From: Bradyrhizobium sp. CCBAU 53338
GTDB taxonomy: Bacteria; Pseudomonadota; Alphaproteobacteria; Rhizobiales; Xanthobacteraceae
NCBI RefSeq assembly: GCF_015291665.1
Contig: NZ_CP030048.1
Coordinates: 5,456,001 to 5,520,000 of the forward strand
Direction: 5' to 3'
Length of the DNA stretch: 64,000 bases
Position 1 is the first letter of the stretch, and each line of letters starts with the position of its first letter. The position numbers and the translations under genes are program-made. Below the pieces are notes generated by a model. The model was not told the origin of the DNA. It saw only the letters and a list, made by a program, of their open reading frames with translations, and searched no databases. This document shows positions 1 to 64,000 of the stretch, one piece after another.

Positions 1-1905
1 CCGGAAGCCGCAGAACAGTTCCGGCAACCGGCGCAGATCCATGTAGGTCGCGGCTTCGAACAGGCCCTTGAACACATGGGCCACCGAGTGCTTGAGCCCG
101 TAATGCGCAAGTCCCAGCGCAATCAGCGCATTGTCGTGCGGCCAGATCGATCCATCGTGATACGACATCGGATTGTAGCGTACCTCGCCTTGCGCGACCG
201 TGCGGATGCCCCAGCCGGAGAAGAAGTGCGGGCGCATCAGATCGGCGGCGACCAGCCGGGCACGATCCTCGCGGATCATGCCGCTGAACAGCACCTGCCC
301 GGCGTTGGAGGTGCGAACCTCGCAGCGCCGCTTCCTGCCATCGAGAGCAAGCGCATAGGTGCCGAGCTCCTCGCACCAGAATGCCTGCTCGAAGCGTTCG
401 GCGAGCGACTTGGCTTCGGCCTCGAGCTTCCCGGCGAGATCGCTCTTGCCGAGCGTCCGAGCGCATCGCGCGGCGAGCTGCTTGGCGGCAAAGACGTAAC
501 CCTGGACCTCCGCCAGTGCGATGTTGCCTTCCGCAAGCTTGCCGTCGGCATGGAAGATCGCGTCGTAGGAGTCCTTCCAGCCCTGATTGGCGAGCCCTTT
601 TTCGGTGGCGCGCTGATATTCGACAAAGCCGTCCTTGTCAGGATCCCCGGGTCCGTCCATCCAGGCGAGCCCGGCCTCGATCGCCGGCCACAGCTCGGTC
701 AGCGTGGTCTCGTCACCGGTGCGCTCGAAATAGCGCCCCGCGAGCAGGACGAACAGAGCGGTCGAGTCGACGCTGCCGTAATATTGCGAGAACGGCACTT
801 CGCGCAGCGTCGCCATCTCGCCGCCACGCATCTCGTGCAGGATCTTGCCCGGCGCAGCATCTGCGAGCGGATCGACCGTCTTGGCCTGGAAATACGCCAG
901 CCGCCGCAGCACGCCCTTGGCGACGCGCGGATCGACCCACAACATCTGGAGCGCGGTGATCAGCCCGTCGCGGCCGAAGGTCGTCGAGTACCAGGGAATG
1001 CCGGCGTAGGGGTAGCGCCCTTGCGGCGTCTCGGTCATCAGCATGTTGAGGTCGGCCATGGCCTGGCACAGCACCTCGTTGAAGATGTTGTTGGAGGTCT
1101 CGATGCTGGCGGCGCCGATGGTCGATTGCCGCATCTCGCGGCGATGCGCCAGCAGCCCCCTGAAGAAGCGCGCCGGCTTCTCCGCGACCGGCCGGTTGCA
1201 GGACACGGCGACGAACAGCGATTTGGCCTCATGCGGGCCCAGCTCGAGCTGCCAGGTCGCAGCATTGACCGAGAGCCGGGTCGGACGCGGATCGAAATGC
1301 AGGCCGGTGGTGCGCTCGGCATCGTCGAGGCCGCGATATTCGAACAGCACGTCGGTCGGGCCCAGCAGCCTGCTGGTGCCGGTGCCGCGGCGCGGCCGCC
1401 GCTCGCCGCGCACCTCGAACAGATCGGCAAAGTCGTTGTCGAACAGCAGCGTCAGCTCGAAGGCGGCCGGCTGCTCGCCGTGGTTCTGCAGCCCGATGCG
1501 CTGATACGCCGTGCCGCGCCACAGGAAGATGGTCCGCACGATGTGCAGAAGGTCCTTCTGCAGCACAATGCGGCCCTGGCGATAGATATCGGGATTGGTG
1601 AGATCCACCGTCAATCCCGAATTGTCGTCGCGCAGGTTGGAGCCAAGCAGCAGCGGCTGGAGATCGTCGAGCACGAGCTCCAGCCGCGCGAGATAGCGCG
1701 TATCATGGTTGAACAGGCCATCCGGCCCGCCGGCGGAGGCGCCGATGTCGCCATGGCTGTCCAGAACGATGAACGTATCGTCGTGCTTGAGCGAACGACG
1801 GGGCCGCGCGGCGGGCCCCGTCATCGGAATGTAGAACGCCTGCTCCGCGACGGTCTCCATCGTCTGCGACACCGAGATGACCTTGGTTGCGGCTTCGGCT
1901 GCCAT
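1..1905 (-). CDS. Amylo-alpha-1,6-glucosidase / glycogen-debranching-type protein (3' end outside window)
   Basis: The minus-strand reading frame is open from an ATG at 1905 to the left edge without a stop, so about 635 residues are visible and the C-terminus is missing. The N-terminal 300 residues resemble the GDE_N_bis domain. The rest is an (alpha/alpha)6-type glucosidase domain, with recognisable stretches such as GIPWYSTTFGRDGLIT near residue 315 and NPMSYHDGSIWPHDNALIALG near 580. This family hydrolyses alpha-1,6 branches or related glucans in the cytoplasm; no signal peptide is visible. An AGGGGAG ribosome-binding site lies just before the chosen ATG. The gene follows the ABC exporter by 60 bp and is probably cotranscribed with it. 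Exact substrate is not deducible. Confidence 0.88.
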   Translation of the reverse strand, partial: MAAEAATKVISVSQTMETVAEQAFYIPMTGPAARPRRSLKHDDTFIVLDSHGDIGASAGGPDGLFNHDTRYLARLELVLDDLQPLLLGSNLRDDNSGLTVDLTNPDIYRQGRIVLQKDLLHIVRTIFLWRGTAYQRIGLQNHGEQPAAFELTLLFDNDFADLFEVRGERRPRRGTGTSRLLGPTDVLFEYRGLDDAERTTGLHFDPRPTRLSVNAATWQLELGPHEAKSLFVAVSCNRPVAEKPARFFRGLLAHRREMRQSTIGAASIETSNNIFNEVLCQAMADLNMLMTETPQGRYPYAGIPWYSTTFGRDGLITALQMLWVDPRVAKGVLRRLAYFQAKTVDPLADAAPGKILHEMRGGEMATLREVPFSQYYGSVDSTALFVLLAGRYFERTGDETTLTELWPAIEAGLAWMDGPGDPDKDGFVEYQRATEKGLANQGWKDSYDAIFHADGKLAEGNIALAEVQGYVFAAKQLAARCARTLGKSDLAGKLEAEAKSLAERFEQAFWCEELGTYALALDGRKRRCEVRTSNAGQVLFSGMIREDRARLVAADLMRPHFFSGWGIRTVAQGEVRYNPMSYHDGSIWPHDNALIALGLAHYGLKHSVAHVFKGLFEAATYMDLRRLPELFCGFR

Positions 1906-1965
1906 GAGCCTGCTCCCCTGCTGCCAGTGTTTCGAACGCGACCAACGCAAACGCAACTGTTGGGA

Positions 1966-3729
1966 TTACGCGGCGAACTTCGCGAGCCGGCTCATTTCCT
2001 GCGTCACCAGCTCACGGTACGGACCGTGGCCCTGCATCAGGCGGTCGGGCGCACCGTCCTCGATGATCTTGCCGTTCCTGAGCACGACCACGCGGTCGAA
2101 ATTGCGAAGCGTCGCGAGGCGATGCGCAATCGCGATCACGGTGCGGCCACGCATCAGCCGTGTCAGCGCCTCGCGGATCGCCTCCTCCGATTCGCTGTCG
2201 AGCGCGGCCGTGGCCTCGTCGAGCAGCAGGATCGGCGCGTCCTTCACGAAGGCGCGCGCGATCGCGATGCGCTGGCGCTGGCCGCCGGACATCTTCACAC
2301 CGCGGTCGCCGACCATGGTGTCGAGCCCCTCCGGCAGGCTGTCGATGAAGTCGCAGCGCGCCGCGATCGCCGCGCGCAGCACCTCGTCGTCGGTCGCGTT
2401 CGGGCGGCCGTACCGGATGTTCTCGCGAATCGAGCGATGGAACAAGGAAATATCCTGCGGCACGACGGAGATCGCCTCGCGCAGGCTCTGCTGCGTCACC
2501 ATCGAGATGTCCTGGCCATCGACGGTGACGCTGCCCTCGTCAACATCGTAGAAGCGCTGGAGCAGCGTGAACAGGGTCGACTTGCCGCCGCCGGACTGGC
2601 CGACCAGGCCGACGCGTTGGCCGGGTTGCAAGCGTAGGCTGAACCGCTCGAAGATCTTCGCGGCCCCGGGATAGCCGAAGGTGACGTTGTTAAACGCGAT
2701 CGCGGCGCCGCTCTTGACCAGCGGCTCGGCCTCGGGGTGATCGCGCAGCTCATGCGGCACCAGCAGCGTCGCAATCGCCTCGGTCAGGCGCGCGACATGC
2801 TGGGTCACGTCCACCAGCGCCACTGCAAGATCGCGCGTTGCATTGAGAATGGATAGGCCGAGCGTGCAGACCAGCACGACGTCGCCGGTGGTCGCCTCGC
2901 CCTGCTGCCATAGCGTAATGGCCCAGGCCATTAGCGCGACGGTCAAAACAACAGTCACGCCGGCGTGAATAAGCCGCAGCTTTTCGAGATAGCGCAGGCT
3001 GCGCCCTCGCGCGGTCAACTCCCGGTTCACCGTCGTGTCGAAACGTTCGTGCTCATGACCTATGCCGCAGAACGCGCGCACCAGCGGCATATTGCTGATG
3101 ACGTCGATCATCTCGCCGTCGACGACGGCGGCCTTGTCGGCGAAATCGTCATGCAGCGGCTTGCCGGCCGCGGCCAGGTGGAACATCGCGATCACCATGC
3201 CGCCGGCGATCACGATCAGGCCCGCCGCCATATAGGGGCTCACGGTTCCGATCAGCATGATCGCCGCAACTGTGGCGATGCACGGCGGCAACACGTTCCA
3301 GACGAACATGTTCTCGACGGTGAACACCGCGTTGGATGTCGCCGTGATGCGGCTGGTCAGCATGCCCGGCATCCGGTCCGAAAAATAGCTCGGCGCGTGA
3401 CCGGTCAGATGACGAAATATGTCACGGCGTAAATCGCCCGTGACACGAACGAACGTGAAGCTCGCCGTCCAGCTCGCGATCCGCCACAGAAAATTGTCGG
3501 CAGCGATCAGCGACATGAGTAGAATGAATGCCAGCCATACGCTGCCACCGTGCGAGGTTCCCGCCGACAGACTATCGACAAGGAATTTAACGCCGTACTG
3601 GGTGCCTACCGAGCAGGCAACCGCCGCAACGACAGAACCCAAGATCACCAGATGCGACGCCCACCTGCGCCGCAGATAACGCAGGACAAAGGCAAATGGC
3701 CTGCGCGCATACCGAGAAAGATGATCCAT
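1966..3729 (-). CDS. ABC exporter, fused membrane and ATPase domains (multidrug/lipid type)
   Basis: A 587-residue half-transporter with an N-terminal six-helix membrane domain (about residues 25-320) followed by an ATPase domain. Walker A GQSGGGKST is near residue 380, the signature MSGGQRQR near 482 and Walker B ILLLDEAT near 502, with the switch His in AIAHRLATL. The architecture is that of MsbA/LmrA-type exporters working as homodimers in the inner membrane. There is no N-terminal C39 peptidase domain, so it is not a peptide-processing exporter. It lies upstream of the debranching enzyme on the same strand and is divergent from a glycosyltransferase, which hints at export of a glycan or lipid-linked product, but the substrate is unknown. 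Confidence 0.9.
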   Translation of the reverse strand: MDHLSRYARRPFAFVLRYLRRRWASHLVILGSVVAAVACSVGTQYGVKFLVDSLSAGTSHGGSVWLAFILLMSLIAADNFLWRIASWTASFTFVRVTGDLRRDIFRHLTGHAPSYFSDRMPGMLTSRITATSNAVFTVENMFVWNVLPPCIATVAAIMLIGTVSPYMAAGLIVIAGGMVIAMFHLAAAGKPLHDDFADKAAVVDGEMIDVISNMPLVRAFCGIGHEHERFDTTVNRELTARGRSLRYLEKLRLIHAGVTVVLTVALMAWAITLWQQGEATTGDVVLVCTLGLSILNATRDLAVALVDVTQHVARLTEAIATLLVPHELRDHPEAEPLVKSGAAIAFNNVTFGYPGAAKIFERFSLRLQPGQRVGLVGQSGGGKSTLFTLLQRFYDVDEGSVTVDGQDISMVTQQSLREAISVVPQDISLFHRSIRENIRYGRPNATDDEVLRAAIAARCDFIDSLPEGLDTMVGDRGVKMSGGQRQRIAIARAFVKDAPILLLDEATAALDSESEEAIREALTRLMRGRTVIAIAHRLATLRNFDRVVVLRNGKIIEDGAPDRLMQGHGPYRELVTQEMSRLAKFAA

Positions 3730-3908
3730 GTGACACTCGACCCCGTCGTGATGATTTCAATTGTTCTTATGATCGACTGAACATCGACCAGTTCGCCTCG
3801 GTTCCCGGGCAACGTCATCACGACATGCGGATGCGGACGATCTGAGAAGAGCTGATGGCAGCATCGAGACACGCGCGCGATGTGTCGAATAAGTAACGTT
3901 TGTTGAGA

Positions 3909-3933
3909 GGAACTTCGCAACTGCGGGAACGTT
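3909..3933 (+). promoter_or_regulatory. Candidate EcfG-type general stress promoter
   Basis: GGAAC at 3909-3913 is followed by exactly 16 bases and CGTT at 3930-3933, matching the alphaproteobacterial EcfG sigma factor consensus (GGAAC-N16/17-CGTT). It lies about 70 bp before the glycosyltransferase start. The complementary strand carries GGAAC-N16-AGTT in the same place, so a weaker divergent promoter for the exporter operon is possible. The consensus is established knowledge; activity here is inferred. Confidence 0.6.
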
Positions 3934-4004
3934 CCCTTCGCTGGCATAGCCGGTGCCGACGCGCTGGGGGTTTCAACGTTTATGATCGCAGAGGAGAAGG
4001 TGAG

Positions 4005-5075
4005 ATGCGCATCGCGCAGGTAGCTCCGTTGACGGAGGCTGTTCCACCCAAGCTGTATGGCGGCACCGAGCGGGTGGTCCATTGGTTGACGGAAGAACTG
4101 GTGGCCCTTGGACACGACGTCACCCTGTTCGCAAGCGGCGACTCGCAGACGTCGGCGAAACTCGACGCATTATGGCCGCGGGCACTTCGCCTCGACGGCT
4201 CCGTACGCGATCCCAACGCCCTGCACATGGTGCTGCTCGAGCGCGTGCGGCAAAAATGTGACGACGAGGAGTTCGACTTCCTCCACTTCCATCTCGACTA
4301 TTACCCGTGGTCTCTCTTCTACCGGCAGCCGACGCCGTTCCTGACCACACTGCATGGCCGGCTCGATCTGCCCGAGCATCAGCCGGTCTTCAACACCTTC
4401 TCCAAGATCCCGGTCATTTCGATCTCGAACGCGCAGCGGCGTCCGGTGCCGCAAGCCAACTGGGTCACCACGATCCATCACGGCCTGCCGGCAAATCTGC
4501 TCACGCCAAAGCCGGCGAAACAGGAATATCTCGCCGTGCTCGGTCGCATCGCCCCGGAGAAAGGCGTGGATCGGGCCATCAAGATCGCGATGCATTGTGG
4601 CATCCCGCTGAAGATCGCCGCCAAGGTCGATCGCGCCGACCAGGATTACTATGACGAGCTCATCAAGCCGATGATCGCAGGCAACCCGCTGGTCGATTTC
4701 ATCGGCGAGATCAGCGATCACGAGAAGTCGGACTTCCTGAGTGGTGCGCTCGGCCTGCTGCTCCCGATCGACTGGCCGGAGCCGTTCGGCCTGGTGATGA
4801 TCGAGGCGATGGCCTGCGGCACGCCGGTGGTCGCCTTCAACCGAGGCTCGGTTCCCGAGATCATCGACGAGGGTCTCACCGGCTTCGTCGTCGAGGACAT
4901 CATCAGCGCCGCCGGCGTCGTGGGTCGCCTCGCCCAGCTCGACCGCACCGCCATCCGCAGGCAGTTCGAGAAGCGCTTCACGGCGCGGCGCATGGCACTG
5001 GACTATCTCGCTACCTATCGCAGCCTGACCGAAGCCACCGCGCCACGGATCAAGCTGGTGAGCAGCGCGGAGTAA
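4005..5075 (+). CDS. Glycosyltransferase family 4 protein
   Basis: A 356-residue GT-B fold glycosyltransferase. The N-terminal domain carries the GGTERVV acceptor-side motif near residue 20. The C-terminal donor domain carries the family 4 E-x7-E region (EPFGLVMIE) near residue 260, followed by ACGTPVVAFNRGSVPEI. Such enzymes move a sugar from a nucleotide donor to a glycan or lipid acceptor in the cytoplasm. The start at 4005 is chosen because GAGGAGAAGG lies just upstream; the frame stays open another 35 codons further 5' without a ribosome-binding site. An EcfG-like promoter precedes it. Divergence from the exporter and glucosidase suggests a shared role in stress-related carbohydrate metabolism (inference). 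Confidence 0.88.
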   Translation: MRIAQVAPLTEAVPPKLYGGTERVVHWLTEELVALGHDVTLFASGDSQTSAKLDALWPRALRLDGSVRDPNALHMVLLERVRQKCDDEEFDFLHFHLDYYPWSLFYRQPTPFLTTLHGRLDLPEHQPVFNTFSKIPVISISNAQRRPVPQANWVTTIHHGLPANLLTPKPAKQEYLAVLGRIAPEKGVDRAIKIAMHCGIPLKIAAKVDRADQDYYDELIKPMIAGNPLVDFIGEISDHEKSDFLSGALGLLLPIDWPEPFGLVMIEAMACGTPVVAFNRGSVPEIIDEGLTGFVVEDIISAAGVVGRLAQLDRTAIRRQFEKRFTARRMALDYLATYRSLTEATAPRIKLVSSAE

Positions 5076-5102
5076 GGCTTCTGCGCCGCTGACAGTCGAA
5101 GC

Positions 5103-5243
5103 GCCCTCTCCCCGTGTGGGAGAGGGCCCAAGACTCAAGCGGCTCGCTCACTTGGGTGAGGGGTGCTTCCGTAGTGGAGTTTTCCGCGGAGAGAGACCCC
5201 TCGTCTGGCGCTTCGCGCCACCTTCTCCCGCAAGGGGAGAAGG
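5103..5243. repeat. Intergenic mosaic repeat with three hairpins
   Basis: Between two converging genes lie three perfect inverted repeats: 5103-5112 with 5118-5127 (10-bp arms), 5206-5211 with 5215-5220 (6 bp around TTC) and 5221-5229 with 5235-5243 (9 bp). The CCCTCTCCC and CCTTCTCCC hairpin style is familiar from Bradyrhizobium intergenic elements; a degenerate relative lies at 44071-44112. The hairpins may also end transcription of both neighbours. Confidence 0.7.
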
Positions 5244-5255
5244 AAGAAGAGTGCC

Positions 5256-7190
5256 CTACCCCACGACGGCCCGCTTCGGCTCGACGATCTCGAACATTCG
5301 CGGGAATTCGTCCATCAGCCCCATCAGCTCGGCGAGCTTCATCGGATTGCCTGACAGCTTGACCTTGCCGGCGGCGACCGCCTCCGGAAAGCTCATGAGC
5401 TTCGCAATCACCTCATCCAGCGTTGCGCGTGCCAGCGTGAAGCTGGCATCGGCCTGCTCCGCCTGCACGCCTTCGGAATAAGTCAGGGCGCAGTTCTCGA
5501 GATTGAGCACGAAGGTCTCGCCGGTGTCCGAAAAACTCCAGTTCAGCACGATGTGCTTGCCCTCGGCTTTGGGCCCGTTGAGACGGATGCCGAGCACATC
5601 CCAGAGCTGCTCCGTGCGCAGCGCCGCCAGTGTCTCGCGCGGCATCGGTGCACGCGGCGGCGTCTTCGGCATGCCCTGGCGCAGCTCCTGGGCGCCGAAC
5701 AGATAGGCGTTGCGCCAGGTCGAGCTCTCGGCCGCATAGCCGAGCTGCTCCAGAGTATCGGCGAGCAGCGCGCGCGCAGCCGCATTGTCCGGCTCGGCGA
5801 AGACGAGATGGCCGAGCGCCTGCGCCACGAAGCGGAATTCGCCCTTGCCAAAATCCGCGCGTGCGCGGGCGATGATGGCATCGGCGCCGCCCATGTACTC
5901 GACATATTTCCTGCCCGACTGCACCGGCGGCAGCGGATCGAGATTGACCGGATTGGCGTCGTACCAACCGAGATATTTCTGGTAGATCGCCTTCACGTTA
6001 TGGCGGATGTGGCCGTAATAGCCGCGGCCGTGCCAGGCGCCCTCCAGGCTCTTGGGCAGCTGGATCGCCTCGGCGATCTCGGCCGCGTTCAGCCCATGGT
6101 TCATCAGGCGGATGGTCTGGTCGTGCGCGTATTTGTAGAGGTCGCGCTGCTCGCGGATCATGGTGTCGATGCGCTCGCGGCCCCACACCGGCCAGTGATG
6201 CTGGCCGCACATCGCCTCGGCCTTGCCGCCCCACAGATGCAGCGCCTCGTTGAGGTACTTCGACCAGGCCAGCGCATCGCGCACGTCGGCGCCGCGGAAC
6301 GGCAGCAGATTGTGGAAATTGTGCGTGCAGTTCTCCGCGAGGTTCAGGAGCTTGTAGCGCGGCAGGAAGAAATGCATCTCCGCCGGCGCCTCGCTGTTCG
6401 GCGCCATCTGGAATTCGAATTCGACGCCGTCGATGACGCGCGTGTCGCCTGTCGCCATGATCAGGTCGGTCGGCCGCAGTAATGCGACCGCGCCCGCGGC
6501 CATGGTCTTGCCGAGGCCGCAATCGACCTGTCCCCGCACGCCCTTGGCGAGGAACGGTCCGAACTGGTACTGCGCCCGGCGCAGCATCGCAGGTCCGGCG
6601 ATGATGTTCTCGGAGACGGCATGCTCCATGAACAGGTTCGGCGCGATGATCGGTACACGACCCGCCGCCAGCGCATCCTCCTCCAGCACGCCGCGCGCCC
6701 CGCCCCAGTGATCGGTGTGGGTGTGGGTGAAGATGACGGCCGCGACCGGCTTCAAGCCGCGATGCCTGAAATAGAGATCGAGAGCGGCGCGCGCGCCTTC
6801 GATCGAGGTCAGCGTGTCCACCACGATGACGCCGCTGTCGCCCTCGATCAGCGTCATGTTGGCGATGTCGAGCCCGCGCACCTGGTAAACGCCCGGCACG
6901 ACCTCGAACAGGCCATGCTGCATGTTGAGCCGCGACTGCCGCCACAGGCTGGGATTGACCGTCGGCGGCGCCTGCTCGGTGGACAGAAAGCCATAGGGCT
7001 CGAGGCTCCAGACCGTCCGCCCTTGCGGATTGGCAATCTTCGCGTGCTCGATCGTGCCGAGGAATCCGCGCGCAGCGTCGTCGAAATCCCGCGTGTCGGA
7101 AAACGGCAGCGCGTTCAGCATCGCCTGATGCTGCGCAATGACCGAAGGCGTTGCGTCCTTTGGCGTGTCGGCTGCTTCGATGCTGGTCAT
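5256..7190 (-). CDS. Alkyl sulfatase, SdsA1/BDS1-like metallo-beta-lactamase fold
   Basis: A 644-residue protein with the metallo-beta-lactamase zinc motif HTHTDHWGG at residues 156-164, followed by the long helical dimerisation region and a C-terminal SCP2-like domain (about 530-640). This is the three-domain layout of linear alkyl sulfatases, which release sulfate from dodecyl sulfate-like esters. The start at 7190 is supported by GGGAGGAG just upstream; an in-frame ATG 12 codons earlier has no such site. Pseudomonas SdsA1 is secreted, but no signal peptide is visible here, so a cytoplasmic enzyme is likely. It is transcribed alone, converging on the glycosyltransferase. Confidence 0.9.
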   Translation of the reverse strand: MTSIEAADTPKDATPSVIAQHQAMLNALPFSDTRDFDDAARGFLGTIEHAKIANPQGRTVWSLEPYGFLSTEQAPPTVNPSLWRQSRLNMQHGLFEVVPGVYQVRGLDIANMTLIEGDSGVIVVDTLTSIEGARAALDLYFRHRGLKPVAAVIFTHTHTDHWGGARGVLEEDALAAGRVPIIAPNLFMEHAVSENIIAGPAMLRRAQYQFGPFLAKGVRGQVDCGLGKTMAAGAVALLRPTDLIMATGDTRVIDGVEFEFQMAPNSEAPAEMHFFLPRYKLLNLAENCTHNFHNLLPFRGADVRDALAWSKYLNEALHLWGGKAEAMCGQHHWPVWGRERIDTMIREQRDLYKYAHDQTIRLMNHGLNAAEIAEAIQLPKSLEGAWHGRGYYGHIRHNVKAIYQKYLGWYDANPVNLDPLPPVQSGRKYVEYMGGADAIIARARADFGKGEFRFVAQALGHLVFAEPDNAAARALLADTLEQLGYAAESSTWRNAYLFGAQELRQGMPKTPPRAPMPRETLAALRTEQLWDVLGIRLNGPKAEGKHIVLNWSFSDTGETFVLNLENCALTYSEGVQAEQADASFTLARATLDEVIAKLMSFPEAVAAGKVKLSGNPMKLAELMGLMDEFPRMFEIVEPKRAVVG

Positions 7191-7260
7191 GAGGCTCCTC
7201 CCGGCGCATCTTGTCTGGGGAGGCATCTAACCGCATCTCGATTGCGGTTCCAACCGCTCC

Positions 7261-8424
7261 TTACGCGGCCAGCCCTTCGGAAACAGTCTGGCCCGACGCA
7301 GCCGTGGTACGCAGCTCCCGCGCCAGCACGTAGCCGCCCCGACGTTCCTTGGCGCGGTAGAGCGCCTTGTCGGAGCGCGACAACAGCGCCTCCGCGGTCC
7401 GGCCATCGTCCGGCGCAACGGCAATGCCGACGCTCACGCCGAGCTCGACTGTCTGTCCATCGATGTCATAGGGCGCACCGATCGCCTGCACGATGCGCAT
7501 CGCCATCGCTTCCGCGTCATCAGCCGTGCGCTGAACCAGCACGAATTCGTCACCGCCCATCCGCACCAAGAGGTCCTCCGGTGCGGCGATCGCCCTCAGC
7601 CGCCCGGCGACCTGCTTGAGCAGCGCATCGCCGACGGGATGGCCGAAGCGGTCGTTGGCTTCCTTGAAGCGGTCGAGATCGAGCGTATGGACGGCGATCG
7701 TCCCGGCCGCGAGCATGGCGGGCAGATCCGTCGCCAGCACCGAGCGATTGGCCACGCCCGTCATCGGATCGACGCGCGACAGCTGCTCGAACTGTCGCTT
7801 GAGCGTGATCTGGTTGATCGAGGCGTTGAAGCTGAGCCGCACCATCTCGAAGCTCGCGACCACGTACATCAGGATGAGGAGCCCGAGGCCGACATGGCGC
7901 AGATCGGGCTGCAGGAAGGTCACGATCGCGGCGGGCGCGGCGATGGCGACGAGATCGAGCAGCGCCGCCACGGGGCGCAGCGCCAGCCGCGCCACCACAC
8001 CGGCGCCGAAGCCGAAGCCGATTCCGATCGCCATCACGCAACAGAGCGCATCACCCAGCACGATGCTGCGTGCGGCGAACAGGCCGAGGATCAGCGCCGT
8101 CACGACGGTGCCGGTCACATAGAGCCGTTCCCAGCGCGCGGCCTCCATCCGACCGAGCCGAGGCGACCGCGCAAGGCGGCGGCGGAATGCGAAAATCTCG
8201 AACAGGCGGACGATGGCCACGGCGACGCCGGCAACGGTCAGGGCCGCGGTCACAAGGTCGCCCGTCTCGTAGGTCGTGATGGCGCCGACCATCGCCTGGC
8301 AGGCCGCCGCGAGAATGGTCGGCATCGTCGTGCCGTGGAAGCCCGTGATGACTTCCAGATGGACGGCGTCGGAAATCGACGCCCGTCCGGATTCCATTCT
8401 GTCGAACAACATGCCCGCATCCAT
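7261..8424 (-). CDS. Membrane diguanylate cyclase (GGDEF)
   Basis: A 387-residue protein with about six predicted membrane helices in the first 200 residues and a C-terminal GGDEF domain starting at RVDPMTGVANR. The active-site loop is RMGGDEF near residue 290, intact for making cyclic di-GMP from GTP. The Arg of the RxxD inhibitory site expected just upstream appears replaced (A-P-E-D), so product inhibition may be lost; this rests on hand alignment with PleD. No EAL domain is present. The membrane part matches no sensor family I can name. No strong ribosome-binding site precedes the ATG, so the start is less certain than the domain. Confidence 0.87.
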   Translation of the reverse strand: MDAGMLFDRMESGRASISDAVHLEVITGFHGTTMPTILAAACQAMVGAITTYETGDLVTAALTVAGVAVAIVRLFEIFAFRRRLARSPRLGRMEAARWERLYVTGTVVTALILGLFAARSIVLGDALCCVMAIGIGFGFGAGVVARLALRPVAALLDLVAIAAPAAIVTFLQPDLRHVGLGLLILMYVVASFEMVRLSFNASINQITLKRQFEQLSRVDPMTGVANRSVLATDLPAMLAAGTIAVHTLDLDRFKEANDRFGHPVGDALLKQVAGRLRAIAAPEDLLVRMGGDEFVLVQRTADDAEAMAMRIVQAIGAPYDIDGQTVELGVSVGIAVAPDDGRTAEALLSRSDKALYRAKERRGGYVLARELRTTAASGQTVSEGLAA

Positions 8425-8535
8425 CCCGCTGGCATGGTCCTACCGCATATCCGTAAAATGCATGCGCTGCAGGCCGGGCGCATTTGAACGCGCGGATTTA
8501 CCGCGCGTTAGCCATGTCCCCCGCCCACCCGTGGG

Positions 8536-10584
8536 TCAGTGCATCCCCAGCACCCGCGGCAGCCACAGCGTCAGGTCGGGCCAATAGGTCACGATGACGA
8601 GGAAGCCGAGCATGGTGAGCAGCCACGGCATGACTGCTCCCGCCAGATCGGTGATGCGCATTCGCGCTATCATGGAGGCGACGTAGAGGTTCAGGCCGAC
8701 AGGCGGATGGCAGAGGCCGACCTCCATGTTGACGTCCATGACGATGCCGAAATGGACGAGGTCGATGCCGAGCTTCTTGGCCGCCGGCGCCAGGATCGGC
8801 GCCATGATCAGGATGATCGAGTTCGGCTCCATGAAGTTGCCGGCGAGCAGCAGCAGCACGTTGACGACGAGGAGGAAGCCCACCCAGCCGAGGTTCTGCG
8901 CCGTGATCCAGTCGGCCAGCGTCGCCGGCAGGTTCTCGTTGGAGAGCACGAAGGAGAACAGCACCGCATTGGTGACGATGTAGAGCAGCATCGCGCTGGT
9001 ATTGGCGGCGCGCAGCAGCACGCGCGGCACGTCCGACATCTTGATCGCCTTGTAGACGAACACCGCGATGATGAAGGAGTAGACCGCGGCCATCGCGGCG
9101 GCCTCGGTGGCGGTGAACAGGCCGCTGTAGATACCGCCGATGATGATGACGACCAGCATCAGGCCCCAGACGCTCTCGCGGAAGGCGTGAACGGTCTCGC
9201 CCCAGCTCGCCTTCGGCAGCCGCGGATAGTCGCGCTTGCGCGCGAGCCACCAGGTGACGATGCAAAGCATCGTCGTCAGCATGATGCCGGGCAGCAGGCC
9301 GGCGACGAACAGTGCCCCGATCGAGGTGTTGGTGGAGACCGCGTAGACGATCTTCGGGATCGACGGCAGCATCAGGATGCCGAGCGAGCCGGCCACCGTG
9401 ATGATGCCGGCGCCGAAGCGCATGGGATAGCCGTGGCGGACCATCTCCGGCAGCACGATGGCGCCGATCGCGGCGACGGTCGCGACGCTCGAGCCGCACA
9501 CCAGCGCGAACATCGCGCAGGCGACGATGCCGGCAAGGCCAAGGCCGCCGTGCCAGTGCCCGATCAGCGAGGTCGCGAAATTGATCATGCGCCGCGCGAC
9601 GCCGCCATGGGTCAGGAAATTGCCGGCGAGGATGAAGAACGGGATCGCCATGATCTCGAAGCCCTCGATGCCCGTGAAGAGCTTCATCGAGACGGCCTCG
9701 ATCGGCACCGCCGTGAGCGTGAACAGGAACGTCATCACGGTGAGACCGAGCGCGATCGACACCGGAATGCCGGTCAGCATCAGCGCGATCAGCAGCGCGA
9801 ACACGGTCGCCGCGCGCATCCAGTGCGGCAGCACGATGAAACCGGTCTTCTCGGCGAGGCAGAGCATGAAGATCAGGATCGGCGCCAGGATCAGGATCAC
9901 GCCGAGCGGCGAAACCTTTCGTCCGGCCGCTTTCGTCGCGGCGCCCGCGGGCTGCGGATGCAGCGCCGGCGAGCCATCGGCCTCGACGCCCTCGACATGG
10001 GTCTCGTCATGATGCGGCAGCTCGCCGGTCCAGTAGTAGAACCAGGAGACCTGGAGGAAGCGGAAGCACATCAGGCCCGAGCCGAGCGGGATCGCCAGAT
10101 AGACGAACCACATCGGCGCTTCCAGATCGTTGGATTGCTGGCCGGTCTTGAACATCTCGGCGACGAAAGAGGCGCCGAAGGTGGCGATCATGCCGGTGAA
10201 CAGCGCGCCGCACAGCAGCGAGAACAGAATCACGTGCTTGCGCGAGTGCTCGGGCAGGCGGTTGACGAGCAGGTCGACGCCGACATGGATGCCGGTGCGC
10301 ACGCCATAGGCCGCGCCGAACTTCGCCATCCAGATGAACATGTAGATGCAGAGTTCCTGCGCCCAGGACAGATCGAGCTCGGACAGGAAGGTGAACACCG
10401 CCATCGACAGCGACGCCAGCCAGGTCATCCCGTGCGCGGTCGCCCATCGCGCCAGATTGATCGATTCGCCCGCACCGTAGCGGTGCACGACGGCGACGAA
10501 GATCAGTCCGGTTGCAGCCGCAATGAGCGTCGCGATCAACCACTCTTCGAGATGATTGAGCAACTGGTTGAGCGCGCGAAGCAA
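8536..10584 (-). CDS. TRAP transporter fused small and large permease (DctQM)
   Basis: One polypeptide of about 682 residues joins a DctQ-like four-helix subunit (about residues 1-190), a hydrophilic linker rich in H, E and A, and a DctM-like 12-helix subunit (about 225-682) with typical stretches such as AIPFFILAGNFLTHGG and GSLGILMLPSIPKIVYA. It is the membrane part of a sodium-driven carboxylate or related importer served by the DctP protein upstream. I place the start at the TTG at 10584 because AGGGGGG lies eight bases before it. A GTG at 10632 lies inside a strong hairpin and has no ribosome-binding site. The fused state is known in the family but less common than separate genes. Confidence 0.9.
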   Translation of the reverse strand: MLRALNQLLNHLEEWLIATLIAAATGLIFVAVVHRYGAGESINLARWATAHGMTWLASLSMAVFTFLSELDLSWAQELCIYMFIWMAKFGAAYGVRTGIHVGVDLLVNRLPEHSRKHVILFSLLCGALFTGMIATFGASFVAEMFKTGQQSNDLEAPMWFVYLAIPLGSGLMCFRFLQVSWFYYWTGELPHHDETHVEGVEADGSPALHPQPAGAATKAAGRKVSPLGVILILAPILIFMLCLAEKTGFIVLPHWMRAATVFALLIALMLTGIPVSIALGLTVMTFLFTLTAVPIEAVSMKLFTGIEGFEIMAIPFFILAGNFLTHGGVARRMINFATSLIGHWHGGLGLAGIVACAMFALVCGSSVATVAAIGAIVLPEMVRHGYPMRFGAGIITVAGSLGILMLPSIPKIVYAVSTNTSIGALFVAGLLPGIMLTTMLCIVTWWLARKRDYPRLPKASWGETVHAFRESVWGLMLVVIIIGGIYSGLFTATEAAAMAAVYSFIIAVFVYKAIKMSDVPRVLLRAANTSAMLLYIVTNAVLFSFVLSNENLPATLADWITAQNLGWVGFLLVVNVLLLLAGNFMEPNSIILIMAPILAPAAKKLGIDLVHFGIVMDVNMEVGLCHPPVGLNLYVASMIARMRITDLAGAVMPWLLTMLGFLVIVTYWPDLTLWLPRVLGMH

Positions 10585-10611
10585 ATCAGAGTCCCCCCTA
10601 TGGATATGCGA

Positions 10612-10643
10612 AACGGTCGGGAGTGCACACACTCCCGACCGTT
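10612..10643 (-). promoter_or_regulatory. Strong intercistronic hairpin between dctP and dctQM
   Basis: Arms 10612-10625 and 10630-10643 are perfect 14-bp complements around a four-base CACA loop. No long T-run follows on the minus strand. In binding-protein transporter operons such structures usually stabilise the upstream binding-protein message or reduce read-through into the permease, giving excess DctP. That role is inferred from position. Confidence 0.7.
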
Positions 10644-10666
10644 GGTATCATTCTCCGGAATAGGCG

Positions 10667-11668
10667 TCAGTTCATCTTGACGTCGAGTTCCTTGGCGACG
10701 AGATCGAGCACTTCCTGCCCAACCCGGCCCTTGGCCCAGGCATAAGTCGGCCGCATCGCTTCCTGCCATGCCTTGCGGTCGGCGTCGCTCAGATAATGCA
10801 GCGTGGTCTTGCCCGACTTCTTGATCTCGGCCAGCGCGTCTTCGTTTTCCTGGTGCGCGATCTGGTTGGTGTATTCGGTCGCTTCCGCCATCGCCTTCTC
10901 GAGCTGGGCCCGAATGTCAGGCGGCAGGCCGGACCAGAACTTCGAGTTGACGATGACTGCGTATTGCAGATGCGCGTGATAGGACACGGTGATGTCCTTC
11001 TGCACCTCGTAGAACTTCTGCGTCAGATAGTTGGACGCCGTGTTCTCGCAGCCGTCGACCACGCCGGTCTGCAGCGCCTGGTAGACTTCCGAGAACGCCA
11101 TGATCTGCGGGATCGAGCCCATCAGGCGGAAGTACTGGTCGGCGATCTTGGATCCGGAGATGCGGAATTTCAGGCCCTTGAAATTCTCCGGCTTCATCAG
11201 CGGGCGATTCGACGACACCATGTGGAAGCCGTTGTCCCAATAAGCGAGGCCGGTGATGCCCTTGGTTTCCAGCTTCTGGAACAGCCATTTGCCGAGCTTG
11301 CCCTTCATCGCGGCGGAACAGGTCGCGTCGTCCTTGAACAGCCAGGGCAGATCGAGCGCCTCGAATTCCTTGATGCCGAGCGGCGCGAATTTCGCGGTCG
11401 AGGGCGCGAGCATCTGCACGGAGCCGAGCTGGAGCGCCTCGATTTCTTCCTTGTCCTTGTAGAGCGAGGAGTTCGGATAGACTTCGACCTTGACCTTGCC
11501 GTCGGTGTATTTCTCGGCAAGCTCCTTGAACTTCAGCGCGCCCTTACCCTTGGGGGTATCGTTGGCGACGACGTGACTGAACTTGATGATGATAGGGCTC
11601 TGAGCCTCGGCGACCACAGGAGCCAAAGCGAGCGCGGCCACGGCGGCCGCAAAGAGCAGTTTGCGCAT
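10667..11668 (-). CDS. TRAP transporter solute-binding protein (DctP family)
   Basis: A 333-residue periplasmic protein with a clear Sec signal (residues 1-23, cleavage after AEA). The fold signature of DctP proteins is present: IIIKFSHVVANDTPKGKGALKFKEL near the mature N-terminus and PENFKGLKFRISGSKIADQYFRLMG in the middle, where the Arg normally binds the substrate carboxylate. It captures a carboxylic acid or similar solute and delivers it to the fused DctQM encoded 82 bp downstream. GGGGAGG precedes the ATG at 11668; longer versions of the frame lack a ribosome-binding site. The ligand cannot be deduced. Confidence 0.92.
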   Translation of the reverse strand: MRKLLFAAAVAALALAPVVAEAQSPIIIKFSHVVANDTPKGKGALKFKELAEKYTDGKVKVEVYPNSSLYKDKEEIEALQLGSVQMLAPSTAKFAPLGIKEFEALDLPWLFKDDATCSAAMKGKLGKWLFQKLETKGITGLAYWDNGFHMVSSNRPLMKPENFKGLKFRISGSKIADQYFRLMGSIPQIMAFSEVYQALQTGVVDGCENTASNYLTQKFYEVQKDITVSYHAHLQYAVIVNSKFWSGLPPDIRAQLEKAMAEATEYTNQIAHQENEDALAEIKKSGKTTLHYLSDADRKAWQEAMRPTYAWAKGRVGQEVLDLVAKELDVKMN

Positions 11669-11882
11669 GAAGTACCTCCCCAACAACCTTGGAAACCAGA
11701 TTCTTTTTTGTTTTGCGGTTTCAGTAGTGGCAGCAATCCGCGCCACGAACAACTAGACCTAAGCCCAATTTGCCGCAGCGAAGCAATGTCGCAGGGACGT
11801 TATCCCGCGCGAGGTCGCATGCGCAACCCGGCGCCCGCCCCGTCCCCCGGAGCGAGCGCTTATGCCGCATCGCGAAGAGCAA

Positions 11883-12653
11883 TTACCCCTTGCGCTGGGC
11901 GACCATGAACAGCCGCCGGAACGGGAACAGCGTCTGCCCCGCTTCGTTCTTCGGGTAGGCCTTCGCGACGCGCGTCCCATAGGCGGCTTCGAACGCAGCC
12001 TTCTCGTCGCCCTGCAGGACGTCGAGATAGCGCGTCAGCCAGGTGCCCTTGGTCCATTCCTTCACGGGATTTTCGCCTTCGAGGACCTGGAGATACTCGG
12101 TCTCCCAGATGTCGATGTTCTGCGAGAGCGGCGCGAGCACGTCATGATAGAAGGCCGGTCCCTCGACCGGCGGCGGCGTGACGAGGTGCTCGACCTTGGA
12201 CCGCCACGGCCCGTTGAGGGCGGTCTCGCCGATCAGCACATGAGATGGCGCCAGGAAGTTGCGCGGCATCTGCACAGCAAGGATGCCGCCGGGCGCCACC
12301 TTCTCCATCACGGACGGAAAGAGTGCCTCATGATTGGGCAGCCAGTGCAGTGCGGCATTGGAATAGACGACGTCATATTGCTTCGCGGGATGCCAATGGC
12401 CGAGGTCTTCATGTGACCATTCCACTTCGGGCGCGGCCTTGCGCCCGGCAGCGACCATCTCGGCCGAACCCTCGACGCCGGTGACCACGGCGGACGGCCA
12501 GCGTTCCTTGATCAGCCTGGTGACGTTGCCGGCGCCGGCGCCGAGGTCGGCGACCGTCCGCGGACCGACGTCCGGAATGCGCATCAACAGGTCGATCGCG
12601 GGCCGGAGCCGATGGCCGGAGAATTTCAGATATTGCTGCGGATCCCAGACCAT
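11883..12653 (-). CDS. tam: Trans-aconitate 2-methyltransferase-like SAM-dependent enzyme
   Basis: A 256-residue class I methyltransferase, close in length to E. coli Tam (252). It starts MVWDPQQYLKFSGHRLRPA as Tam does, carries the SAM motif VADLGAGAGNVT (34-45), then SNAALHWLPNHEALFP and the C-terminal FPFRRLFMVAQRKG. Tam methylates trans-aconitate, a spontaneous inhibitor of the citrate cycle, in the cytoplasm. The start at 12653 is the conserved Tam N-terminus, with purine-rich AAAGAAAAGG upstream. It is divergent from an SDR gene, 143 bp away. Family assignment is firm; the exact substrate could differ. Confidence 0.88.
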   Translation of the reverse strand: MVWDPQQYLKFSGHRLRPAIDLLMRIPDVGPRTVADLGAGAGNVTRLIKERWPSAVVTGVEGSAEMVAAGRKAAPEVEWSHEDLGHWHPAKQYDVVYSNAALHWLPNHEALFPSVMEKVAPGGILAVQMPRNFLAPSHVLIGETALNGPWRSKVEHLVTPPPVEGPAFYHDVLAPLSQNIDIWETEYLQVLEGENPVKEWTKGTWLTRYLDVLQGDEKAAFEAAYGTRVAKAYPKNEAGQTLFPFRRLFMVAQRKG

Positions 12654-12796
12654 GGCCTGCGCCTTTTCTTTTTGGTGTTTCCTTCGTGATCGCCCTTGGT
12701 TACCACTGCTCGTCCCGGTCAGGCAATTCGCAATGCCCGCGGGACGGGCCGGAAGCGAAAGCAAAAAGCAAGAACCAATCAAGAGAGCGTGTGACC

Positions 12797-13540
12797 ATGG
12801 ACCTCGGGCTGAAATCGAAAACCGCAATCGTCACCGGAGCGAGCATCGGCATCGGCCGCGCCATCGCCAAGGGCCTCGCGGCCGAAGGCGTGCGCGTCGT
12901 CGGCGTGGCGCGCCGCACCGACCTGCTCGCCGAGCTGGTGAAGGAGGTCGGCGGCGGCCTGATCATCCCGTTCGAGCAGGACGTGATGGCCAGGGATGCG
13001 GCCGAGAAGATCGCTGCCTTCGCGCTGAAGGAGCTCGGCCATGTCGACATCCTCGTCAACAATGCGGGCGGCAGCCGCCCCCTGCCCGTCAATGCGCCCG
13101 ACAGCAAATGGGACGAGGCGATTGCCCTCAATTTCACCAGCTACCGCCGCATCGCGCATGCGCTGCTGCCGCAGATGATCGAGCGCAAATGGGGCCGCAT
13201 CGTCAACATCACCGGCAAGTCCGAGCCGGAAGGCCTCAACGCCGCCTTCGCCGCCAAGGCCGCGGTGCACGCCTGGGCCAAGGGCCTGTCGCGCGAGATC
13301 GGCGAGCACGGCATCACCATCAACTGCATCCCGCCCGGCCGCATCATGAGCGAGCAGATCCGCCGCAACTATGCGCCTGACTATCGCGAGCGGTTTGCGG
13401 AGGAAGAGATTCCGGTCGGCTATTGGGGCGAGCCGGAAGACCTCGCGGTGCTCGCGGTGTTCCTGGCCTCGCCGCTGGCGCGCTACATCACGGGCACGGT
13501 GATCCCCGTCGACGGTGGCTTGCGACGATATCAGTTTTAA
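12797..13540 (+). CDS. SDR-fold protein with altered catalytic centre
   Basis: A 247-residue short-chain dehydrogenase/reductase-fold protein with an intact cofactor motif (TGASIGIG near residue 13), NNAG and the usual C-terminal TGTVIPVDGG. The catalytic YxxxK region reads N-A-A-F-A-A-K: the Tyr position is Ala while the Lys remains, and the NISS-type Ser strand reads NITGKSE. The reading is unambiguous at 13234-13270. The protein may use a different residue, bind cofactor without classical dehydrogenase chemistry, or catalyse another reaction. The ATG at 12797 opens the canonical SDR N-terminus. It stands alone, divergent from tam. Confidence 0.85.
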   Translation: MDLGLKSKTAIVTGASIGIGRAIAKGLAAEGVRVVGVARRTDLLAELVKEVGGGLIIPFEQDVMARDAAEKIAAFALKELGHVDILVNNAGGSRPLPVNAPDSKWDEAIALNFTSYRRIAHALLPQMIERKWGRIVNITGKSEPEGLNAAFAAKAAVHAWAKGLSREIGEHGITINCIPPGRIMSEQIRRNYAPDYRERFAEEEIPVGYWGEPEDLAVLAVFLASPLARYITGTVIPVDGGLRRYQF

Positions 13541-13761
13541 ATCGAGACAGCCCGTAGGACGGGTGGAGCGCAAGCGAAACCCGTCACCTGCACCGAATGC
13601 GAAACCTGATCGGTTTCGCAAGTGCTCAACCCGTGCTGCGCCATCGGCAGTTGCGCGTCACAACGCTCGCCGCAAGATCAACGGCAGCAAGCCGCCCGCT
13701 GCGAGGATCTCGCATTCGAGGCTGGTTTCGATCGCCGCGGTCACTTCTGCGCATCGCCGCC

Positions 13762-13889
13762 ATGATGACATCGTGCCGGTGTTTTGCCCGACGTGTCAAC
13801 TTATCGACGCGTCAGCGGTCGCAGCGGAACTCGCCGGAAAATCCCTTGTCCATCAATGGGCCTTCTACTGTGCATGGGGTTGTTTTCGG
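13762..13889. repeat. Dispersed intergenic repeat, copy A
   Basis: This 128-bp stretch begins with ATGATGACATC and ends with GTGCATGGGGTTGTTTTCGG, with TTTTGCCCGACG near the start. A second copy in the opposite orientation lies at 58295-58398. The interval 13541-13929 has no gene. It also holds a short GACGGGT...ACCCGTC inverted repeat near 13558-13597 typical of genus-specific mosaic elements. Confidence 0.7.
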
Positions 13890-13929
13890 CTTTCTGTTTC
13901 GAGCGAGACGGACGAATCGCAGGCGGAGC

Positions 13930-14991
13930 TCATTCTGTCTGCAAGATTTCAGCGATGGCGGCACCGGCTGCCATCGTGCCGAGCTTGCCGCCGACGTCGC
14001 GCGTCGCCCTGCCCTCGCGAAGCGCCGTCGCCACGGCCGCCTCGATCGCCCGCGCGGCTTCCTCGTAGCGGACGGCGCCGCTCCTCTCGCCATGCCAGCC
14101 GAGCAGCAGCGCGGTCGAGAGGATCAGCGAGACCGGGTTCGCGACGCCCTGTCCGGCGATGTCGGGCGCCGAGCCGTGCGCGGCCTGGGCCATCGCATAG
14201 CGGTCGCCGACATTGAGCGAGCCGCCGAGGCCGAGGCTGCCGGACAGTTCCGCGGTGAGGTCGGACAGGATGTCGCCGAACATGTTGGTGGCGACGATGA
14301 CGTCGAAACGATCGGGGCTCCGCACCGCATGCGCCATCATCGCGTCGACCAGGATGTCGTCGACCGCTAGGCCGGGATATGCCTTCGCCGCCTCGCGGCA
14401 GATGTCGAGAAACATGCCGTCGCCGATCTTCAGCACATTGGCCTTGTGCACGATGGTGAGATGCTTTCGGCGCTTCATCGCCAGACGGCAGGCGGCATGC
14501 GCGATGCGCTCGCAGCACAGGCGCGTGATCCGGCGCAGCGAGATCACGACGTCAGGCGTGACCAGCAGTTCGCCGTTGCCCTGCTCCATGTTGCGGTCCG
14601 CGTAAAACCCTTCGGTGTTCTCGCGGACGACGACGAGGTCGAACTCACCGATGCGGCCGGGCCGGCCGGCATAGGTGCGCGCAGGCCTGACATTGGCGTA
14701 GAGGTCGAGGTGCTTGCGAAAGTGCCTGGACGGATTGATCTCGCCATGCGCCTCGTCCTTGAAGTCGAAGGTCGCGGTCGGCCCCAGGATCAGGCCGTCG
14801 GCGGCGCGGACGATGTCGAGCAATTCGGGGCGCACGGTAGTGCCCGACAGCTTCAGGCTCGCATGCCCGACCGCGTGCTCTTCCAGCCGCAGATCGAGCT
14901 GGAAGCGCTCGGAGGCCGCGCGCAGCACGCCTGATGTCGCGGCCGTGATCTCCGGTCCGATGCCGTCCCCCGGCAGAACGACGATTTGCAT
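13930..14991 (-). CDS. Isocitrate/isopropylmalate dehydrogenase family oxidoreductase (tartrate dehydrogenase-like)
   Basis: A 353-residue beta-decarboxylating dehydrogenase with N-terminal PGDGIGPEI, the phosphate or substrate loop VVRENTEGFY, the catalytic KANVLK region, and the metal-binding DAMMAH and NMFGDILSDL segments, ending with HGSAPDIAGQG. These enzymes oxidise and decarboxylate 2-hydroxy acids such as isopropylmalate, tartrate or malate with NAD. Isolation from leu genes argues against LeuB and favours a catabolic hydroxy-acid dehydrogenase. GGAAGGGGATCACC precedes the ATG at 14991. A dyad-rich site lies in the divergent gap before the MFS gene. Confidence 0.85.
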   Translation of the reverse strand: MQIVVLPGDGIGPEITAATSGVLRAASERFQLDLRLEEHAVGHASLKLSGTTVRPELLDIVRAADGLILGPTATFDFKDEAHGEINPSRHFRKHLDLYANVRPARTYAGRPGRIGEFDLVVVRENTEGFYADRNMEQGNGELLVTPDVVISLRRITRLCCERIAHAACRLAMKRRKHLTIVHKANVLKIGDGMFLDICREAAKAYPGLAVDDILVDAMMAHAVRSPDRFDVIVATNMFGDILSDLTAELSGSLGLGGSLNVGDRYAMAQAAHGSAPDIAGQGVANPVSLILSTALLLGWHGERSGAVRYEEAARAIEAAVATALREGRATRDVGGKLGTMAAGAAIAEILQTE

Positions 14992-15027
14992 GGTGATCCC
15001 CTTCCAAGAGCGGCGCCCGAGCTTGGT

Positions 15028-15052
15028 GCATACAATGCATGCAAGCATATGC
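15028..15052. promoter_or_regulatory. Dyad-rich candidate operator between divergent genes
   Basis: The stretch holds overlapping palindromes built on GCAT: GCATAC-AAT-GCATGC (15028-15042) and GCATATGC (15045-15052). It lies 37 bp upstream of the dehydrogenase start and 28 bp upstream of the transporter start, a good position for one regulator to control both. GntR or LacI-type proteins bind such sites, but no regulator gene is adjacent. Confidence 0.45.
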
Positions 15053-15079
15053 CTGTGGAAGCCGTCTCAAGCGTAGTAC

Positions 15080-16516
15080 ATGGCGAAGACCATCGAAACC
15101 AGGCCGTCGGAGCAAAGCGCTGAGGCAATGACATCAACGTTACCTGCCGCTGCGCGCGAGCCTGATCACACCAAAGCCGATGGCCTGCCGGCCGAGCAGC
15201 GCCGCTGGGCGATCGCCGCGATCTTCACCGCGCTGGCGATGGCTTCGCTCGACACCGCGATCGCCAACATCGCGCTGCCGGCCATCGCCGCCGATCTGCA
15301 TGTCAGCCCGGAGCAGTCGGTCTGGGTGGTCAACGTCTACCAGATCGCGCTGGTGGCGACGCTGCTGCCGCTGGGCGCGCTAGGCGAGATCGTCGGGCAC
15401 CAGCGCATCTATCTCGGCGGTCTCGTGCTGTTCACCATCGCCTCGCTGTTCTGCGCGGTGGCCTGGTCGCTGGACAGCCTGCTGGTCGCGCGCACGCTGC
15501 AGGGCTTGGGGGCGAGCGGCATCATGAGCGTCAACACCGCGCTGGTGCGCTTCGTCTATCCCGGCCGGATGCAGGGCCGCGGCTTCGGCCACAACGCGCT
15601 GGTCGTAGCGACCGCCTTCACCTTCGGCCCTTCGATTGCCTCTGCGATCCTCGCGGTCGGCCCGTGGCCGTGGCTGTTCGCCGTCAACATCCCGTTCGGC
15701 CTCGTTGCGACAGGCATCGGCTTTGCGATGCTGCCGAAGACGCCCCGCGCCGATCACGGCTTTGATTTCCTCGGCGCGCTGCTCGCGGCCATCTGCCTCG
15801 GCCTGTTCATCACCGGCATCGGCAGCGCCGCGCACAATCTGTCGCCCGTCCTCGTGGGCATCGAACTGGTTACGGCGCTCGCGCTGGGTTTCATCCTGAC
15901 GCGCCGCCACGCCGATCATCCCGCGCCGATGCTGCCGATCGATCTGTTCAGCCGGCCGATGTTCGCGCTGTCGGCGGCGACCGCGGTCTGCTCCTTCGCC
16001 GTGCAGGGCCTCGCCTTCGTTTCGCTGCCGTTCTATTTCGAGGACGTGCTCGGCCGCTCGCAGGTCGAGACCGGCTTCTTCATGACGCCATGGCCGCTGG
16101 TGGTCGGCATCATGGCGCCGATCGCCGGCCGTCTCTCCGATCGCCATCCGGTCGGCCTGTTGGGCGGCGTCGGCCTCATCCTGCTCGGCCTCGGCATGGC
16201 GCTGCTCGCGCTGCTTCCGGCGAGCCCGAGCATTCCCGACATCGTCTGGCGGATCATGATCTGCGGCATGGGTTTCGGCTTCTTCCAGGCGCCGAACATG
16301 AAGGCGATCATGGGAAGCGCACCGCCGCACCGCGGCGGCAGCGCCTCGGGCATCGTCGCCACCGCGCGCCTGACCGGGCAGACCACCGGCGCAGCGCTCG
16401 CCGCGGCGTGCTTTGCGCTCGCCGGCCACAACGGCGCGACGGTGGCACTGGCGCTAGGGGCAGGCTTTGCCGTGCTCGGCAGCGTGATGAGCTTTTTGCG
16501 ACTGGCGGTGAAGTAA
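15080..16516 (+). CDS. MFS drug efflux transporter, DHA2 (EmrB/QacA) type
   Basis: A 478-residue integral membrane protein with about 14 hydrophobic segments. The first helix carries the DHA2 signature LDTAIANIALP and the segment after helix 2 reads WVVNVYQIALVATLLPLGALGEIVGHQRIYL. Such transporters exchange protons for toxic organic compounds at the inner membrane. The first ATG at 15080 has no clear ribosome-binding site; an ATG at 15128 follows GAGG and would shorten the N-terminus by 16 residues without losing any helix. It is divergent from the dehydrogenase and converges on the next gene, eight bases away. Confidence 0.87.
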   Translation: MAKTIETRPSEQSAEAMTSTLPAAAREPDHTKADGLPAEQRRWAIAAIFTALAMASLDTAIANIALPAIAADLHVSPEQSVWVVNVYQIALVATLLPLGALGEIVGHQRIYLGGLVLFTIASLFCAVAWSLDSLLVARTLQGLGASGIMSVNTALVRFVYPGRMQGRGFGHNALVVATAFTFGPSIASAILAVGPWPWLFAVNIPFGLVATGIGFAMLPKTPRADHGFDFLGALLAAICLGLFITGIGSAAHNLSPVLVGIELVTALALGFILTRRHADHPAPMLPIDLFSRPMFALSAATAVCSFAVQGLAFVSLPFYFEDVLGRSQVETGFFMTPWPLVVGIMAPIAGRLSDRHPVGLLGGVGLILLGLGMALLALLPASPSIPDIVWRIMICGMGFGFFQAPNMKAIMGSAPPHRGGSASGIVATARLTGQTTGAALAAACFALAGHNGATVALALGAGFAVLGSVMSFLRLAVK

Positions 16517-16524
16517 GCCGGGCT

Positions 16525-18720
16525 TCACTGCGACTGCTGCGCAATCGGCCGGCTCACGATCGCCGCAGCATCGAGCGGCTCGCAGGTGATCGTGCGTCGC
16601 AGCTTCGGCGGACCATTCCAACCCGCAATGTCGTTCACGGGCGCGAACGTGTCCCCTTGCGGGGAGAGAATGATCGGCTCCGATTTCAGGCAGCCATCGG
16701 GAAACGCGATGCCGTATCCGGTGCCTTTCGAGAAGTGCCCGACCAGCATCTGCGAGGCCTGCATCCGCGCCGCCGGCGAGGCCCGCATCGAACGTTCAGG
16801 ATCGAACGCGCGATAGCATGGCCAGTCGGTATGACCGGTTGCGAACTCATAGGCGATCCTGCAAGCCGCACCGGCCGATTTCACGAACGGCGCATCCGAA
16901 GGCGCCGTCGCGTCGCGTTCGAACACCAGCGTCTGCAACGTCAGCGCGTCCGCCGTTGAGTTGGGATCGATAGGCTTGCCCGGCTCGGTCGCGATTTCGC
17001 CGCGGGAGAACACCAGCTTGGTCCTGGGCTGGGCGTCCCTGGTCTCCAGCACCATCATGGGTCGCGCGGCCCAGGAGCGATCCAGTTCCACGTCGGCGCC
17101 GCCCATCAACAGCCTGACATTGCCGACGGGGGGATTGTCCTTGGCGAAGTCGATCTGCCGAAGGCGTACGGTCTGCTTCGATGCCTCCAGGCTCAGGAAG
17201 CGCAAATCATCGACCTTGCGCGTGATCGGCATCATCGGATCGAAGCGATCGTCGATATTGAACCGGACGATCTTCTTCAGCTTCGCCGAGGCAGGCCCCT
17301 TGGGCGTGGTCGGCGGCGCGACGTCGATCACGAGCAGCGACCCACCCGGCGAATAGGTATCGCCGAAGGCACGCTGCCAGAGCGCCGTCAGCGGCGAGTC
17401 CGTGCGCTGGTCGACGTCGCGTGCGAAGAATATCTGCTGCCCGGGACGAACAACCGGAAAGCTCTGGAATGCGCCGAGCGCTGCGCCCTTGCCGACGGCG
17501 TCTCCGGTGAAGTTGATGCATCTGGACCGGTCGTCATTGCCGGATTGTTCGACCGGCCTCGATGCCGAGCGCGAGCAGAAGCTGAGATCGTTGTTGATCG
17601 TCTTCTGCGGGCTGATGGCCGTCGCATAGACGGGGTCCGGCGCGCCTGGAATTTCCATCGGAAGCGGCGACGTCGCGAACATGTCGACCTCCACCATGCT
17701 CAACGACGAGCCGGCATCCTTCGAGCACAGATCGCGCCTCGGCAGCGTATTGGTGAGAAGCCGCGCGGCATCGGCGCCAACGATGCAGGACATGGTGTCC
17801 TGCGGATTGTTGCGGCTCATCCATATCAGATGATCATGGCCCTTGCTGTCGACCAGCAGATGCGGCGCGGCATGATGGCGGCGTGGCGGCAGCCAGATCG
17901 GCACGGTCTCCGACAGCATCGGCTCGCGCTTGAGCAGCGCCTCAGGCAGCGTCGTCAGGCCGACCGAACGCAATTCAGCGTCGACCTCGTTCGGATCCCG
18001 CGTGTAGGCGAACACGGGCAGATTTGCGCAGGTCATGCAGGTGACGGCAATGTCGGATCGAATGTCCTCGAAGGACAGGATGACCTGGTCAGGGTCGTTG
18101 CGATATTTCTCGGGAGCGACGGCCTTGAACGGATGGTCCACGACGCGGCTGGCCTGAAAACCGTTCGAGCGGAAGGGATCGGATTCGAACTCGAAATAGG
18201 TCGATCGATCCCAGCCGCGAAAGGCGTTGTAGCCGCCCATGCTGACACCGGCCAGGACCATCTTCGAATCGGTCTGGCACCGCGCCGCGCTGCCGGTCCC
18301 GCTGCCGTTGCGGATATAGGTGCAGAGCCGGAACGCCGCGTTTTGCAGGATGCGATCACAATCGTTCTGATTGTAGCCATAGGTGGCGAGGCCGTGGCGG
18401 TAGCAGAGGTCGTGAAAGACGCAGGCCTGCCGGAACCGCTGCAAGACGAGATGACGCTTGCCCGCGGCATCCTTGCTGCCGTCGAAGAAGATGTTGGTCA
18501 CGGCCGGAAGGCTGCAGTTCAGTCCCTCGCCACTGCCGCCGATCGTACTGACGATATCCGGTCCCGACTCAAAAGAGGTCACGGTGGCCGGCATCTCGCC
18601 ATCGGTGATGTCGTCGACATTCTTGTAGAGTGAGTCGGCGACGAACGCGGGCAGGTAGTTGAAGATCAGAACAATCGCGACCAAAGCCGCGGCCGACCAG
18701 CCGATCACCTTCCTCGACAT
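16525..18720 (-). CDS. Membrane-anchored protein with PLA2-like and GxSxG hydrolase motifs, unrecognised family
   Basis: A 731-residue protein with a single N-terminal membrane segment (about residues 5-25) and a long extracytoplasmic part rich in Cys. Residues 100-122 read like the phospholipase A2 active site: C100, H103-D104, C107-Y108, then C121-D122 (CxxHDxCY...CD). Forty residues later GVSMGG puts Ser160 in a classical alpha/beta-hydrolase elbow, with a possible partner His at GHDHL (294-296). I do not know a family combining both. A lipid- or ester-hydrolysing envelope enzyme is plausible, but this is inference. The start at 18720 is chosen because it begins the membrane anchor and follows GGGGTG; the frame extends 46 codons further. 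Confidence 0.75.
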   Translation of the reverse strand: MSRKVIGWSAAALVAIVLIFNYLPAFVADSLYKNVDDITDGEMPATVTSFESGPDIVSTIGGSGEGLNCSLPAVTNIFFDGSKDAAGKRHLVLQRFRQACVFHDLCYRHGLATYGYNQNDCDRILQNAAFRLCTYIRNGSGTGSAARCQTDSKMVLAGVSMGGYNAFRGWDRSTYFEFESDPFRSNGFQASRVVDHPFKAVAPEKYRNDPDQVILSFEDIRSDIAVTCMTCANLPVFAYTRDPNEVDAELRSVGLTTLPEALLKREPMLSETVPIWLPPRRHHAAPHLLVDSKGHDHLIWMSRNNPQDTMSCIVGADAARLLTNTLPRRDLCSKDAGSSLSMVEVDMFATSPLPMEIPGAPDPVYATAISPQKTINNDLSFCSRSASRPVEQSGNDDRSRCINFTGDAVGKGAALGAFQSFPVVRPGQQIFFARDVDQRTDSPLTALWQRAFGDTYSPGGSLLVIDVAPPTTPKGPASAKLKKIVRFNIDDRFDPMMPITRKVDDLRFLSLEASKQTVRLRQIDFAKDNPPVGNVRLLMGGADVELDRSWAARPMMVLETRDAQPRTKLVFSRGEIATEPGKPIDPNSTADALTLQTLVFERDATAPSDAPFVKSAGAACRIAYEFATGHTDWPCYRAFDPERSMRASPAARMQASQMLVGHFSKGTGYGIAFPDGCLKSEPIILSPQGDTFAPVNDIAGWNGPPKLRRTITCEPLDAAAIVSRPIAQQSQ

Positions 18721-18899
18721 GCCACACCCCGCAAAAGCTGTTCGTCTTGCAATGACGACCTTGACCGCCGACAGGCTCTGAAATTCGTCGGAACGCCGCA
18801 ATCGATGGCATCCGGTGTTGTCCTGGCGACGATCGCCCCCAGGTTGTCGCCATGTCAAGCGAAGGGCTCACAATCGCGGCCCTGAATTTCCGGTGGAAA

Positions 18900-20519
18900 T
18901 CAGTTCAGATTTCGCGCTGCGGCCGCGCCGGCGGCAACCATCGGAGCCGGCATCTGCCCATCCAGCGCGGCGAGGCGCGCGTCGATGGCATCGATGACCT
19001 TGCGCGAGAACGGCCCGAGATGAGCGTAGGCAGCGATCATCTGCACGGCGATGCGTGCAGATGACGTGTCGCGCTTGGCGCAATTCATGAAGGTCTGCCA
19101 CAGCGGTCCGCGCGCGTCGGGGATCGCGGTGACCACGCGATGAACAGTTTCCATCGCCCCGACCCGCGCGCGAATATCGCCCTCGGCAAGCTCGTGGCGC
19201 TGCCTCGAACGGTCGAGCAGCGCCATCAACTTGTCGACACGGCCGGCATAGGCGGCCGGGCTATAGACCCGCTCGAGCACCGTCCTGTAGTCCATCAGGA
19301 TGTCGCGCAACGGTCGCACCGGGTCGAAATTGATGCCACCGGTGCACTGGTCACCACCCGTCGTCGATGCCAGGTCGTGGTCCGCGTGCAACCGTCCCTC
19401 CTTTGCAAGGCGCCGCGTCAGCTGCGTGTTCGGCAACGCGTAGAGCAGGCCGACCATTGCGACCGGAATGGCCGCCTCCTCGATGAAACCGATCATGGCC
19501 TCCGCCATCGAGACCTTCTCGTTGTCGAAGCCGACGATGAAGCCGGCGGTGACGAGCATGCCGGCGGCGTAGATCTTGTGGATGCTCTCGGCGATGTTAC
19601 GCCTCGTGTTCTGCTTCTTCCGCATCGCGACCAGCGTTGCGGGGTCCGGACTCTCGATGCCGACGAAGATGCCGAAGAAATTCGCCGCGCCCATCAGCTC
19701 GAGCAATTCGGGGTCGTCGGCCAGGTTGACCGAGGCTTCGGTCGACAGTTCGAAAGGATAGCCGTGGGCGCGCTGCCATTCCGCGAGCCGTGGGAGGAAC
19801 TGGCGCAACGACTTCTTGTTGCCGATGAAATTGTCATCGACGAAGTCAAGATGGCCGCGATAGCCCATCTGATAGAGCCGCTCGAGCTCGACGAACATCT
19901 GCTCGACCGTCTTGGTCCGCGGCACGCGGCCGTAGAGCTCGATGATGTCGCAGAACTCGCAAGTAAAGGGACAGCCGCGCGAATACTGCACACCGAGATA
20001 GAGATAGTCCTCGAACCTCAGCAGGTCGAAGCGCGGCACCGGCGTCCTGGTGACGTCGGCCTGGAATTTCGGCGCGGTGAAGACGCCGGAACGTTTCCCA
20101 CTGTCCCAGGCGGCGATGAACTCGTCGATGACGCCCTCGGCCTCGCCGAGCACCTGGAAATCCGCGCTGGCGTAGATGTGCGGACTCGACGTCGGATCGG
20201 GACCGCCGACCACCACCGGCCTTCCCGCGGCGCGGCACTTGTCGATCAGCCGCAGTGTGTCGGCCTGTTGCGGCAGCATGCCGCCGGTAAAGATGACGTC
20301 GGCCCAGGCGAGATCGTCGTCGCCGAAGGGTTGCGTGTTGCAGTCGATGAGCTTGACGGTCCAGGTCTCCGGCAACATCGCCGCGACCGTGATGAGACCC
20401 AACGGCGCGGCGGGACGCCGCACACCCATCAGCTTGCAGGACTCGCCGAAACTCCAGAAGGACTCCGCCGTGAACAACGGATAGAGCATCAGTACGTTGC
20501 AGGGGCGCAGCACCTTCAT
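18900..20519 (-). CDS. B12-binding-domain radical SAM protein (DUF4070 type)
   Basis: A 539-residue protein with an N-terminal cobalamin-binding Rossmann-like region (about 1-150, with GGMLPQQAD and VVVGGPDPTSS) and a radical SAM core with the cluster motif C183-x3-C187-x2-C190 (RGCPFTCEFCDI). The C-terminal part resembles the domain named DUF4070. Class B radical SAM enzymes often methylate unactivated carbons or rearrange carbon skeletons; members act on hopanoids, antibiotics and lipids. The DxHxxG cobalamin-ligating His motif is not evident. AGGGAG precedes the ATG. It lies 179 bp upstream of the hydrolase-like gene on the same strand. Substrate unknown. Confidence 0.85.
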   Translation of the reverse strand: MKVLRPCNVLMLYPLFTAESFWSFGESCKLMGVRRPAAPLGLITVAAMLPETWTVKLIDCNTQPFGDDDLAWADVIFTGGMLPQQADTLRLIDKCRAAGRPVVVGGPDPTSSPHIYASADFQVLGEAEGVIDEFIAAWDSGKRSGVFTAPKFQADVTRTPVPRFDLLRFEDYLYLGVQYSRGCPFTCEFCDIIELYGRVPRTKTVEQMFVELERLYQMGYRGHLDFVDDNFIGNKKSLRQFLPRLAEWQRAHGYPFELSTEASVNLADDPELLELMGAANFFGIFVGIESPDPATLVAMRKKQNTRRNIAESIHKIYAAGMLVTAGFIVGFDNEKVSMAEAMIGFIEEAAIPVAMVGLLYALPNTQLTRRLAKEGRLHADHDLASTTGGDQCTGGINFDPVRPLRDILMDYRTVLERVYSPAAYAGRVDKLMALLDRSRQRHELAEGDIRARVGAMETVHRVVTAIPDARGPLWQTFMNCAKRDTSSARIAVQMIAAYAHLGPFSRKVIDAIDARLAALDGQMPAPMVAAGAAAARNLN

Positions 20520-20541
20520 GGAACTCCCTAGGAACTCTCGA

Positions 20542-20568
20542 ATGCTTTGACTCAGTGTAGCAAAGCAT
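20542..20568. promoter_or_regulatory. Inverted repeat upstream of the radical SAM gene
   Basis: ATGCTTTG (20542-20549) and CAAAGCAT (20561-20568) are perfect 8-bp complements separated by 11 bases, 22-49 bp before the radical SAM start codon. The geometry fits a dimeric repressor site at the promoter, or a 5' leader hairpin. Between here and 20836 I see no gene. Confidence 0.45.
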
Positions 20569-20836
20569 CACGGTCTTGCACCCCGGCAAAAGGGACAAGC
20601 TGTCACTCACACGTCACGCCTCCACGTCGCCTCAGACCATGCCATTGACGTTCGGAGAGATGGCGCGATCCAGGCACCGCCGTGGCCTTCTCGGAGCGCG
20701 CACGACACCGTCCGCTCCACGATCTTCCCGCAGCGGCGATAGCTGCCCCTCACGCTCTCGATGTGAACCGTTCCATTTTGCCGGACACATTGCGTTCCTG
20801 AGTCCATCGGTGGATATGCCGATCAGGAGACTTGCG

Positions 20837-21150
20837 ATGGCAAGCCCAACAATCAACGGAAAAACCCCACGCTCGACGTCGAGCCAGACACACCACTGCT
20901 TTGGGCAATCCACGAAAATGTCGGCCTGGCCGGCACGAAATTTGGCTGCGGCATTGCACAATGCGACGCCTGCACCGTTCACATGGATGGTGTCGCCACG
21001 CGCTCCTGCGGGATCGCCGAAGCCAAGGGCGAGAAAATCATCACGATCGAGGGGCTGGCCTCCGGTGGACTCGGGTTGGTCGCGCTCGATCTCCATCTGA
21101 TGTCGCGGGCCCGTGGAATGCCGATGGAAACGCCGGCGGTGCGACCGTAA
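20837..21150 (+). pseudogene. Frameshifted remnant of a (2Fe-2S) oxidoreductase small subunit (IorA/CoxS-like)
   Basis: After AGGAGA and an ATG at 20837 the frame reads [10 protein letters not shown], then loses one base near 20866-20871. It continues in another frame as [38 protein letters not shown] and [11 protein letters not shown] up to a stop at 21148-21150. This matches the plant-ferredoxin-like domain of isoquinoline 1-oxidoreductase/xanthine dehydrogenase small subunits, including the cluster cysteines, although CGAC has become CDAC. The second, all-helical 2Fe-2S domain (about 70 residues) is missing and the tail is degenerate. No large subunit is nearby. It is best read as a decayed gene. 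Confidence 0.75.
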
Positions 21151-21228
21151 CGCGCAAATTAGGACTAGGCAGGCGTGGAACGGTCGCTAGTATCCCCCCA
21201 AAGATTTGAATCACAGGGAGGAACCAAA

Positions 21229-22554
21229 GTGGCTGACTATAAAATCTCGCGCCGCACGCTTTTGACGGGGACCGCAGCGGCTGGCGCACTCAGCCTGACG
21301 GGATTGCCGGCACGCGCCGAGGTGAATTGGAAGAAATATGCCGGCACCAAGCTCGAGGTGATCCTCGCAAAGGGCCCGCGCGGCGACAATCTGCAAAAAT
21401 ACGTCAAGGAATTCACCGACCTCACCGGTATCCAGGTCGAATCCGAGCAGATTCCCGAGCAGCAGCAGCGCCAGAAATGCGTCATCGAGCTCACCTCGGG
21501 CCGGCCAAGCTTCGACGTCGTCCATCTCAGCTATCACGTGCAGAAGCGGCAGTTCGAGAAGGCGGGCTGGCTCGCCGACCTCACGCCCTACATGAAGGAC
21601 CCGACGCTGACCGCGCCCGACCTCGTCGAGAGCGATTTTTCGGCTGCAGGTCTGCAATACTGCAAGAACGACAAGGGTCAGATGCTGTCCCTGCCGTGGT
21701 CGGTCGACTATTTCATCCTCTACTACAACAAGGAGCTGTTCCAGAAGAAGGGCGTCGCAGTGCCCAAAACGCTGGACGAGATGGTCGCAGCCGCCGAAAA
21801 GCTCACTGATGCCAAGGACGGCACCTATGGCTTCGTCGGGCGGGGACTGCGCAACGCCAACATGACGTTGTGGACGAATTTCTTCCTCGATTATGGCGGC
21901 GAATTCCTCGACGCCAAGGGCAACATCCTGACCGACGGTCCGGAGGCCGTCGCAGCGACAAAGCTCTACCAGACGCTGTTGACGAAGGTGGCCCCGCCCG
22001 GCGTCGCCGGCTTCAACTGGATGGAGTCGATGGCCTCGTTCACACAAGGCAAATCGGCGATGTGGATCGACGGCGTCGGCTGGGCACCGCCGCTGGAGGA
22101 TCCGGCCGCATCGCGCATTGTCGGCAAGGTCGGCTACACCGTCGTGCCAGCCGGACCGAAGGGACAATATTCGGCCACCTATGGCGACGGCATCGGCGTT
22201 GCTGCTGCGAGCAAGAACAAGGAAGCCGCCTACCTGCTGTGCCAGTGGATCGTTTCGAAGCAGCAAGGCGCGCGACTGCTACAGGCCGGCGGCGGCGTTC
22301 CGTTCCGTAACTCGATCCTGAACGATGCTGAGGTCCAGAAGGGCGTGAAGATGCCCAAGGAGTGGCTGCAGTCGGTGATTGATTCCGCCAAGATCAGCAA
22401 GCTCGGCCTGCCCGTGGTGATCCCGGTCGCCGAATTCCGTGATCTCGTCGGTGCGGCGCTGACCTCGACACTATCGGGCGCCGATCCCGCGACCGAGTTG
22501 AAGAAGGCGCATGAACAGTTCAGGCCAATCCTGGAGCGTAGCGAAAAGGCGTGA
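21229..22554 (+). CDS. ABC transporter extracellular solute-binding protein, sugar type
   Basis: A 441-residue family 1 solute-binding protein. The N-terminus carries a twin-arginine signal (SRRTLLTGTAAAG...LPARA), so export by Tat is likely. The mature part shows family features such as NKELFQKKG-VAVPKTLDEM and a hinge region with GKSAMWIDGVGWAPPLEDP. Binding proteins of this group capture sugars, polyols or glycerol derivatives in the periplasm. The GTG at 21229 is preferred because GGGAGGA lies seven bases upstream. Two permease genes follow with overlapping stop and start codons. Confidence 0.9.
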   Translation: MADYKISRRTLLTGTAAAGALSLTGLPARAEVNWKKYAGTKLEVILAKGPRGDNLQKYVKEFTDLTGIQVESEQIPEQQQRQKCVIELTSGRPSFDVVHLSYHVQKRQFEKAGWLADLTPYMKDPTLTAPDLVESDFSAAGLQYCKNDKGQMLSLPWSVDYFILYYNKELFQKKGVAVPKTLDEMVAAAEKLTDAKDGTYGFVGRGLRNANMTLWTNFFLDYGGEFLDAKGNILTDGPEAVAATKLYQTLLTKVAPPGVAGFNWMESMASFTQGKSAMWIDGVGWAPPLEDPAASRIVGKVGYTVVPAGPKGQYSATYGDGIGVAAASKNKEAAYLLCQWIVSKQQGARLLQAGGGVPFRNSILNDAEVQKGVKMPKEWLQSVIDSAKISKLGLPVVIPVAEFRDLVGAALTSTLSGADPATELKKAHEQFRPILERSEKA

Positions 22555-23489
22555 GTGCGTTGATGCAATCGGCTCCGGCCGCGGCGCAGTCCGACGCCGC
22601 GCCGGAGAAGGAGCTACGGCCGCCGTCCTACTGGCCGTTCGTGGTGCCGGCACTGGTCGTCGTGCTCGCGATCATCATCTTCCCCTGGGTCTTCACGATC
22701 TGGATGAGCATGAACGAGTGGAAGGTCGGTTCGCCGACCACCTTCGTCGGGCTCTCCAACTATTTGCGCCTGACCGGCGATCCTCGCTTCCTCGAGGCGA
22801 TCGGACACACGCTGGTCTACACCGTGCTGTCCGTGTTGCTGCCGCTCGTGTTCGGCACGTTCGCGGCCGTCGTGTTTCACCAGAAATTCGCCGGCCGCGG
22901 TTTTCTGCGCGGTATCTTCATCATGCCGATGATGGCGACGCCCGTCGCGATCGCGCTGGTCTGGACCATGATGTTCCACCCGCAGCTTGGCGTGTTGAAC
23001 TATCTGCTGTCGCTGGTCGGGATCCCTGCGCAGCTCTGGGTGTTTCATCCGGCCACGGTGATCCCCTCGCTGGTATTGGTCGAGACCTGGCAATGGACGC
23101 CGCTGGTCATGCTGATCGTGCTCGGCGGCCTCGCAGCCATCCCGACCGAGCCTTACGAAAGCGCGCAGATCGACGGCGCGAGCCTCTGGCAGGTGTTCCG
23201 CTTCATCACCCTCCCGCTGATCATGCCATTCCTGTTCATCGCCGGCATGATCCGCATGATCGACGCCGTGAAGAGCTTCGACGTCATCTTCGCGATCACG
23301 CAGGGCGGGCCCGGATCGGCGTCAGAGACCATTAACCTCTACCTTTATAGCGTCGCCTTCGTTTATTACGACCTCGGCTACGGCTCGGCGATCGCGGTGG
23401 TGTTTTTCCTGCTGATTGTCCTGCTTGCTGCGGTTATGCTCTACGCCCGCCAGCGCATGCTGTGGTCAGAAATCGCGAGCGACGCATGA
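22551..23489 (+). CDS. Sugar ABC transporter permease, MalF/UgpA type
   Basis: A 312-residue inner-membrane permease with about six helices and the EAA loop near residue 205 (ESAQIDGASLWQVFRFITLPLIMP) that contacts the ATPase. The GTG start overlaps the stop of the binding protein by four bases, so translation is probably coupled. A possible ATG four codons later would change little. It forms the channel together with the next gene product. No ATPase gene is found in this operon, so an MsmK-like ATPase encoded elsewhere must serve it. Confidence 0.9.
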   Translation: MSALMQSAPAAAQSDAAPEKELRPPSYWPFVVPALVVVLAIIIFPWVFTIWMSMNEWKVGSPTTFVGLSNYLRLTGDPRFLEAIGHTLVYTVLSVLLPLVFGTFAAVVFHQKFAGRGFLRGIFIMPMMATPVAIALVWTMMFHPQLGVLNYLLSLVGIPAQLWVFHPATVIPSLVLVETWQWTPLVMLIVLGGLAAIPTEPYESAQIDGASLWQVFRFITLPLIMPFLFIAGMIRMIDAVKSFDVIFAITQGGPGSASETINLYLYSVAFVYYDLGYGSAIAVVFFLLIVLLAAVMLYARQRMLWSEIASDA

Positions 23490-24310
23490 CCCCGAAGCAA
23501 ATCAGCGGCAAGATCGGCCTGTGGTTCGCGGTGCTCGTCATCGTGTCGCCGGCAATCCTGTTTTTCCTCTGGATGCTGTCGCTCTCGCTCAAATTCGAGG
23601 TCGACAACGCCGCCTACCCACCGGTCTTCATCCCAGAGCACTTCGCCTGGAAGAACTATGCCGACGTGCTCTCCTCCAACCGCTTCGTCACCTATTTCTT
23701 CAACAGCCTGATCGTGACAGGCAGCGCGACCGTGCTTGCGCTGATAGTCGGCGTCCCCGCCGGCTACGGCATCGCGCGCATGGCCGCGCACAAATCGGCC
23801 ATCGTGATCTTGATCGCCCGCATCACGCCAGGCCTCTCCTACCTGATCCCGCTGTTCCTGCTGTTCCAGTGGCTCGGCCTGCTCGGCACATTGGTGCCCC
23901 AGATCATCATTCATCTCGTGGTGACGGTGCCGATCGTGATCTGGATCATGATCGGCTATTTCGAGACGACGCCAATGGAGCTGGAGGAAGCTGCCCTGAT
24001 CGACGGCGCTGGCCGCTGGCAGGTATTCCGGCACGTCGCGCTGCCGATCGCGAAGCCCGGCATCGCGGTCGCCTTCATTCTCGCGGTGATCTTCTCCTGG
24101 AACAATTTCGTGTTCGGCATCGTGCTGGCGGGACGCGAGACCCGCACCCTGCCCGTCGCCGTCTACAACATGATCTCGTTCGACCAGTTGAGCTGGGGCC
24201 CGCTCGCTGCGGCCGCACTGATCGTGACCCTCCCGGTGCTGCTGCTCACGGTGTTCGCGCAGCGGCAGATCGTGGCCGGGCTCACGGCAGGCGCCGTCAA
24301 GGGCGGGTAG
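23486..24310 (+). CDS. Sugar ABC transporter permease, MalG/UgpE type
   Basis: A 274-residue partner permease with about six membrane segments and an EAA loop reading EEAALIDGAGRWQVFRHVALPIAKPG. Its ATG overlaps the preceding stop as ATGA, completing a three-gene translationally coupled operon of binding protein, MalF-like and MalG-like subunits. The first helix and the following periplasmic loop (KFEVDNAAYPPVFIPEHFAWKNY) are typical of the CUT1 subfamily, which imports di- and oligosaccharides and glycerol phosphodiesters. A terminator hairpin follows immediately. Confidence 0.9.
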   Translation: MTPKQISGKIGLWFAVLVIVSPAILFFLWMLSLSLKFEVDNAAYPPVFIPEHFAWKNYADVLSSNRFVTYFFNSLIVTGSATVLALIVGVPAGYGIARMAAHKSAIVILIARITPGLSYLIPLFLLFQWLGLLGTLVPQIIIHLVVTVPIVIWIMIGYFETTPMELEEAALIDGAGRWQVFRHVALPIAKPGIAVAFILAVIFSWNNFVFGIVLAGRETRTLPVAVYNMISFDQLSWGPLAAAALIVTLPVLLLTVFAQRQIVAGLTAGAVKGG

Positions 24311-24328
24311 CTGCGCCACGAATAAAAC

Positions 24329-24356
24329 GGCCGGGCGACAACGATGTCGCCCGGCC
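24329..24356. terminator. Bidirectional rho-independent-type terminator
   Basis: GGCCGGGCGAC (24329-24339) pairs perfectly with 24346-24356 around a six-base loop and is followed by ATTCTTGTT. Upstream on the same strand lies AATAAAA, giving a T-rich tail in the other direction too. It sits between converging operons. Confidence 0.8.
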
Positions 24357-24375
24357 ATTCTTGTTGCCGTCCGCC

Positions 24376-26043
24376 CTACTCCGCGGGCGCGGCGTGCATT
24401 TCCGGATGTGCGGCATAGTGCTCGGTGGCGCCGAGCTTGCTCACAGCGAACAGGCCGGCCGCCATCACCGCATAGGCGAACGCCACCGCGGGCGTGACAC
24501 CAAAACCGCCGCCGATGCCGACGGCTTCGCCGTGCATGAAGCCAAAGTAAGTCAGAACGGCACCGACCAGTGCGAAGGCGGACGCCTTTTCAAAATCACG
24601 CTCGATGATGAAGACACCGATCGCGCCCAGGATGAGACCCGCCAGGATGGAGCCGCCGCCCATCACTTCCAGTCCGTGATAGATCACGCCCTGTTGCGGC
24701 AGCGCTGCGATGGCAGCCGCCTTGACCGCGTCGGCCTTGTCGGCGGCCATACCGCCGACGGTCGCCGCTGCCGTCATGGTCGAACCGAGCATGGTGTCGA
24801 TCTGAAGCTTGGCCCAAGCGGCCAGATGCGGCGTGAACGCCAGCGCCACGGCGGGCGCGTGCTTCGACGGCGTCGTCTGGAAGGCCTGCGCGGTCATCAG
24901 CATGCCGATATAGAGCAGGATCGGCGAGATCGCGACGACCGGCACCAGCGCCAGCAGGACCGAGATGACGCCAAACCAGGACAAGACCACCACCATGACG
25001 CCGGTCGCTGCCGAGTAACCGATGCGGCCGCCCATGGCCTTCCAGCCGGGATGACCGATATAGACTGCGTTGATGAAAGGATTGCCCATCAGGCAGCCGA
25101 TCAGGCTGACGACGCCATCGGCTGTCAGCACGCGCGTGGTCGGATATTCGTCGCCGGCCGCTTCCGCGCTCTCGACATTATCCATGGCCTCGACGAGGTC
25201 ATAGATGCCGAACGGAATGGCGGTGACCAGGATGACGCCGAGATATTCGAATCCGGAAAAGACATGGTTCACCGCCGGGATCGGCACGGAGAAGCCGAAA
25301 TTGGCGAAGGCATCACCGACGCCCTTGATGCTCAATCCACCGAGACCGAAACCGAGCAGGTTCGAGCCCCAGGCAATGACCATGCCGACCACGATCGCAA
25401 CCAGGCCGGCCGGAATGGCCTTTGGATATTTTACGCCACCGAACCAGCTCACCAGAATGATGGCGAAGCAGACGAGGCCAATCTGCGGCGTCACATACAT
25501 CTCGAGCGCCGGACGCATCGCGATGAAGGTGAGCGAGACGCCCGCAAGCGTGCCGAGTAGCGCCGCGCGCGGCGTGATCTTGCGGATGAACGGCGCGATG
25601 AAACCGCCGATCATCAGGATAAAGCTCTGGAAGAACACCCAGACGAGGCCAGCCGACCAGCCCTTCATGGGATCGCCGGTCTTGAGCGTTACCGGCAGCA
25701 TGATCACGAAGGTGACGATGAACATGTGCGGTACGCTGACGCCCGAGGGCAGCGCGCAGACGTCGCTCCGGCCGGTCTTCTGAGCGAGCCGATAGGCGAG
25801 GAAGGCGTAGTAGAAGGTGGAGAGGCACATCATCAACCCGAGTGCGGGCAGGATGCGGCCGAACACGAGGCTATCAGGCATCTTCAACACGAAGCGCAAG
25901 AGGCCCGTGAGCACCAGCGTGTTGACGAGGATGTTGGTGCCGAAGCCGAAAAATGCGTTCCAGTCGCCGGATGTCCATAGCGCCGGCTTGAACTCGGACT
26001 TGTTCATCTCGGATTTGCCGGCCATCCCCGTCAAGCTGCTCAT
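24376..26043 (-). CDS. NCS2/AzgA-type nucleobase permease-like transporter
   Basis: A 555-residue membrane protein with 12 or more hydrophobic segments, related to the xanthine/uracil and AzgA permease superfamily. Recognisable parts are FFGFGTNILVNTLVLTGLL near the N-terminus, VSLTFIAMRPALEMYVTPQIGL in the middle, and AIPFGIYDLVEAMDNVESAEAAGDEYPTTRVLTADG, which replaces the NCS2 signature. Such proteins import purines, pyrimidines or similar nitrogenous rings with protons. It is larger than AzgA because of an inserted stretch around residues 410-440. It lies 10 bases downstream of an isochorismatase-type hydrolase, suggesting uptake of a nitrogen compound that the hydrolase degrades. Confidence 0.8.
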   Translation of the reverse strand: MSSLTGMAGKSEMNKSEFKPALWTSGDWNAFFGFGTNILVNTLVLTGLLRFVLKMPDSLVFGRILPALGLMMCLSTFYYAFLAYRLAQKTGRSDVCALPSGVSVPHMFIVTFVIMLPVTLKTGDPMKGWSAGLVWVFFQSFILMIGGFIAPFIRKITPRAALLGTLAGVSLTFIAMRPALEMYVTPQIGLVCFAIILVSWFGGVKYPKAIPAGLVAIVVGMVIAWGSNLLGFGLGGLSIKGVGDAFANFGFSVPIPAVNHVFSGFEYLGVILVTAIPFGIYDLVEAMDNVESAEAAGDEYPTTRVLTADGVVSLIGCLMGNPFINAVYIGHPGWKAMGGRIGYSAATGVMVVVLSWFGVISVLLALVPVVAISPILLYIGMLMTAQAFQTTPSKHAPAVALAFTPHLAAWAKLQIDTMLGSTMTAAATVGGMAADKADAVKAAAIAALPQQGVIYHGLEVMGGGSILAGLILGAIGVFIIERDFEKASAFALVGAVLTYFGFMHGEAVGIGGGFGVTPAVAFAYAVMAAGLFAVSKLGATEHYAAHPEMHAAPAE

Positions 26044-26053
26044 GGTGATACCC

Positions 26054-26752
26054 CTATGTGGTCGAAGTCTTCATCGCCTCCATTACCGCGGCTGAGCTAG
26101 CGACCCAGCCGAAGATGCCGCCCTGGGCCTTGATCATCTTCAGGCCCATCTCGTGAAACTCGGGAAAGTACGATGCGCAGCCGTCCGAGATGACGACGCA
26201 GCGATAGCCGCGGTCATTGGCCTCGCGCACGGTGGTGTTGACGCACACTTCCGTGGTGACGCCGCACACCAGCAGATTTTCGATGCCGTACTTCTCCAGC
26301 ACGTCGGTGAGCTCGGTGGCGTAGAACGCGCCTTTGCCGGGCTTGTCGATCACGACCTCGCTGTCGAGTGGATAGAGCTCCGGGATGATGTCGTGGCCGG
26401 CTTCGCCGCGAATGAGGATGCGCCCCATTGGACCGGGATCGCCGATACGAAGGCTCGGCGCGCCGCGCTCGACCTTCGCCCGCGGCGCATCGGAGAGATC
26501 GGGCAGATGTCCTTCGCGGGTATGGATCACCAGCATGCCGGTGTCGCGCGCCGCCTTCAGCACCGCCCCAATGGGCTTTACTGCGCGGGCAAGCTGGCTC
26601 ACGTCATTGCCAAGCGTCTCTCCGAAGCCGCCGGGCTCCATGAAGTCGCGCTGCATGTCGATGATCACGAGCGCGGTCGACGACCAATCGAGCCTGATCG
26701 GCTCGGGCTCGGCGCTGATGACGCCCAGTGTCGACTTGGTTGAGTTCAACAT
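26054..26752 (-). CDS. Isochorismatase-family cysteine hydrolase (biuret/ureidoacrylate amidohydrolase-like)
   Basis: A 232-residue alpha/beta hydrolase of the isochorismatase family with the catalytic triad visible: Asp in VIIDMQRDF, Lys in DKPGKGAF and Cys in [12 protein letters not shown]. The stretches [28 protein letters not shown] and [20 protein letters not shown] resemble Rhizobium biuret hydrolase, so an amide-bond hydrolase in nitrogen scavenging is likely; the exact substrate is uncertain. The start at 26752 follows a GGGGG tract; an ATG 17 codons earlier has none. It is upstream of and probably cotranscribed with the nucleobase-type permease. Confidence 0.83.
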
Positions 26753-26806
26753 GACGCAGGCCCCCGCGAGAACTCGCTTTGCCAGGAGTTCTGCAAGCGC
26801 CATGCC

Positions 26807-26818
26807 ATTGTGTACAAT
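26807..26818. promoter_or_regulatory. Candidate operator palindrome upstream of the hydrolase-permease operon
   Basis: ATTGTGTACAAT is a palindrome (ATTGT-GT-ACAAT) 55 bp upstream of the chosen hydrolase start. Sites of the form TTGT-N2-ACAA are commonly bound by GntR proteins of the FadR subfamily, which often control nitrogen-compound catabolism in rhizobia. No regulator gene is adjacent, so the assignment is tentative. Confidence 0.45.
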
Positions 26819-26949
26819 TGCGAGAGCCTGAGGGTCGCAACGGAAACCGTCGCACCTTCAGAAGGTTACGTCATAGATCGACGTCTGCTTATTCCCTGTG
26901 CGACGACCTTGCGACGTGCATCTGCTCAAAGGATGAGCTGGCGGCGAGC

Positions 26950-27915
26950 CTACCGCCCCGCTCCATACAGCCGCCGATATTCCTCCTCGTACGGCGCATA
27001 TGAGTCCTTCAGCGTCGCCATGTTGAGCAGCATGGTCGCGACCAGTGTACCTGCCTTGCCGAACACGCGCGTCCTGACCCAGGCGCTCTCGGTGCGGCGG
27101 CTGCCGGACAGCGCGACCACCTCGCACTCGACTTCGTATTCCTCGTCAACGAAGAGCGGCCCCTTCACCAGCCGGATTTCCTGATCGGCGAACAGGCCGA
27201 CGGCAGGCCCCTTCGTCGGCAACGGGTCGTCCTTGGAGCGGTATTGGAACAGCACGCTTAGCATCTCCATCGGGATGATCGCCCGCCTCCACGGATTATT
27301 CGCGCCGGAATAGTAAGGCGAGTTCTCGGTGATGACTGCGAGCTTCTGCCTCAGCGAGAACGGATAGAGGTCGCCCATGTTCTGGTCGAACGCCATCCGG
27401 ACCGTCTGCCGCTTGCTCGTATGCGCGACTTTCACGTCACGCAGGATCACGGGATCGGCGAGCGGCTTGAGCTCGGTCAAACGTGCCTCCAGCGCCGTCG
27501 CGACCTGCGCATCGCCGACTGACGCCGTGCCGCGCAGCACCTCGGTGCCGTCGCGCCTCACCATCTGGATCTGGCACTGGCTCGTTCCGGGCAAAGGCTT
27601 TGACAGGATTGCCTGCACGTCATCGCCTTCGAAGCAGGCATTGCGATAATGCGCGGAGAGACAGCCGCTCTCGAACCACGCCTGTCCCCACAGCCGCGCA
27701 CCCAGCGGCGCGAACTGGCTGAAATGCGTAGGCCCCTCGATGGTCCCACCCTTGAAGCCAAGCTTCTGCGCGGTGGCATCGTCGTGAATGGAGGCGTGCG
27801 CGTCGTAGACCTGCGCATGCAGCATCTGGCGCGGCTGGCGCCACGGCCCGATGAGAGCTTCGGCAGTTTCGGTGATCTCGGTATTGAACGCGCTTGCAGT
27901 CATACTTGCAGTCAT
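26950..27915 (-). CDS. Double-hotdog (MaoC-like) domain protein
   Basis: A 321-residue protein with two hotdog-like halves. The first begins near HAQVYDAHASIHDDATAQKLGFKGGTIEGPTHFSQF, which resembles the hydratase-type HxDxxxA-F region of MaoC-like dehydratases. The second ends KGPLFVDEEYEVECEVVALSGSRRTESAWVRTRVF, a hotdog strand-helix pattern. Acyl-CoA dehydratases and thioesterases have this layout, but no complete D-x4-H dyad can be assigned confidently. The start at 27915 follows GGAGGAG. It is divergent from the 2-oxoacid:ferredoxin oxidoreductase gene, 163 bp away, which suggests related acyl-CoA metabolism. Confidence 0.7.
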   Translation of the reverse strand: MTASMTASAFNTEITETAEALIGPWRQPRQMLHAQVYDAHASIHDDATAQKLGFKGGTIEGPTHFSQFAPLGARLWGQAWFESGCLSAHYRNACFEGDDVQAILSKPLPGTSQCQIQMVRRDGTEVLRGTASVGDAQVATALEARLTELKPLADPVILRDVKVAHTSKRQTVRMAFDQNMGDLYPFSLRQKLAVITENSPYYSGANNPWRRAIIPMEMLSVLFQYRSKDDPLPTKGPAVGLFADQEIRLVKGPLFVDEEYEVECEVVALSGSRRTESAWVRTRVFGKAGTLVATMLLNMATLKDSYAPYEEEYRRLYGAGR

Positions 27916-28078
27916 GGGCTCCTCCACAGGCAGCCATGACTAGCAGGCCCGCCACGGATGCGGCCAGCGATATTGACTTCGGTGCTCCATGCATTTGACT
28001 GCCGACACCCGCTTCGCAAGTCACCCCTCTTTCCGCGGCGCAAAATTCCCACCTGATGCGACGACAAGGACTCCTGAA

Positions 28079-31000
28079 ATGACGCTGATGCAGGTCGAGC
28101 TGGACGATAAATACCGGCTCGAATCGAAGCGGATCTTCCTGTCCGGTACGCAGGCCCTGGTCCGCCTGCCCATGTTGCAGCGCGAACGCGACCGGCTCCA
28201 GGGTCTCAACACCGGCGGTTTCATCTCCGGCTATCGCGGTTCCCCGCTCGGCATGTACGACCATGCGCTGTGGCGCGCGAAGTCGCACCTGCAGCAGCAC
28301 GACATCGCCTTCGTCCCCGGCCTGAACGAGGATCTGGCGGCGACCGCCGTCTGGGGCAGCCAGCAGGTCGGCCTGTTTCCGGGCGCCAAGGTCGATGGCG
28401 TGTTCGGCATCTGGTACGGCAAAGGTCCCGGCGTCGATCGTTCTGTCGACGCCCTCAAGCACGCCAACGCGGCCGGCACCTCGCTCAATGGCGGCGTGCT
28501 GGCGCTCGCCGGCGACGACCATGGCTGCCAATCCTCGACGCTGGCGCATCAGAGCGAGCAGGTGTTCGCGGCGGCGCTGATCCCGGTGGTCAATCCGGCG
28601 ACGCTGCAGGATTATCTTGATCTCGGCCTTTACGGCTTTGCGCTCTCGCGCTTCTCCGGCTGCTGGGTCGGATTCAAGGCGATCAGCGAGACCGTCGAGA
28701 GTTCGGCGTCCATCTACAGCGATCCTGAGCGCATCAAGATCGTACTTCCCGATGATTTCGAGATGCCGCCCGGCGGCCTCAACATCCGCTGGCCCGATCC
28801 GCCGCTGGAGGCCGAGCGGCGCCTGTTCGGTCCGAAGATGGCCGCGGTGCAGGCCTTCGCCCGCGCCAACCAGCTCGATCGCATCGTGCTCGATTCCAAG
28901 CCAGCCCGGCTCGGCATCGTCGCGACCGGCAAGGCCTATCTCGATCTGCGCCAGGCGCTCGCCGACCTCGGCATTACCGACAAGGACGCGCAGGATCTGG
29001 GCTTGCGCATCTACAAGGTCGCGCTGACCTGGCCGCTGGAGGAAAGCGGAGCCAAGCGCTTCGCCGAAGGCCTTCAGGACGTTCTAGTCGTTGAGGAGAA
29101 GCGCGGCTTCATCGAAGACCAGCTGATGCGCATCCTCTACAACATCGATGCGTCGAAGCGCCCGACGATCACAGGCAAGCGCGACGAGAGAGGCGCGCCG
29201 TTGCTGCCGAGCGAGGGAGAACTGACGCCCACGATCGTCGCGGGCGCGCTGGTGGCGCGCTTACGCAAGCTCGGGCATCACAGCCCGGTGCTGGAGCAGC
29301 GTCTCGCGCGGCTCGAGGCCTTCGACAATCCCGTTACGACCAATTCGCAGATCAAGCTCGCGCGTACGCCGTTCTTCTGTTCGGGCTGCCCGCACAATTC
29401 CTCGACGCGCGTGCCCGAAGGCAGCCGCGCCATGGCCGGCATCGGCTGCCACGGCATGGCCCTGAGCATGCCGACCCGCCGTACCGATCTGATCTCGCAT
29501 ATGGGCGCCGAAGGCGTGAACTGGATCGGACAGTCTCCCTTCACCACCGAGAAGCACATCTTTCAGAATCTCGGCGATGGCACCTATACACACTCGGGTT
29601 TGCTGGCGCTCCGCGCCGCCTCGGCCGCCGGCATCAACATCACCTACAAGATCCTCTACAACGACGCCGTCGCGATGACCGGCGGCCAGCCGGCCGAAGG
29701 CGCCTTCAATGTTGCGCAGATCGCGCATCAGGTCTGGGCCGAGGGCGTCAAGCGCCTTGCGATCGTCTCCGACGATCCCACCAAATACCCCGAAAGCAAT
29801 TACTTCCCGCAGGGCGCGACCATCCATCACCGACGCGAGCTCGACGCCGTGCAGCGCGAGCTGCGCGACATCGAGGGCCTGACGGTCGTGATCTACGACC
29901 AGACCTGCGCCGCCGAAAAGCGGCGCCGCCGCAAGCGCGGGCTCTATCCCGATCCCGCCAAGCGCGCCTTCATCAACGAGCTCGTCTGCGAAGGCTGCGG
30001 CGATTGCTCGCAGGCCTCCAACTGCGTCTCGGTGCAGCCGCTGGAGACCGAGTTCGGCCGCAAGCGCCAGATCGATCAATCGAACTGCAACAAGGACTTT
30101 TCCTGCGTCGAGGGCTTTTGCCCGAGCTTTGTGACCGTGCATGGCGGTACGCTGAAGCGGGTGAAGACCTCGGGAGTCGATTCCGGCCAGCTGTTCGCCG
30201 ATCTGCCGCTGCCGCCCCCGCGTGAGCTGGATGGCCCCTACAACATCCTGGTCACCGGGATCGGGGGCACCGGCGTCATCACCATCGGCGCCCTGCTCGG
30301 CATGGCTGCCCATGTCGATGGCCGCGGCTGCTCGGCATTGGATTTCACCGGCCTGTCGCAGAAGAACGGCGCGGTGATGAGCCATGTGCGCATCGCTCCG
30401 AAGCCGGAGGACATCTCGGCGGTCCGCATCACCACGGGCGGCGCCGACGTCATCCTCGGCTGCGACATGATCGTCTCGGCCGGACCCACTGCGCTCAGCC
30501 GCGCCGAGCGCGGCGTGACCAGGGCCTATATCAACGCCGATTTGCAGCCAACCGCGAGCTTCGTGCAGAATCCCGATATCGACTTCGAGATGGGCACGAT
30601 GCAGACCGTGCTGCGGAACGCCGTCGGAGACAAGAACCTCGACATCATCGACGCCACCGGCATCGCCGCTGCGCTGATGGGCGACAGCATCGCGACCAAC
30701 CCCTTCATGCTCGGTTTCGCCTTCCAGAAGGGCGCCATTCCGCTGTCGCTGGAGGCCCTGCTCCGCGCCATCGAGATCAACGGCGCCGCGATCGAGATGA
30801 ACAAGCTCGCCTTCACCTGGGGCCGCCTCGCCGCCCACGACATGTCACGGGTGCGCAGCGTGCTCCAGTTCAAGAGCCGGGCTTCCGCACCGACGAAGTC
30901 GCTCGACGACATCATCGCGACCCGCGCAGAGTTCCTGAGCGGCTATCAGGACAAGGCCTACGCGGACCGCTATCTCGCGACCATCGCCAAAGTGCGCAAG

Positions 31001-31555
31001 GCGGAAACGATTGCCTCGCCCGCCTCGACAGAGCTGACCGAGGCAGTCGCAAAAAACCTATTCAAGCTGATGTCCTACAAGGACGAGTACGAGGTCGCGC
31101 GGCTGTACACCGACGGCAGCTTTGCCAAGAAGGTGTCGGAGAAGTTCGATGGGGACTTCAGACTGAAGTACCATCTGGCCCCGCCGATCTTCGCAAAGCG
31201 CGACAAGACGACGGGACGGCTTCAGAAGCAGGAGTTCGGCGGCTGGATGATCCACGCCTTCCGCGTGCTGGCCAAGCTGAAGTTTTTGCGTGGCAGCGCG
31301 TTCGATCCGTTTGGCCGCACCGAGGAGCGGAGGACCGAGCGGAAGCTGGTTGAGGATTATCTTGATATGATCGATCGGCGAATGGCCGGGCTCAAGGCGG
31401 AGCAGATCCCACTGCTGGCGCGTCTGGCCCGTGTGCCCGAGAGCATCCGCGGATTCGGACACGTGAAGGAGGCCAACGTGAAGCTGGCGATCGCGGAGAA
31501 GGCCCGGCTGGAGGCTGAGCTGGAGAACAGCCGGTTCGCGGCTGCTGCGGAGTAA
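28079..31555 (+). CDS. Indolepyruvate ferredoxin oxidoreductase family protein (fused alpha-gamma type)
   Basis: A 1158-residue single-chain 2-oxoacid:ferredoxin oxidoreductase. An N-terminal pyrimidine-binding domain (GTQALVRLPMLQ, then GYRGSPLG) is followed by a thiamine diphosphate domain (about 440-600, with GIGCHGMALSMP and YNDAVAMTGGQPAEG). An iron-sulfur segment with C-x2-C-x2-C-x5-C lies near residue 635 and a C-terminal gamma domain near 720-920 (VTGIGGTGVITIGALLG). Such enzymes convert aryl or branched 2-oxoacids to acyl-CoA with ferredoxin reduction. The ATG at 28079 follows AAGGA. In alphaproteobacteria this fused type functions in aerobes. It is divergent from the hotdog gene. 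Confidence 0.92.
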   Translation: MTLMQVELDDKYRLESKRIFLSGTQALVRLPMLQRERDRLQGLNTGGFISGYRGSPLGMYDHALWRAKSHLQQHDIAFVPGLNEDLAATAVWGSQQVGLFPGAKVDGVFGIWYGKGPGVDRSVDALKHANAAGTSLNGGVLALAGDDHGCQSSTLAHQSEQVFAAALIPVVNPATLQDYLDLGLYGFALSRFSGCWVGFKAISETVESSASIYSDPERIKIVLPDDFEMPPGGLNIRWPDPPLEAERRLFGPKMAAVQAFARANQLDRIVLDSKPARLGIVATGKAYLDLRQALADLGITDKDAQDLGLRIYKVALTWPLEESGAKRFAEGLQDVLVVEEKRGFIEDQLMRILYNIDASKRPTITGKRDERGAPLLPSEGELTPTIVAGALVARLRKLGHHSPVLEQRLARLEAFDNPVTTNSQIKLARTPFFCSGCPHNSSTRVPEGSRAMAGIGCHGMALSMPTRRTDLISHMGAEGVNWIGQSPFTTEKHIFQNLGDGTYTHSGLLALRAASAAGINITYKILYNDAVAMTGGQPAEGAFNVAQIAHQVWAEGVKRLAIVSDDPTKYPESNYFPQGATIHHRRELDAVQRELRDIEGLTVVIYDQTCAAEKRRRRKRGLYPDPAKRAFINELVCEGCGDCSQASNCVSVQPLETEFGRKRQIDQSNCNKDFSCVEGFCPSFVTVHGGTLKRVKTSGVDSGQLFADLPLPPPRELDGPYNILVTGIGGTGVITIGALLGMAAHVDGRGCSALDFTGLSQKNGAVMSHVRIAPKPEDISAVRITTGGADVILGCDMIVSAGPTALSRAERGVTRAYINADLQPTASFVQNPDIDFEMGTMQTVLRNAVGDKNLDIIDATGIAAALMGDSIATNPFMLGFAFQKGAIPLSLEALLRAIEINGAAIEMNKLAFTWGRLAAHDMSRVRSVLQFKSRASAPTKSLDDIIATRAEFLSGYQDKAYADRYLATIAKVRKAETIASPASTELTEAVAKNLFKLMSYKDEYEVARLYTDGSFAKKVSEKFDGDFRLKYHLAPPIFAKRDKTTGRLQKQEFGGWMIHAFRVLAKLKFLRGSAFDPFGRTEERRTERKLVEDYLDMIDRRMAGLKAEQIPLLARLARVPESIRGFGHVKEANVKLAIAEKARLEAELENSRFAAAAE

Positions 31556-31603
31556 AAGAGATCGGCACCATACACTCGGTGTCATCGCCCGGACAGCGGT
31601 GGG

Positions 31604-33340
31604 CTAGAGACTAGGCAGGCGTCCCTGCAACCACGGCGTCGTCGCCATCGCAGCCCCGTCCGCCAGGTGCCTTCCCGCAATATAGCCGAACGTCAGCGCC
31701 GGCCCCAGCGTGATGCCCGGCCCGGGATAATTCCCGTTCATGATCGAGCCCATGTCGTTGCCGCAGGCATAGAGCCCCACGATCGGGGTGCCGTCCTCGC
31801 GCAGCACGCGCGCCTGCGCATCGACCTTCGTACCGATCGCCGTGCCGAGATCGGCGGGATGGATGCGCATCGCGAAGAACGGCGCACGGAGGATAGGCGC
31901 GACGCATGGGTTGGGCTTGTGGCTGATATCACCGAGATGGCGCTGGTAGATGGTGCTGCCACGGCCGAATTCGGGATCGCGGCCTTCCTTCGCATCGCCA
32001 TTGTAAGTCGCGATCGTGGCGGTGAGCGCGGGCGGCGCGATGCCGATCTTCGCCGCGAGCTGCGCGATATCGGGCGCTTTGATCAGTTCGCCGCTCGCCA
32101 CGAATCGACGAACGCTGCGTGTGAACGGCTTGATGCGGCCGAGGCCGTAGCTCCACAAGAACTGGCTGTCGCAGACCAGGTAGAATGGCCGGTCCGGTTC
32201 GCCGTTGCCGTCGCGCAGCATGCCGAGCACGAATTCGTGGTAGGACAGCGCCTCGTTGACGAAGCGGCGGCCGGCCGCGTTGACGGCAATCACCCCGGGC
32301 TTGGCACGGTCGGTCACCGTATGTGGAAACACGCCGCGGTTGCCGTCGGCACGCCTGAACAGCGAGGCCGGCACCCAATAGGCCGGGCTCGTCGCCTCTG
32401 TGTTGAGCGCGGCGCCGCTTGCGGTCGCCAATCGAAGTCCGTCGCCAGTACCTGCTGTGTTGGTGGCGGAGACGAGACCTGCAGCCTTCGGAAAGAAGCG
32501 TTTTCGCAGAATCGCATTATGCGAGAAGCCGCCGGTCGCAAGCACCACGCCGCGGCGTGCAGCAATCGAGCGGTCGCGAGAACCGTGGCGGATGACGACG
32601 CCCGCGACGCGATCGCCCTGCATCGACAAATCCTCGACATCGGCGCTGAAGAGGACTTCGACTTGCCGCGCCAGCAGCGAGGCGTAGAGCCGGGCGGCAA
32701 GCGCATTGCCGAGATGCAGCGTCGTGCCGCGCGGGCTGCGCAGCCGCTGACATGCGTATTCCGAGACCAGACGCGCGGCGCGCATAGTCGAGCGAAGCGA
32801 TTTTCCGATGCGGCGCAGATGCGGGATGTCGAGACGATTGACCATCATCCCGCCGAACAGCGTGAACTCCGGCAAGGGCGCACGCAGTCGCGCAAAATGC
32901 GCGCCTAGCCGCGTGCCGTCGAAAGCGACCGGCTCCAGCACGCGCCCCCCAAGCGTCGCACCCAGCCGCTCCGGATAATAGTCCGGATAGACTTTCACCG
33001 GCTGGAGACGAACTTCCGTATTGGCTTCGAGATAGGCGACCGCCTCCGGCCCCCGCGCCAGGAAGGCGGCGCGCAGGCCCGCGTTGGCCGGTTCAGGCAC
33101 AGTGCTCGACAGATACTGCACGGCATCCGTGATGCTGTCGGAGAGCCCCGCCTCTTGTATCTTGGGATTGGCGGGGATCCAGACCATGCCCCCGGACCAT
33201 GCCGTGGTGCCGCCGACGAAGGCGGTCTTTTCGATCACCAGCACATGCAGGCCTTCGGCGGCGGCCACAGCGGCCGCCGTCATGCCACCGGCACCGGCGC
33301 CGATGACAATGACATCGTAGGTCTCATGTGCCGACATCAT
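31604..33340 (-). CDS. FAD-binding dehydrogenase, 3-ketosteroid delta-1-dehydrogenase-like
   Basis: A 578-residue flavoprotein with the N-terminal dinucleotide motif GAGAGG followed by IEKTAFVGGTTAWSGG, typical of the succinate dehydrogenase/KstD superfamily. The C-terminal NGNYPGPGITLGPALTFGYIAGRHL (near residue 535) matches the KstD stretch that holds the catalytic Tyr and nearby Gly (YPGPG). KstD-like enzymes desaturate 3-ketosteroids or related cyclic ketones. No steroid-degradation genes are nearby, so the true substrate may differ. No strong ribosome-binding site precedes the tandem ATG ATG start. It is transcribed toward the oxidoreductase on the opposite strand. Confidence 0.82.
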   Translation of the reverse strand: MMSAHETYDVIVIGAGAGGMTAAAVAAAEGLHVLVIEKTAFVGGTTAWSGGMVWIPANPKIQEAGLSDSITDAVQYLSSTVPEPANAGLRAAFLARGPEAVAYLEANTEVRLQPVKVYPDYYPERLGATLGGRVLEPVAFDGTRLGAHFARLRAPLPEFTLFGGMMVNRLDIPHLRRIGKSLRSTMRAARLVSEYACQRLRSPRGTTLHLGNALAARLYASLLARQVEVLFSADVEDLSMQGDRVAGVVIRHGSRDRSIAARRGVVLATGGFSHNAILRKRFFPKAAGLVSATNTAGTGDGLRLATASGAALNTEATSPAYWVPASLFRRADGNRGVFPHTVTDRAKPGVIAVNAAGRRFVNEALSYHEFVLGMLRDGNGEPDRPFYLVCDSQFLWSYGLGRIKPFTRSVRRFVASGELIKAPDIAQLAAKIGIAPPALTATIATYNGDAKEGRDPEFGRGSTIYQRHLGDISHKPNPCVAPILRAPFFAMRIHPADLGTAIGTKVDAQARVLREDGTPIVGLYACGNDMGSIMNGNYPGPGITLGPALTFGYIAGRHLADGAAMATTPWLQGRLPSL

Positions 33341-33398
33341 GCGGCGGGGGTCCGGAGGCGAGGCATGACACCGTCATACCCCGCCCAGGGGCCCGCAG

Positions 33399-34418
33399 CT
33401 AGCGCTGCGGCTTGCGCTCGATCGGGTCGATGTCGATCGCCCGCAAGCGGCCGAGCCGCAGCACGTCCATGGCGAGTCGCCGGCCGATCCGGTCACGGTC
33501 GAGCACACGGATCAGATCGTCCACGCCGTTGATGTCGACGCCGTCCATCCTGATCACGACGTCGCCGGGCAACAAGCCTGCCTTCGCCGCCGGACCGTCC
33601 GGCTCGATCTGCATCAGCAGCGCGCCCATCTTGTTTTCGACCCCCGCCAGCACCGCGTGCCGCCGCGGGACCGGTGCGGTCTGCCCGGCAACGCCGATAA
33701 AGGCGCGGCGGACGTAGCCGTGGCGGATGATCTCTGACAGAACGAATTGCGCGGTGTTGCTGGCTACCGCGAAGCAGATGCCTTGCGCCCCGCTGATGAT
33801 GGCGGTGTTGATGCCGATCACCTCGGCACTCGACGACACCAGCGGCCCGCCGGAATTGCCGGGATTGAGCGCCGCATCGGTCTGGATCACGTCCTCGATG
33901 GTGCGGCCGCTCACCGAGCGGATCGAGCGCCCCAGCGCGGAGACGACGCCGGCCGTCACGGTCGATTCAAAACCGAGCGGGTTGCCGATCGCGATCACGA
34001 GTTGCCCGCGCTTGAGGGTCTTGGAATTACCAAGCGCAGCGTAGGACAGATCGCGCACGCCGTTGGCGCGCAATAACGCAAGGTCCGTATCCGGGTCGAC
34101 CCCGAGCACCCGGGCGTCGCCGACATGGCCCTCGACGTCGCGCAGCCGGATCTCCTTGGAGGAGCCGACGACGTGGCTGTTGGTGAGGACGAGGCCATCC
34201 GGCGAGATCACAATGCCGGAGCCGAGCCCGCCCCGCCCGCGGCCATTCGGCACCTTTGGCCCGGTCTCGACGCGCACGACCGCGGGACCGACACGGTCGG
34301 TCACGTCGATCACCGCATTGGAATAGGCGTCCAGCAAGACCCGGTCATCGACCGGGGCAGGTTCTGTCGCTCGCGATGACGCGGCGTCATCGACGATATC
34401 TGAAGTGAAATCCAGCAT
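33399..34418 (-). CDS. Trypsin-like serine protease with PDZ domain (HtrA/DegP type)
   Basis: A 339-residue S1C protease. The triad is visible as His82 (TNSHVVG), Asp112 (DTDLALL) and Ser189 (GNSGGPLV), followed by one PDZ domain (about 240-335). No signal peptide or membrane anchor is present, unlike periplasmic DegP/DegS, so the protein is probably cytoplasmic unless the start lies elsewhere. AAGGAC precedes the ATG. It lies 58 bp downstream of the start of the flavoprotein on the same strand and downstream of the GMC cluster. Role in protein quality control is presumed from family. Confidence 0.9.
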   Translation of the reverse strand: MLDFTSDIVDDAASSRATEPAPVDDRVLLDAYSNAVIDVTDRVGPAVVRVETGPKVPNGRGRGGLGSGIVISPDGLVLTNSHVVGSSKEIRLRDVEGHVGDARVLGVDPDTDLALLRANGVRDLSYAALGNSKTLKRGQLVIAIGNPLGFESTVTAGVVSALGRSIRSVSGRTIEDVIQTDAALNPGNSGGPLVSSSAEVIGINTAIISGAQGICFAVASNTAQFVLSEIIRHGYVRRAFIGVAGQTAPVPRRHAVLAGVENKMGALLMQIEPDGPAAKAGLLPGDVVIRMDGVDINGVDDLIRVLDRDRIGRRLAMDVLRLGRLRAIDIDPIERKPQR

Positions 34419-34523
34419 GGCAAAAGTCCTTGAGGCTCACACAGATGGTGGCCTGTTCCGTCAGGCGCAAGATGCCTGTCCGGAGCGCAAGGCTGGACTG
34501 CCAGTGCTTGACTAACCAGCTGG

Positions 34524-34973
34524 CTAGGGCGCGCGCCGCAGCGTGCCGCCCCGCGCCTTGACCGGGTCGAGCAGCGACCAGTCGCCGTCCGGGAGCACGT
34601 AACCCTTGGGAAATGGCGCACGCAATTCGAGCCCGAGCGAGCGCAGCACGCGGTCGTCGCGGTAGTAGCATTGGAGAACGACTCGAACGAGCGTTGCCGC
34701 GGCCGCGCCGCCATTCTTGCGAAACTCTTGCGCGACCGCATCTCGTTTCGCAGTATCGAGTTCGGCAAGCGGCTGCCCTGCCAGCCGCGCCAGATGGTCC
34801 AGCGCGGCCGTCACCAATTTGGTGTCGCGGCCCAGCGTCGCCAGGATATCAGCCTGGATCGCGGCATCGTCGGCACCGGGCACCTTGTATTCGTCGCTGG
34901 CGGGCACGATCATCCCGGCGACGGTGCGGAGGTCGTCGCACTGGGTACGCGTAAGTTGAGTATCTGCAGACAT
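34524..34973 (-). CDS. Gluconate 2-dehydrogenase subunit 3-like small subunit
   Basis: A 149-residue protein resembling the small subunit of membrane-linked GMC dehydrogenases (gluconate 2-dehydrogenase subunit 3 family): LRTVAGMIVPASDEYKVPGADDAAIQADIL at the front, then VVLQCYYRDDRVLRSLGLELRAPFPKGYVLPDGDWSLLDPV. The small subunit helps export and assembly of the flavoprotein. Typical members carry a Tat signal; none is visible here. The gene follows the GMC oxidoreductase by eight bases and is surely cotranscribed. No cytochrome c subunit is nearby. Confidence 0.8.
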   Translation of the reverse strand: MSADTQLTRTQCDDLRTVAGMIVPASDEYKVPGADDAAIQADILATLGRDTKLVTAALDHLARLAGQPLAELDTAKRDAVAQEFRKNGGAAAATLVRVVLQCYYRDDRVLRSLGLELRAPFPKGYVLPDGDWSLLDPVKARGGTLRRAP

Positions 34974-34981
34974 GACAGGCC

Positions 34982-36580
34982 TCAGTCGAACAAATTGGCG
35001 AGGCGCTGCTTCATCTGGTCGGCGATGTAGAGCGCGAGAGCCTGGATAGTGGAGGTCGGGTTCACCCCGCCCGACGTGACGAAGATGCTGCCATCGACGA
35101 TGAAGAGGTTCTTCACGTCATGCGTGCGGCCCCATTCGTTGACGACGGACTTCTTGGGATCGGTGCCCATCCGCGCCGTGCCGAGCAGATGCCAGCCGCC
35201 CCACGGGATCGGCGAGTTGATGCAGATGTCGGTCGCTCCCGCGGTCTCGAGAATCTCCCGGCCGCGGGCTAGCGCGTGGTCCATCATCCTCTGGCTGTTC
35301 TCGCTGATCGTATAATCGATCTTCGGCGCCGGAATGCCGTGGCTGTCCTTCAGCACGGGATCGAGCGTGACCTGGTTGTGTTCCTCCGGCAGATCCTCGC
35401 AGATCGCAGAGAAGCCCAGCCGATGGCCGTTGAGCTTGCGGAAGACGCGGTGATGATCCTCGCCCCACGGCAGAATGCCCTTCTGCTCGCTGACGACGGC
35501 CTCGAATACCGGCCCGGCGCCGCGGACGAACTGGACGCCATAGCCGCGCACGAAGCCGCGCGAGAGGTCCGTGTCGTACCACTCCTTGCTCCACAGGCAG
35601 GTCGGCGGTGCGCGGTTCGAGTCGGTCGGCTCCTTCACGTAGCCGTAGATCTGCGCATAGGGGTGGAACATCAAGTTCTTGCCGACGAGGCCGGATGAAT
35701 TGGCAAGGCCGTTCGGGAAGCGGTCAGATTTCGAATTCAGCAGCAGGCGGGGCGTGCCGACGCCGTTGCAGGCGATGATCACGACATGTGCCGGCTGGAA
35801 CTGCTCGACGCCGTCCTTGTCGTAGTAGACGACGCCTGTGGCCATGCCGTGCTCGTCGGTGGTGATCTCGCGCACCCGGCAATGGGTACGCAGCTCGACG
35901 CCGGCGCGAACCGCGTGCGGCCAATAGGTGATGTCGGTCGAGGACTTTGCGCCTTGCGCGCAGGCGGGCGTGCAATGGCCGAGATTGATGCAGCGCGCGC
36001 GCCCTTCGTAATCCATCGTCGCGACCGTCGTGTCCGACGGCCACCAGTGCCAGCCCAGCTTGTTCATGGCCTTGCCGATGATGGCGCCGGACAGTCCCAT
36101 CGGTTGTTGCGGCATCGGCGGATGCGTCAGCGGCGACAGCGGATCGCCTGACAGGCCGGAGGTGCCCATCATGCGGTCGTTCTCCTCGAAGAACGGCGTC
36201 AGAGTGTCGTAGTCGATCGGCCAGTCGTCTGCGACGCCGTCGAGAGTCTTCACCTTGAAATCGGAGGGATGCAGCCGCGGCCAGTGTGCGGTGTACATTA
36301 CCGTCGAGCCGCCGACCGCATTATAGTTCACGACCTTGATCGGGGAATTGTCGTCATTGATCGGATAATCCTCGGGCCGACCGCGGACGTTCGGGCTCGA
36401 CGACCACTCGCCGTAGAACTTGGCCTCCCAGTCGCGGCCCGTGCTCGGGTATTCTGCGGGGTTCATCCAGCCGCCCTGCTCCAGGCAGAGGATGTGCATC
36501 TTGGTCTCGGCCAGCGACCACGCCACCGCTGCGCCCGAAGCGCCGGCGCCGATGATCAGGACGTCCACGGGATCTTTCAT
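34982..36580 (-). CDS. GMC-family FAD-dependent oxidoreductase (large subunit)
   Basis: A 532-residue glucose-methanol-choline oxidoreductase with the FAD motif GAGASG near residue 11, the GMC signature around NAVGGSTVMYTAHWPRL, and the C-terminal active-site region GGWHLLGTARMG with the catalytic His and GGVNPTSTIQALA. Together with the next gene it matches the large and small subunits of sugar or alcohol dehydrogenases such as gluconate or sorbitol dehydrogenase. GGGAGGAAGAAG precedes the ATG at 36580. The cytochrome subunit is absent, so the electron acceptor is unknown. Substrate not predictable. Confidence 0.88.
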   Translation of the reverse strand: MKDPVDVLIIGAGASGAAVAWSLAETKMHILCLEQGGWMNPAEYPSTGRDWEAKFYGEWSSSPNVRGRPEDYPINDDNSPIKVVNYNAVGGSTVMYTAHWPRLHPSDFKVKTLDGVADDWPIDYDTLTPFFEENDRMMGTSGLSGDPLSPLTHPPMPQQPMGLSGAIIGKAMNKLGWHWWPSDTTVATMDYEGRARCINLGHCTPACAQGAKSSTDITYWPHAVRAGVELRTHCRVREITTDEHGMATGVVYYDKDGVEQFQPAHVVIIACNGVGTPRLLLNSKSDRFPNGLANSSGLVGKNLMFHPYAQIYGYVKEPTDSNRAPPTCLWSKEWYDTDLSRGFVRGYGVQFVRGAGPVFEAVVSEQKGILPWGEDHHRVFRKLNGHRLGFSAICEDLPEEHNQVTLDPVLKDSHGIPAPKIDYTISENSQRMMDHALARGREILETAGATDICINSPIPWGGWHLLGTARMGTDPKKSVVNEWGRTHDVKNLFIVDGSIFVTSGGVNPTSTIQALALYIADQMKQRLANLFD

Positions 36581-36780
36581 CAAAACTTCTTCCTCCCGCC
36601 CTCGCCACTTCCCGTGCGATTCGGCCATCGCGGCTCACAAGGCCGCGGAACGATAGGGGCAGACCGCACGGCGAGTAAAGGCCGGCGGGCGAATGTCGCA
36701 CTTCGCACAGCGCAGACCATTGGTCTGGCGACTGCCGGATGCTAGGAACGAGGGGCAAGAGCAATCGATAGCGAGAAATT

Positions 36781-37569
36781 ATGTCCCTCGAGAATTCATT
36801 TGCCGCCGCCCGCGCCTTCGCGCTCGTTTTGTTTCTCGCTCTGTCCGCAATTCTGGGGGCCGCCAGCCCCGCCGCCGCGCTGACCGCAGCTGCGACGGTT
36901 CGGGATGCCAATTCGATCCAGCTTGGCGACGTCACCTATCGGCTCGACGGCGTCGACGCGCCCGAACTCGACCAGGTCTGCATCGACGACCACGCCGATC
37001 CCTGGACCTGCGGCATCGAGGCCCGCGACCAGCTTACCAAGCTGATCGACGGAAAGCCGGTTCGCTGTGACGACGTCGGCCCGGAGAAGAGCTTTGGCAA
37101 GCGCCACCGCGCGATCTGCACGGTCGAGGGCGACAAGGTCTCGTTGAACGAGCAACTGGTCAGGCTGGGCTTTGGCATCGCGCGCGAGCCCCTCAAGGCC
37201 AACGTCAAGCCGGCCGCCGCCGAGGCCAAATCGGCGTCGGCCGGAATCTGGAGAGGTTGCTTTGTTGCACCGCAAGAATTCCGGACCGGCAAGAAGGACG
37301 GCGCCCTGCTCGGCGCAGCCTGCCGCGCCGACCGCGACAAGGAGATTCGCGCGGTGCTGTTTCCGGAGGAGCTGACGGCACCGCCGAGTTGCGTCATCAA
37401 GGGCAAGCTCGCGGTGCGCGCCCACGTCACCGGCAATATCGGCATCTATCATCTGCGGGGGTGTCCGAGCTACGCCGCGACCACCAAGCCCGACCGCTGG
37501 TTCTGCACCGAAGACGACGCGCAGGCCTCGGGCTTCCGCAAGGCCTATAATTGCCGCCGGCCAAAGTGA
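36781..37569 (+). CDS. Secreted thermonuclease-family protein (SNase) with C-terminal sunset-like domain
   Basis: A 262-residue protein with a Sec signal (about 1-34, cleaved after AAA), an SNase-like fold (TYRLDGVDAPELDQ with the catalytic Arg, KRHRAICTVEGDKVSLNEQLVRLGFG), and a C-terminal Cys-containing module GIYHLRGCPSYAATTKPDRWFCTEDDAQASGFRKAYNC of the kind found at the end of many secreted nucleases. The fold cleaves nucleic acids in the periplasm or outside. Additional Cys pairs suggest disulfide bonds. No strong ribosome-binding site is seen. It stands alone; 200 bp downstream lies a terminator. Confidence 0.85.
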   Translation: MSLENSFAAARAFALVLFLALSAILGAASPAAALTAAATVRDANSIQLGDVTYRLDGVDAPELDQVCIDDHADPWTCGIEARDQLTKLIDGKPVRCDDVGPEKSFGKRHRAICTVEGDKVSLNEQLVRLGFGIAREPLKANVKPAAAEAKSASAGIWRGCFVAPQEFRTGKKDGALLGAACRADRDKEIRAVLFPEELTAPPSCVIKGKLAVRAHVTGNIGIYHLRGCPSYAATTKPDRWFCTEDDAQASGFRKAYNCRRPK

Positions 37570-37619
37570 ACAATTAGTTCACGCAGCCGTGAGTGGTAGG
37601 CCAAGACAGTATTGATCCG

Positions 37620-37778
37620 GAATTGAACTGAAACGGAAGTTGCTGCACCTATATGTGTACGCAAGCGCTTTGCGCGTGCGTTTCCTTGGCGGCAATCCGG
37701 CTTCGGCCGATTGCTTTGCTCGGGCGTTTCCTCCCTAGACTTGGGCCGCTTGTCACACGCAAGCGGCTCTTCTTTTTT
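37620..37778 (+). ncRNA. Possible structured small RNA or long 3' leader (candidate)
   Basis: The gap between the nuclease and cyoD holds no ORF but strong secondary structure: a UUCG-capped hairpin at 37692-37714 (GCAATC arms plus CGGC core), a single-stranded CCTCCC tract at 37730-37735 able to pair with ribosome-binding sites, and a perfect terminator at 37745-37767 with a T-rich tail. This is the layout of alphaproteobacterial sRNAs with CU-rich anti-SD loops. No convincing promoter was found, so it may instead be the 3' end of the nuclease transcript. Confidence 0.4.
37745..37778 (+). terminator. Rho-independent terminator
   Basis: GCCGCTTG (37745-37752) pairs with CAAGCGGC (37760-37767) around a seven-base loop and is followed by TCTTCTTTTTT on the plus strand. 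The T-tract orientation shows that it ends plus-strand transcripts, either from the nuclease or from a small RNA. Confidence 0.85.
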
Positions 37779-37786
37779 GTGCAGAT

Positions 37787-38170
37787 CTAGCTGTGCATCC
37801 GGATGAACTGATCCATCGGCGGCATGTTCTGGTTGAGGTGCGCCATGATCCAGACGGTGCCGCCGACGACCAGGAAGACGACCAGCAAACCAAAGGCCAG
37901 TGCCAGTACGTTGTTGGTGTTGTCAGGTCCCGTGGTGATGTGCAGGAAGAACACCAGATGCACGCCCATCTGCGCGATCGCCAGCACGATCAGCGCGACG
38001 GGAATCGACGGCTGCCAGACCAGATTGGTGCCTGCGATGAAGAACGAGGTCGCAGTGAGCAGCAGCGCCAGGCCAAGGCCAACGACATAGCCGAGGACAC
38101 GCTCGCCGACGCTGTGTTGCTCTTCTTCGCCCGGCGCGAGATCATGTTCGATGTGCGTCTGATCGGTCAT
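37787..38170 (-). CDS. cyoD: Cytochrome o ubiquinol oxidase subunit IV
   Basis: A 127-residue membrane protein with three hydrophobic helices and the CyoD-like stretch QMGVHLVFFLHI in the second helix. CyoD assists copper and heme assembly of the bo3 quinol oxidase. Its ATG overlaps the stop of cyoC by four bases, indicating translational coupling. It is the last gene of the operon; no cyoE heme farnesyltransferase follows, so farnesylation must come from a gene elsewhere. Confidence 0.93.
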   Translation of the reverse strand: MTDQTHIEHDLAPGEEEQHSVGERVLGYVVGLGLALLLTATSFFIAGTNLVWQPSIPVALIVLAIAQMGVHLVFFLHITTGPDNTNNVLALAFGLLVVFLVVGGTVWIMAHLNQNMPPMDQFIRMHS

Positions 38171-38808
38171 GCGCCACCTCCAAGCAGATAGACGACGGAA
38201 AACACCCCGACCCAGATGATGTCGAGCGCGTGCCAGAACAGTGCAAAGCACATCATCCGGCGTAGGACGTCGGCGCGAAAGCCCTTTGCGAAGACCTGGG
38301 CCATCATGGTGAGCAGCCAGAGCACGCCGGCTGACACGTGCAAGCCGTGGCATCCGACCAGCGAGAAAAACGCGGTCAGGAACGCGCTGCGCGACGGACC
38401 ATAGCCGCGGGCGACGAGGTCGGCGAATTCCTTGAACTCGATGGCGAGGAAGATCAGCCCGAGCGCGCACGTTACGCCCATGCCGAGGTAGAACCAGAAC
38501 CGGTTGCGGACGTCGGCCGCGATACTGGCCATGCCGCAGGTGAAGCTCGACAGCAGCAGGCAGACCGTCTCGATCGCGACGTTACGCTGCTCAAAAATCT
38601 CCGAGCCCTTGGGGCCGTCCGCGGTCTGGCCGGCCAGCACCGCATAGGCCGCAAAGAAGCAGGAGAACATCACGATGTCGGAGAGCAGGAACACCCAAAA
38701 GCCGTAGGCGGTGACGATCCGCTTCGGCGCGGGCCCGGGATGCTCGACGACAAGGCCAATGTGATGGGGATCGGCATGCGCGTGGCCGACGGTCGCGGTC
38801 ATCGCCAT
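38167..38808 (-). CDS. cyoC: Cytochrome o ubiquinol oxidase subunit III
   Basis: A 213-residue subunit III with five membrane helices. Typical elements are YGFWVFLLSDIVMFSCFFAAYAVL, the EIFEQRN loop and HGLHVSAGVLWLLTM. It belongs to the heme-copper oxidase complex in the inner membrane. GGGGGCAAT lies before the ATG, which shares its A with the stop of cyoB (TGATG). The order cyoABCD matches the canonical operon. Confidence 0.94.
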   Translation of the reverse strand: MAMTATVGHAHADPHHIGLVVEHPGPAPKRIVTAYGFWVFLLSDIVMFSCFFAAYAVLAGQTADGPKGSEIFEQRNVAIETVCLLLSSFTCGMASIAADVRNRFWFYLGMGVTCALGLIFLAIEFKEFADLVARGYGPSRSAFLTAFFSLVGCHGLHVSAGVLWLLTMMAQVFAKGFRADVLRRMMCFALFWHALDIIWVGVFSVVYLLGGGA

Positions 38809-40808
38809 CAGATTGCCCCCGCCATGCTGACGAGGCTGCGCCGCTCCTCGAGGTTGACACGGTCGATCGCGGCGACCTCAGCGGCCGGGATGACGTACTC
38901 GTCATGGTCGCGCCAGGCGAACACGACGAAGGTCGCGAACGCGCCGATGCCGCCCAAAATCACCATCCACCAGATGTGCCAGATCAGTGCGAAGCCCATG
39001 ATGGTCGCGAAGAACGCGCAGACGAATCCTGTCGGCGAGTTTCTGGGCATCTCGATATCTTGATACTCGGGCGTCTCGTGCTCGAGCGATTGCTGCCGGG
39101 CATGGATCTTCATGTCCCAATAAGCATCTTCGCCGCGCACATCAGGATGGAAGGCGAAATTGAACACCGGCGGTGGCGACGAGGTCGCCCATTCCAGTGA
39201 GCGTCCATCCCAGGGATCGCCGGTCCGGTCGCGCAGCGCCTCGCGATTGCGGATGCTGACCACGAGCTGCATGATCTGGCAGATGACGCCGACTGACAGC
39301 ACCGCCATGCCAATCGCCGCCACGATCATCCAGGGTCGCCACTCCGCGACGTCATAGTGCTGCATGCGCCGCGTCATCCCGAGCATGCCGGCGACATAGA
39401 GCGGGACGAAAGTGATGTAGAAGCCTGAGAAGGTGAACCAGAAGGCCAGCTTGCCCCACCGCTCGTCGAGACGGAAGCCGAACGCCTTCGGAAACCAGTA
39501 CTCGAAACCGGCGAAGGCGCCGAACAGCACGCCGCCGATGATGACGTTGTGGAAGTGCGCGACCAGGAACATGCTGTTGTGGAGCATGAAATCCGCGGGC
39601 GGCACCGCGACCAGCACGCCGGTCAAGCCTCCGATGATGAAGGTGACCATGAAGCCGACGGCCCACAGCATCGGCGGCGCGAAGCGGATGCGGCCGCCAT
39701 ACATCGTGAACAGCCAGTTGTAGATCTTCACCCCCGTCGGCACCGCGATGATCATGCTGGCGATGCCGAAGATGGCGTTGACATCAGGACCAGCCCCCAT
39801 CGTGAAGAAGTGGTGCAACCAGACCATGAAGGAGATGACGCAGATCGCCATGGTGGCGAGCACCATGGAGCGGTAGCCGAACAGCGCCTTGCCGGAGAAG
39901 GTCGAGACGACCTCTGAGAAGATGCCGAAGGCGGGCAGCACCAGGATGTAGACCTCGGGATGCCCCCAGGCCCAGATCAGATTCATGAACATCATGACGT
40001 TGCCGCCAGCCTCGTTGGTGAAGAAATGAAAGCCGAGGTAGCGGTCGAGCAGCAGCATCGCGAGAGTGGCGGTAAGGATTGGGAAGGCTGCGACGATCAG
40101 CAGGTTGGAAGCCAGCGTGGTCCAGCAGAACATCGGCATGCGCAGATAGTTCATGCCCTTGGTCCGCAGCTTCAGCACCGTGGTCACAAGATTGATCCCC
40201 GCGACCAGCGTGCCGACGCCAGAGATCTGGAGCGACCAGGCGTAATAGTCGACGCCGACGCCGGGCGAATAGGACAGCTCCGACAGCGGCGGAAAGGCGA
40301 GCCAGCCAGTACGGGCGAACTCGCCGACCACGAGCGAGAGATTGACCAGCAGCGCGCCGGTCGCCGTGAGCCAGAAGCCGACCGAGTTCAGCGTCGGGAA
40401 TGCGACGTCGCGCACGCCGAGCTGCAACGGCACGACGAGGTTCATCAGCCCGATCACGAACGGCATCGCCACGAAGAAGATCATGATCGTGCCGTGCGCA
40501 GAGAAGATCTGGTTATAATGCTCCGGCGGCAGATAGCCCTGCGACTGGTACGCAATCGCCTGCTGGATCCGCATCATGATGGCGTCGCTGCCGCCACGCA
40601 GCAGCATCACCGACGCCAGCAGGATGTACATGACACCGATCCGCTTGTGATCGACGCTCGTGATCCATTCGTGCCAGAGGTAAGGCAGATGGCCCTTCAC
40701 GACGACCCAGATCAGCACCGCCAAAACCGCAACCAGTACGATCGCACCCGCGATAAGCGGAATGGGTTGATCGAAAGGAATGGCCGACCAGTCGAGCTTA
40801 CCGAGCAT
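38808..40808 (-). CDS. cyoB: Cytochrome o ubiquinol oxidase subunit I
   Basis: A 666-residue catalytic subunit with 14-15 helices. Heme and copper ligands are visible in HGTIMIFF, WAWGHPEVYILVLPAFGI, WLHHFFTMG and LVAHFHNVIIGG. It oxidises ubiquinol, reduces oxygen to water and pumps protons. The start at 40808 gives the conserved N-terminus MLGKLDWSAIPFDQP; an earlier start would add 26 residues of non-conserved sequence within cyoA. The start overlaps cyoA by 11 bases. Confidence 0.96.
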   Translation of the reverse strand: MLGKLDWSAIPFDQPIPLIAGAIVLVAVLAVLIWVVVKGHLPYLWHEWITSVDHKRIGVMYILLASVMLLRGGSDAIMMRIQQAIAYQSQGYLPPEHYNQIFSAHGTIMIFFVAMPFVIGLMNLVVPLQLGVRDVAFPTLNSVGFWLTATGALLVNLSLVVGEFARTGWLAFPPLSELSYSPGVGVDYYAWSLQISGVGTLVAGINLVTTVLKLRTKGMNYLRMPMFCWTTLASNLLIVAAFPILTATLAMLLLDRYLGFHFFTNEAGGNVMMFMNLIWAWGHPEVYILVLPAFGIFSEVVSTFSGKALFGYRSMVLATMAICVISFMVWLHHFFTMGAGPDVNAIFGIASMIIAVPTGVKIYNWLFTMYGGRIRFAPPMLWAVGFMVTFIIGGLTGVLVAVPPADFMLHNSMFLVAHFHNVIIGGVLFGAFAGFEYWFPKAFGFRLDERWGKLAFWFTFSGFYITFVPLYVAGMLGMTRRMQHYDVAEWRPWMIVAAIGMAVLSVGVICQIMQLVVSIRNREALRDRTGDPWDGRSLEWATSSPPPVFNFAFHPDVRGEDAYWDMKIHARQQSLEHETPEYQDIEMPRNSPTGFVCAFFATIMGFALIWHIWWMVILGGIGAFATFVVFAWRDHDEYVIPAAEVAAIDRVNLEERRSLVSMAGAI

Positions 40809-41631
40809 CAACGCCCCCACTGTGAGGACGGCCGGCATCGGAGACGAGCTCCGGTCCCGGCCCCGGCGGAATGTGCTGGGTGGCAATCAGGTCGAACAGG
40901 CGCGGGTCGTCCAGCCGATAGGTCGGCCTGCCCTTCTCGACGCCCTGCTGCATCAGCTTCTTGTAGCTGTCCTCGTTCAGCACGGCGTCAGTCTTCGCCG
41001 TGGTCGCGACCCAATCCGGAAATGACAGCGGCGAGATCACATTGACGTCGAACATCATGTCCGGAAAGCCATCGCCGGAGAAATGCGCCGACAAGCCCTT
41101 GAGCTTGCCCTCATTGTCGGCGCGCAGGTTCAGCCTCGTCACCATTCCGTTCATGGTGTAGATCATGCTGCCGAGCTGCGGGATGAAGAACGTGTTCATC
41201 ACGCTCGACGACGTCAGCTGGAAATTCAGCTCGGCACCCGCCGGCACCGTCAGCGTATTGACGGTGGCGATGCGCTGGTCCGGATAGATGAAGAGCCACT
41301 TCCAGTCGAGCGAGACGGCCTGGATACGCACCGGGCTGCCTGTGCCCGGCACCGGCGCCGCGGGATCGAGCTGGTGCGAGCCGATCCAGGCGACGCCGCC
41401 AAGCAGGATGACGGTGAGCGCAGGGATCGCCCACACCACCATCTCGACGCGGCCGGAATAGACGAAGTCAGGCTGATAGCGTGCTTTGGTGTTCGACGCC
41501 CGAAACCAGAATGCAAAAGCCAAAATCGCGAAGATGGTCGGCACCACGATCGCGAGCATGATGAAGACGGAATCGACCAAAATGGTGCTGTTGGCCGCAG
41601 CCACGGGCCCTTGTGGATCAAGCAGATTCAT
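40798..41631 (-). CDS. cyoA: Cytochrome o ubiquinol oxidase subunit II, lacking the lipoprotein signal
   Basis: A 277-residue subunit II with two membrane helices and a periplasmic cupredoxin-like domain (VSLDWKWLFIYPDQRIATVN, SSSVMNTFFIPQLGSMIYTM) that, as in other quinol oxidases, has lost the copper A ligands. E. coli CyoA starts with a lipoprotein signal and a lipidated Cys before the LLDPKG segment. Here the ATG lies directly at MNLLDPQG, the aligned upstream codons read S-G-L without Cys, and a stop lies 14 codons upstream. The protein is therefore probably not lipidated. The ribosome-binding site is weak. Confidence 0.92.
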   Translation of the reverse strand: MNLLDPQGPVAAANSTILVDSVFIMLAIVVPTIFAILAFAFWFRASNTKARYQPDFVYSGRVEMVVWAIPALTVILLGGVAWIGSHQLDPAAPVPGTGSPVRIQAVSLDWKWLFIYPDQRIATVNTLTVPAGAELNFQLTSSSVMNTFFIPQLGSMIYTMNGMVTRLNLRADNEGKLKGLSAHFSGDGFPDMMFDVNVISPLSFPDWVATTAKTDAVLNEDSYKKLMQQGVEKGRPTYRLDDPRLFDLIATQHIPPGPGPELVSDAGRPHSGGVDAR

Positions 41632-41665
41632 CGGCAAGCCACTGGCGGTTGGGAGTCCCCGGGAC

Positions 41666-41689
41666 GGAGCCTAACGCGGGAAAGGCTCC
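41666..41689 (-). promoter_or_regulatory. Leader hairpin upstream of cyoA
   Basis: GGAGCCT (41666-41672) and AGGCTCC (41683-41689) form a perfect 7-bp stem with a 10-base loop, 35 bases before the cyoA start. It may be a 5' leader structure or an operator. No known riboswitch motif is recognised. Confidence 0.4.
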
Positions 41690-41774
41690 GCAGAAAACGC
41701 GATCGCGTGAAGTCGGTTCCTCCAGGCGCGCGCCGGTGCGTTCGCAATCTCGTCCGGCGGCATGCAATTCCGTG

Positions 41775-41791
41775 CGATGTCAATGACATCG
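41775..41791. promoter_or_regulatory. Perfect 17-base palindrome in the cyoA/SDR divergent gap
   Basis: CGATGTCA and TGACATCG are perfect 8-bp arms around a single A. The site lies 73 bp before the plus-strand SDR and 143 bp before cyoA. Its symmetry fits a dimeric regulator of the TetR, MarR or LuxR type controlling the SDR-CMD-SDR cluster. No regulator gene is adjacent. Confidence 0.55.
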
Positions 41792-41864
41792 GCGCGGGAC
41801 CGCCGGCCTTCTCACCTCGACACGGCATTGCTAACTTGCACGAAAATATCCGGGATGGAACGAC

Positions 41865-42678
41865 ATGCAGGGTCCTGAGGACGATGCCGGCCTCGCCGGC
41901 AAGGTGGCGTTGATCAGCGGCGGCGGCGCCGCAGGCGACGGCATCGGCAACGGCCGCGCTGCAGCAATTCTGCTCGCCCGCTCCGGCACGAAAGTGCTGG
42001 TCGCCGATCGCGATCTCAAGCTCGCCGAGCGTACTGTCGAGATGATCGCGGCCGAAGGCGGTACGGCCGCGGCCCACGGCGGCGACGTCACCAGCGAAGC
42101 CGACTGCAAGATGCTGGTCGAGGCCGCGCTCGACCGATGGGGCCGGCTCGATTTCCTCGACAACAATGTCGGCATCGGCAGTCGCGGCAGCGTCGTCGAG
42201 GAGACGCCCGAGCAATATCGCCGCGTCATGCAGGTCAATGTCGAGACCATGTTCCTGCTCTCCAAGCACGCGATCCCCGCGATGATCAGGACGGCCAGGG
42301 GCGGCGCGATCGTCAACATCTCCTCGATCTCGGCGCTGCGCCCGCGCGGGCTCACGACCTACACGACCTCGAAAGCCGCGATCATCGGGCTCACCCGCGC
42401 GATGGCGGTCGACCACGGCCGCGACAATATCCGTGTCAACTGCATCTGCCCGGGACCGATGTACACGCCGATGGTCTATGCCCGCGGCATGAGCGAGCAG
42501 GCCCGCGCCCAGCGCGCCAAGGCGCGCCGTGCTAAAGACCGAAGGCACCGGCTGGGACGTAGGCCACGCCGTCAAGTTTCTGCTGAGCAATTTTGCACGC
42601 TACATCACAGGCCAGGTGCTGGTGGTCGACGGCGGCGTAACGCTACAAGCTCCCGAACGCGAGTCACAAGAGCACTAG
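41865..42678 (+). pseudogene. SDR-family oxidoreductase disrupted by a frameshift
   Basis: The first 225 codons encode a good SDR with SGGGAAGDGIGNGRAAA, NNVG, NISSISAL and the catalytic Tyr-Lys pair (TYTTSKAA). Near 42515-42535, in a direct repeat of GCGCGCC, the frame shifts by one base. The correct C-terminus (TEGTGWDVGHAVKFLL, then ARYITGQVLVVDGGVT) continues in another frame to a stop at 42676-42678. The first frame runs on through unrelated sequence into the next gene. The paralogue at 43248 shows the intact C-terminal pattern. Either a real inactivation or a sequencing error. Confidence 0.8.
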
Positions 42679-42691
42679 GGGAAACACATCC

Positions 42692-43246
42692 ATGGCCCGC
42701 CTGCCCTACCTCGAGGCCGATCAGGTCGCGCCCGAATATCGCGACATGCTCAAGCGCAACACCAATCTGCACAAGCTGCTGGTCAACTCGCCGGAGATGG
42801 CGCGCGCCTTCAACGGCATCGGCAGCTACATCCGCTTCAAGAGCAAGCTCGATCCGCGCCTGCGCGAGCTCGCCATCCTCCAGGTCGGCTGGATGGAGAA
42901 ATCGGAGTATGAATTCACCCATCACGTCAAGATCGGCAAGGAGTTCGGGGTCACCGACGAGGACATCGCGGGCCTGATGGCAGAGACCGAGGGCAAGCCG
43001 TCGAAGCTGGAGCCGCTCGCCAGGGCGATCCTGAAAGGCGCCCGCGAGATGGTGCGGGAGCTAGCGATGTCGGGTGCGACCTTCGCCGAGATCAAGCACC
43101 ATTTGTCCGATGAGCACATGACCGACCTCGTCCTCACCATCGCCTTCTATTGCGGCGTGGTACGCGTGCTCGCGACCATGAAAATCGACAACGAGCCCAC
43201 TTACAAAGAGGTACTCCAGCAGTACCCGATCCCGGGAGTGAACTGA
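42692..43246 (+). CDS. Carboxymuconolactone decarboxylase (CMD) family protein
   Basis: A 184-residue AhpD/CMD-fold helical protein: LDPRLRELAILQVGWMEKSEYEFTHHVKIGKEFGVTDEDI is the diagnostic stretch. The redox CxxC of AhpD is absent, and the conserved HH of the CMD family remains, so a decarboxylase or lactone-related role rather than peroxidase is more likely. AGGGG lies before the ATG at 42692. It is enclosed by two SDR genes on the same strand with gaps of 13 and 1 bases, so the three form an operon probably acting on a cyclic or aromatic-derived substrate. Confidence 0.85.
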   Translation: MARLPYLEADQVAPEYRDMLKRNTNLHKLLVNSPEMARAFNGIGSYIRFKSKLDPRLRELAILQVGWMEKSEYEFTHHVKIGKEFGVTDEDIAGLMAETEGKPSKLEPLARAILKGAREMVRELAMSGATFAEIKHHLSDEHMTDLVLTIAFYCGVVRVLATMKIDNEPTYKEVLQQYPIPGVN

Positions 43247-43247
43247 C

Positions 43248-44048
43248 ATGCGCTTGAAGGACAAGATTGCGATCGTGGTCGGCGCCGGCCAGAGCCCCGG
43301 CGAAGGCATGGGCAACGGCCGCGCCACCGCGCTCATCTTTGCGCGCGAAGGTGCCAAGGTGCTGTGCGTCGACCATCATCTGGAGTCGGCGCAGGAGACC
43401 GTCGATCTGATCGCGGCGCAGCAAGGCATCGCCGCGGCCTTCAAGGCCGACGTGACCAAGTCCGCCGACATCAAGGCGATGGTTGCCGACGCCAAATCGC
43501 GCTGGGGCCGCATCGACGTGCTGCACAACAATGTCGGCGTGAGTCTCGCCGGAGGCGATGCCGAGCTTCTGGCGATCACCGAAGAGGCCTTCGACCGCGT
43601 CGTCGCGATCAACCTGAAAAGCTGCATTCTCGCAGCTAAGGAGGTGATCCCGATCATGCGTGCGCAGAAGAGCGGCGCCATCATCAACATCTCCTCGATG
43701 GCCGCGATCACGACTTATCCTTACGTCGCCTACAAGGCGACGAAGTCGGCGATGATCGCCTTCACCGAGCAGTTGGCCTACCAGAACGCCGAATACGGCA
43801 TCCGCGCCAACGTCATCCTACCCGGCCTGATGAATACGCCGATGGCCGTCGACACCCGCGCCCGCGAATGGCACAAGACCCGCGCCGAGGTCGAAGCCGA
43901 ACGCGACAGCAAGGTGCCGCTGCGCAAGAAGATGGGCACCGGATGGGACGTCGCGAATGCCGCGCTGTTCCTGGCGTCGGATGAAGCGAATTTCATTACG
44001 GGCGTGACCCTGCCGGTGGATGGCGGAGCGAGCGTGCGGCGGGGGTAA
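43248..44048 (+). CDS. SDR-family oxidoreductase
   Basis: A 266-residue SDR with cofactor motif GAGQSPGEGMGNGRA, NNVG, catalytic NISS and YVAYKATKSAM (Tyr and Lys intact), and C-terminal NFITGVTLPVDGG. It is a paralogue of the disrupted SDR at 41865, sharing the unusual GxGxxxGEGxGNGRA cofactor loop. NAD(P)-dependent oxidation or reduction of an alcohol or ketone is expected. It ends the SDR-CMD-SDR operon; a mosaic repeat follows before the convergent PQQ-type gene. Confidence 0.9.
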   Translation: MRLKDKIAIVVGAGQSPGEGMGNGRATALIFAREGAKVLCVDHHLESAQETVDLIAAQQGIAAAFKADVTKSADIKAMVADAKSRWGRIDVLHNNVGVSLAGGDAELLAITEEAFDRVVAINLKSCILAAKEVIPIMRAQKSGAIINISSMAAITTYPYVAYKATKSAMIAFTEQLAYQNAEYGIRANVILPGLMNTPMAVDTRAREWHKTRAEVEAERDSKVPLRKKMGTGWDVANAALFLASDEANFITGVTLPVDGGASVRRG

Positions 44049-44070
44049 AGCGAGCCGAACCCGATGCCTC

Positions 44071-44112
44071 TTCCCTTCTCCCCCTGCAGGGCCCTGCAAG
44101 GGGCGAGGGTGC
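44071..44112. repeat. Short mosaic repeat with a perfect palindrome
   Basis: CCCTTCTCCCCC is followed by a 14-base perfect palindrome TGCAGGGCCCTGCA (44085-44098) and a G-rich arm. It is a degenerate relative of the 5103-5243 element and lies between converging genes, where it could end transcription. Confidence 0.55.
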
Positions 44113-44129
44113 ACCGCCACGGCCGCTCG

Positions 44130-45455
44130 CTAGTGCGTCACCCGCCAGATCGTGCCGCCAGTATCCTCTGAAATCAGCAGTGCGCCATCCTTCGCCACTG
44201 CAATGCCGACCGGCCGTCCCCATACCTGGCCGTCGTTCACGACAAAGCCCGTGACAAAATCCTCGTACTCGCCAGTCGGCTTGCCGTCCCTCATCCTGAT
44301 GCGGATCACCTTGTAGCCGGTGCGCTTCGAGCGGTTCCAGGAGCCGTGCTCGGCGGCGAAGGCATCGCCCTTGTATTCGGATGGAAACTGCGTGCCCTGG
44401 TAGAACGTCATGCCGAGGGAGGCGGAATGCGGCTGCACCAGGACGTCAGGCACCGTCACCTTGTCCTTGAGGTCCGGCCGCGCGCCGGCATGACGCGGGT
44501 CTTCGTTGTTGCCGATGTAGAACCACGGCCAGCCGTAGAAGGCGCCCTCCTTCACGCTGGTGACGTAGTCGGGCACGAGATCATCGCCGAGCCCGTCGCG
44601 CTCGTTGGTCGAGCACCACGGAAGCCCGGTTTGCGGCTGGATCGCGAGGCCGACGCAGTTGCGGATGCCGGTCGCATAGAGCCTGCGGTCCTTGCCCTCG
44701 GGGGTGAAGGAGAGTACCGCGGCGCGCTCTGCCTCATAGCCCCAGGACGCGCCGACCGCTTGCGTGCGCGACCAGGCCTCGAGCCCGCCAGGTGGACTCC
44801 CCATGCCCTCGGCGACATTGCTGGCGGAGCCGACCGACACCAGCATGCGCTTGCCGTCGGGCGTGAACACAATGTCGCGCGTGGAATGGCCCGACCCTTG
44901 CGCGAGGTTCGTCACCACGACGTCAGCCCTGCCCGACGCCTTCAGGTCGCCCGCGTGATAGGGAAAGCGGACGACATTGCCGGTGTTGGCGACATAGACC
45001 CATTGCGGATTGTCGCCGTTCGGGAAGAAGGCGATGCCGAACGGGCGGGTGAGCCCGCTGGCAAAGACCTCATTGATCGCAACCTTGCCGCTCTCCCCGA
45101 GACGCAGCACGCGGATGCGTCCGGGTCCCGTCTCGGCAACGAAAATGTCGCCGTTCGGCGCGACGCGCAGCACCCGCGCATCGGAGAGGCCGTCGGCCAA
45201 AAGCTCGATCTTGAATCCATCGGGCACGAGCGGCATCGCGCTGCCGCGCGTCGTCACGCGCGTGGGATTGGAGACCGAGGGCGAGGCGCCGGGCTTGGCC
45301 ATATCCTGCGGGCGGATCAGCCTGACTGTGCCGGGCTTGTCGACCTGCCAGCTGCCATAGGCGTCCTTGCCCTGCAACACGGGCTCGCCTTGCGCGCCGC
45401 CGCACGCGAGCAGCATCCACACAGGCAGCATGATTTGCGAAACACGAGATATCAC
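44130..45455 (-). CDS. PQQ-dependent sugar dehydrogenase-like lipoprotein (sorbosone dehydrogenase type)
   Basis: A 441-residue beta-propeller protein with a lipoprotein signal (M-L-L-A-C lipobox within the first 20 residues), so the mature protein should be lipid-anchored in the periplasm. The six-bladed GDH-B/sorbosone dehydrogenase fold is suggested by GFKIELLADGLSDARVLRVAPNGDIFVAE, GLTRPFGIAFFPNG, TRDIVFTPDGKRMLVSVGS and TGIRNCVGLAIQP. Such enzymes oxidise sugars or related alcohols with PQQ. The GTG start at 45455 follows GGGGAGGAAGG. It is divergent from puuD, 182 bp away. Confidence 0.88.
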   Translation of the reverse strand: MISRVSQIMLPVWMLLACGGAQGEPVLQGKDAYGSWQVDKPGTVRLIRPQDMAKPGASPSVSNPTRVTTRGSAMPLVPDGFKIELLADGLSDARVLRVAPNGDIFVAETGPGRIRVLRLGESGKVAINEVFASGLTRPFGIAFFPNGDNPQWVYVANTGNVVRFPYHAGDLKASGRADVVVTNLAQGSGHSTRDIVFTPDGKRMLVSVGSASNVAEGMGSPPGGLEAWSRTQAVGASWGYEAERAAVLSFTPEGKDRRLYATGIRNCVGLAIQPQTGLPWCSTNERDGLGDDLVPDYVTSVKEGAFYGWPWFYIGNNEDPRHAGARPDLKDKVTVPDVLVQPHSASLGMTFYQGTQFPSEYKGDAFAAEHGSWNRSKRTGYKVIRIRMRDGKPTGEYEDFVTGFVVNDGQVWGRPVGIAVAKDGALLISEDTGGTIWRVTH

Positions 45456-45637
45456 GTCGCCTTCCTCCCCGACTTCATCTGCCAAATCCCACGTCAGCTC
45501 ATGCCCGCACGATGTGCATTTGCTAAGACCCATCGTACTGGAAAACGGCACGGATCGGTGCAACACATTGTGAGGGCGCGACCGGCGGCTGCGGTCATCA
45601 AAGCTGCGGCATCGGCGTCGCGATTGATGGGGTGATC

Positions 45638-46831
45638 ATGTGGGGATCGATCATATCGGAATGGGCGAGCCTGCTGCTGCGCTGGCTGCACGTGGTAGCC
45701 GCGATCGCCTGGATCGGCAGCTCGTTCTATTTCATCGCCCTCGACCTCAGCCTCAAGCCCAGGAGCGATCTGCCTGATGGTGTGCAGGGTGAGGCCTGGC
45801 AGGTTCATGGCGGCGGCTTCTACCGGATCATGAAATATCTGGTGGCCCCTGGCCAAATGCCGGACGAACTCACCTGGTTCAAATGGGAGGCCTATACCAC
45901 CTGGCTGTCCGGCTTCGCGCTGATGGTGGTGGTGTATTATCTCGACGCCGATCTGTTCCTGGTCGACAAGTCGACCCTCGACCTCACGCCATTCCAGGCC
46001 GGACTGTTCAGCTTGTGCAGCCTCGCGCTGGCCTGGTTGCTCTATGAGGCCGCCTGTCGCACCGGGCTCGCGCAGCGAGAGCTGCCGTTTGCGATCGGCG
46101 GTTATCTATTCCTGGTCGCGCTGACTTACGCGTTCACCCACGTGCTGAGCGGACGCGGGGCTTTCAACCAAATCGGCGCGCTGATCGGCACCATCATGGT
46201 CGCCAACGTCTTCGCGGTGATCATTCCGAACCAGAAGAAGATCGTCGCGGCGTTGATCGCCGGACAGGCGCCCGACCCGAAGCTGGGCAAGACCAGCAAG
46301 GAGCGCTCGGTCCACAACAATTATCTGACGCTGCCCGTCGTCGTGCTGATGATCAGCAACCACTATCCCCTGCTCTACGCCACGCGCTTCAACTGGATCA
46401 TCGTCGCGATCGTGCTGGCGCTGGGGCCGGTGATCCGTCACTTCTTCAACGAAGGTCATGCCGGGCGCAAATCACCGTGGTGGGTGTGGGGCGTCGCAGC
46501 CGTGGGCGCGATCGCGATCCTCTTCCTGTCCGCGGCCGGGCCTCGCGAGGTCAAGGCGGGCTCGCTGTCAGCGCAGCCCACGGTCGCCAATGTCGAGGAG
46601 ATCGTGATGTCCCGCTGCAGCATGTGCCATGCGGCCGAGCCGGTCTGGGCCGGCATCGTCACTGCACCGAAGGGGATCTTGCTCGATGCGCCCGAGCACA
46701 TCCATCGGAACATCCGCCTGATCGGCCGCGTCGCTGCGTGGTCGACCGCGATGCCGCCGGGTAATATCACCGAAATGACCAGCGAAGAGCGCGCCATCCT
46801 CGCCGCCTATATCGGCGAGCAGGATCGCTGA
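45638..46831 (+). CDS. puuD: Urate hydroxylase PuuD, membrane protein with C-terminal cytochrome c domain
   Basis: A 397-residue protein with an N-terminal membrane domain of about eight helices (HVVAAIAWIGSSFYFIALD, SVHNNYLTLPVVVLMISNHYP) and a C-terminal cytochrome c module with C-S-M-C-H near residue 326 and a distal Met in AMPPGNITEM. This is the layout of PuuD, the membrane urate oxidase of alphaproteobacteria that passes electrons to the respiratory chain. The ATG at 45638 follows GGGG; a GTG two codons earlier is the alternative. No other purine-degradation genes are adjacent. Confidence 0.93.
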   Translation: MWGSIISEWASLLLRWLHVVAAIAWIGSSFYFIALDLSLKPRSDLPDGVQGEAWQVHGGGFYRIMKYLVAPGQMPDELTWFKWEAYTTWLSGFALMVVVYYLDADLFLVDKSTLDLTPFQAGLFSLCSLALAWLLYEAACRTGLAQRELPFAIGGYLFLVALTYAFTHVLSGRGAFNQIGALIGTIMVANVFAVIIPNQKKIVAALIAGQAPDPKLGKTSKERSVHNNYLTLPVVVLMISNHYPLLYATRFNWIIVAIVLALGPVIRHFFNEGHAGRKSPWWVWGVAAVGAIAILFLSAAGPREVKAGSLSAQPTVANVEEIVMSRCSMCHAAEPVWAGIVTAPKGILLDAPEHIHRNIRLIGRVAAWSTAMPPGNITEMTSEERAILAAYIGEQDR

Positions 46832-46983
46832 GGCCATCACGTGTCGATACCGCATTTCGCGGAATGAAATTCCTGATCCCCCGCCGATTTGAAAATGACT
46901 TGTGCGCCCATCCGGCGTAGACAGGGCAAACGGCCGCCATGGTGGTCTCAAGTCAGTTTGTAATCCTTGCCGGGGAAATCACA

Positions 46984-47841
46984 GTGGCCCTCAAGAACAT
47001 CATCGGAATCGACCACGCCGTGGTCATGGTGAAAGACCTCGACAGTGCCGCCGAAAATTACCGAAAGCTGGGCTTCACCCTGTCGCCGCGCGGCACCCAC
47101 AGCGCGCATATGGGCACCGGCAACTACACCATCATGTTCGATCCTGACTATATGGAGCTGCTCGGAGTGCTGGTGCCGACCGAGCACAACGCGCCGGCGC
47201 GCGCCTTCGTCGAACGGCACGGCGAGGGCATCGAGCGCATCGCCTTCACGGCGATCGATTCCGCCGCCGGCGCCGAGGAAATCCGCGCGCGCGGCTTCAC
47301 GCCGATCGGCCCGACCGACTTCGAGCGGCCTGTGACGCTGCCTGACGGCACGGTCTCGGCCGCCAAGTTTCGCACCTTCATGTGGCCGACGGCGGAGACG
47401 CCCGGCGGCGTGCGCATCTTTGCCTGCCAGCACAAGACCCGCGAGACGGTGTGGATCCCCGAACTGATGAGGCACGCCAACGCCGCGAAGCAGATCAGCG
47501 AGGTGCTGATCGCGACGCCCGAGCCGGCGAAGGACTCGGCGCATCTGGCCCAGTTGATCGATCGCGAGCCGAAGGCGGAGGCCGATGGCGCGGTGACGGT
47601 GACCTCGGGCGGCGACCGTGCCGATTTCGTCTATCTGACGCTGGACCAGCTCGGCAAGCGCTATCCCGGCGTACCGCTGGCCGGTCTCTCCGAGCGCGGC
47701 GGCGCGGCGCTGGTGCTCGTCAGCGGCGATCTCGCGGCGACCGAGAAGTCCCTCGGACCGGCAGGCGTCCGCAGCGGAGCGGCGATCGTCGTGCCTCCGG
47801 CCAAGGCCAACGGCACCCTGCTCGCCTTCATTGCCGGCTGA
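46984..47841 (+). CDS. VOC-superfamily (glyoxalase-like) protein
   Basis: A 285-residue protein with an N-terminal glyoxalase-like module beginning IIGIDHAVVMVKDLDSAAENYRKLGFTLSPRGTHS. The His in IDH and Glu in PDYMELLG are plausible metal ligands. A second module begins near residue 160. Proteins of this kind, sometimes annotated as VOC family with PF13468-like domain, handle diverse small substrates; function is not predictable. The GTG at 46984 follows GGGGAAA. It is on its own 150 bp downstream of puuD. Confidence 0.83.
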   Translation: MALKNIIGIDHAVVMVKDLDSAAENYRKLGFTLSPRGTHSAHMGTGNYTIMFDPDYMELLGVLVPTEHNAPARAFVERHGEGIERIAFTAIDSAAGAEEIRARGFTPIGPTDFERPVTLPDGTVSAAKFRTFMWPTAETPGGVRIFACQHKTRETVWIPELMRHANAAKQISEVLIATPEPAKDSAHLAQLIDREPKAEADGAVTVTSGGDRADFVYLTLDQLGKRYPGVPLAGLSERGGAALVLVSGDLAATEKSLGPAGVRSGAAIVVPPAKANGTLLAFIAG

Positions 47842-47920
47842 TTTGAGCCAATTCTTTAACGCGCGTTTACCGGGCGGCTCTAGGATTCGTCGATAGTCCA
47901 AGCCGCCCGAGGCCATGCCT

Positions 47921-48199
47921 ATGTTCAAAGAGGGATCGCCGATCGCTTACGATGCGCCGGCCGAGCTGAAGAAATGGCCGTCGCTGAAGGGCGAGCGCCA
48001 GAAGGACCGTGGTCCGCCCTATCTCGTCTACAACGGTACACTCGCCGACTGCGTCCGCGAGCTCATGGGCAAGCCCATCAAGGGCGGCATCTCGCTCTAC
48101 GACATCATGACGCCGCCGCAAGCAGCCTTCGACCAGACCGTGCTGTCGCCCGGTGATGCCGCCGAGATCGCGATGCGCCAGGATTTTCCCAAGGCGTAA
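47921..48199 (+). CDS. Small conserved hypothetical protein
   Basis: A 92-residue soluble protein I cannot assign to a family. It is Pro- and Lys-rich, with KGERQKDRGPPYLVYNGTLADCVRELMGKPIKGGISLYDI and no signal or membrane segment. GAGG lies eight bases before the ATG at 47921; a start six bases earlier is possible. Codon use matches the surroundings, so it is probably real. The following 213 bases up to 48412 hold no gene. Confidence 0.65.
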   Translation: MFKEGSPIAYDAPAELKKWPSLKGERQKDRGPPYLVYNGTLADCVRELMGKPIKGGISLYDIMTPPQAAFDQTVLSPGDAAEIAMRQDFPKA

Positions 48200-48412
48200 A
48201 CGCCGAAGGCCTCCCGCAATACCGTTTGAGGTCCTGATTTCCCCTCGGTTCCCGTAGAACCGCGGGACAAGAGTCGCGTTCTTGGCGCGGGAACACCGTA
48301 CTAACACCTGCCGTAGCGCGGAATCGCAGCTTCGCCGCAATTACGGTTAAGAAGTCCTTGTCACCGGCACACCGCTGGTCGTTCCCCCACAGTTCGAGGA
48401 CTCTGAACCGAG

Positions 48413-49360
48413 ATGCGATTTCTTGTCGCCGCTTGCGCTGCGTTCCTGATTCTGATGTGCGACGTCAGTTCGCCGCCAACCTGGCAAGCGTCAAGCTTCG
48501 ACGACACAGCTCGCAAGGCTGATCGCGCGCCCTCCCTGGTCCCCCTTGTCGAACTGTTCCTGACAAGCGTGCAGGCCATCGAGCTTGCCAATGCGCGCGC
48601 GTCCTACGAACAGACGATCGAGCCGACGCCTTCGGTCGAAACGGCCGTGCAGACTCCGGCGTCTCCGACCGAGCAGTTTTGCCGTGCACTGAAGGAAGCG
48701 GCCGAGGAGAGCGGCATTCCCGTGCCGTTCTTCGCTCGCCTGCTCTGGCAAGAGAGCCGCTTCAGGTCCAACGAGGTCAGCCAAGCCGGCGCCCAGGGCG
48801 TTGCGCAATTCATGCCGGAGACGGCCGCCGAAGTCGGGCTCGATGATCCCTTCGATCCCATGAAGGCGCTGCCGGCATCGGCAAAGTTCCTGCGCAAGCT
48901 CCGCGACGATTTCGGTAATCTTGGCCTGGCCGCAGCCGCCTACAATGCTGGCCCCGGCCGCATCCAGAAATGGCTCGCCAAGGAGAGCGAGTTGCCGCGC
49001 GAGACGCGCGACTACGTCCGCATCATCACCGGTACCAAGGCCGAAGATTGGATCGAGCGCACGGAAGCTCTCGCGATCCGGATCGACCTGCCCCGCGAGG
49101 CGCCTTGCGAAGGCGTCGCCAGCCTGTCCAAGACCAAGGACGTCGCCTGGGTGCCGGCAAACCTGACGCCATCAACCGCGACCATCATTCGCAAGGCCGA
49201 GCAGCTGGCAGTGCGGCTCGCAGCAAACCGCGCCCGCAAGCGACTCGTCGCCCTGCTCCGCAAGAACGGCGCGGCCCATGGCAAGGCGCGCAGCATGATC
49301 TCAGCACGCGCGAAAGCAGCGAGGGTCCGCGCCGTCCGCCTCGCATCGAGCGAGCGCTAA
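48413..49360 (+). CDS. Lytic transglycosylase (SLT domain)
   Basis: A 315-residue envelope protein with an N-terminal signal (residues 1-17; C16 might be a lipidation Cys but the lipobox is poor), a low-complexity linker, and an SLT domain. The catalytic Glu is E114 in LLWQESRF, followed by SQAGAQGVAQFMPETAAEVG and AYNAGPGRIQKWL. These enzymes cleave peptidoglycan with formation of anhydromuramic acid. The Arg- and Ala-rich C-terminus (residues 270-315) is basic and probably disordered. It converges on the cupin gene four bases downstream. Confidence 0.9.
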   Translation: MRFLVAACAAFLILMCDVSSPPTWQASSFDDTARKADRAPSLVPLVELFLTSVQAIELANARASYEQTIEPTPSVETAVQTPASPTEQFCRALKEAAEESGIPVPFFARLLWQESRFRSNEVSQAGAQGVAQFMPETAAEVGLDDPFDPMKALPASAKFLRKLRDDFGNLGLAAAAYNAGPGRIQKWLAKESELPRETRDYVRIITGTKAEDWIERTEALAIRIDLPREAPCEGVASLSKTKDVAWVPANLTPSTATIIRKAEQLAVRLAANRARKRLVALLRKNGAAHGKARSMISARAKAARVRAVRLASSER

Positions 49361-49364
49361 TCGG

Positions 49365-49748
49365 TCAGACCGGCTTCTCGTCGTCGGTGACTGGCGACGT
49401 CACCACCAAAAAAACGAGATCGGTCAACCCCGAGTTCGAGATCGCGTGTTCGACACCGGGCGGCAGAAAGATCACGTCGTGCTTGCGCACGACATGGTTC
49501 TTTCCCGCGATCTCCATCAACCCTTCGCCGTCGAGCACGTGATAGACTTGCTCCTGCACCTTGTGATGATGCCGCGCCACATAGGCCATCGGCTGGTACA
49601 TCGAGATGCGGTAATCGATGTGGCGTGAGCGCGCGTTCTCCGGCATCACCAGCGGCTTCGACAGCGCGCCGCCGAAATGGTTGGGAAACTCGCGCCAGGG
49701 CACTTCCGCAATGTTGCGGATGAAGGCGCCATTGCTTTCCTCGGCCAT
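49365..49748 (-). CDS. Cupin-domain protein
   Basis: A 127-residue single-domain cupin. The metal-binding motif is visible as RHHHKVQEQVYHVLDGEGLMEI followed by LPPGVEHAI, giving the His-His-Glu-His set. Such proteins are dioxygenases, isomerases or ligand sensors. AAGGAG precedes the ATG. It lies 11 bases downstream of an SDR and is in the same minus-strand operon as the SDR and the TPP enzyme. Confidence 0.85.
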   Translation of the reverse strand: MAEESNGAFIRNIAEVPWREFPNHFGGALSKPLVMPENARSRHIDYRISMYQPMAYVARHHHKVQEQVYHVLDGEGLMEIAGKNHVVRKHDVIFLPPGVEHAISNSGLTDLVFLVVTSPVTDDEKPV

Positions 49749-49759
49749 GCTCCTGCTCC

Positions 49760-50464
49760 TTAATTCACCAGCGCGCCGCCGTCGACATAGACGATCGAGC
49801 CCGTTGCAAATCCGTTGCTCATGAAGCTTCCGATCTGCTGGGCGATGTCCTCGGCCATACCGACGCGCCCGACTGGCAGTGCGGCCGCCGTCTTGGCCAG
49901 CATCTCCTTCCGCGCTGCCTCCGGCATCGCAGCCCGGATCGGCGTATCGATCACGCCAGGCGACACCGCATTCACACGCACCGGCGCAAGCTCGAGCGCC
50001 AGCGCGCGGGCGAGCGACTCCAGCGCGCCATTGGCAGCACTAATGATCGCCGAATTCGGCCGTGGCCGGACGCTGAGGAAACCGGTGACCAGCGTCAGCG
50101 AGCCGCCGGGCCGAATCTCGGCCTCGCGCGCGACGCGCCATGCGCCCCAGAATTTCCCTTCCATCGTGGCCCGCACGTCTTCCATCGCGACCGTCCTGAA
50201 CGGCCCGGTGCGAAGCTGCGCGGCCGTCAGCACGACGTGATCGACAGGGCCGGTGCGCTTGAACAGCCCGGCCACGCTCTGATCGTTGGTGACGTCGGTT
50301 GGAATCGCCATCACTTTCAGCCGCTCAGCGATCGGATCTAGCTTCGATGCGCTGCGCGACGCGATGACGACATCAGCACCTTGGTTCTTCGCGAGTTCCG
50401 CCGTAGCGAGGCCGATGCCTGAGGAGCCGCCAATCACGACGACCTTCTTGCCTGCGAGCGTCAT
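49760..50464 (-). CDS. SDR-fold protein with degenerate catalytic Tyr and Lys
   Basis: A 234-residue SDR with intact cofactor motif GGSSGIGLAT and C-terminal TGSIVYVDGGAL. The region normally holding YxxxK reads I-I-S-A-A-N-G, so both Tyr and Lys are absent, and NNAG is replaced by LTAAQ. It may act as a non-canonical enzyme or as a structural partner. The start at 50464 follows AGGGAG by seven bases; an ATG six bases earlier overlaps that site. It lies between the TPP enzyme and the cupin in one operon. Confidence 0.82.
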   Translation of the reverse strand: MTLAGKKVVVIGGSSGIGLATAELAKNQGADVVIASRSASKLDPIAERLKVMAIPTDVTNDQSVAGLFKRTGPVDHVVLTAAQLRTGPFRTVAMEDVRATMEGKFWGAWRVAREAEIRPGGSLTLVTGFLSVRPRPNSAIISAANGALESLARALALELAPVRVNAVSPGVIDTPIRAAMPEAARKEMLAKTAAALPVGRVGMAEDIAQQIGSFMSNGFATGSIVYVDGGALVN

Positions 50465-50508
50465 TCCCATCTCCCTATTTTTCTTATCTGGTGATTTGCA
50501 GGCCGCGA

Positions 50509-52308
50509 TCAGCCCGGCTGGAACCGCGTGCCGATGCCGGCCTTGCTCTGGCCAAGACCCGGCAATTCCCAGACGCCGGCACCGGCCGGGTTGACGTCGG
50601 CGGCGATGTCGACGTCGATCAGATAGGGCCTATTGGCCGCAATGCCCTTGCGTATCGCTTCTCCGATATCGCCGGCGCGATCGACCCGCACGCCCTCCAC
50701 ACCGCATGAGCGCGCCATCGCCGCGAAATCCGGATTGTAGCGCTCGCCCGTTTCCGGATGCTTGAAGTCGGTGGCAAGCTCGCGCCCGCCGAGATAGCCG
50801 CGCTGCAGTCCGCGGATCGAGGCATAGGCGTAATTGTTCCAGACGACCCAGACCACCGGCAGATTGTATTCGACCGCCGTCCCGAGCACGTTGGCATGCA
50901 TGAAGAAGGCGCCGTCGCCGCAGACCGACACGCAGGGGCGATCTGGCGCCGCAAACTTCGCGCCCATCACGCCGGCAACGCCAAAGCCCATCGGGCCAAA
51001 GCCCATCGACCCAATCAGCGAGTCCGGTCGCTTCGGCTTGCAGAAGCCGAGCAGCCAATTGTGATGCACGCCGATGTCGGAGACGAGGATCGCGTCCTCC
51101 GGCAACGCCTTGTCGATCTCGGCGGCCGCGCGCTGCGGGTTGATCGGCACGGTATCGTCGGAAAAGCCGGGCGCGACGAACTTGTCCCACTCCTTGCGAT
51201 AGCCGTCGATCTGCGCCAGCCATTTCTGGCGGGCATCAGCCTTCTTGGAGAGATTGTCGCGGCGATCGAGCTCGGCATGAACCTGCCGCAGGAAGGTACG
51301 GACGTCGGCCATCAATCCGAGCGCGACAGGGTAGTTGCGGCCGATCTCTTCAGGGTCGATGTCGACGTGGATCAATCGCGTCGGCGGGATCGTGAAGGAA
51401 TAGCCGGGAATCCACGAGCTCGATGTGCGGTCGTCGAAGCGGACGCCGAGCGCGAGCAGCACGTCGGCCTGGCGTGCGGCGTGATTGGCCTGGTAATGCC
51501 CGGCGCGCGCGACGAGGCCGAGCGCCAGCGGATGATTGACATCGAGCGCGCCGAGGCCGCTCGCGGATGCCGCCACGGGGATCTGAAGCCGCTCGGCGAG
51601 CTTGCGCAGCTCCTCCGCCGCTCCGCCATAGCGCACACCCTGCCCGACCAGTATCACCGGCCGCTCGGCCGCGAGCAGCATGTCGACAGCCCTCTCGACA
51701 CCATCAGGATCGGCGCCGCAGCGGCTGGAGATGTTGGCACTCCACTCGATCGCTTTTGGCGCCTCTTCGGCTGCTGATTCCATGAACACATCGAAGGGAA
51801 CGTCGATCACGACAGGCCCCGGCCTCCCCGTAATCATGGTCTTCCAGGCCTGCCGCACCGCGAGCGGCACCATCTCGCCACGGGTCGGCTGGAACACCTT
51901 CTTGCACATCGTGCGCACTGTGGAAGGGAAGTCGGCCTGATAGTGCCGGTACATCTCCTGGAACGCGCCGCGATTGAACTGGCTGGTCGGCACATTGCCG
52001 GTGATCGCCATGAACGGCACGGAATCGAGAAAGGCGTTCGCAAGCGAGATCGGCAGATTCGCCGAGCCCGGCCCGCAGGAGGTGAAGGTCGCGGTCGGCC
52101 GGCCGGAGACGCGGTAATAGACGTCGGCCATGAAGCCGGCGACGCTCTCGTGATGCACGGAGATCGTCTTGATGTCGGACGAACGCTCGTACAGCGCGTC
52201 GATGAACTGGATGTTGCCGTGGCCGCAGAGCCCGAACACCTGCGGCACTTTCTCCTGGATCAGATAATCGACAATGACCTGGGCGCCATTGAGCATGTTT
52301 CGCGACAT
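50509..52308 (-). CDS. Thiamine diphosphate-dependent enzyme (acetolactate synthase large-subunit-like)
   Basis: A 599-residue TPP enzyme of the acetohydroxyacid synthase/benzoylformate decarboxylase superfamily. The cofactor-activating Glu is E54 (HHESVAGF), and the cofactor-binding GDG motif is near residue 465 (CGDGAFFMHANVLGTAVEYN, with the downstream NN). No small regulatory subunit is nearby, and the enzyme is in an operon with an SDR and a cupin, so catabolic C-C cleavage or ligation is more likely than isoleucine-valine synthesis. GAGGGAG precedes the ATG. Divergent from an IclR regulator. Confidence 0.87.
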   Translation of the reverse strand: MSRNMLNGAQVIVDYLIQEKVPQVFGLCGHGNIQFIDALYERSSDIKTISVHHESVAGFMADVYYRVSGRPTATFTSCGPGSANLPISLANAFLDSVPFMAITGNVPTSQFNRGAFQEMYRHYQADFPSTVRTMCKKVFQPTRGEMVPLAVRQAWKTMITGRPGPVVIDVPFDVFMESAAEEAPKAIEWSANISSRCGADPDGVERAVDMLLAAERPVILVGQGVRYGGAAEELRKLAERLQIPVAASASGLGALDVNHPLALGLVARAGHYQANHAARQADVLLALGVRFDDRTSSSWIPGYSFTIPPTRLIHVDIDPEEIGRNYPVALGLMADVRTFLRQVHAELDRRDNLSKKADARQKWLAQIDGYRKEWDKFVAPGFSDDTVPINPQRAAAEIDKALPEDAILVSDIGVHHNWLLGFCKPKRPDSLIGSMGFGPMGFGVAGVMGAKFAAPDRPCVSVCGDGAFFMHANVLGTAVEYNLPVVWVVWNNYAYASIRGLQRGYLGGRELATDFKHPETGERYNPDFAAMARSCGVEGVRVDRAGDIGEAIRKGIAANRPYLIDVDIAADVNPAGAGVWELPGLGQSKAGIGTRFQPG

Positions 52309-52536
52309 CAACCGGTCTCCCTCTCGGCCCGTCGACGTCTTCTGTACCGATGCGGAGAACGCGGCCGGTCATCACAGGGCCGCGCGCAGCCTATTTCTCA
52401 TAATGCTGTACGTCAATTTATATTGTGATAGGCTTCGCGGCGAAGGAACGTCGAGCTCCGCGCCGACGGCCGCGCCCGTTGCGTGCTACTGTCGCTGACG
52501 CAGAGCCGAAACGATTCACCCGAGGGAGCCCAGTCC

Positions 52537-53448
52537 TTGAGATCGCGTACCAAGCCAACGACCGGCGAGAAGCCTGCAAGCCCGCGCAAGGCCGCGATTG
52601 CCAAACTGGTCCCCGCTCCCAAGCCTGATGGCGACGACGAGGCCGACGACAAGCAGCGCGGCGGCGGGGTCCAGTCGCTCGGACGTGCCTTCTCGATCCT
52701 CGAAGAGGTGGCGCGCCATCGTGAAGGCATTGGCCTCGCCGAGCTGAGCAAGCTGGTCGGCCTGCATAACTCCACCACGTTTCATCTCGCCAAGACGCTG
52801 GTCTCGCTCGGCTACCTCCGCCAGGAGAAGGATAACAAGCGCTACCGCATCGGTCGCCCCTTGTTTGCGCTCGCCGCAAGCGCGCTCGACGAGATCGAGA
52901 TGGTCAATGTCGCGACGCCCGTGCTGGAGGAGCTATCGCGCCAGACCGGCGAAAGCGGGCATTTTGCCGTGCGAATGGGCGACGCGGTGGTCGTCATCGC
53001 GCGCACGAGCGGCCCCGGCGCGTTCCAGCTCACCGATCGTGTCGGCGTGGTGCGGCCCGCCCATTGCACGGCGCTCGGCAAGATCATTCTGGCGTCTCTC
53101 CGCCCCGAGCAGCTCAAGCGTTTCATCGATCGCGTCGAACTGAAACCGTCGACGCCAAAATCCATCAGCGATGTCGGCGCACTGATGCGCGAGATTGCCG
53201 AGGTGCAACGCACCGGCGTCGCCTTCGACGACGGCGAGTTCAATCCGGAAGTGCGCTGCGTCGCTGTGCCCGTGACCGATTTCACCGGGCAGGTGATCGG
53301 TGCGCTCGGCATTTCCGGGCCGATCTGGCGCCTGTCCAACCAGGCGCTGCATGCCGGCGCACAAATCGTGCAGGCCGCCGCCGACCGCCTGTCGGTCGAA
53401 TTCGGCGCCAAGGACCGGGCGCACAAGGCACTTACAACGAAAGTCTAG
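52537..53448 (+). CDS. IclR-family transcriptional regulator
   Basis: A 303-residue regulator. A charged disordered N-terminus is followed by a winged helix (VQSLGRAFSILEEVARH...LAELSKLVGLHNSTTFHLAKTLVSLGYL, about residues 45-100) and an effector domain (about 120-290, with SGHFAVRMGD and AHCTALGKIILA). It probably controls both the divergent TPP-enzyme operon and the following ABC importer. I chose the TTG at 52537 because GGGAG lies eight bases upstream; a GTG at 52483 lacks such a site. Confidence 0.88.
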   Translation: MRSRTKPTTGEKPASPRKAAIAKLVPAPKPDGDDEADDKQRGGGVQSLGRAFSILEEVARHREGIGLAELSKLVGLHNSTTFHLAKTLVSLGYLRQEKDNKRYRIGRPLFALAASALDEIEMVNVATPVLEELSRQTGESGHFAVRMGDAVVVIARTSGPGAFQLTDRVGVVRPAHCTALGKIILASLRPEQLKRFIDRVELKPSTPKSISDVGALMREIAEVQRTGVAFDDGEFNPEVRCVAVPVTDFTGQVIGALGISGPIWRLSNQALHAGAQIVQAAADRLSVEFGAKDRAHKALTTKV

Positions 53449-53532
53449 GTCGCAACCCGGGCGGTGATTTTGCCGGTTGACACCGGCGATGACGCTCGCG
53501 ATTATCATCCAGCATTAAAACAAGCTCTCTCA

Positions 53533-53554
53533 CAATACCGGATACCCGGTTTTG
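53533..53554. promoter_or_regulatory. Candidate IclR operator before the ABC importer operon
   Basis: CAATACCGG (53533-53541) and CCGGTTTTG (53546-53554) form a 9-bp inverted repeat with one mismatch around ATAC, 37 bp before the binding-protein start. A related TCTCAYAATRCYG sequence overlaps its left side and recurs at 52396-52408 in the TPP-enzyme/IclR gap. The regulator next door makes this a natural target. Confidence 0.55.
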
Positions 53555-53591
53555 AAGGGAGGCACGCGATGCACCCCGGGAGGAGACAGAG

Positions 53592-54836
53592 ATGATCCGC
53601 TACCCACGACGGACGTTGTTGCGCGCGGGCGCAGCTTTTGCCGGCGCTGCCGCGCTCGGCTTTCCCGCCATCTTGAGGGCGCAGGCCGATAAGATCCGGA
53701 TCGGACACCTGACGCCGCTCACCGGCTTTCTCGGCGTGATCGGCGGCTACGCCCAACTCGGCGTGAAGCTCGCAGCGGAAGAGATCAACGCCTCCGGCGG
53801 CATTCTTGGCAAGCAGATCGACCTTCTCTCGGAAGATTCGATCAACCCCGCGACCGCCGCGACCAAGGCGCAGCGCATGCTGGAGCAGGACGGCGCGGTG
53901 GTGCTGCTCGGTGAAATCTCGTCGGCCTCCGCGCTTACCATCATGCAGGTGGCCGAGCGCAACAAGAAGGTGTTCTTCTCGACCGGCGCCCGCTCGGACG
54001 CGCTGCGCGGCAAGAGCTGCAACAAATATTCGTTCCACTGCGACATTCCCAACACCGTGATGGTGAACGCGGTCGGCACCGCGCTATCGCAGCAGGGCAT
54101 GGTGAAGGGCAAGAAGTTCTTCACGCTGACGGCGGACTACATCTTCGGCCATGACCTGCTGAAGGCCGCAAAGGTGTTCTTCGGCGCGCATGATGCCAAC
54201 CTGATCGGCGACGAGCTGATCGCGACCGACGTGACCGACTTCAGCCCGTATCTGCTGAAGGTCCGGCAGGCAAAGCCGGACGTGGTCTGCTGCAACCTCG
54301 CCGGCAACCAGGTGACCAATCTCGTCAAGCAATATGCCGAGTTCGGCTTCCCCTATCCGCTGGTCGGCTTCAACCTCAACACCGGCGATGCCTGGGCCGC
54401 AGGCGCGGGCAATCTCAGCGGCACCTGGCCGACGGTCTGGTATCACACGCTGCAAAACCCGACATCGCAGGCCTTCGTCGCGGCCTTCACCAAGAAATAC
54501 GGCAAGCCGCCGGAGAACCATGCCTGGATCGACTACATCACCCTGAAGCTGCTGGCGGAGGCGATCAACACCACCAAGTCGACCGACAGCGGCGAGTTGA
54601 TCGCCTATTTCGAGAAGCAGGCGCAGTTCGACATCGGCAAGGCGCGCAAGGCGTACTTCCGCGCCTGGGATCATCAGCTGGTGCAGGAAGCCTATCCGTT
54701 CACGGTCAAACCGAAAGACCAGATGAAGGACCAGTGGGACATGCTGGTGCTGGGCGAGCCGGTGCCGGCGGCGAAGGATCCGCTGGAGACGATCTACCCG
54801 ACCAAGGAACAGAACCCTTGCGAGATGAAAGCCTGA
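53592..54836 (+). CDS. ABC transporter substrate-binding protein, branched-chain amino acid/amide type
   Basis: A 414-residue periplasmic-binding protein type I of the Leu/Ile/Val-binding group, here with a twin-arginine signal (PRRTLLRAGAAFAGAAALG). The mature N-terminus IRIGHLTPLTGFLGVIGGYAQLGVKLAAEEINASGGILGKQI is typical. Members bind amino acids, amides, urea or aromatic acids. GGGAGGAGACAGAG precedes the ATG. It is followed by LivH and the fused LivMGF genes. The ligand is not deducible, but the IclR neighbour suggests an aromatic or hydroxy-acid substrate (inference). Confidence 0.92.
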   Translation: MIRYPRRTLLRAGAAFAGAAALGFPAILRAQADKIRIGHLTPLTGFLGVIGGYAQLGVKLAAEEINASGGILGKQIDLLSEDSINPATAATKAQRMLEQDGAVVLLGEISSASALTIMQVAERNKKVFFSTGARSDALRGKSCNKYSFHCDIPNTVMVNAVGTALSQQGMVKGKKFFTLTADYIFGHDLLKAAKVFFGAHDANLIGDELIATDVTDFSPYLLKVRQAKPDVVCCNLAGNQVTNLVKQYAEFGFPYPLVGFNLNTGDAWAAGAGNLSGTWPTVWYHTLQNPTSQAFVAAFTKKYGKPPENHAWIDYITLKLLAEAINTTKSTDSGELIAYFEKQAQFDIGKARKAYFRAWDHQLVQEAYPFTVKPKDQMKDQWDMLVLGEPVPAAKDPLETIYPTKEQNPCEMKA

Positions 54837-54863
54837 CGCGCTCGCGCGCGGCAAGGACGCAAC

Positions 54864-55739
54864 ATGCAGTTCGAGTTCTTGCTGGAACAGGTGGTCAACG
54901 GCCTCGTGCTCGGCGGCTATTACCTGCTCATCGCGCTCGGGCTGTCGCTGATCTTCTCCGTCGGCGGCATCGTCAATCTCGCGCATGGCGCATTCTATGC
55001 GCTCGGCGCCTATGTCTGCGTCGAACTGACCAGCCGCCTCGGCTTCGGCGCCTCCGTGGTGATCTCGCCGCTGGCTGTGGCACTGCTCGGCATCCTGTTC
55101 GAGCGCTTCATCCTGCGCCGCTTCTACACGGCTGATCCGATTCTCAGCCTGCTCGTGACCTTCGGTCTTGCGATGGTCGCGGAGCAGGCGATCCGCATGA
55201 TCTGGGGCGCCGCCCCCGTCTCGACCGAGATCCCGCAGAGCTTTCGCGGCTCGGTCATCGTCGGCGACTTCCTGTTCTCGCGCTATCGCCTGCTGATCCT
55301 CGGCGTGGTCGCGGCGATCCTGCTTGGCGTCTGGTGGCTGCTGCAAAAGACCTCGTTCGGACGCGTGGTGCGCGCCGGCATCCAGCGGCCGGACATGGTG
55401 GCGGCACTCGGCATTCGCCTGCAGCCCTACATGACCGCGATCGTGATGCTCGGCGTCGGCCTCGCCGCGCTCGGCGGCGCCTTCTTCGCGCCGATCACGA
55501 CGGTGCATCCGGCGATGGGCTCGGACATCATGACCATCGCCTTCGTCGTGGTCGTGATCGGCGGGCTCGGCAGTTTCTGGGGCGTCGTCATCGCCGCCCT
55601 TCTCGTCGGCGTCGTGCGCGGCATCGCCATCCATTTCGAGCCGGCGGCAGGTGAAGCCTCGATCTACCTCCTGATGTTCCTGGTGCTGCTGGTGCGCCCG
55701 CGCGGCCTGCTCGGCGAACGCATCGAGAAGTTCGAATGA
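54864..55739 (+). CDS. Branched-chain amino acid-type ABC permease LivH
   Basis: A 291-residue membrane permease with eight or so helices. The typical N-terminus FLLEQVVNGLVLGGYYLLIALGLSLIFSVGGIVNLAHGAFYALGAY is visible, and the C-terminal VVVIGGLGSFWGVVIAALLVG. AAGGACGCAAC precedes the ATG. Its stop overlaps the ATG of the next gene as ATGA, so translation is coupled. It forms the channel with the LivM part of the fused protein. Confidence 0.93.
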   Translation: MQFEFLLEQVVNGLVLGGYYLLIALGLSLIFSVGGIVNLAHGAFYALGAYVCVELTSRLGFGASVVISPLAVALLGILFERFILRRFYTADPILSLLVTFGLAMVAEQAIRMIWGAAPVSTEIPQSFRGSVIVGDFLFSRYRLLILGVVAAILLGVWWLLQKTSFGRVVRAGIQRPDMVAALGIRLQPYMTAIVMLGVGLAALGGAFFAPITTVHPAMGSDIMTIAFVVVVIGGLGSFWGVVIAALLVGVVRGIAIHFEPAAGEASIYLLMFLVLLVRPRGLLGERIEKFE

Positions 55740-58276
55740 GGAATGCCTCGACCATCGAGCGGCTGAGGCCGCTGCTGATCGCGATCGTTGCGATGATCGC
55801 ACTGCCGTTCCTGTTGCGGGCGCTGGGGCTGTCGCTCAACACCGGCACGTGGATACTCGGCCTTGCCATCGCGGCGATGGGGCTCAACCTCTGCATCGGC
55901 TACACCGGCCTGGTCTCGTTCGGCCACAGCACCTGGTTCGGTATCGGTGCCTATGCAGCCGGTTTGATCCAGTTGCATTTCTTCCCGGGTCAGATCTGGC
56001 TGCCACTCCTGGGATCGATGGCCGTTGTCGCGATCGCCTCGATCATCACGGGCCTGCTGATCCTGCGCCGGCGCGGCGTCTATTTCTCGCTGCTGACGCT
56101 GGCGCTGGCAGCCCTCGTCTATACCACAGCCTTTCGCTGGACGAGCCTCACCGGCGGCGAGGACGGGCTTGGCGGGCTGAAGCGCGGCGGCATCGGCGCC
56201 GTCAACTTCGACAGCGCGCTCAACTATTACATCGTGGTCGCGATCGTCGGCCTCGCCGTACTCTACGTGCTGATGCGCCTGGTGCGCTCCCCGTTCGGGC
56301 ACGTGCTGGTCGCGATCCGCGAGAACCAGCTGCGCGCGAGCTTTCAGGGCTATCCGGTCGAGCGCTACAAGCTCGCGGTGTTCGTGATCTCCGCCGTCGT
56401 CACGGGACTCGCCGGCGCGCTGATCGCGTTCCTGAACTATCTCGTCTCGGCCGAAGCCGTCTCGGTGCCGTTCGCCGGCGAGCTACTGGCGATGGTGGTG
56501 ATCGGCGGCATGCGCAGCCTGCTCGGGCCCGCGCTCGGCGCGGTGTTCTTCATCCTGTTCCGGGAGCTGTTCTCGATCTGGACGTCGGACTGGCTGTTCT
56601 GGTTCGGCCTCATTTTCGTGGCCTTCGTGATGTATTCGCCCGGCGGCCTCGTCGGGATCGGTTCGCTGATCATGCGGCGCCTCCGTCCACCGCCGGAAGA
56701 GACGGCGGCGATGAGCCGGCGCAAGATCTATGACGGCCTGCCGCTGCCCGACTTCCTGCGGCCGGAGGCGTTGACGGGCACCGTGCTCGAGGTCAGCGGG
56801 GTCTCGCGAAAGTTCGGCGGCATCCGCGCAGTCGAGAACGCCAGCCTCGAGGTCGCCGCCGGCGAAATCCACGCGCTGATCGGCCCGAACGGCGCCGGCA
56901 AGACCACGCTGTTCAATCTGGTCTCCGGCCTCTACGCGCCCGACCGGGGCACGATCCGCCTGCATGGGCGCGACATCGCCGGCGTGCCGGCGAACCTGAT
57001 CTGCCACCAGGGGCTGGCGCGCTCGTTCCAGATCACCAACCTGTTTCGCGGGCTCTCGATCTACGAGAATTTGCGCCTGTCGCTGCAGGCGCGGCGCGCC
57101 ATGCGCTTCAACATCTGGAACGACATCGACGCGTACGAGGACATCCACGCCGAGACCGCCGCACTGACGAAGTTTCTCGGGCTCGAGGGCATCGAGGAGA
57201 TCGAGGGCGGCGAGCTCTCCTATGGCGGGCAGCGGCTGGTCGATCTCGGCATCGCGCTCGGCTCCAAGCCCCAGGTGCTGCTGCTCGACGAGCCGCTCGC
57301 GGGCCTCGCCGCGGCCGAGCGCGAGCGCGTGTCCAACCTCGTCAGGAACATCGCCGCGAACATTCCCGTGCTGATCGTCGAGCACGACATCGACCGCGTG
57401 CTGGGATTCTCGCAAGTGGTCACCGTGATGAACCAGGGCGAGGTGCTGATGTCCGACTGCCCCAAGGCGGTGCGAGCCGACCTGCGGGTGCAGGAGATCT
57501 ATACCGGCAAGGGGATTCCTCCTGTCGAGCATCGGCGCAGCGACGAGACAGCCGGCACGCGCGAGACCGTGCTGCGGCTCGACGGCGTCAACACGTTCTA
57601 CGGCAAGAGCCACATCCTCAACGACGCCGCGCTCGACGTGCGCGAGGGCGAGATCGTCGCGCTGCTCGGACGCAACGGTGCCGGCAAGTCGACGCTGCTG
57701 AAAACCATCGCCGGTCTCGTGCCGGCGGCGTCGGGCAGCATCGCCTATCGCGGCGATGACATTGCAAGCCTCCCCGCCCCCGACATCGCCCGCCGCGGCA
57801 TCGGCTATGTGCCGCAGGGGCGCGGGCTGTTCGCCGGCATGACCGTGCGCGAGAACCTCGCGCTCGGGCGCCTCGCGCGCAAGACCGACGGCGGCGACGG
57901 CGTGGTCTGGCACGAGGAGCAGATCCTGCAATACTTCCCCCGGCTGAAGGAGCGCATGAACATCGCGGCGGACTATCTGTCCGGCGGCGAGCAGCAGATG
58001 GTCGCGGTCGCCCGCGCGATGTCGGGCAATGTACGCCTGCTGCTGCTCGACGAGCCGTTCGAGGGTCTCGCGCCGGCCGTGACGCTCGAGCTGTTCAGGG
58101 TGTTCGACCAGCTCCGCAGCCACATGTCGATCGTGATCGTCGAGCACAATCTCGATCTCGTGCTGGCGCTGGCCGACCGCGTCTTCGCGCTGGAGCGCGG
58201 CGCCGTGTTCCACCAGGGACCCGCGGCTCCGCTGCTCAACGACCTCGGCTATCGCAAGCAGATCCTGTGGCTGTGA
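55736..58276 (+). CDS. Fused LivM permease - LivG ATPase - LivF ATPase
   Basis: An 846-residue triple fusion. Residues 1-325 are a LivM-type permease (GLNLCIGYTGLVSFGHSTWFGIGAY). Residues 340-600 form a LivG-like ATPase with Walker A GPNGAGKTT near 382, signature LSYGGQR and Walker B VLLLDEPLAGL. Residues 610-846 form a LivF-like ATPase with Walker A GRNGAGKST near 643, signature LSGGEQQMVAVARAM and Walker B LLLLDEPFEGL. All catalytic motifs are intact. The frame is continuous, with linkers but no stops, so the whole energising machinery plus one permease is a single chain. Together with LivH it makes a complete importer. Confidence 0.92.
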   Translation: MRNASTIERLRPLLIAIVAMIALPFLLRALGLSLNTGTWILGLAIAAMGLNLCIGYTGLVSFGHSTWFGIGAYAAGLIQLHFFPGQIWLPLLGSMAVVAIASIITGLLILRRRGVYFSLLTLALAALVYTTAFRWTSLTGGEDGLGGLKRGGIGAVNFDSALNYYIVVAIVGLAVLYVLMRLVRSPFGHVLVAIRENQLRASFQGYPVERYKLAVFVISAVVTGLAGALIAFLNYLVSAEAVSVPFAGELLAMVVIGGMRSLLGPALGAVFFILFRELFSIWTSDWLFWFGLIFVAFVMYSPGGLVGIGSLIMRRLRPPPEETAAMSRRKIYDGLPLPDFLRPEALTGTVLEVSGVSRKFGGIRAVENASLEVAAGEIHALIGPNGAGKTTLFNLVSGLYAPDRGTIRLHGRDIAGVPANLICHQGLARSFQITNLFRGLSIYENLRLSLQARRAMRFNIWNDIDAYEDIHAETAALTKFLGLEGIEEIEGGELSYGGQRLVDLGIALGSKPQVLLLDEPLAGLAAAERERVSNLVRNIAANIPVLIVEHDIDRVLGFSQVVTVMNQGEVLMSDCPKAVRADLRVQEIYTGKGIPPVEHRRSDETAGTRETVLRLDGVNTFYGKSHILNDAALDVREGEIVALLGRNGAGKSTLLKTIAGLVPAASGSIAYRGDDIASLPAPDIARRGIGYVPQGRGLFAGMTVRENLALGRLARKTDGGDGVVWHEEQILQYFPRLKERMNIAADYLSGGEQQMVAVARAMSGNVRLLLLDEPFEGLAPAVTLELFRVFDQLRSHMSIVIVEHNLDLVLALADRVFALERGAVFHQGPAAPLLNDLGYRKQILWL

Positions 58277-58294
58277 GCGGGCCCGGACAAAACG

Positions 58295-58398
58295 CCAAAA
58301 CAACCCCATGCACCGTAGCCGGCCCCGTGACGTCATCTGCTGAATCTCCGAAATCCCGTTTGACTCGTCGGGCAAAACAGGAGCATGATGGCATCATC
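58295..58398. repeat. Dispersed intergenic repeat, copy B
   Basis: An inverted copy of the element at 13762-13889. It begins CCAAAACAACCCCATGCACCG and ends CGTCGGGCAAAACAGGAGC-ATGATGGCATCAT. The two copies share their ends and the central TTGCCCGACG block while the middle has diverged. The interval 58277-58566 contains no gene. Confidence 0.7.
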
Positions 58399-58566
58399 GC
58401 GATATCGGCCATTCTCCGCGCTACGCCCGGTGACGGGAGCGCCGCAGGCCTTGCTGCGCGAAAACGCCTCATCGACGTCCGAAACTCACAACCGCCGTAC
58501 AGCAGGGGTGCGACCGGCTTTGCCGGCCGCGAGCCCTTGCGCCTGCACGGCCAAAGGACACACCGC

Positions 58567-59163
58567 ATGACGACATCCCTGACCCGTACCAAGACCATCC
58601 CCGTCACGATCAACGATCGTGCCGCGGCGATCGCAAGCCCGAAGGTAAGGCTTCGCCGCAACCGCATCGTGATCGACCACGCCGACCCAGGCGCCGGCGA
58701 ACAGCTCCTGGCCGAGGCGCTCGGCGCCGCCGACCGCGACGCGTTGCATGGCCTCCTGAGCCAGCTCGTGAAAGCCAGCGCGGTTGCGCGAAAGCCCGAC
58801 CAAAGCAACCTCTCCTTCATGGTCTCGATGCTGAAAAGCATTGCGCCGAAGGATTCGCTCGAGGCCATGCTGGCGGCGCAGATGGTGGGCATTCAGGTCG
58901 CGGCGATGCGCTGCGCCTGCCGCCTCGCCTGCACGGACGACGTGCCGCAGCAGGAGAGCCTGACGCGCGCCCTCACCCGGCTGTCGCGCACCTTCGCGAG
59001 CATGATGGAGGCCCTGAACCGGCATCGCAGCAACGGCGCGTGCGCGATCACGGTGCAGAATCTGTCGGTGCAGGATGGCGGCAAGGCCGTCGTCGGCCAT
59101 TTCACGCAACATGCGAGCCTGATCGCCGCGCAGCCGGGCCTGGCGGATGCCGTTCCCGCATGA
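58567..59163 (+). CDS. Mobile-element-associated hypothetical protein (first of a coupled pair)
   Basis: A 198-residue protein I recall as the first member of a two-gene unit found in many Rhizobiales genomes, often near prophage remnants. Features are a helical middle (EAMLAAQMVGIQVAAMRCACRLA, TRLSRTFASMMEALNRHRSNGACA) and the C-terminal strand ITVQNLSVQDGGKAVVGHFTQ. The four-base overlap with the next gene indicates coupled translation. No enzymatic motif is visible. The start at 58567 is chosen because the upstream frame lies in repeat sequence; no strong ribosome-binding site is seen. Confidence 0.7.
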   Translation: MTTSLTRTKTIPVTINDRAAAIASPKVRLRRNRIVIDHADPGAGEQLLAEALGAADRDALHGLLSQLVKASAVARKPDQSNLSFMVSMLKSIAPKDSLEAMLAAQMVGIQVAAMRCACRLACTDDVPQQESLTRALTRLSRTFASMMEALNRHRSNGACAITVQNLSVQDGGKAVVGHFTQHASLIAAQPGLADAVPA

Positions 59164-59504
59164 GCCACGTCCGCAACACCGGCGCGATGCAGGCGAGCCC
59201 GCGCTGCGGCGCGCAATCACGTCGCGGTGAACCGTGCCGCGCGCCCGCGCTGCGCGGCAAGGCGCGCTGCCGCATGCACGGAGGGGCCGCAGGCTCCGGG
59301 GCGCCGTTTGGGAACAGCAATGCCGTCACGCACGGCTACTTCACGAGCGAGGCGATCGAGGAGCGGAGGTTCGTTCGCGCCGTACTGATCGAAGCGGAGA
59401 GTCTTCTGCGCCGACTGCCCGCAGGCTCGGAAACAATCGGCAACCCAAGCGAGAGCGAAATCGAGCGCACCACGCTGGGAACATATTCCGCCCTTCGCGC
59501 TTAA
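59160..59504 (+). CDS. HGGxxGxGAPxGNxNAxxHG-motif small protein (second of a coupled pair)
   Basis: A 114-residue basic protein with a Cys-containing N-terminal segment (CGAQSRRGEPCRAPALRGKARCRMHGG, which could bind zinc) directly followed by GSGAPFGNSNAVTHGYFTSEA. This glycine-rich motif is widespread in alphaproteobacterial phage and integrated-element genes; its function is unknown. The ATG overlaps the stop of the preceding gene (ATGA). The pair stands outside any recognisable prophage here. Confidence 0.72.
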   Translation: MSHVRNTGAMQASPRCGAQSRRGEPCRAPALRGKARCRMHGGAAGSGAPFGNSNAVTHGYFTSEAIEERRFVRAVLIEAESLLRRLPAGSETIGNPSESEIERTTLGTYSALRA

Positions 59505-59529
59505 CAAATGATAGGAATGAGGTGCAATC

Positions 59530-59886
59530 ATGGGCCAGTCAAAGCCGATCCGGCCGACCGCAATCGTCGTCGAAGATGACGACATTCAGCGAGAGATGCT
59601 CGCGCTGCTGCTCGAAGAGAGCAATTTTGACGTGCTCCAGTGCGAGGACGCAGAGACCGCCGCCCTGGCGCTGAAAGTCCGCCACCCCTCCCTGATGGTC
59701 ACCGACATCAATCTGGTCGGGAAGATGGACGGCGTGGATCTGGCGCACTTCGCCAAGCAGCACAATGCCGACATGCGGATCATCGTGATCTCCGGCCGGC
59801 CGCTGCCCCGGCCGCTGCCGCCCGGCGCGAAGTTCTTCACCAAGCCGGTCTACCCGACGATGCTGCTCGCGGAAGCAGGACAATAG
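59530..59886 (+). CDS. Single-domain response regulator
   Basis: A 118-residue receiver domain with no output domain. Key residues are the acidic cluster E15-D18, phosphoacceptor D59 (LMVTDINL), Ser88 (VISGR) and Lys105 (FFTKPVY). Such CheY-like proteins act through protein-protein interaction or phosphorelay. A good GAGGTG precedes the ATG. No histidine kinase is adjacent, so the partner is elsewhere. Confidence 0.9.
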   Translation: MGQSKPIRPTAIVVEDDDIQREMLALLLEESNFDVLQCEDAETAALALKVRHPSLMVTDINLVGKMDGVDLAHFAKQHNADMRIIVISGRPLPRPLPPGAKFFTKPVYPTMLLAEAGQ

Positions 59887-60082
59887 AAGCAATTTGCCGG
59901 CGTCGGACGCAGGCGTCACCCTCGAACCCGTAGCGCCGCCGGCCATCAGCATCGCTGCGCGACGGGAGGAGCGCGTGAACGAATGCGATGCCGGATAGCA
60001 GCTCAGCCCCAATGGGCGGACATCTCCAGCGTTCGTCGCGCGGTCTCACACGGGCCGGAGGAAAGCTCCGGAGACGGCACTT

Positions 60083-61063
60083 TCACTCGATTACCCGTGT
60101 TGCCCGTGCCAGCATGATTGGTGGGACTTGAAGGCCGAGCACCTGCGCCGTCTTGAGATTGAACACCAGATCGAATGCCGTCGGCTCCTGAACCGGAATG
60201 TTTTCGGGCTTTTCACCTTCGAGAATTTTCTTCACCAGCGGAGCCGCGTCTCGGGCGACTGTCGTCCAATTTGCTCCATAGGACATCAAAAGCCCGGCTT
60301 CAGGATAAGGATCAGCCTGACCGATCACCGGCAGCTTTGCTGCAACGGCTAGTTCCGCTATTCGCCGCAATACGAAGACGTGCCACCCACTGGCGCCGAG
60401 TATCGCCGCGCCAAACCGACTCGCCTTCGAAAACGCATCTTCAAGACCTTCCGGGCCGCTGCATTCGAACGACCCGAATGACAGTCCGAGCTGTTTTGCG
60501 GCTTTGCCCGTATCCTCGAGCTCTGGCTGGGTGGCAAAATGAAATGCAGGACTCGGGTCCCAGATCATTGCAACGCTCGACAGCGAGGGAATGGTATCCT
60601 TGAGCAGTTCCACGCGCTTCGCGGCAAGATACGCCGTGACATGCGCGATTCCCGTGACATTTCCTCCTGGACGATTGAGGCTCGACACAAGGCCGGATCC
60701 CACCGGATTTGGGTTGTATACAAAGACAATGGGAATGCTGCTCGTTGCCCGCTGAAGCGCCAGGGCCGGCGGAATGGTGATTCCCATCAAAACGTCGCAC
60801 TTCAACTCAACCAATTGCCTTGCCAACAAATCGAGGTTCTCCGAATTTTTGTCGAAGAACCGATCCTCGAAGATTATGCTGTCCTCGCCATATCCAATGG
60901 CCTTGAAGCCATCTCGCAGCGGCTTGAAGTATGGATGGGTCTCGGCATTTGCTCCCTGCCAGAGGACACCAACCCTGGGAATTTTTTTCGACTGCTGCGC
61001 TCGCACGACCGCGGGCCACGTCACGGCACCCCCGATCAGTCCGACGAATTCGCGCCGCTTCAT
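60083..61063 (-). CDS. Orphan ABC transporter substrate-binding protein (PF04392 type), paralogue 1
   Basis: A 326-residue periplasmic-binding protein with an N-terminal signal MKRREFVGLIGGAVTWPAVVRAQQ (Tat-like RRxF) and the family stretches PRVGVLWQGANAE, PIVFVYNPNPVGSGLVSSLNRPGGNVTG and PAFDLVFNLKTAQVLGL. Proteins of this family resemble TrpX but in Bradyrhizobium are often found as orphans without permease genes, many copies per genome. GGGAGGACGA precedes the ATG at 61063; the frame extends 15 codons further. It is transcribed toward the response regulator. Confidence 0.85.
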   Translation of the reverse strand: MKRREFVGLIGGAVTWPAVVRAQQSKKIPRVGVLWQGANAETHPYFKPLRDGFKAIGYGEDSIIFEDRFFDKNSENLDLLARQLVELKCDVLMGITIPPALALQRATSSIPIVFVYNPNPVGSGLVSSLNRPGGNVTGIAHVTAYLAAKRVELLKDTIPSLSSVAMIWDPSPAFHFATQPELEDTGKAAKQLGLSFGSFECSGPEGLEDAFSKASRFGAAILGASGWHVFVLRRIAELAVAAKLPVIGQADPYPEAGLLMSYGANWTTVARDAAPLVKKILEGEKPENIPVQEPTAFDLVFNLKTAQVLGLQVPPIMLARATRVIE

Positions 61064-61123
61064 TCGTCCTCCCGCCGTGTAACGCCCATGGCGATCATAT
61101 GACCACACACAACGGTCGCAGGG

Positions 61124-61335
61124 CTAGAGGCCAAAAGAGCGCCTTGGGTCCACAAGCCGACCACGCCTTCCGCAGCCTTGCTTCGGAGGTGATGGCAACG
61201 CCGAGGAATGATGATCGACGATGAGCCAACGGCCACCGTCCTTGACGTAAGTGAGGCTGTAGCGCGCGACCGATGCAGAGCTGGCCGCTGTTCATCTGAA
61301 ATTGGTAAATTCCAAGAACTTCAGACGGGAAGGAG
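61124..61335 (-). pseudogene. Remnant of a SnoaL/SgcJ-like domain protein
   Basis: On the minus strand one frame reads EVLGIYQFQMNSGQL and, after a one-base shift, ASVARYSLTYVKDGGR-WLIVDHHSSALP, ending at a stop at 61124-61126. The second half matches the C-terminal strand of SgcJ/EcaC-type NTF2-like domains (ARYSFTYxKxGxxWLIxxHHSS). The N-terminal half of the domain (about 80 residues) is missing, and the break indicates decay. It lies just upstream of the orphan binding protein. Confidence 0.55.
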
Positions 61336-61431
61336 GCGGCCCGTCTAGACGACCTCGTTTCCGCTCAGGGGTCACTAGCGAACTTCGCCGCTCCCCGCCG
61401 TAAGTCGGCTACGAGCCATGTGTGGACGGCT

Positions 61432-61800
61432 CTACGGGGGACGTCCGCTGACGTGACGTAAAAGCAGAACGATCACGCACATCGCTGCTACCGAAATGGC
61501 GAAAGATAGCGACACTACTGGAAATCCGCGCGACGAAGTTCCGCTTACAAACAGGTATTGCAGTGTGATTGCTATCAACTTCCAAACAAAGAACCAAAGT
61601 ATCCCGATGCCAGCAGCAGCGATCAACGTGAAGCCCGCGCCACCGGCCTTGTGAGCGGTTGGGTTTTCTTCGATCGGCTCTAATGTTTGCGCGCCGATCG
61701 AGCGTTCGGCAGTTATCGGTGCTCGCAGCAGCAAGAACGCCAATGCGGTGAAGAAAACTATAATCCCGACCGCAAGGGGGAATATGAGCCCCAAACGCAA
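61432..61800 (-). CDS. Small membrane protein, unrecognised
   Basis: A 122-residue protein with three strongly hydrophobic segments (about 3-26, 55-85 and 93-115) joined by polar loops. I recognise no family. The start is the TTG at 61800, which lies seven bases after AGGGAGG. An ATG overlapping that site would open a different frame that is not hydrophobic and looks non-coding. It stands alone between the decayed SgcJ-like fragment and repeat sequence. Confidence 0.6.
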   Translation of the reverse strand: MRLGLIFPLAVGIIVFFTALAFLLLRAPITAERSIGAQTLEPIEENPTAHKAGGAGFTLIAAAGIGILWFFVWKLIAITLQYLFVSGTSSRGFPVVSLSFAISVAAMCVIVLLLRHVSGRPP

Positions 61801-62169
61801 TTGCCATCCTCCCTCGCGATCAGATGCCCAGCCCGAACTTACTTTTGGTTGTGCATGTCCGGCGCGTCAATCAATCGCGCCACAGATGCTCAATTTTCCA
61901 TAAACACGGATTAGTCTGCTTCGGATCAAAAGCAGGCGCCGCTCGCGACCTCGACATGTCTGCCACGGGCCAAGCAGCCGACATATCCTCGGTCGTAGGA
62001 TGCGGCAGCGATCGGCCACACGCGGGCATCCCTCGATCACACCGTTGGTACGCCATAACGGCTTATAGCAGTTTTGCTGGACTGCCGCCGCAGACGCCGG
62101 GAGGATCGGCAGCGCGGCCCGCCTAGAAGCTGGCCCGGACCTACCACGGCCCGGGCCGCTGTGGCGCGA
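61801..62169. other. Gene-free stretch with genus-type repeat fragments
   Basis: No convincing gene is seen on either strand. The segment 61918-61990 resembles a short repeat common in rhizobial genomes (GCTTCGGATCAAAAGCAG followed by a MSAxGQ-like frame). Around 62130-62155 there is a GC-rich inverted repeat (GGCCCGG-AC-CTACCACG-GCCCGGGCC) that could terminate the small peptide gene upstream on the minus strand. Confidence 0.4.
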
Positions 62170-62349
62170 TCAGTGTAAGACAGTAGGCCAATCGACCCAG
62201 CTGTGGCTTCCGTCCGGGGTGCACGAAATTTCCATCCCGATGTTAGGTAGCCAGATTCTCATAATATCATTTGGCCGCCCGCCGGAAACTGAATCCAATT
62301 CGCTATCGCAAAGCGTATCGATTTCTCGCTCAGCAGCGTTCGTCTTCAT
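62170..62349 (-). CDS. 59-residue peptide with a double-glycine secretion leader
   Basis: The ORF starts at an ATG preceded by AGGAG at six to seven bases. The first 24 residues match the double-glycine (bacteriocin-type) leader consensus at every position: L13, E17, L18, V21, G23 and G24 (L-12, E-8, L-7, V-4, G-2, G-1). The predicted core is residues 25-59, starting R-P-N-D and containing one Cys and three Trp. Peptides of this kind are processed and exported by C39-peptidase ABC transporters; none is in the window. It could be a bacteriocin, a signalling peptide or a processed natural product. Too short for most gene finders; confidence rests on leader and ribosome-binding site. Confidence 0.6.
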   Translation of the reverse strand: MKTNAAEREIDTLCDSELDSVSGGRPNDIMRIWLPNIGMEISCTPDGSHSWVDWPTVLH

Positions 62350-62385
62350 TGCAATCTCCTGTTTTACGAAGGGATACTTCTCCTC

Positions 62386-62409
62386 GTAGTTGCGGGATAC
62401 GGCAACTAC
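62386..62409. promoter_or_regulatory. Perfect inverted repeat upstream of the small peptide gene
   Basis: GTAGTTGC (62386-62393) and GCAACTAC (62402-62409) are 8-bp perfect arms around an eight-base spacer, 37-60 bases before the peptide start. It may be a 5' leader hairpin or a dimeric operator. Confidence 0.5.
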
Positions 62410-62420
62410 TAGCGACGATC

Positions 62421-62436
62421 AGTGATTCAGATCACA
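62421..62436. promoter_or_regulatory. CRP/FNR-type candidate site upstream of the small peptide gene
   Basis: AGTGA-TTCAGA-TCACA fits the CRP-type spacing TGTGA-N6-TCACA with one change and contains GTGAT-N4-ATCAC, related to FNR/FixK boxes. It lies 72-87 bp before the peptide start on the minus strand, the usual activation distance. CRP/FNR regulators are plentiful in Bradyrhizobium; binding here is inferred. Confidence 0.5.
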
Positions 62437-62589
62437 CGCCTACTTGCATCGGTCGTTCCGTTTACAGGCGCGCCCCTAGAGGACGTCGATTAGCCCAAAT
62501 TGATGCGGCTGAAGCTGGCGCTTCAGAGCGGCAGATCACGGATGATCTTGCGCCAGTGACGCGGATCAAAAGAAAACCTTGCCTGCCCG

Positions 62590-62640
62590 AGCGCATGTCG
62601 GCGTTGGGTCAACAGCGCCGTTCTGCCGAAAGTAGCTTTG
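62590..62640. repeat. Rhizobial MSALGQ-type repeat fragment
   Basis: The segment beginning ATGTCGGCGTTGGGTCAA at 62596 resembles a short sequence repeated many times in rhizobial genomes, where it yields spurious small ORFs beginning MSALGQ. It lies immediately downstream of the second orphan binding protein. Identification is from memory of the repeat. Confidence 0.4.
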
Positions 62641-62644
62641 CGAG

Positions 62645-63649
62645 CTATTCAATCATCTCGTCAGCGAGCGCCATTAGCCTTGCTGGGATTTCGAGACCGA
62701 GCGCTTTCGCCGTCCTTGCGTTGATACTTAAAACCAACTTTGTGGGCGCTTGCACCGGCATTTCGGCTGGCTTCTCTCCTGTAAGGATACGATTGACGTA
62801 CCCCGCCACTTCTCTGAGGAATTCGTCCGTGTACCCCGCATCGGGACCGTAAGATATGAGCCCACCGGCGACGACAAAATCGCGCCAAGGGTAGATTGCC
62901 GGAAGGCGCTGCCTTGCTATCAATTGGACGAGTTCATTTCGACGCGCATACGTGACGGCATCCGGGAGAAAAACCAAACCGCGGCGTGACGTGTTTCCGA
63001 GGTCGACGATGGTGCGTTCGATGTCCGCGCTGTTTGCATGGGGAGTGACGATCCTCTTGATAGCGAAAGATGGTGCGGCACTTTCGATGGCCCGCAAGAA
63101 ACCCATGGAGTTGTTGCCCGGCTCAGGATTGAAGATGACGCCCAAGCCTTCAATCGAGGGCGCCAGCTCCTTCAAGGAAGACAACCACTTGCTGCCCATC
63201 GACGGTTCGAACGGCGTGGCGCCGGTGACACTGCCTCCTGGGTGCGACAGGCTTTCAACATATCCCATTCCTACTGGATCGCTGACGTTTACAAATACAA
63301 CCGGAATAGTCGTAGCTTCGTGATGCAAAGCCGCCATTGACGTATTCGTCACGGCAACAATGACAGACGGTCGCATCTCTATTAGTTCTTTGGCGCAAGC
63401 CCGCGTTGCATCGGTGTCTCCACCTGAAAAACGATACTGGATTACTGCTTTAGCGCCGGACGCCGGACTGCGCTGGTCTTCAAGCCGCTGGGGAAACGCA
63501 GCCGTGAACAATTTGGCGAAAGGGCTTTCGGCACTGTCGGCGAACAAGACGCCAATCAGGGGAGGACCCGCCGACTGGCCTGCCCGGATCGATAGCGGCC
63601 AGCCTGCCACGGAAACCGCAATCATCGTGATGAGATCGCGCCGTTTCAT
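62645..63649 (-). CDS. Orphan ABC transporter substrate-binding protein (PF04392 type), paralogue 2
   Basis: A 334-residue relative of the protein at 60083-61063. It has a signal (MKRRDLITMIAVSVAGWPLSIRAGQS), the family stretches PPLIGVLFADSAES, PVVFVNVSDPVGMGYVESLSHPGGSVTG and KLVLSINARTAKALGLEIP, and the same overall length. No permease or ATPase gene is nearby. The start has only a weak AGAG upstream. It follows the cyclase fragment at the right edge on the same strand; cyclases and these orphan binding proteins often occur together in the genus (from memory), suggesting a sensing role. Confidence 0.85.
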   Translation of the reverse strand: MKRRDLITMIAVSVAGWPLSIRAGQSAGPPLIGVLFADSAESPFAKLFTAAFPQRLEDQRSPASGAKAVIQYRFSGGDTDATRACAKELIEMRPSVIVAVTNTSMAALHHEATTIPVVFVNVSDPVGMGYVESLSHPGGSVTGATPFEPSMGSKWLSSLKELAPSIEGLGVIFNPEPGNNSMGFLRAIESAAPSFAIKRIVTPHANSADIERTIVDLGNTSRRGLVFLPDAVTYARRNELVQLIARQRLPAIYPWRDFVVAGGLISYGPDAGYTDEFLREVAGYVNRILTGEKPAEMPVQAPTKLVLSINARTAKALGLEIPARLMALADEMIE

Positions 63650-63862
63650 TTTCTCTACTCAAATGCTCCCAATGGGTGACAGCATGTTGAACAAAGGCCG
63701 ACATTAAAGGGCGAACATTAAATGAGTTCGACGATGGACGATACCGTACGAAAGTTCGATGACCGCTCTGGGTCCATCAGCGGACTTCAGCCGTTCCCCG
63801 CCTTGGGTCAGCCACGGGCCACAAGGAGACATGAGCTGAATGTGTCGTCTACGCCGTCTGAG

Positions 63863-64000
63863 CTATTGAACGGCCGCGAACAAATCCCAATGCCCCGGCA
63901 GTCCCTTCAGATCAAACGAGCCTCGGTTTGTGAACGTTAATCCGGCACCAGCAACCAAATCGGTAACGACGCGCGACACAAATACTTCGTTCTCGCCCGA
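63863..64000 (-). CDS. C-terminus of a class III adenylate/guanylate cyclase (5' end outside window)
   Basis: The last 46 codons of a minus-strand gene enter at the right edge, ending at a TAG at 63863-63865. The residues EVFVSRVVTDLVAGAGLTFTNRG, then FDLKGLPGHWDLFAAV, match the end of class III nucleotide cyclase domains (typically VSxTVKDLVAGSGIxFEDRGxHxLKGVPGxWRLFxV). It would make cyclic AMP or a related nucleotide from ATP. Most of the gene lies beyond the window. The 213 bases between it and the binding protein hold nothing recognisable. Confidence 0.8.
   Translation of the reverse strand, partial: SGENEVFVSRVVTDLVAGAGLTFTNRGSFDLKGLPGHWDLFAAVQ

Follow-up and report, generated by a model that had tools for sequence, protein, structure and literature searches.

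A 59-residue double-glycine peptide precursor of Bradyrhizobium, its CRP/FNR-like promoter site and its candidate NHLM exporter

The window, i.e. the whole 64-kb stretch of DNA analysed here, corresponds to G000:C1:5456001-5520000 of a source genome (G000) of 8.28 Mb in two contigs. The features of interest are a 59-codon minus-strand open reading frame (ORF), its leader and core, and the elements upstream (Table 1). An earlier note, made from the letters alone, had described an ORF of this length with AGGAG before its ATG and a canonical double-glycine (GG) leader, and the translation, the spacing and the leader residues all agree with that description. The leader carries L-12, E-8, L-7, V-4 and a terminal GG, which we take to be consensus positions of double-glycine leaders. 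By this consensus, the hydrophobic residues at -12, -7 and -4 and the GG at -2/-1 of a short leader place the peptide among double-glycine precursors, as does the presence of a C39-peptidase exporter in the genome. A genus-wide leader profile, which itself includes the window leader, matched it with an E value of 1.2e-6.

Table 1 Features of the peptide locus in the window.
Feature	Position	Strand	Remarks
Block of about 585 bp common to the window and genome G063	62014-62598		88% identity; similarity beyond the block not found
59-codon precursor ORF	62170-62349	minus	Translation is MKTNAAEREIDTLCDSELDSVSGG followed by RPNDIMRIWLPNIGMEISCTPDGSHSWVDWPTVLH; intact in G063
Double-glycine leader, 24 residues, MKTNAAEREIDTLCDSELDSVSGG	62278-62349	minus	70 of 72 bases the same in G063
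35-residue core, RPNDIMRIWLPNIGMEISCTPDGSHSWVDWPTVLH, predicted three-stranded beta sheet	62173-62277	minus	Structure from a model; relatives in five other genomes
Ribosome-binding site AGGAG	62356-62360	minus	6 nt 5' of the ATG
GTGA-N6-TCAC, putative CRP/FNR-type activator site, GTGATTCAGATCAC	62422-62435	minus	Centre at -41.5
Predicted -10 element, TATCCC	62394-62399	minus	From an alignment of 60 promoters; A at -11 present, T at -7 absent
Predicted transcription start	62387	minus	Inferred from the -10 position; 38 nt before the ATG

The core, which contains one cysteine, was modelled with AlphaFold2 from six sequences as three short strands (pLDDT 84, 83 and 69 in successive ten-residue blocks from residue 31; 69.9 for the whole model, pTM 0.41). 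A fold search of the PDB with the model returned nothing at E <= 0.001 (best 0.29), and the best match to the peptide among the sequences of solved structures was a Nif11 protein aligned to the leader (E 0.14). The peptide has no match above the curated cut-offs of Pfam and NCBIfam, bacteriocin families included (LcnG-beta, 13.5 bits against a cut-off of 29.4). A plasmid search gave no match, a phage search gave a single match at E 0.6, and Rfam found nothing in 1 kb.

Relatives were sought in 264 other genomes of the genus. A full-length copy is present in G063 only, 81% identical over 59 residues and free of indels, and the earlier concern that the ORF might lack conservation in related strains was not borne out. 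Distant relatives occur in four further genomes: G016 and G264 (37% each), G154 (30%) and G114, the last detected by profile (E 4e-9). The pattern common to the related cores is P-(N-x)-G between two strands, the first of them hydrophobic. The core had been said to resemble nothing known; it does have these relatives in five genomes, while none was found in Pfam or NCBIfam. Among the genus matches 24 loci were translated; G247 (E 8.5e-4) and most weaker matches were set aside for want of a GG leader. In a family-level sample of 391 genomes the profile matched in 8, with one match outside the genus (G277, E 0.0027).

The peptide belongs to a larger class. A scanner for double-glycine leaders in ORFs with a ribosome-binding site returned, in the 64-kb window, this ORF and one GA-type match. 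As controls, 20-kb regions at round-number positions gave a match in 1 of 20, itself a plausible GG peptide, and reversed regions gave none in nine. A 19-position leader profile built from 26 leaders was searched in 265 genomes and found up to 32 matches in one genome. In the source genome eight matches were counted and seven listed; the GG pattern was found there at 80 places compared to 24 for a control pattern, and since the genome's own GG peptides were drawn from regions at about 60 of those 80 places, their list is incomplete. The 90 distinct GG-leader ORFs collected fall into 40 core clusters. Some of these sister cores are glycine-rich, some sister genes lie in adjacent pairs, and two sister peptides have weak matches, below cut-off, to Bacteriocin_IIc, ComC and Lactococcin-type leaders. 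In six other families of the class the core pN/pS ranged from 0.07 to 0.60 (at most 0.13 in four), which marks the class as protein-coding and, for the most part, subject to purifying selection. Leader length and consensus presumably match those of class II bacteriocins and pheromones (Pfam Bacteriocin_IIc, ComC, Lactococcin), from which the window peptide differs in having no match above cut-off and no Pfam or NCBIfam relative of its core. Double-glycine peptides of Gram-negative bacteria were reportedly studied by Dirix and colleagues in 2004.

The numbers of leader matches differ among genomes. G156, G157, G158 and G160 hold 29-32 each, a lineage-specific expansion of GG peptides, and every other searched genome has 18 or fewer. 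A two-gene GG-leader unit (MTERS.., MLNLDH..) occurs twice in the source genome (L082 and L085, C1 at about 4.77 and 5.10 Mb); the same pair adjoins the exporter in other genomes, G264 included.

The CRP/FNR-like site upstream of the ORF, which the earlier note had placed at promoter distance, proved to be the most general clue to this peptide class. GTGA-N6-TCAC was found within 250 nt upstream of 63 of the 90 distinct GG-leader ORFs, and in 61 of them the centre of the site lies 64-112 nt ahead of the start. By core cluster, it was present in 30 of 40 (28 at 64-112 nt; two at 129 and 220 nt). Control DNA contained nine such sites per 400 kb, equivalent to 0.0056 expected per ORF, and reversed upstream DNA contained the site in 1 of 89 cases. 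TTGA-N6-TCAA, the form compared for FNR/FixK-type sites, preceded 0 of 89 ORFs; GTGA..TCAC resembles CRP rather than FNR/FixK specificity. Of the strict form, GTGATN4ATCAC, the window has a single copy compared to 0.02 expected, whereas the looser TGTGAN6TCACA with one mismatch (1 against 1.09 expected) is not rarer than chance. All 14 palindrome bases are the same in G063. Ten clusters lack the site; the three GG ORFs found at the G039 NHLM locus are all among them. It is also missing from the GG ORF of G031, a genome without TIGR03794.

Sixty promoters were aligned on the site. A -10 element lies 36-41 bases past the first base of the site, with C or T at -12 in 58 promoters, A at -11 in 57 and T at -7 in 38; G is found at -33 in 59. 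The position of this element puts the centre of the site at -41.5, presumably class II activator geometry. An N6 palindrome at -41.5 that overlaps the -35 region, followed by a -10 element, is the layout of class II CRP/FNR promoters; for the window the start site is a prediction and the -10 a weak match. No sigma-70 consensus promoter was found. A 55-nt matrix trained on 58 promoters, with those of the window and G063 left out, ranked the window promoter first in the 64 kb (23.3 bits; next place 13.0). The part of the matrix downstream of the palindrome ranked it 1195 of 127892, and the palindrome thus carries most of the score. The other four GG units examined in the source genome also carry the site: it stands before the peptide genes at L054 and L074, and at L082 and L085 it is found ahead of the leading gene of the pair but not separately before the second. 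It was absent upstream of all 30 HlyD genes (450 nt before the matched part), and the exporter is therefore not visibly under the same control.

A whole-genome search located C39 domains above cut-off at four places in the source genome. None lies in the window, as the earlier note had stated, and its refuting condition, a genome with no C39 peptidase, does not apply. One of the loci, at C1:5543253-5549492, encodes a complete NHLM trio with all members above cut-off: TIGR03794 HlyD (306.9 bits), TIGR03796 C39-ABC (1026.8) and TIGR03797 second ABC (835.5). It is outside the window, with about 28 kb between its C39-ABC gene and the peptide. The earlier note had also suggested looking for LanM, and no match was found in the whole genome, which offers nothing in favour of a class II lanthipeptide.

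TIGR03794 was searched in the 265 genomes, 69 of which were positive (superseding an earlier subset of 117 genomes with 37 positive). The co-occurrence of leader and exporter looked for in NHLM substrates was observed among these related genomes: at a leader E value of 0.05 or lower, both were present in 62, the leader only in five, the exporter only in seven and neither in 191. Excluding 18 seed-supplying or seed-neighbouring genomes gave 45/4/7/191 in the same order. Other thresholds gave 66/15/3/181 (E <= 0.2), 59/4/10/192 (0.01) and 45/3/24/193 (0.001). Fisher's P values of 3.7e-46, and 4.5e-37 without the seed genomes, ignore kinship and are too strong because the genomes are related.

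For the class as a whole, linkage points the same way. Sister peptides are found near the NHLM exporter in eight of nine other genomes: the scan of 20-kb NHLM regions found 15 GG-leader ORFs with a ribosome-binding site in seven, compared to 1 of 20 control regions and none of nine reversed ones, and in the eighth a GG ORF missed by the scan was revealed by its GTGA-N6-TCAC site. The scan found no GG ORF in the source genome's own NHLM region, where the peptide is separated from the exporter as noted above, and in G063 the contig that holds the peptide lacks the exporter and extends about 100 kb on both sides of the gene, so that peptide and exporter are on different contigs and at least 100 kb apart. 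Proximity therefore means little and was dropped as evidence. Together with the pair that adjoins the exporter in G264 and is dispersed here, these cases indicate that substrates move while the exporter is shared.

Additional ORFs were observed at NHLM loci. In three genomes the HlyD gene is adjoined by a divergent ORF (L037:19682-20000, L174:4867-5403, L179:15044-15571) whose start resembles a signal peptide and which contains a GVLSxxD(L/F)K motif; neither of the two that were scanned matched a Pfam or NCBIfam family. Directly 3' of the NHLM ABC genes of G039, a 181-aa ORF (L174:13355-13900) scored 129.8 bits against TIGR03896 (bacteriocin-transport-associated, cyclic-nucleotide-type), under the cut-off of 161.05.

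The closest known systems are the NHLP/Nif11 precursors. Haft, Basu and Mitchell (2010; PMC2887384) used phylogenetic profiling to tie the NHLM trio to NHLP precursors and saw in its wider distribution an opportunity to discover more precursor families; neither Bradyrhizobium nor rhizobi occurs as a word in the main text of that paper. As described there, those systems share with the present one the TIGR03794/03796/03797 trio, a GG motif at the cleavage point, cores that vary, precursors frequently encoded apart from the exporter and an association made via phylogenetic profiling (PMC2887384). They differ in their long nitrile-hydratase- or Nif11-like leaders, compared to short ones here (24 residues in the window), and the source genome has neither an NHLP above cut-off nor LanM. 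The window peptide was rejected as an NHLP (TIGR03793), having no NCBIfam match and no long nitrile-hydratase-like leader. TIGR03793 matched two places only in the source genome, both under cut-off and both elsewhere than the peptide; the two leader matches (L172/L173, G000:C1:4096973-4097368) lie in one 431-aa open frame.

That the gene encodes an exported double-glycine peptide is well supported. The ORF is intact and conserved, and the leader, the co-occurrence of leader and exporter and the shared promoter architecture were all found by computation; on this basis we infer a regulator, transcription, cleavage, export and activity. In the account we consider likely, a CRP/FNR-type regulator turns on the gene, an unlinked member of a genus-wide set, and the NHLM C39 transporter then cleaves the precursor and exports the peptide. 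The regulator, of the CRP/FNR family, would bind GTGA-N6-TCAC at -41.5 and act on a class II promoter. Recognition of the 59-aa precursor would be via its leader, and the C39 peptidase of the NHLM-type exporter would cut after Gly24, releasing the 35-residue core outside the cell as a small beta-rich peptide. The core is probably unmodified, the simplest guess given no LanM in the genome and one cysteine in the core. Several results count against this account: the source NHLM region without a GG ORF and the separate contigs in G063, the ten core clusters without the site, the window -10 lacking T at -7 and the rank of the promoter without its palindrome, the co-occurrence exceptions in both directions with P values inflated by relatedness, the existence of a second HlyD/C39 exporter, and ORF changes that relaxed selection could partly give.

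The likeliest role of the core would be that of a bacteriocin-like weapon against related bacteria, a preference based on the glycine-rich sister cores and paired genes, which recall two-peptide bacteriocins. The main alternative, that the same exported peptide is a signal (a pheromone or plant-host signal), is quite possible though it is not the reading we would choose. Pheromones are found among GG-leader peptides, CRP/FNR-type regulation suggests a response to metabolism, and an immunity gene was not identified. The nearest membrane ORF, which encodes 122 aa on the minus strand and looks like a membrane protein, lies 370 bp downstream at 61432-61800. It matches nothing in Pfam, the loci compared contain no convincing homologue, and an immunity role for it is only a guess. 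The signal reading fits less well with the great diversity of the cores, as well as with the glycine content and pairing that recall two-peptide bacteriocins.

Cleavage and export by the second HlyD/C39 exporter (C1 at about 2.01 Mb) instead of the NHLM trio appears unlikely. The pair of genes does exist (ORFs of 424 and 731 aa), with a C39 domain at 121.6 bits, but its C39-ABC scores 499.8 against the TIGR03796 cut-off of 853.3, peptide-like ORFs upstream of it carry a different leader, and the leader class co-occurs with TIGR03794, the one exporter family tested for co-occurrence. Those upstream ORFs (L039:5110-5268 and 6212-6379) are two near-identical small ORFs with a GG-type leader beginning MFLFTKLSK.. 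or MFLLTKLSK...

It is also improbable that the peptide gene is decaying or no longer under selection, even though the comparison with G063 provides some grounds for it. All 16 ORF differences are nonsynonymous, one changing the start codon from ATG to GTG, they are distributed 9/6/1 over the codon positions, and nonsynonymous change runs at about the flank rate; in B. manausense (L035), on a contig with part of the shared block, a truncated copy lacks the leader. Against decay, the ORF contains no indels while the flanks have several, and identity is 70/72 in the leader (core 91/105, upstream 223/250, downstream 131/157), with the activator site unchanged. The absence of synonymous change was seen in 2-3.5% of stop-free trials of simulated neutral placement, and one or no third-position change in about 1%. 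If the rate of the upstream flank applied, no change at 38 synonymous sites would have a probability of 0.013. The excess of 16 nonsynonymous over no synonymous differences suggested positive selection on the core, which is not claimed because only two sequences were compared, too few to separate diversifying from relaxed selection, and nonsynonymous change is about as frequent as change in the flanks. The possibility that another frame holds the gene was rejected: four of the five other frames have stops in both copies, and the fifth, on the plus strand, is open in the window and has a stop in G063.

A chance ORF, as the short length and the lack of a Pfam or NCBIfam match above cut-off might suggest, was rejected as very improbable in view of the conserved copy, the relatives, the low scanner background and the promoter site shared by 63 of 90 ORFs.

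On the preferred account of regulated NHLM export, these scattered and very different peptide genes are united by a single export signal, in most cases by a common on-switch and very probably by the same exporter. A broader reading is, in our judgement, somewhat better than an even bet: a CRP/FNR-family regulator would command a dispersed, hypervariable arsenal of secreted peptides sharing one NHLM exporter, re-purposed from long NHLP/Nif11 to short GG leaders, with cores gained and lost as small promoter-leader-core cassettes. If so, the 585-bp block described here would be an example of such a cassette. As a rule, orphan double-glycine peptides have no exporter, regulator or expression condition assigned to them. 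In this case a single promoter signature and a single exporter family link many otherwise unrelated peptides of the genus, and the promoter site, having already revealed one peptide missed by the leader scan, offers a way to more. A single exporter deletion should clear the whole peptide set from the supernatant, and a testable question is raised as to which regulator and which growth condition switch the set on.

Two further elements that the earlier note had drawn into its reading won no support, while its exported double-glycine peptide is supported by the conserved ORF, the C39 exporters, the co-distribution and the shared promoter. At 62386-62409 the arms of the upstream inverted repeat, GTAGTTGC/GCAACTAC, pair perfectly in the window, but only six of the eight pairs hold in G063, and the repeat was rejected as an operator for want of conservation. 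The downstream GC-rich dyad is present but folds unremarkably (z -1.51; 14 of 200 shuffles fold equally well), no terminator-like site was found downstream, and it was rejected as a terminator. The peptide gene is flanked on the same strand by ABC_sub_bind (PF04392) genes at 60083-61108 and 62645-63649. A dispersed repeat of about 50 bp (61975-62025) lies beside the shared 585-bp block, on the downstream side of the peptide gene; it occurs once more in the source genome and has matches in at least 25 further genomes of the genus.
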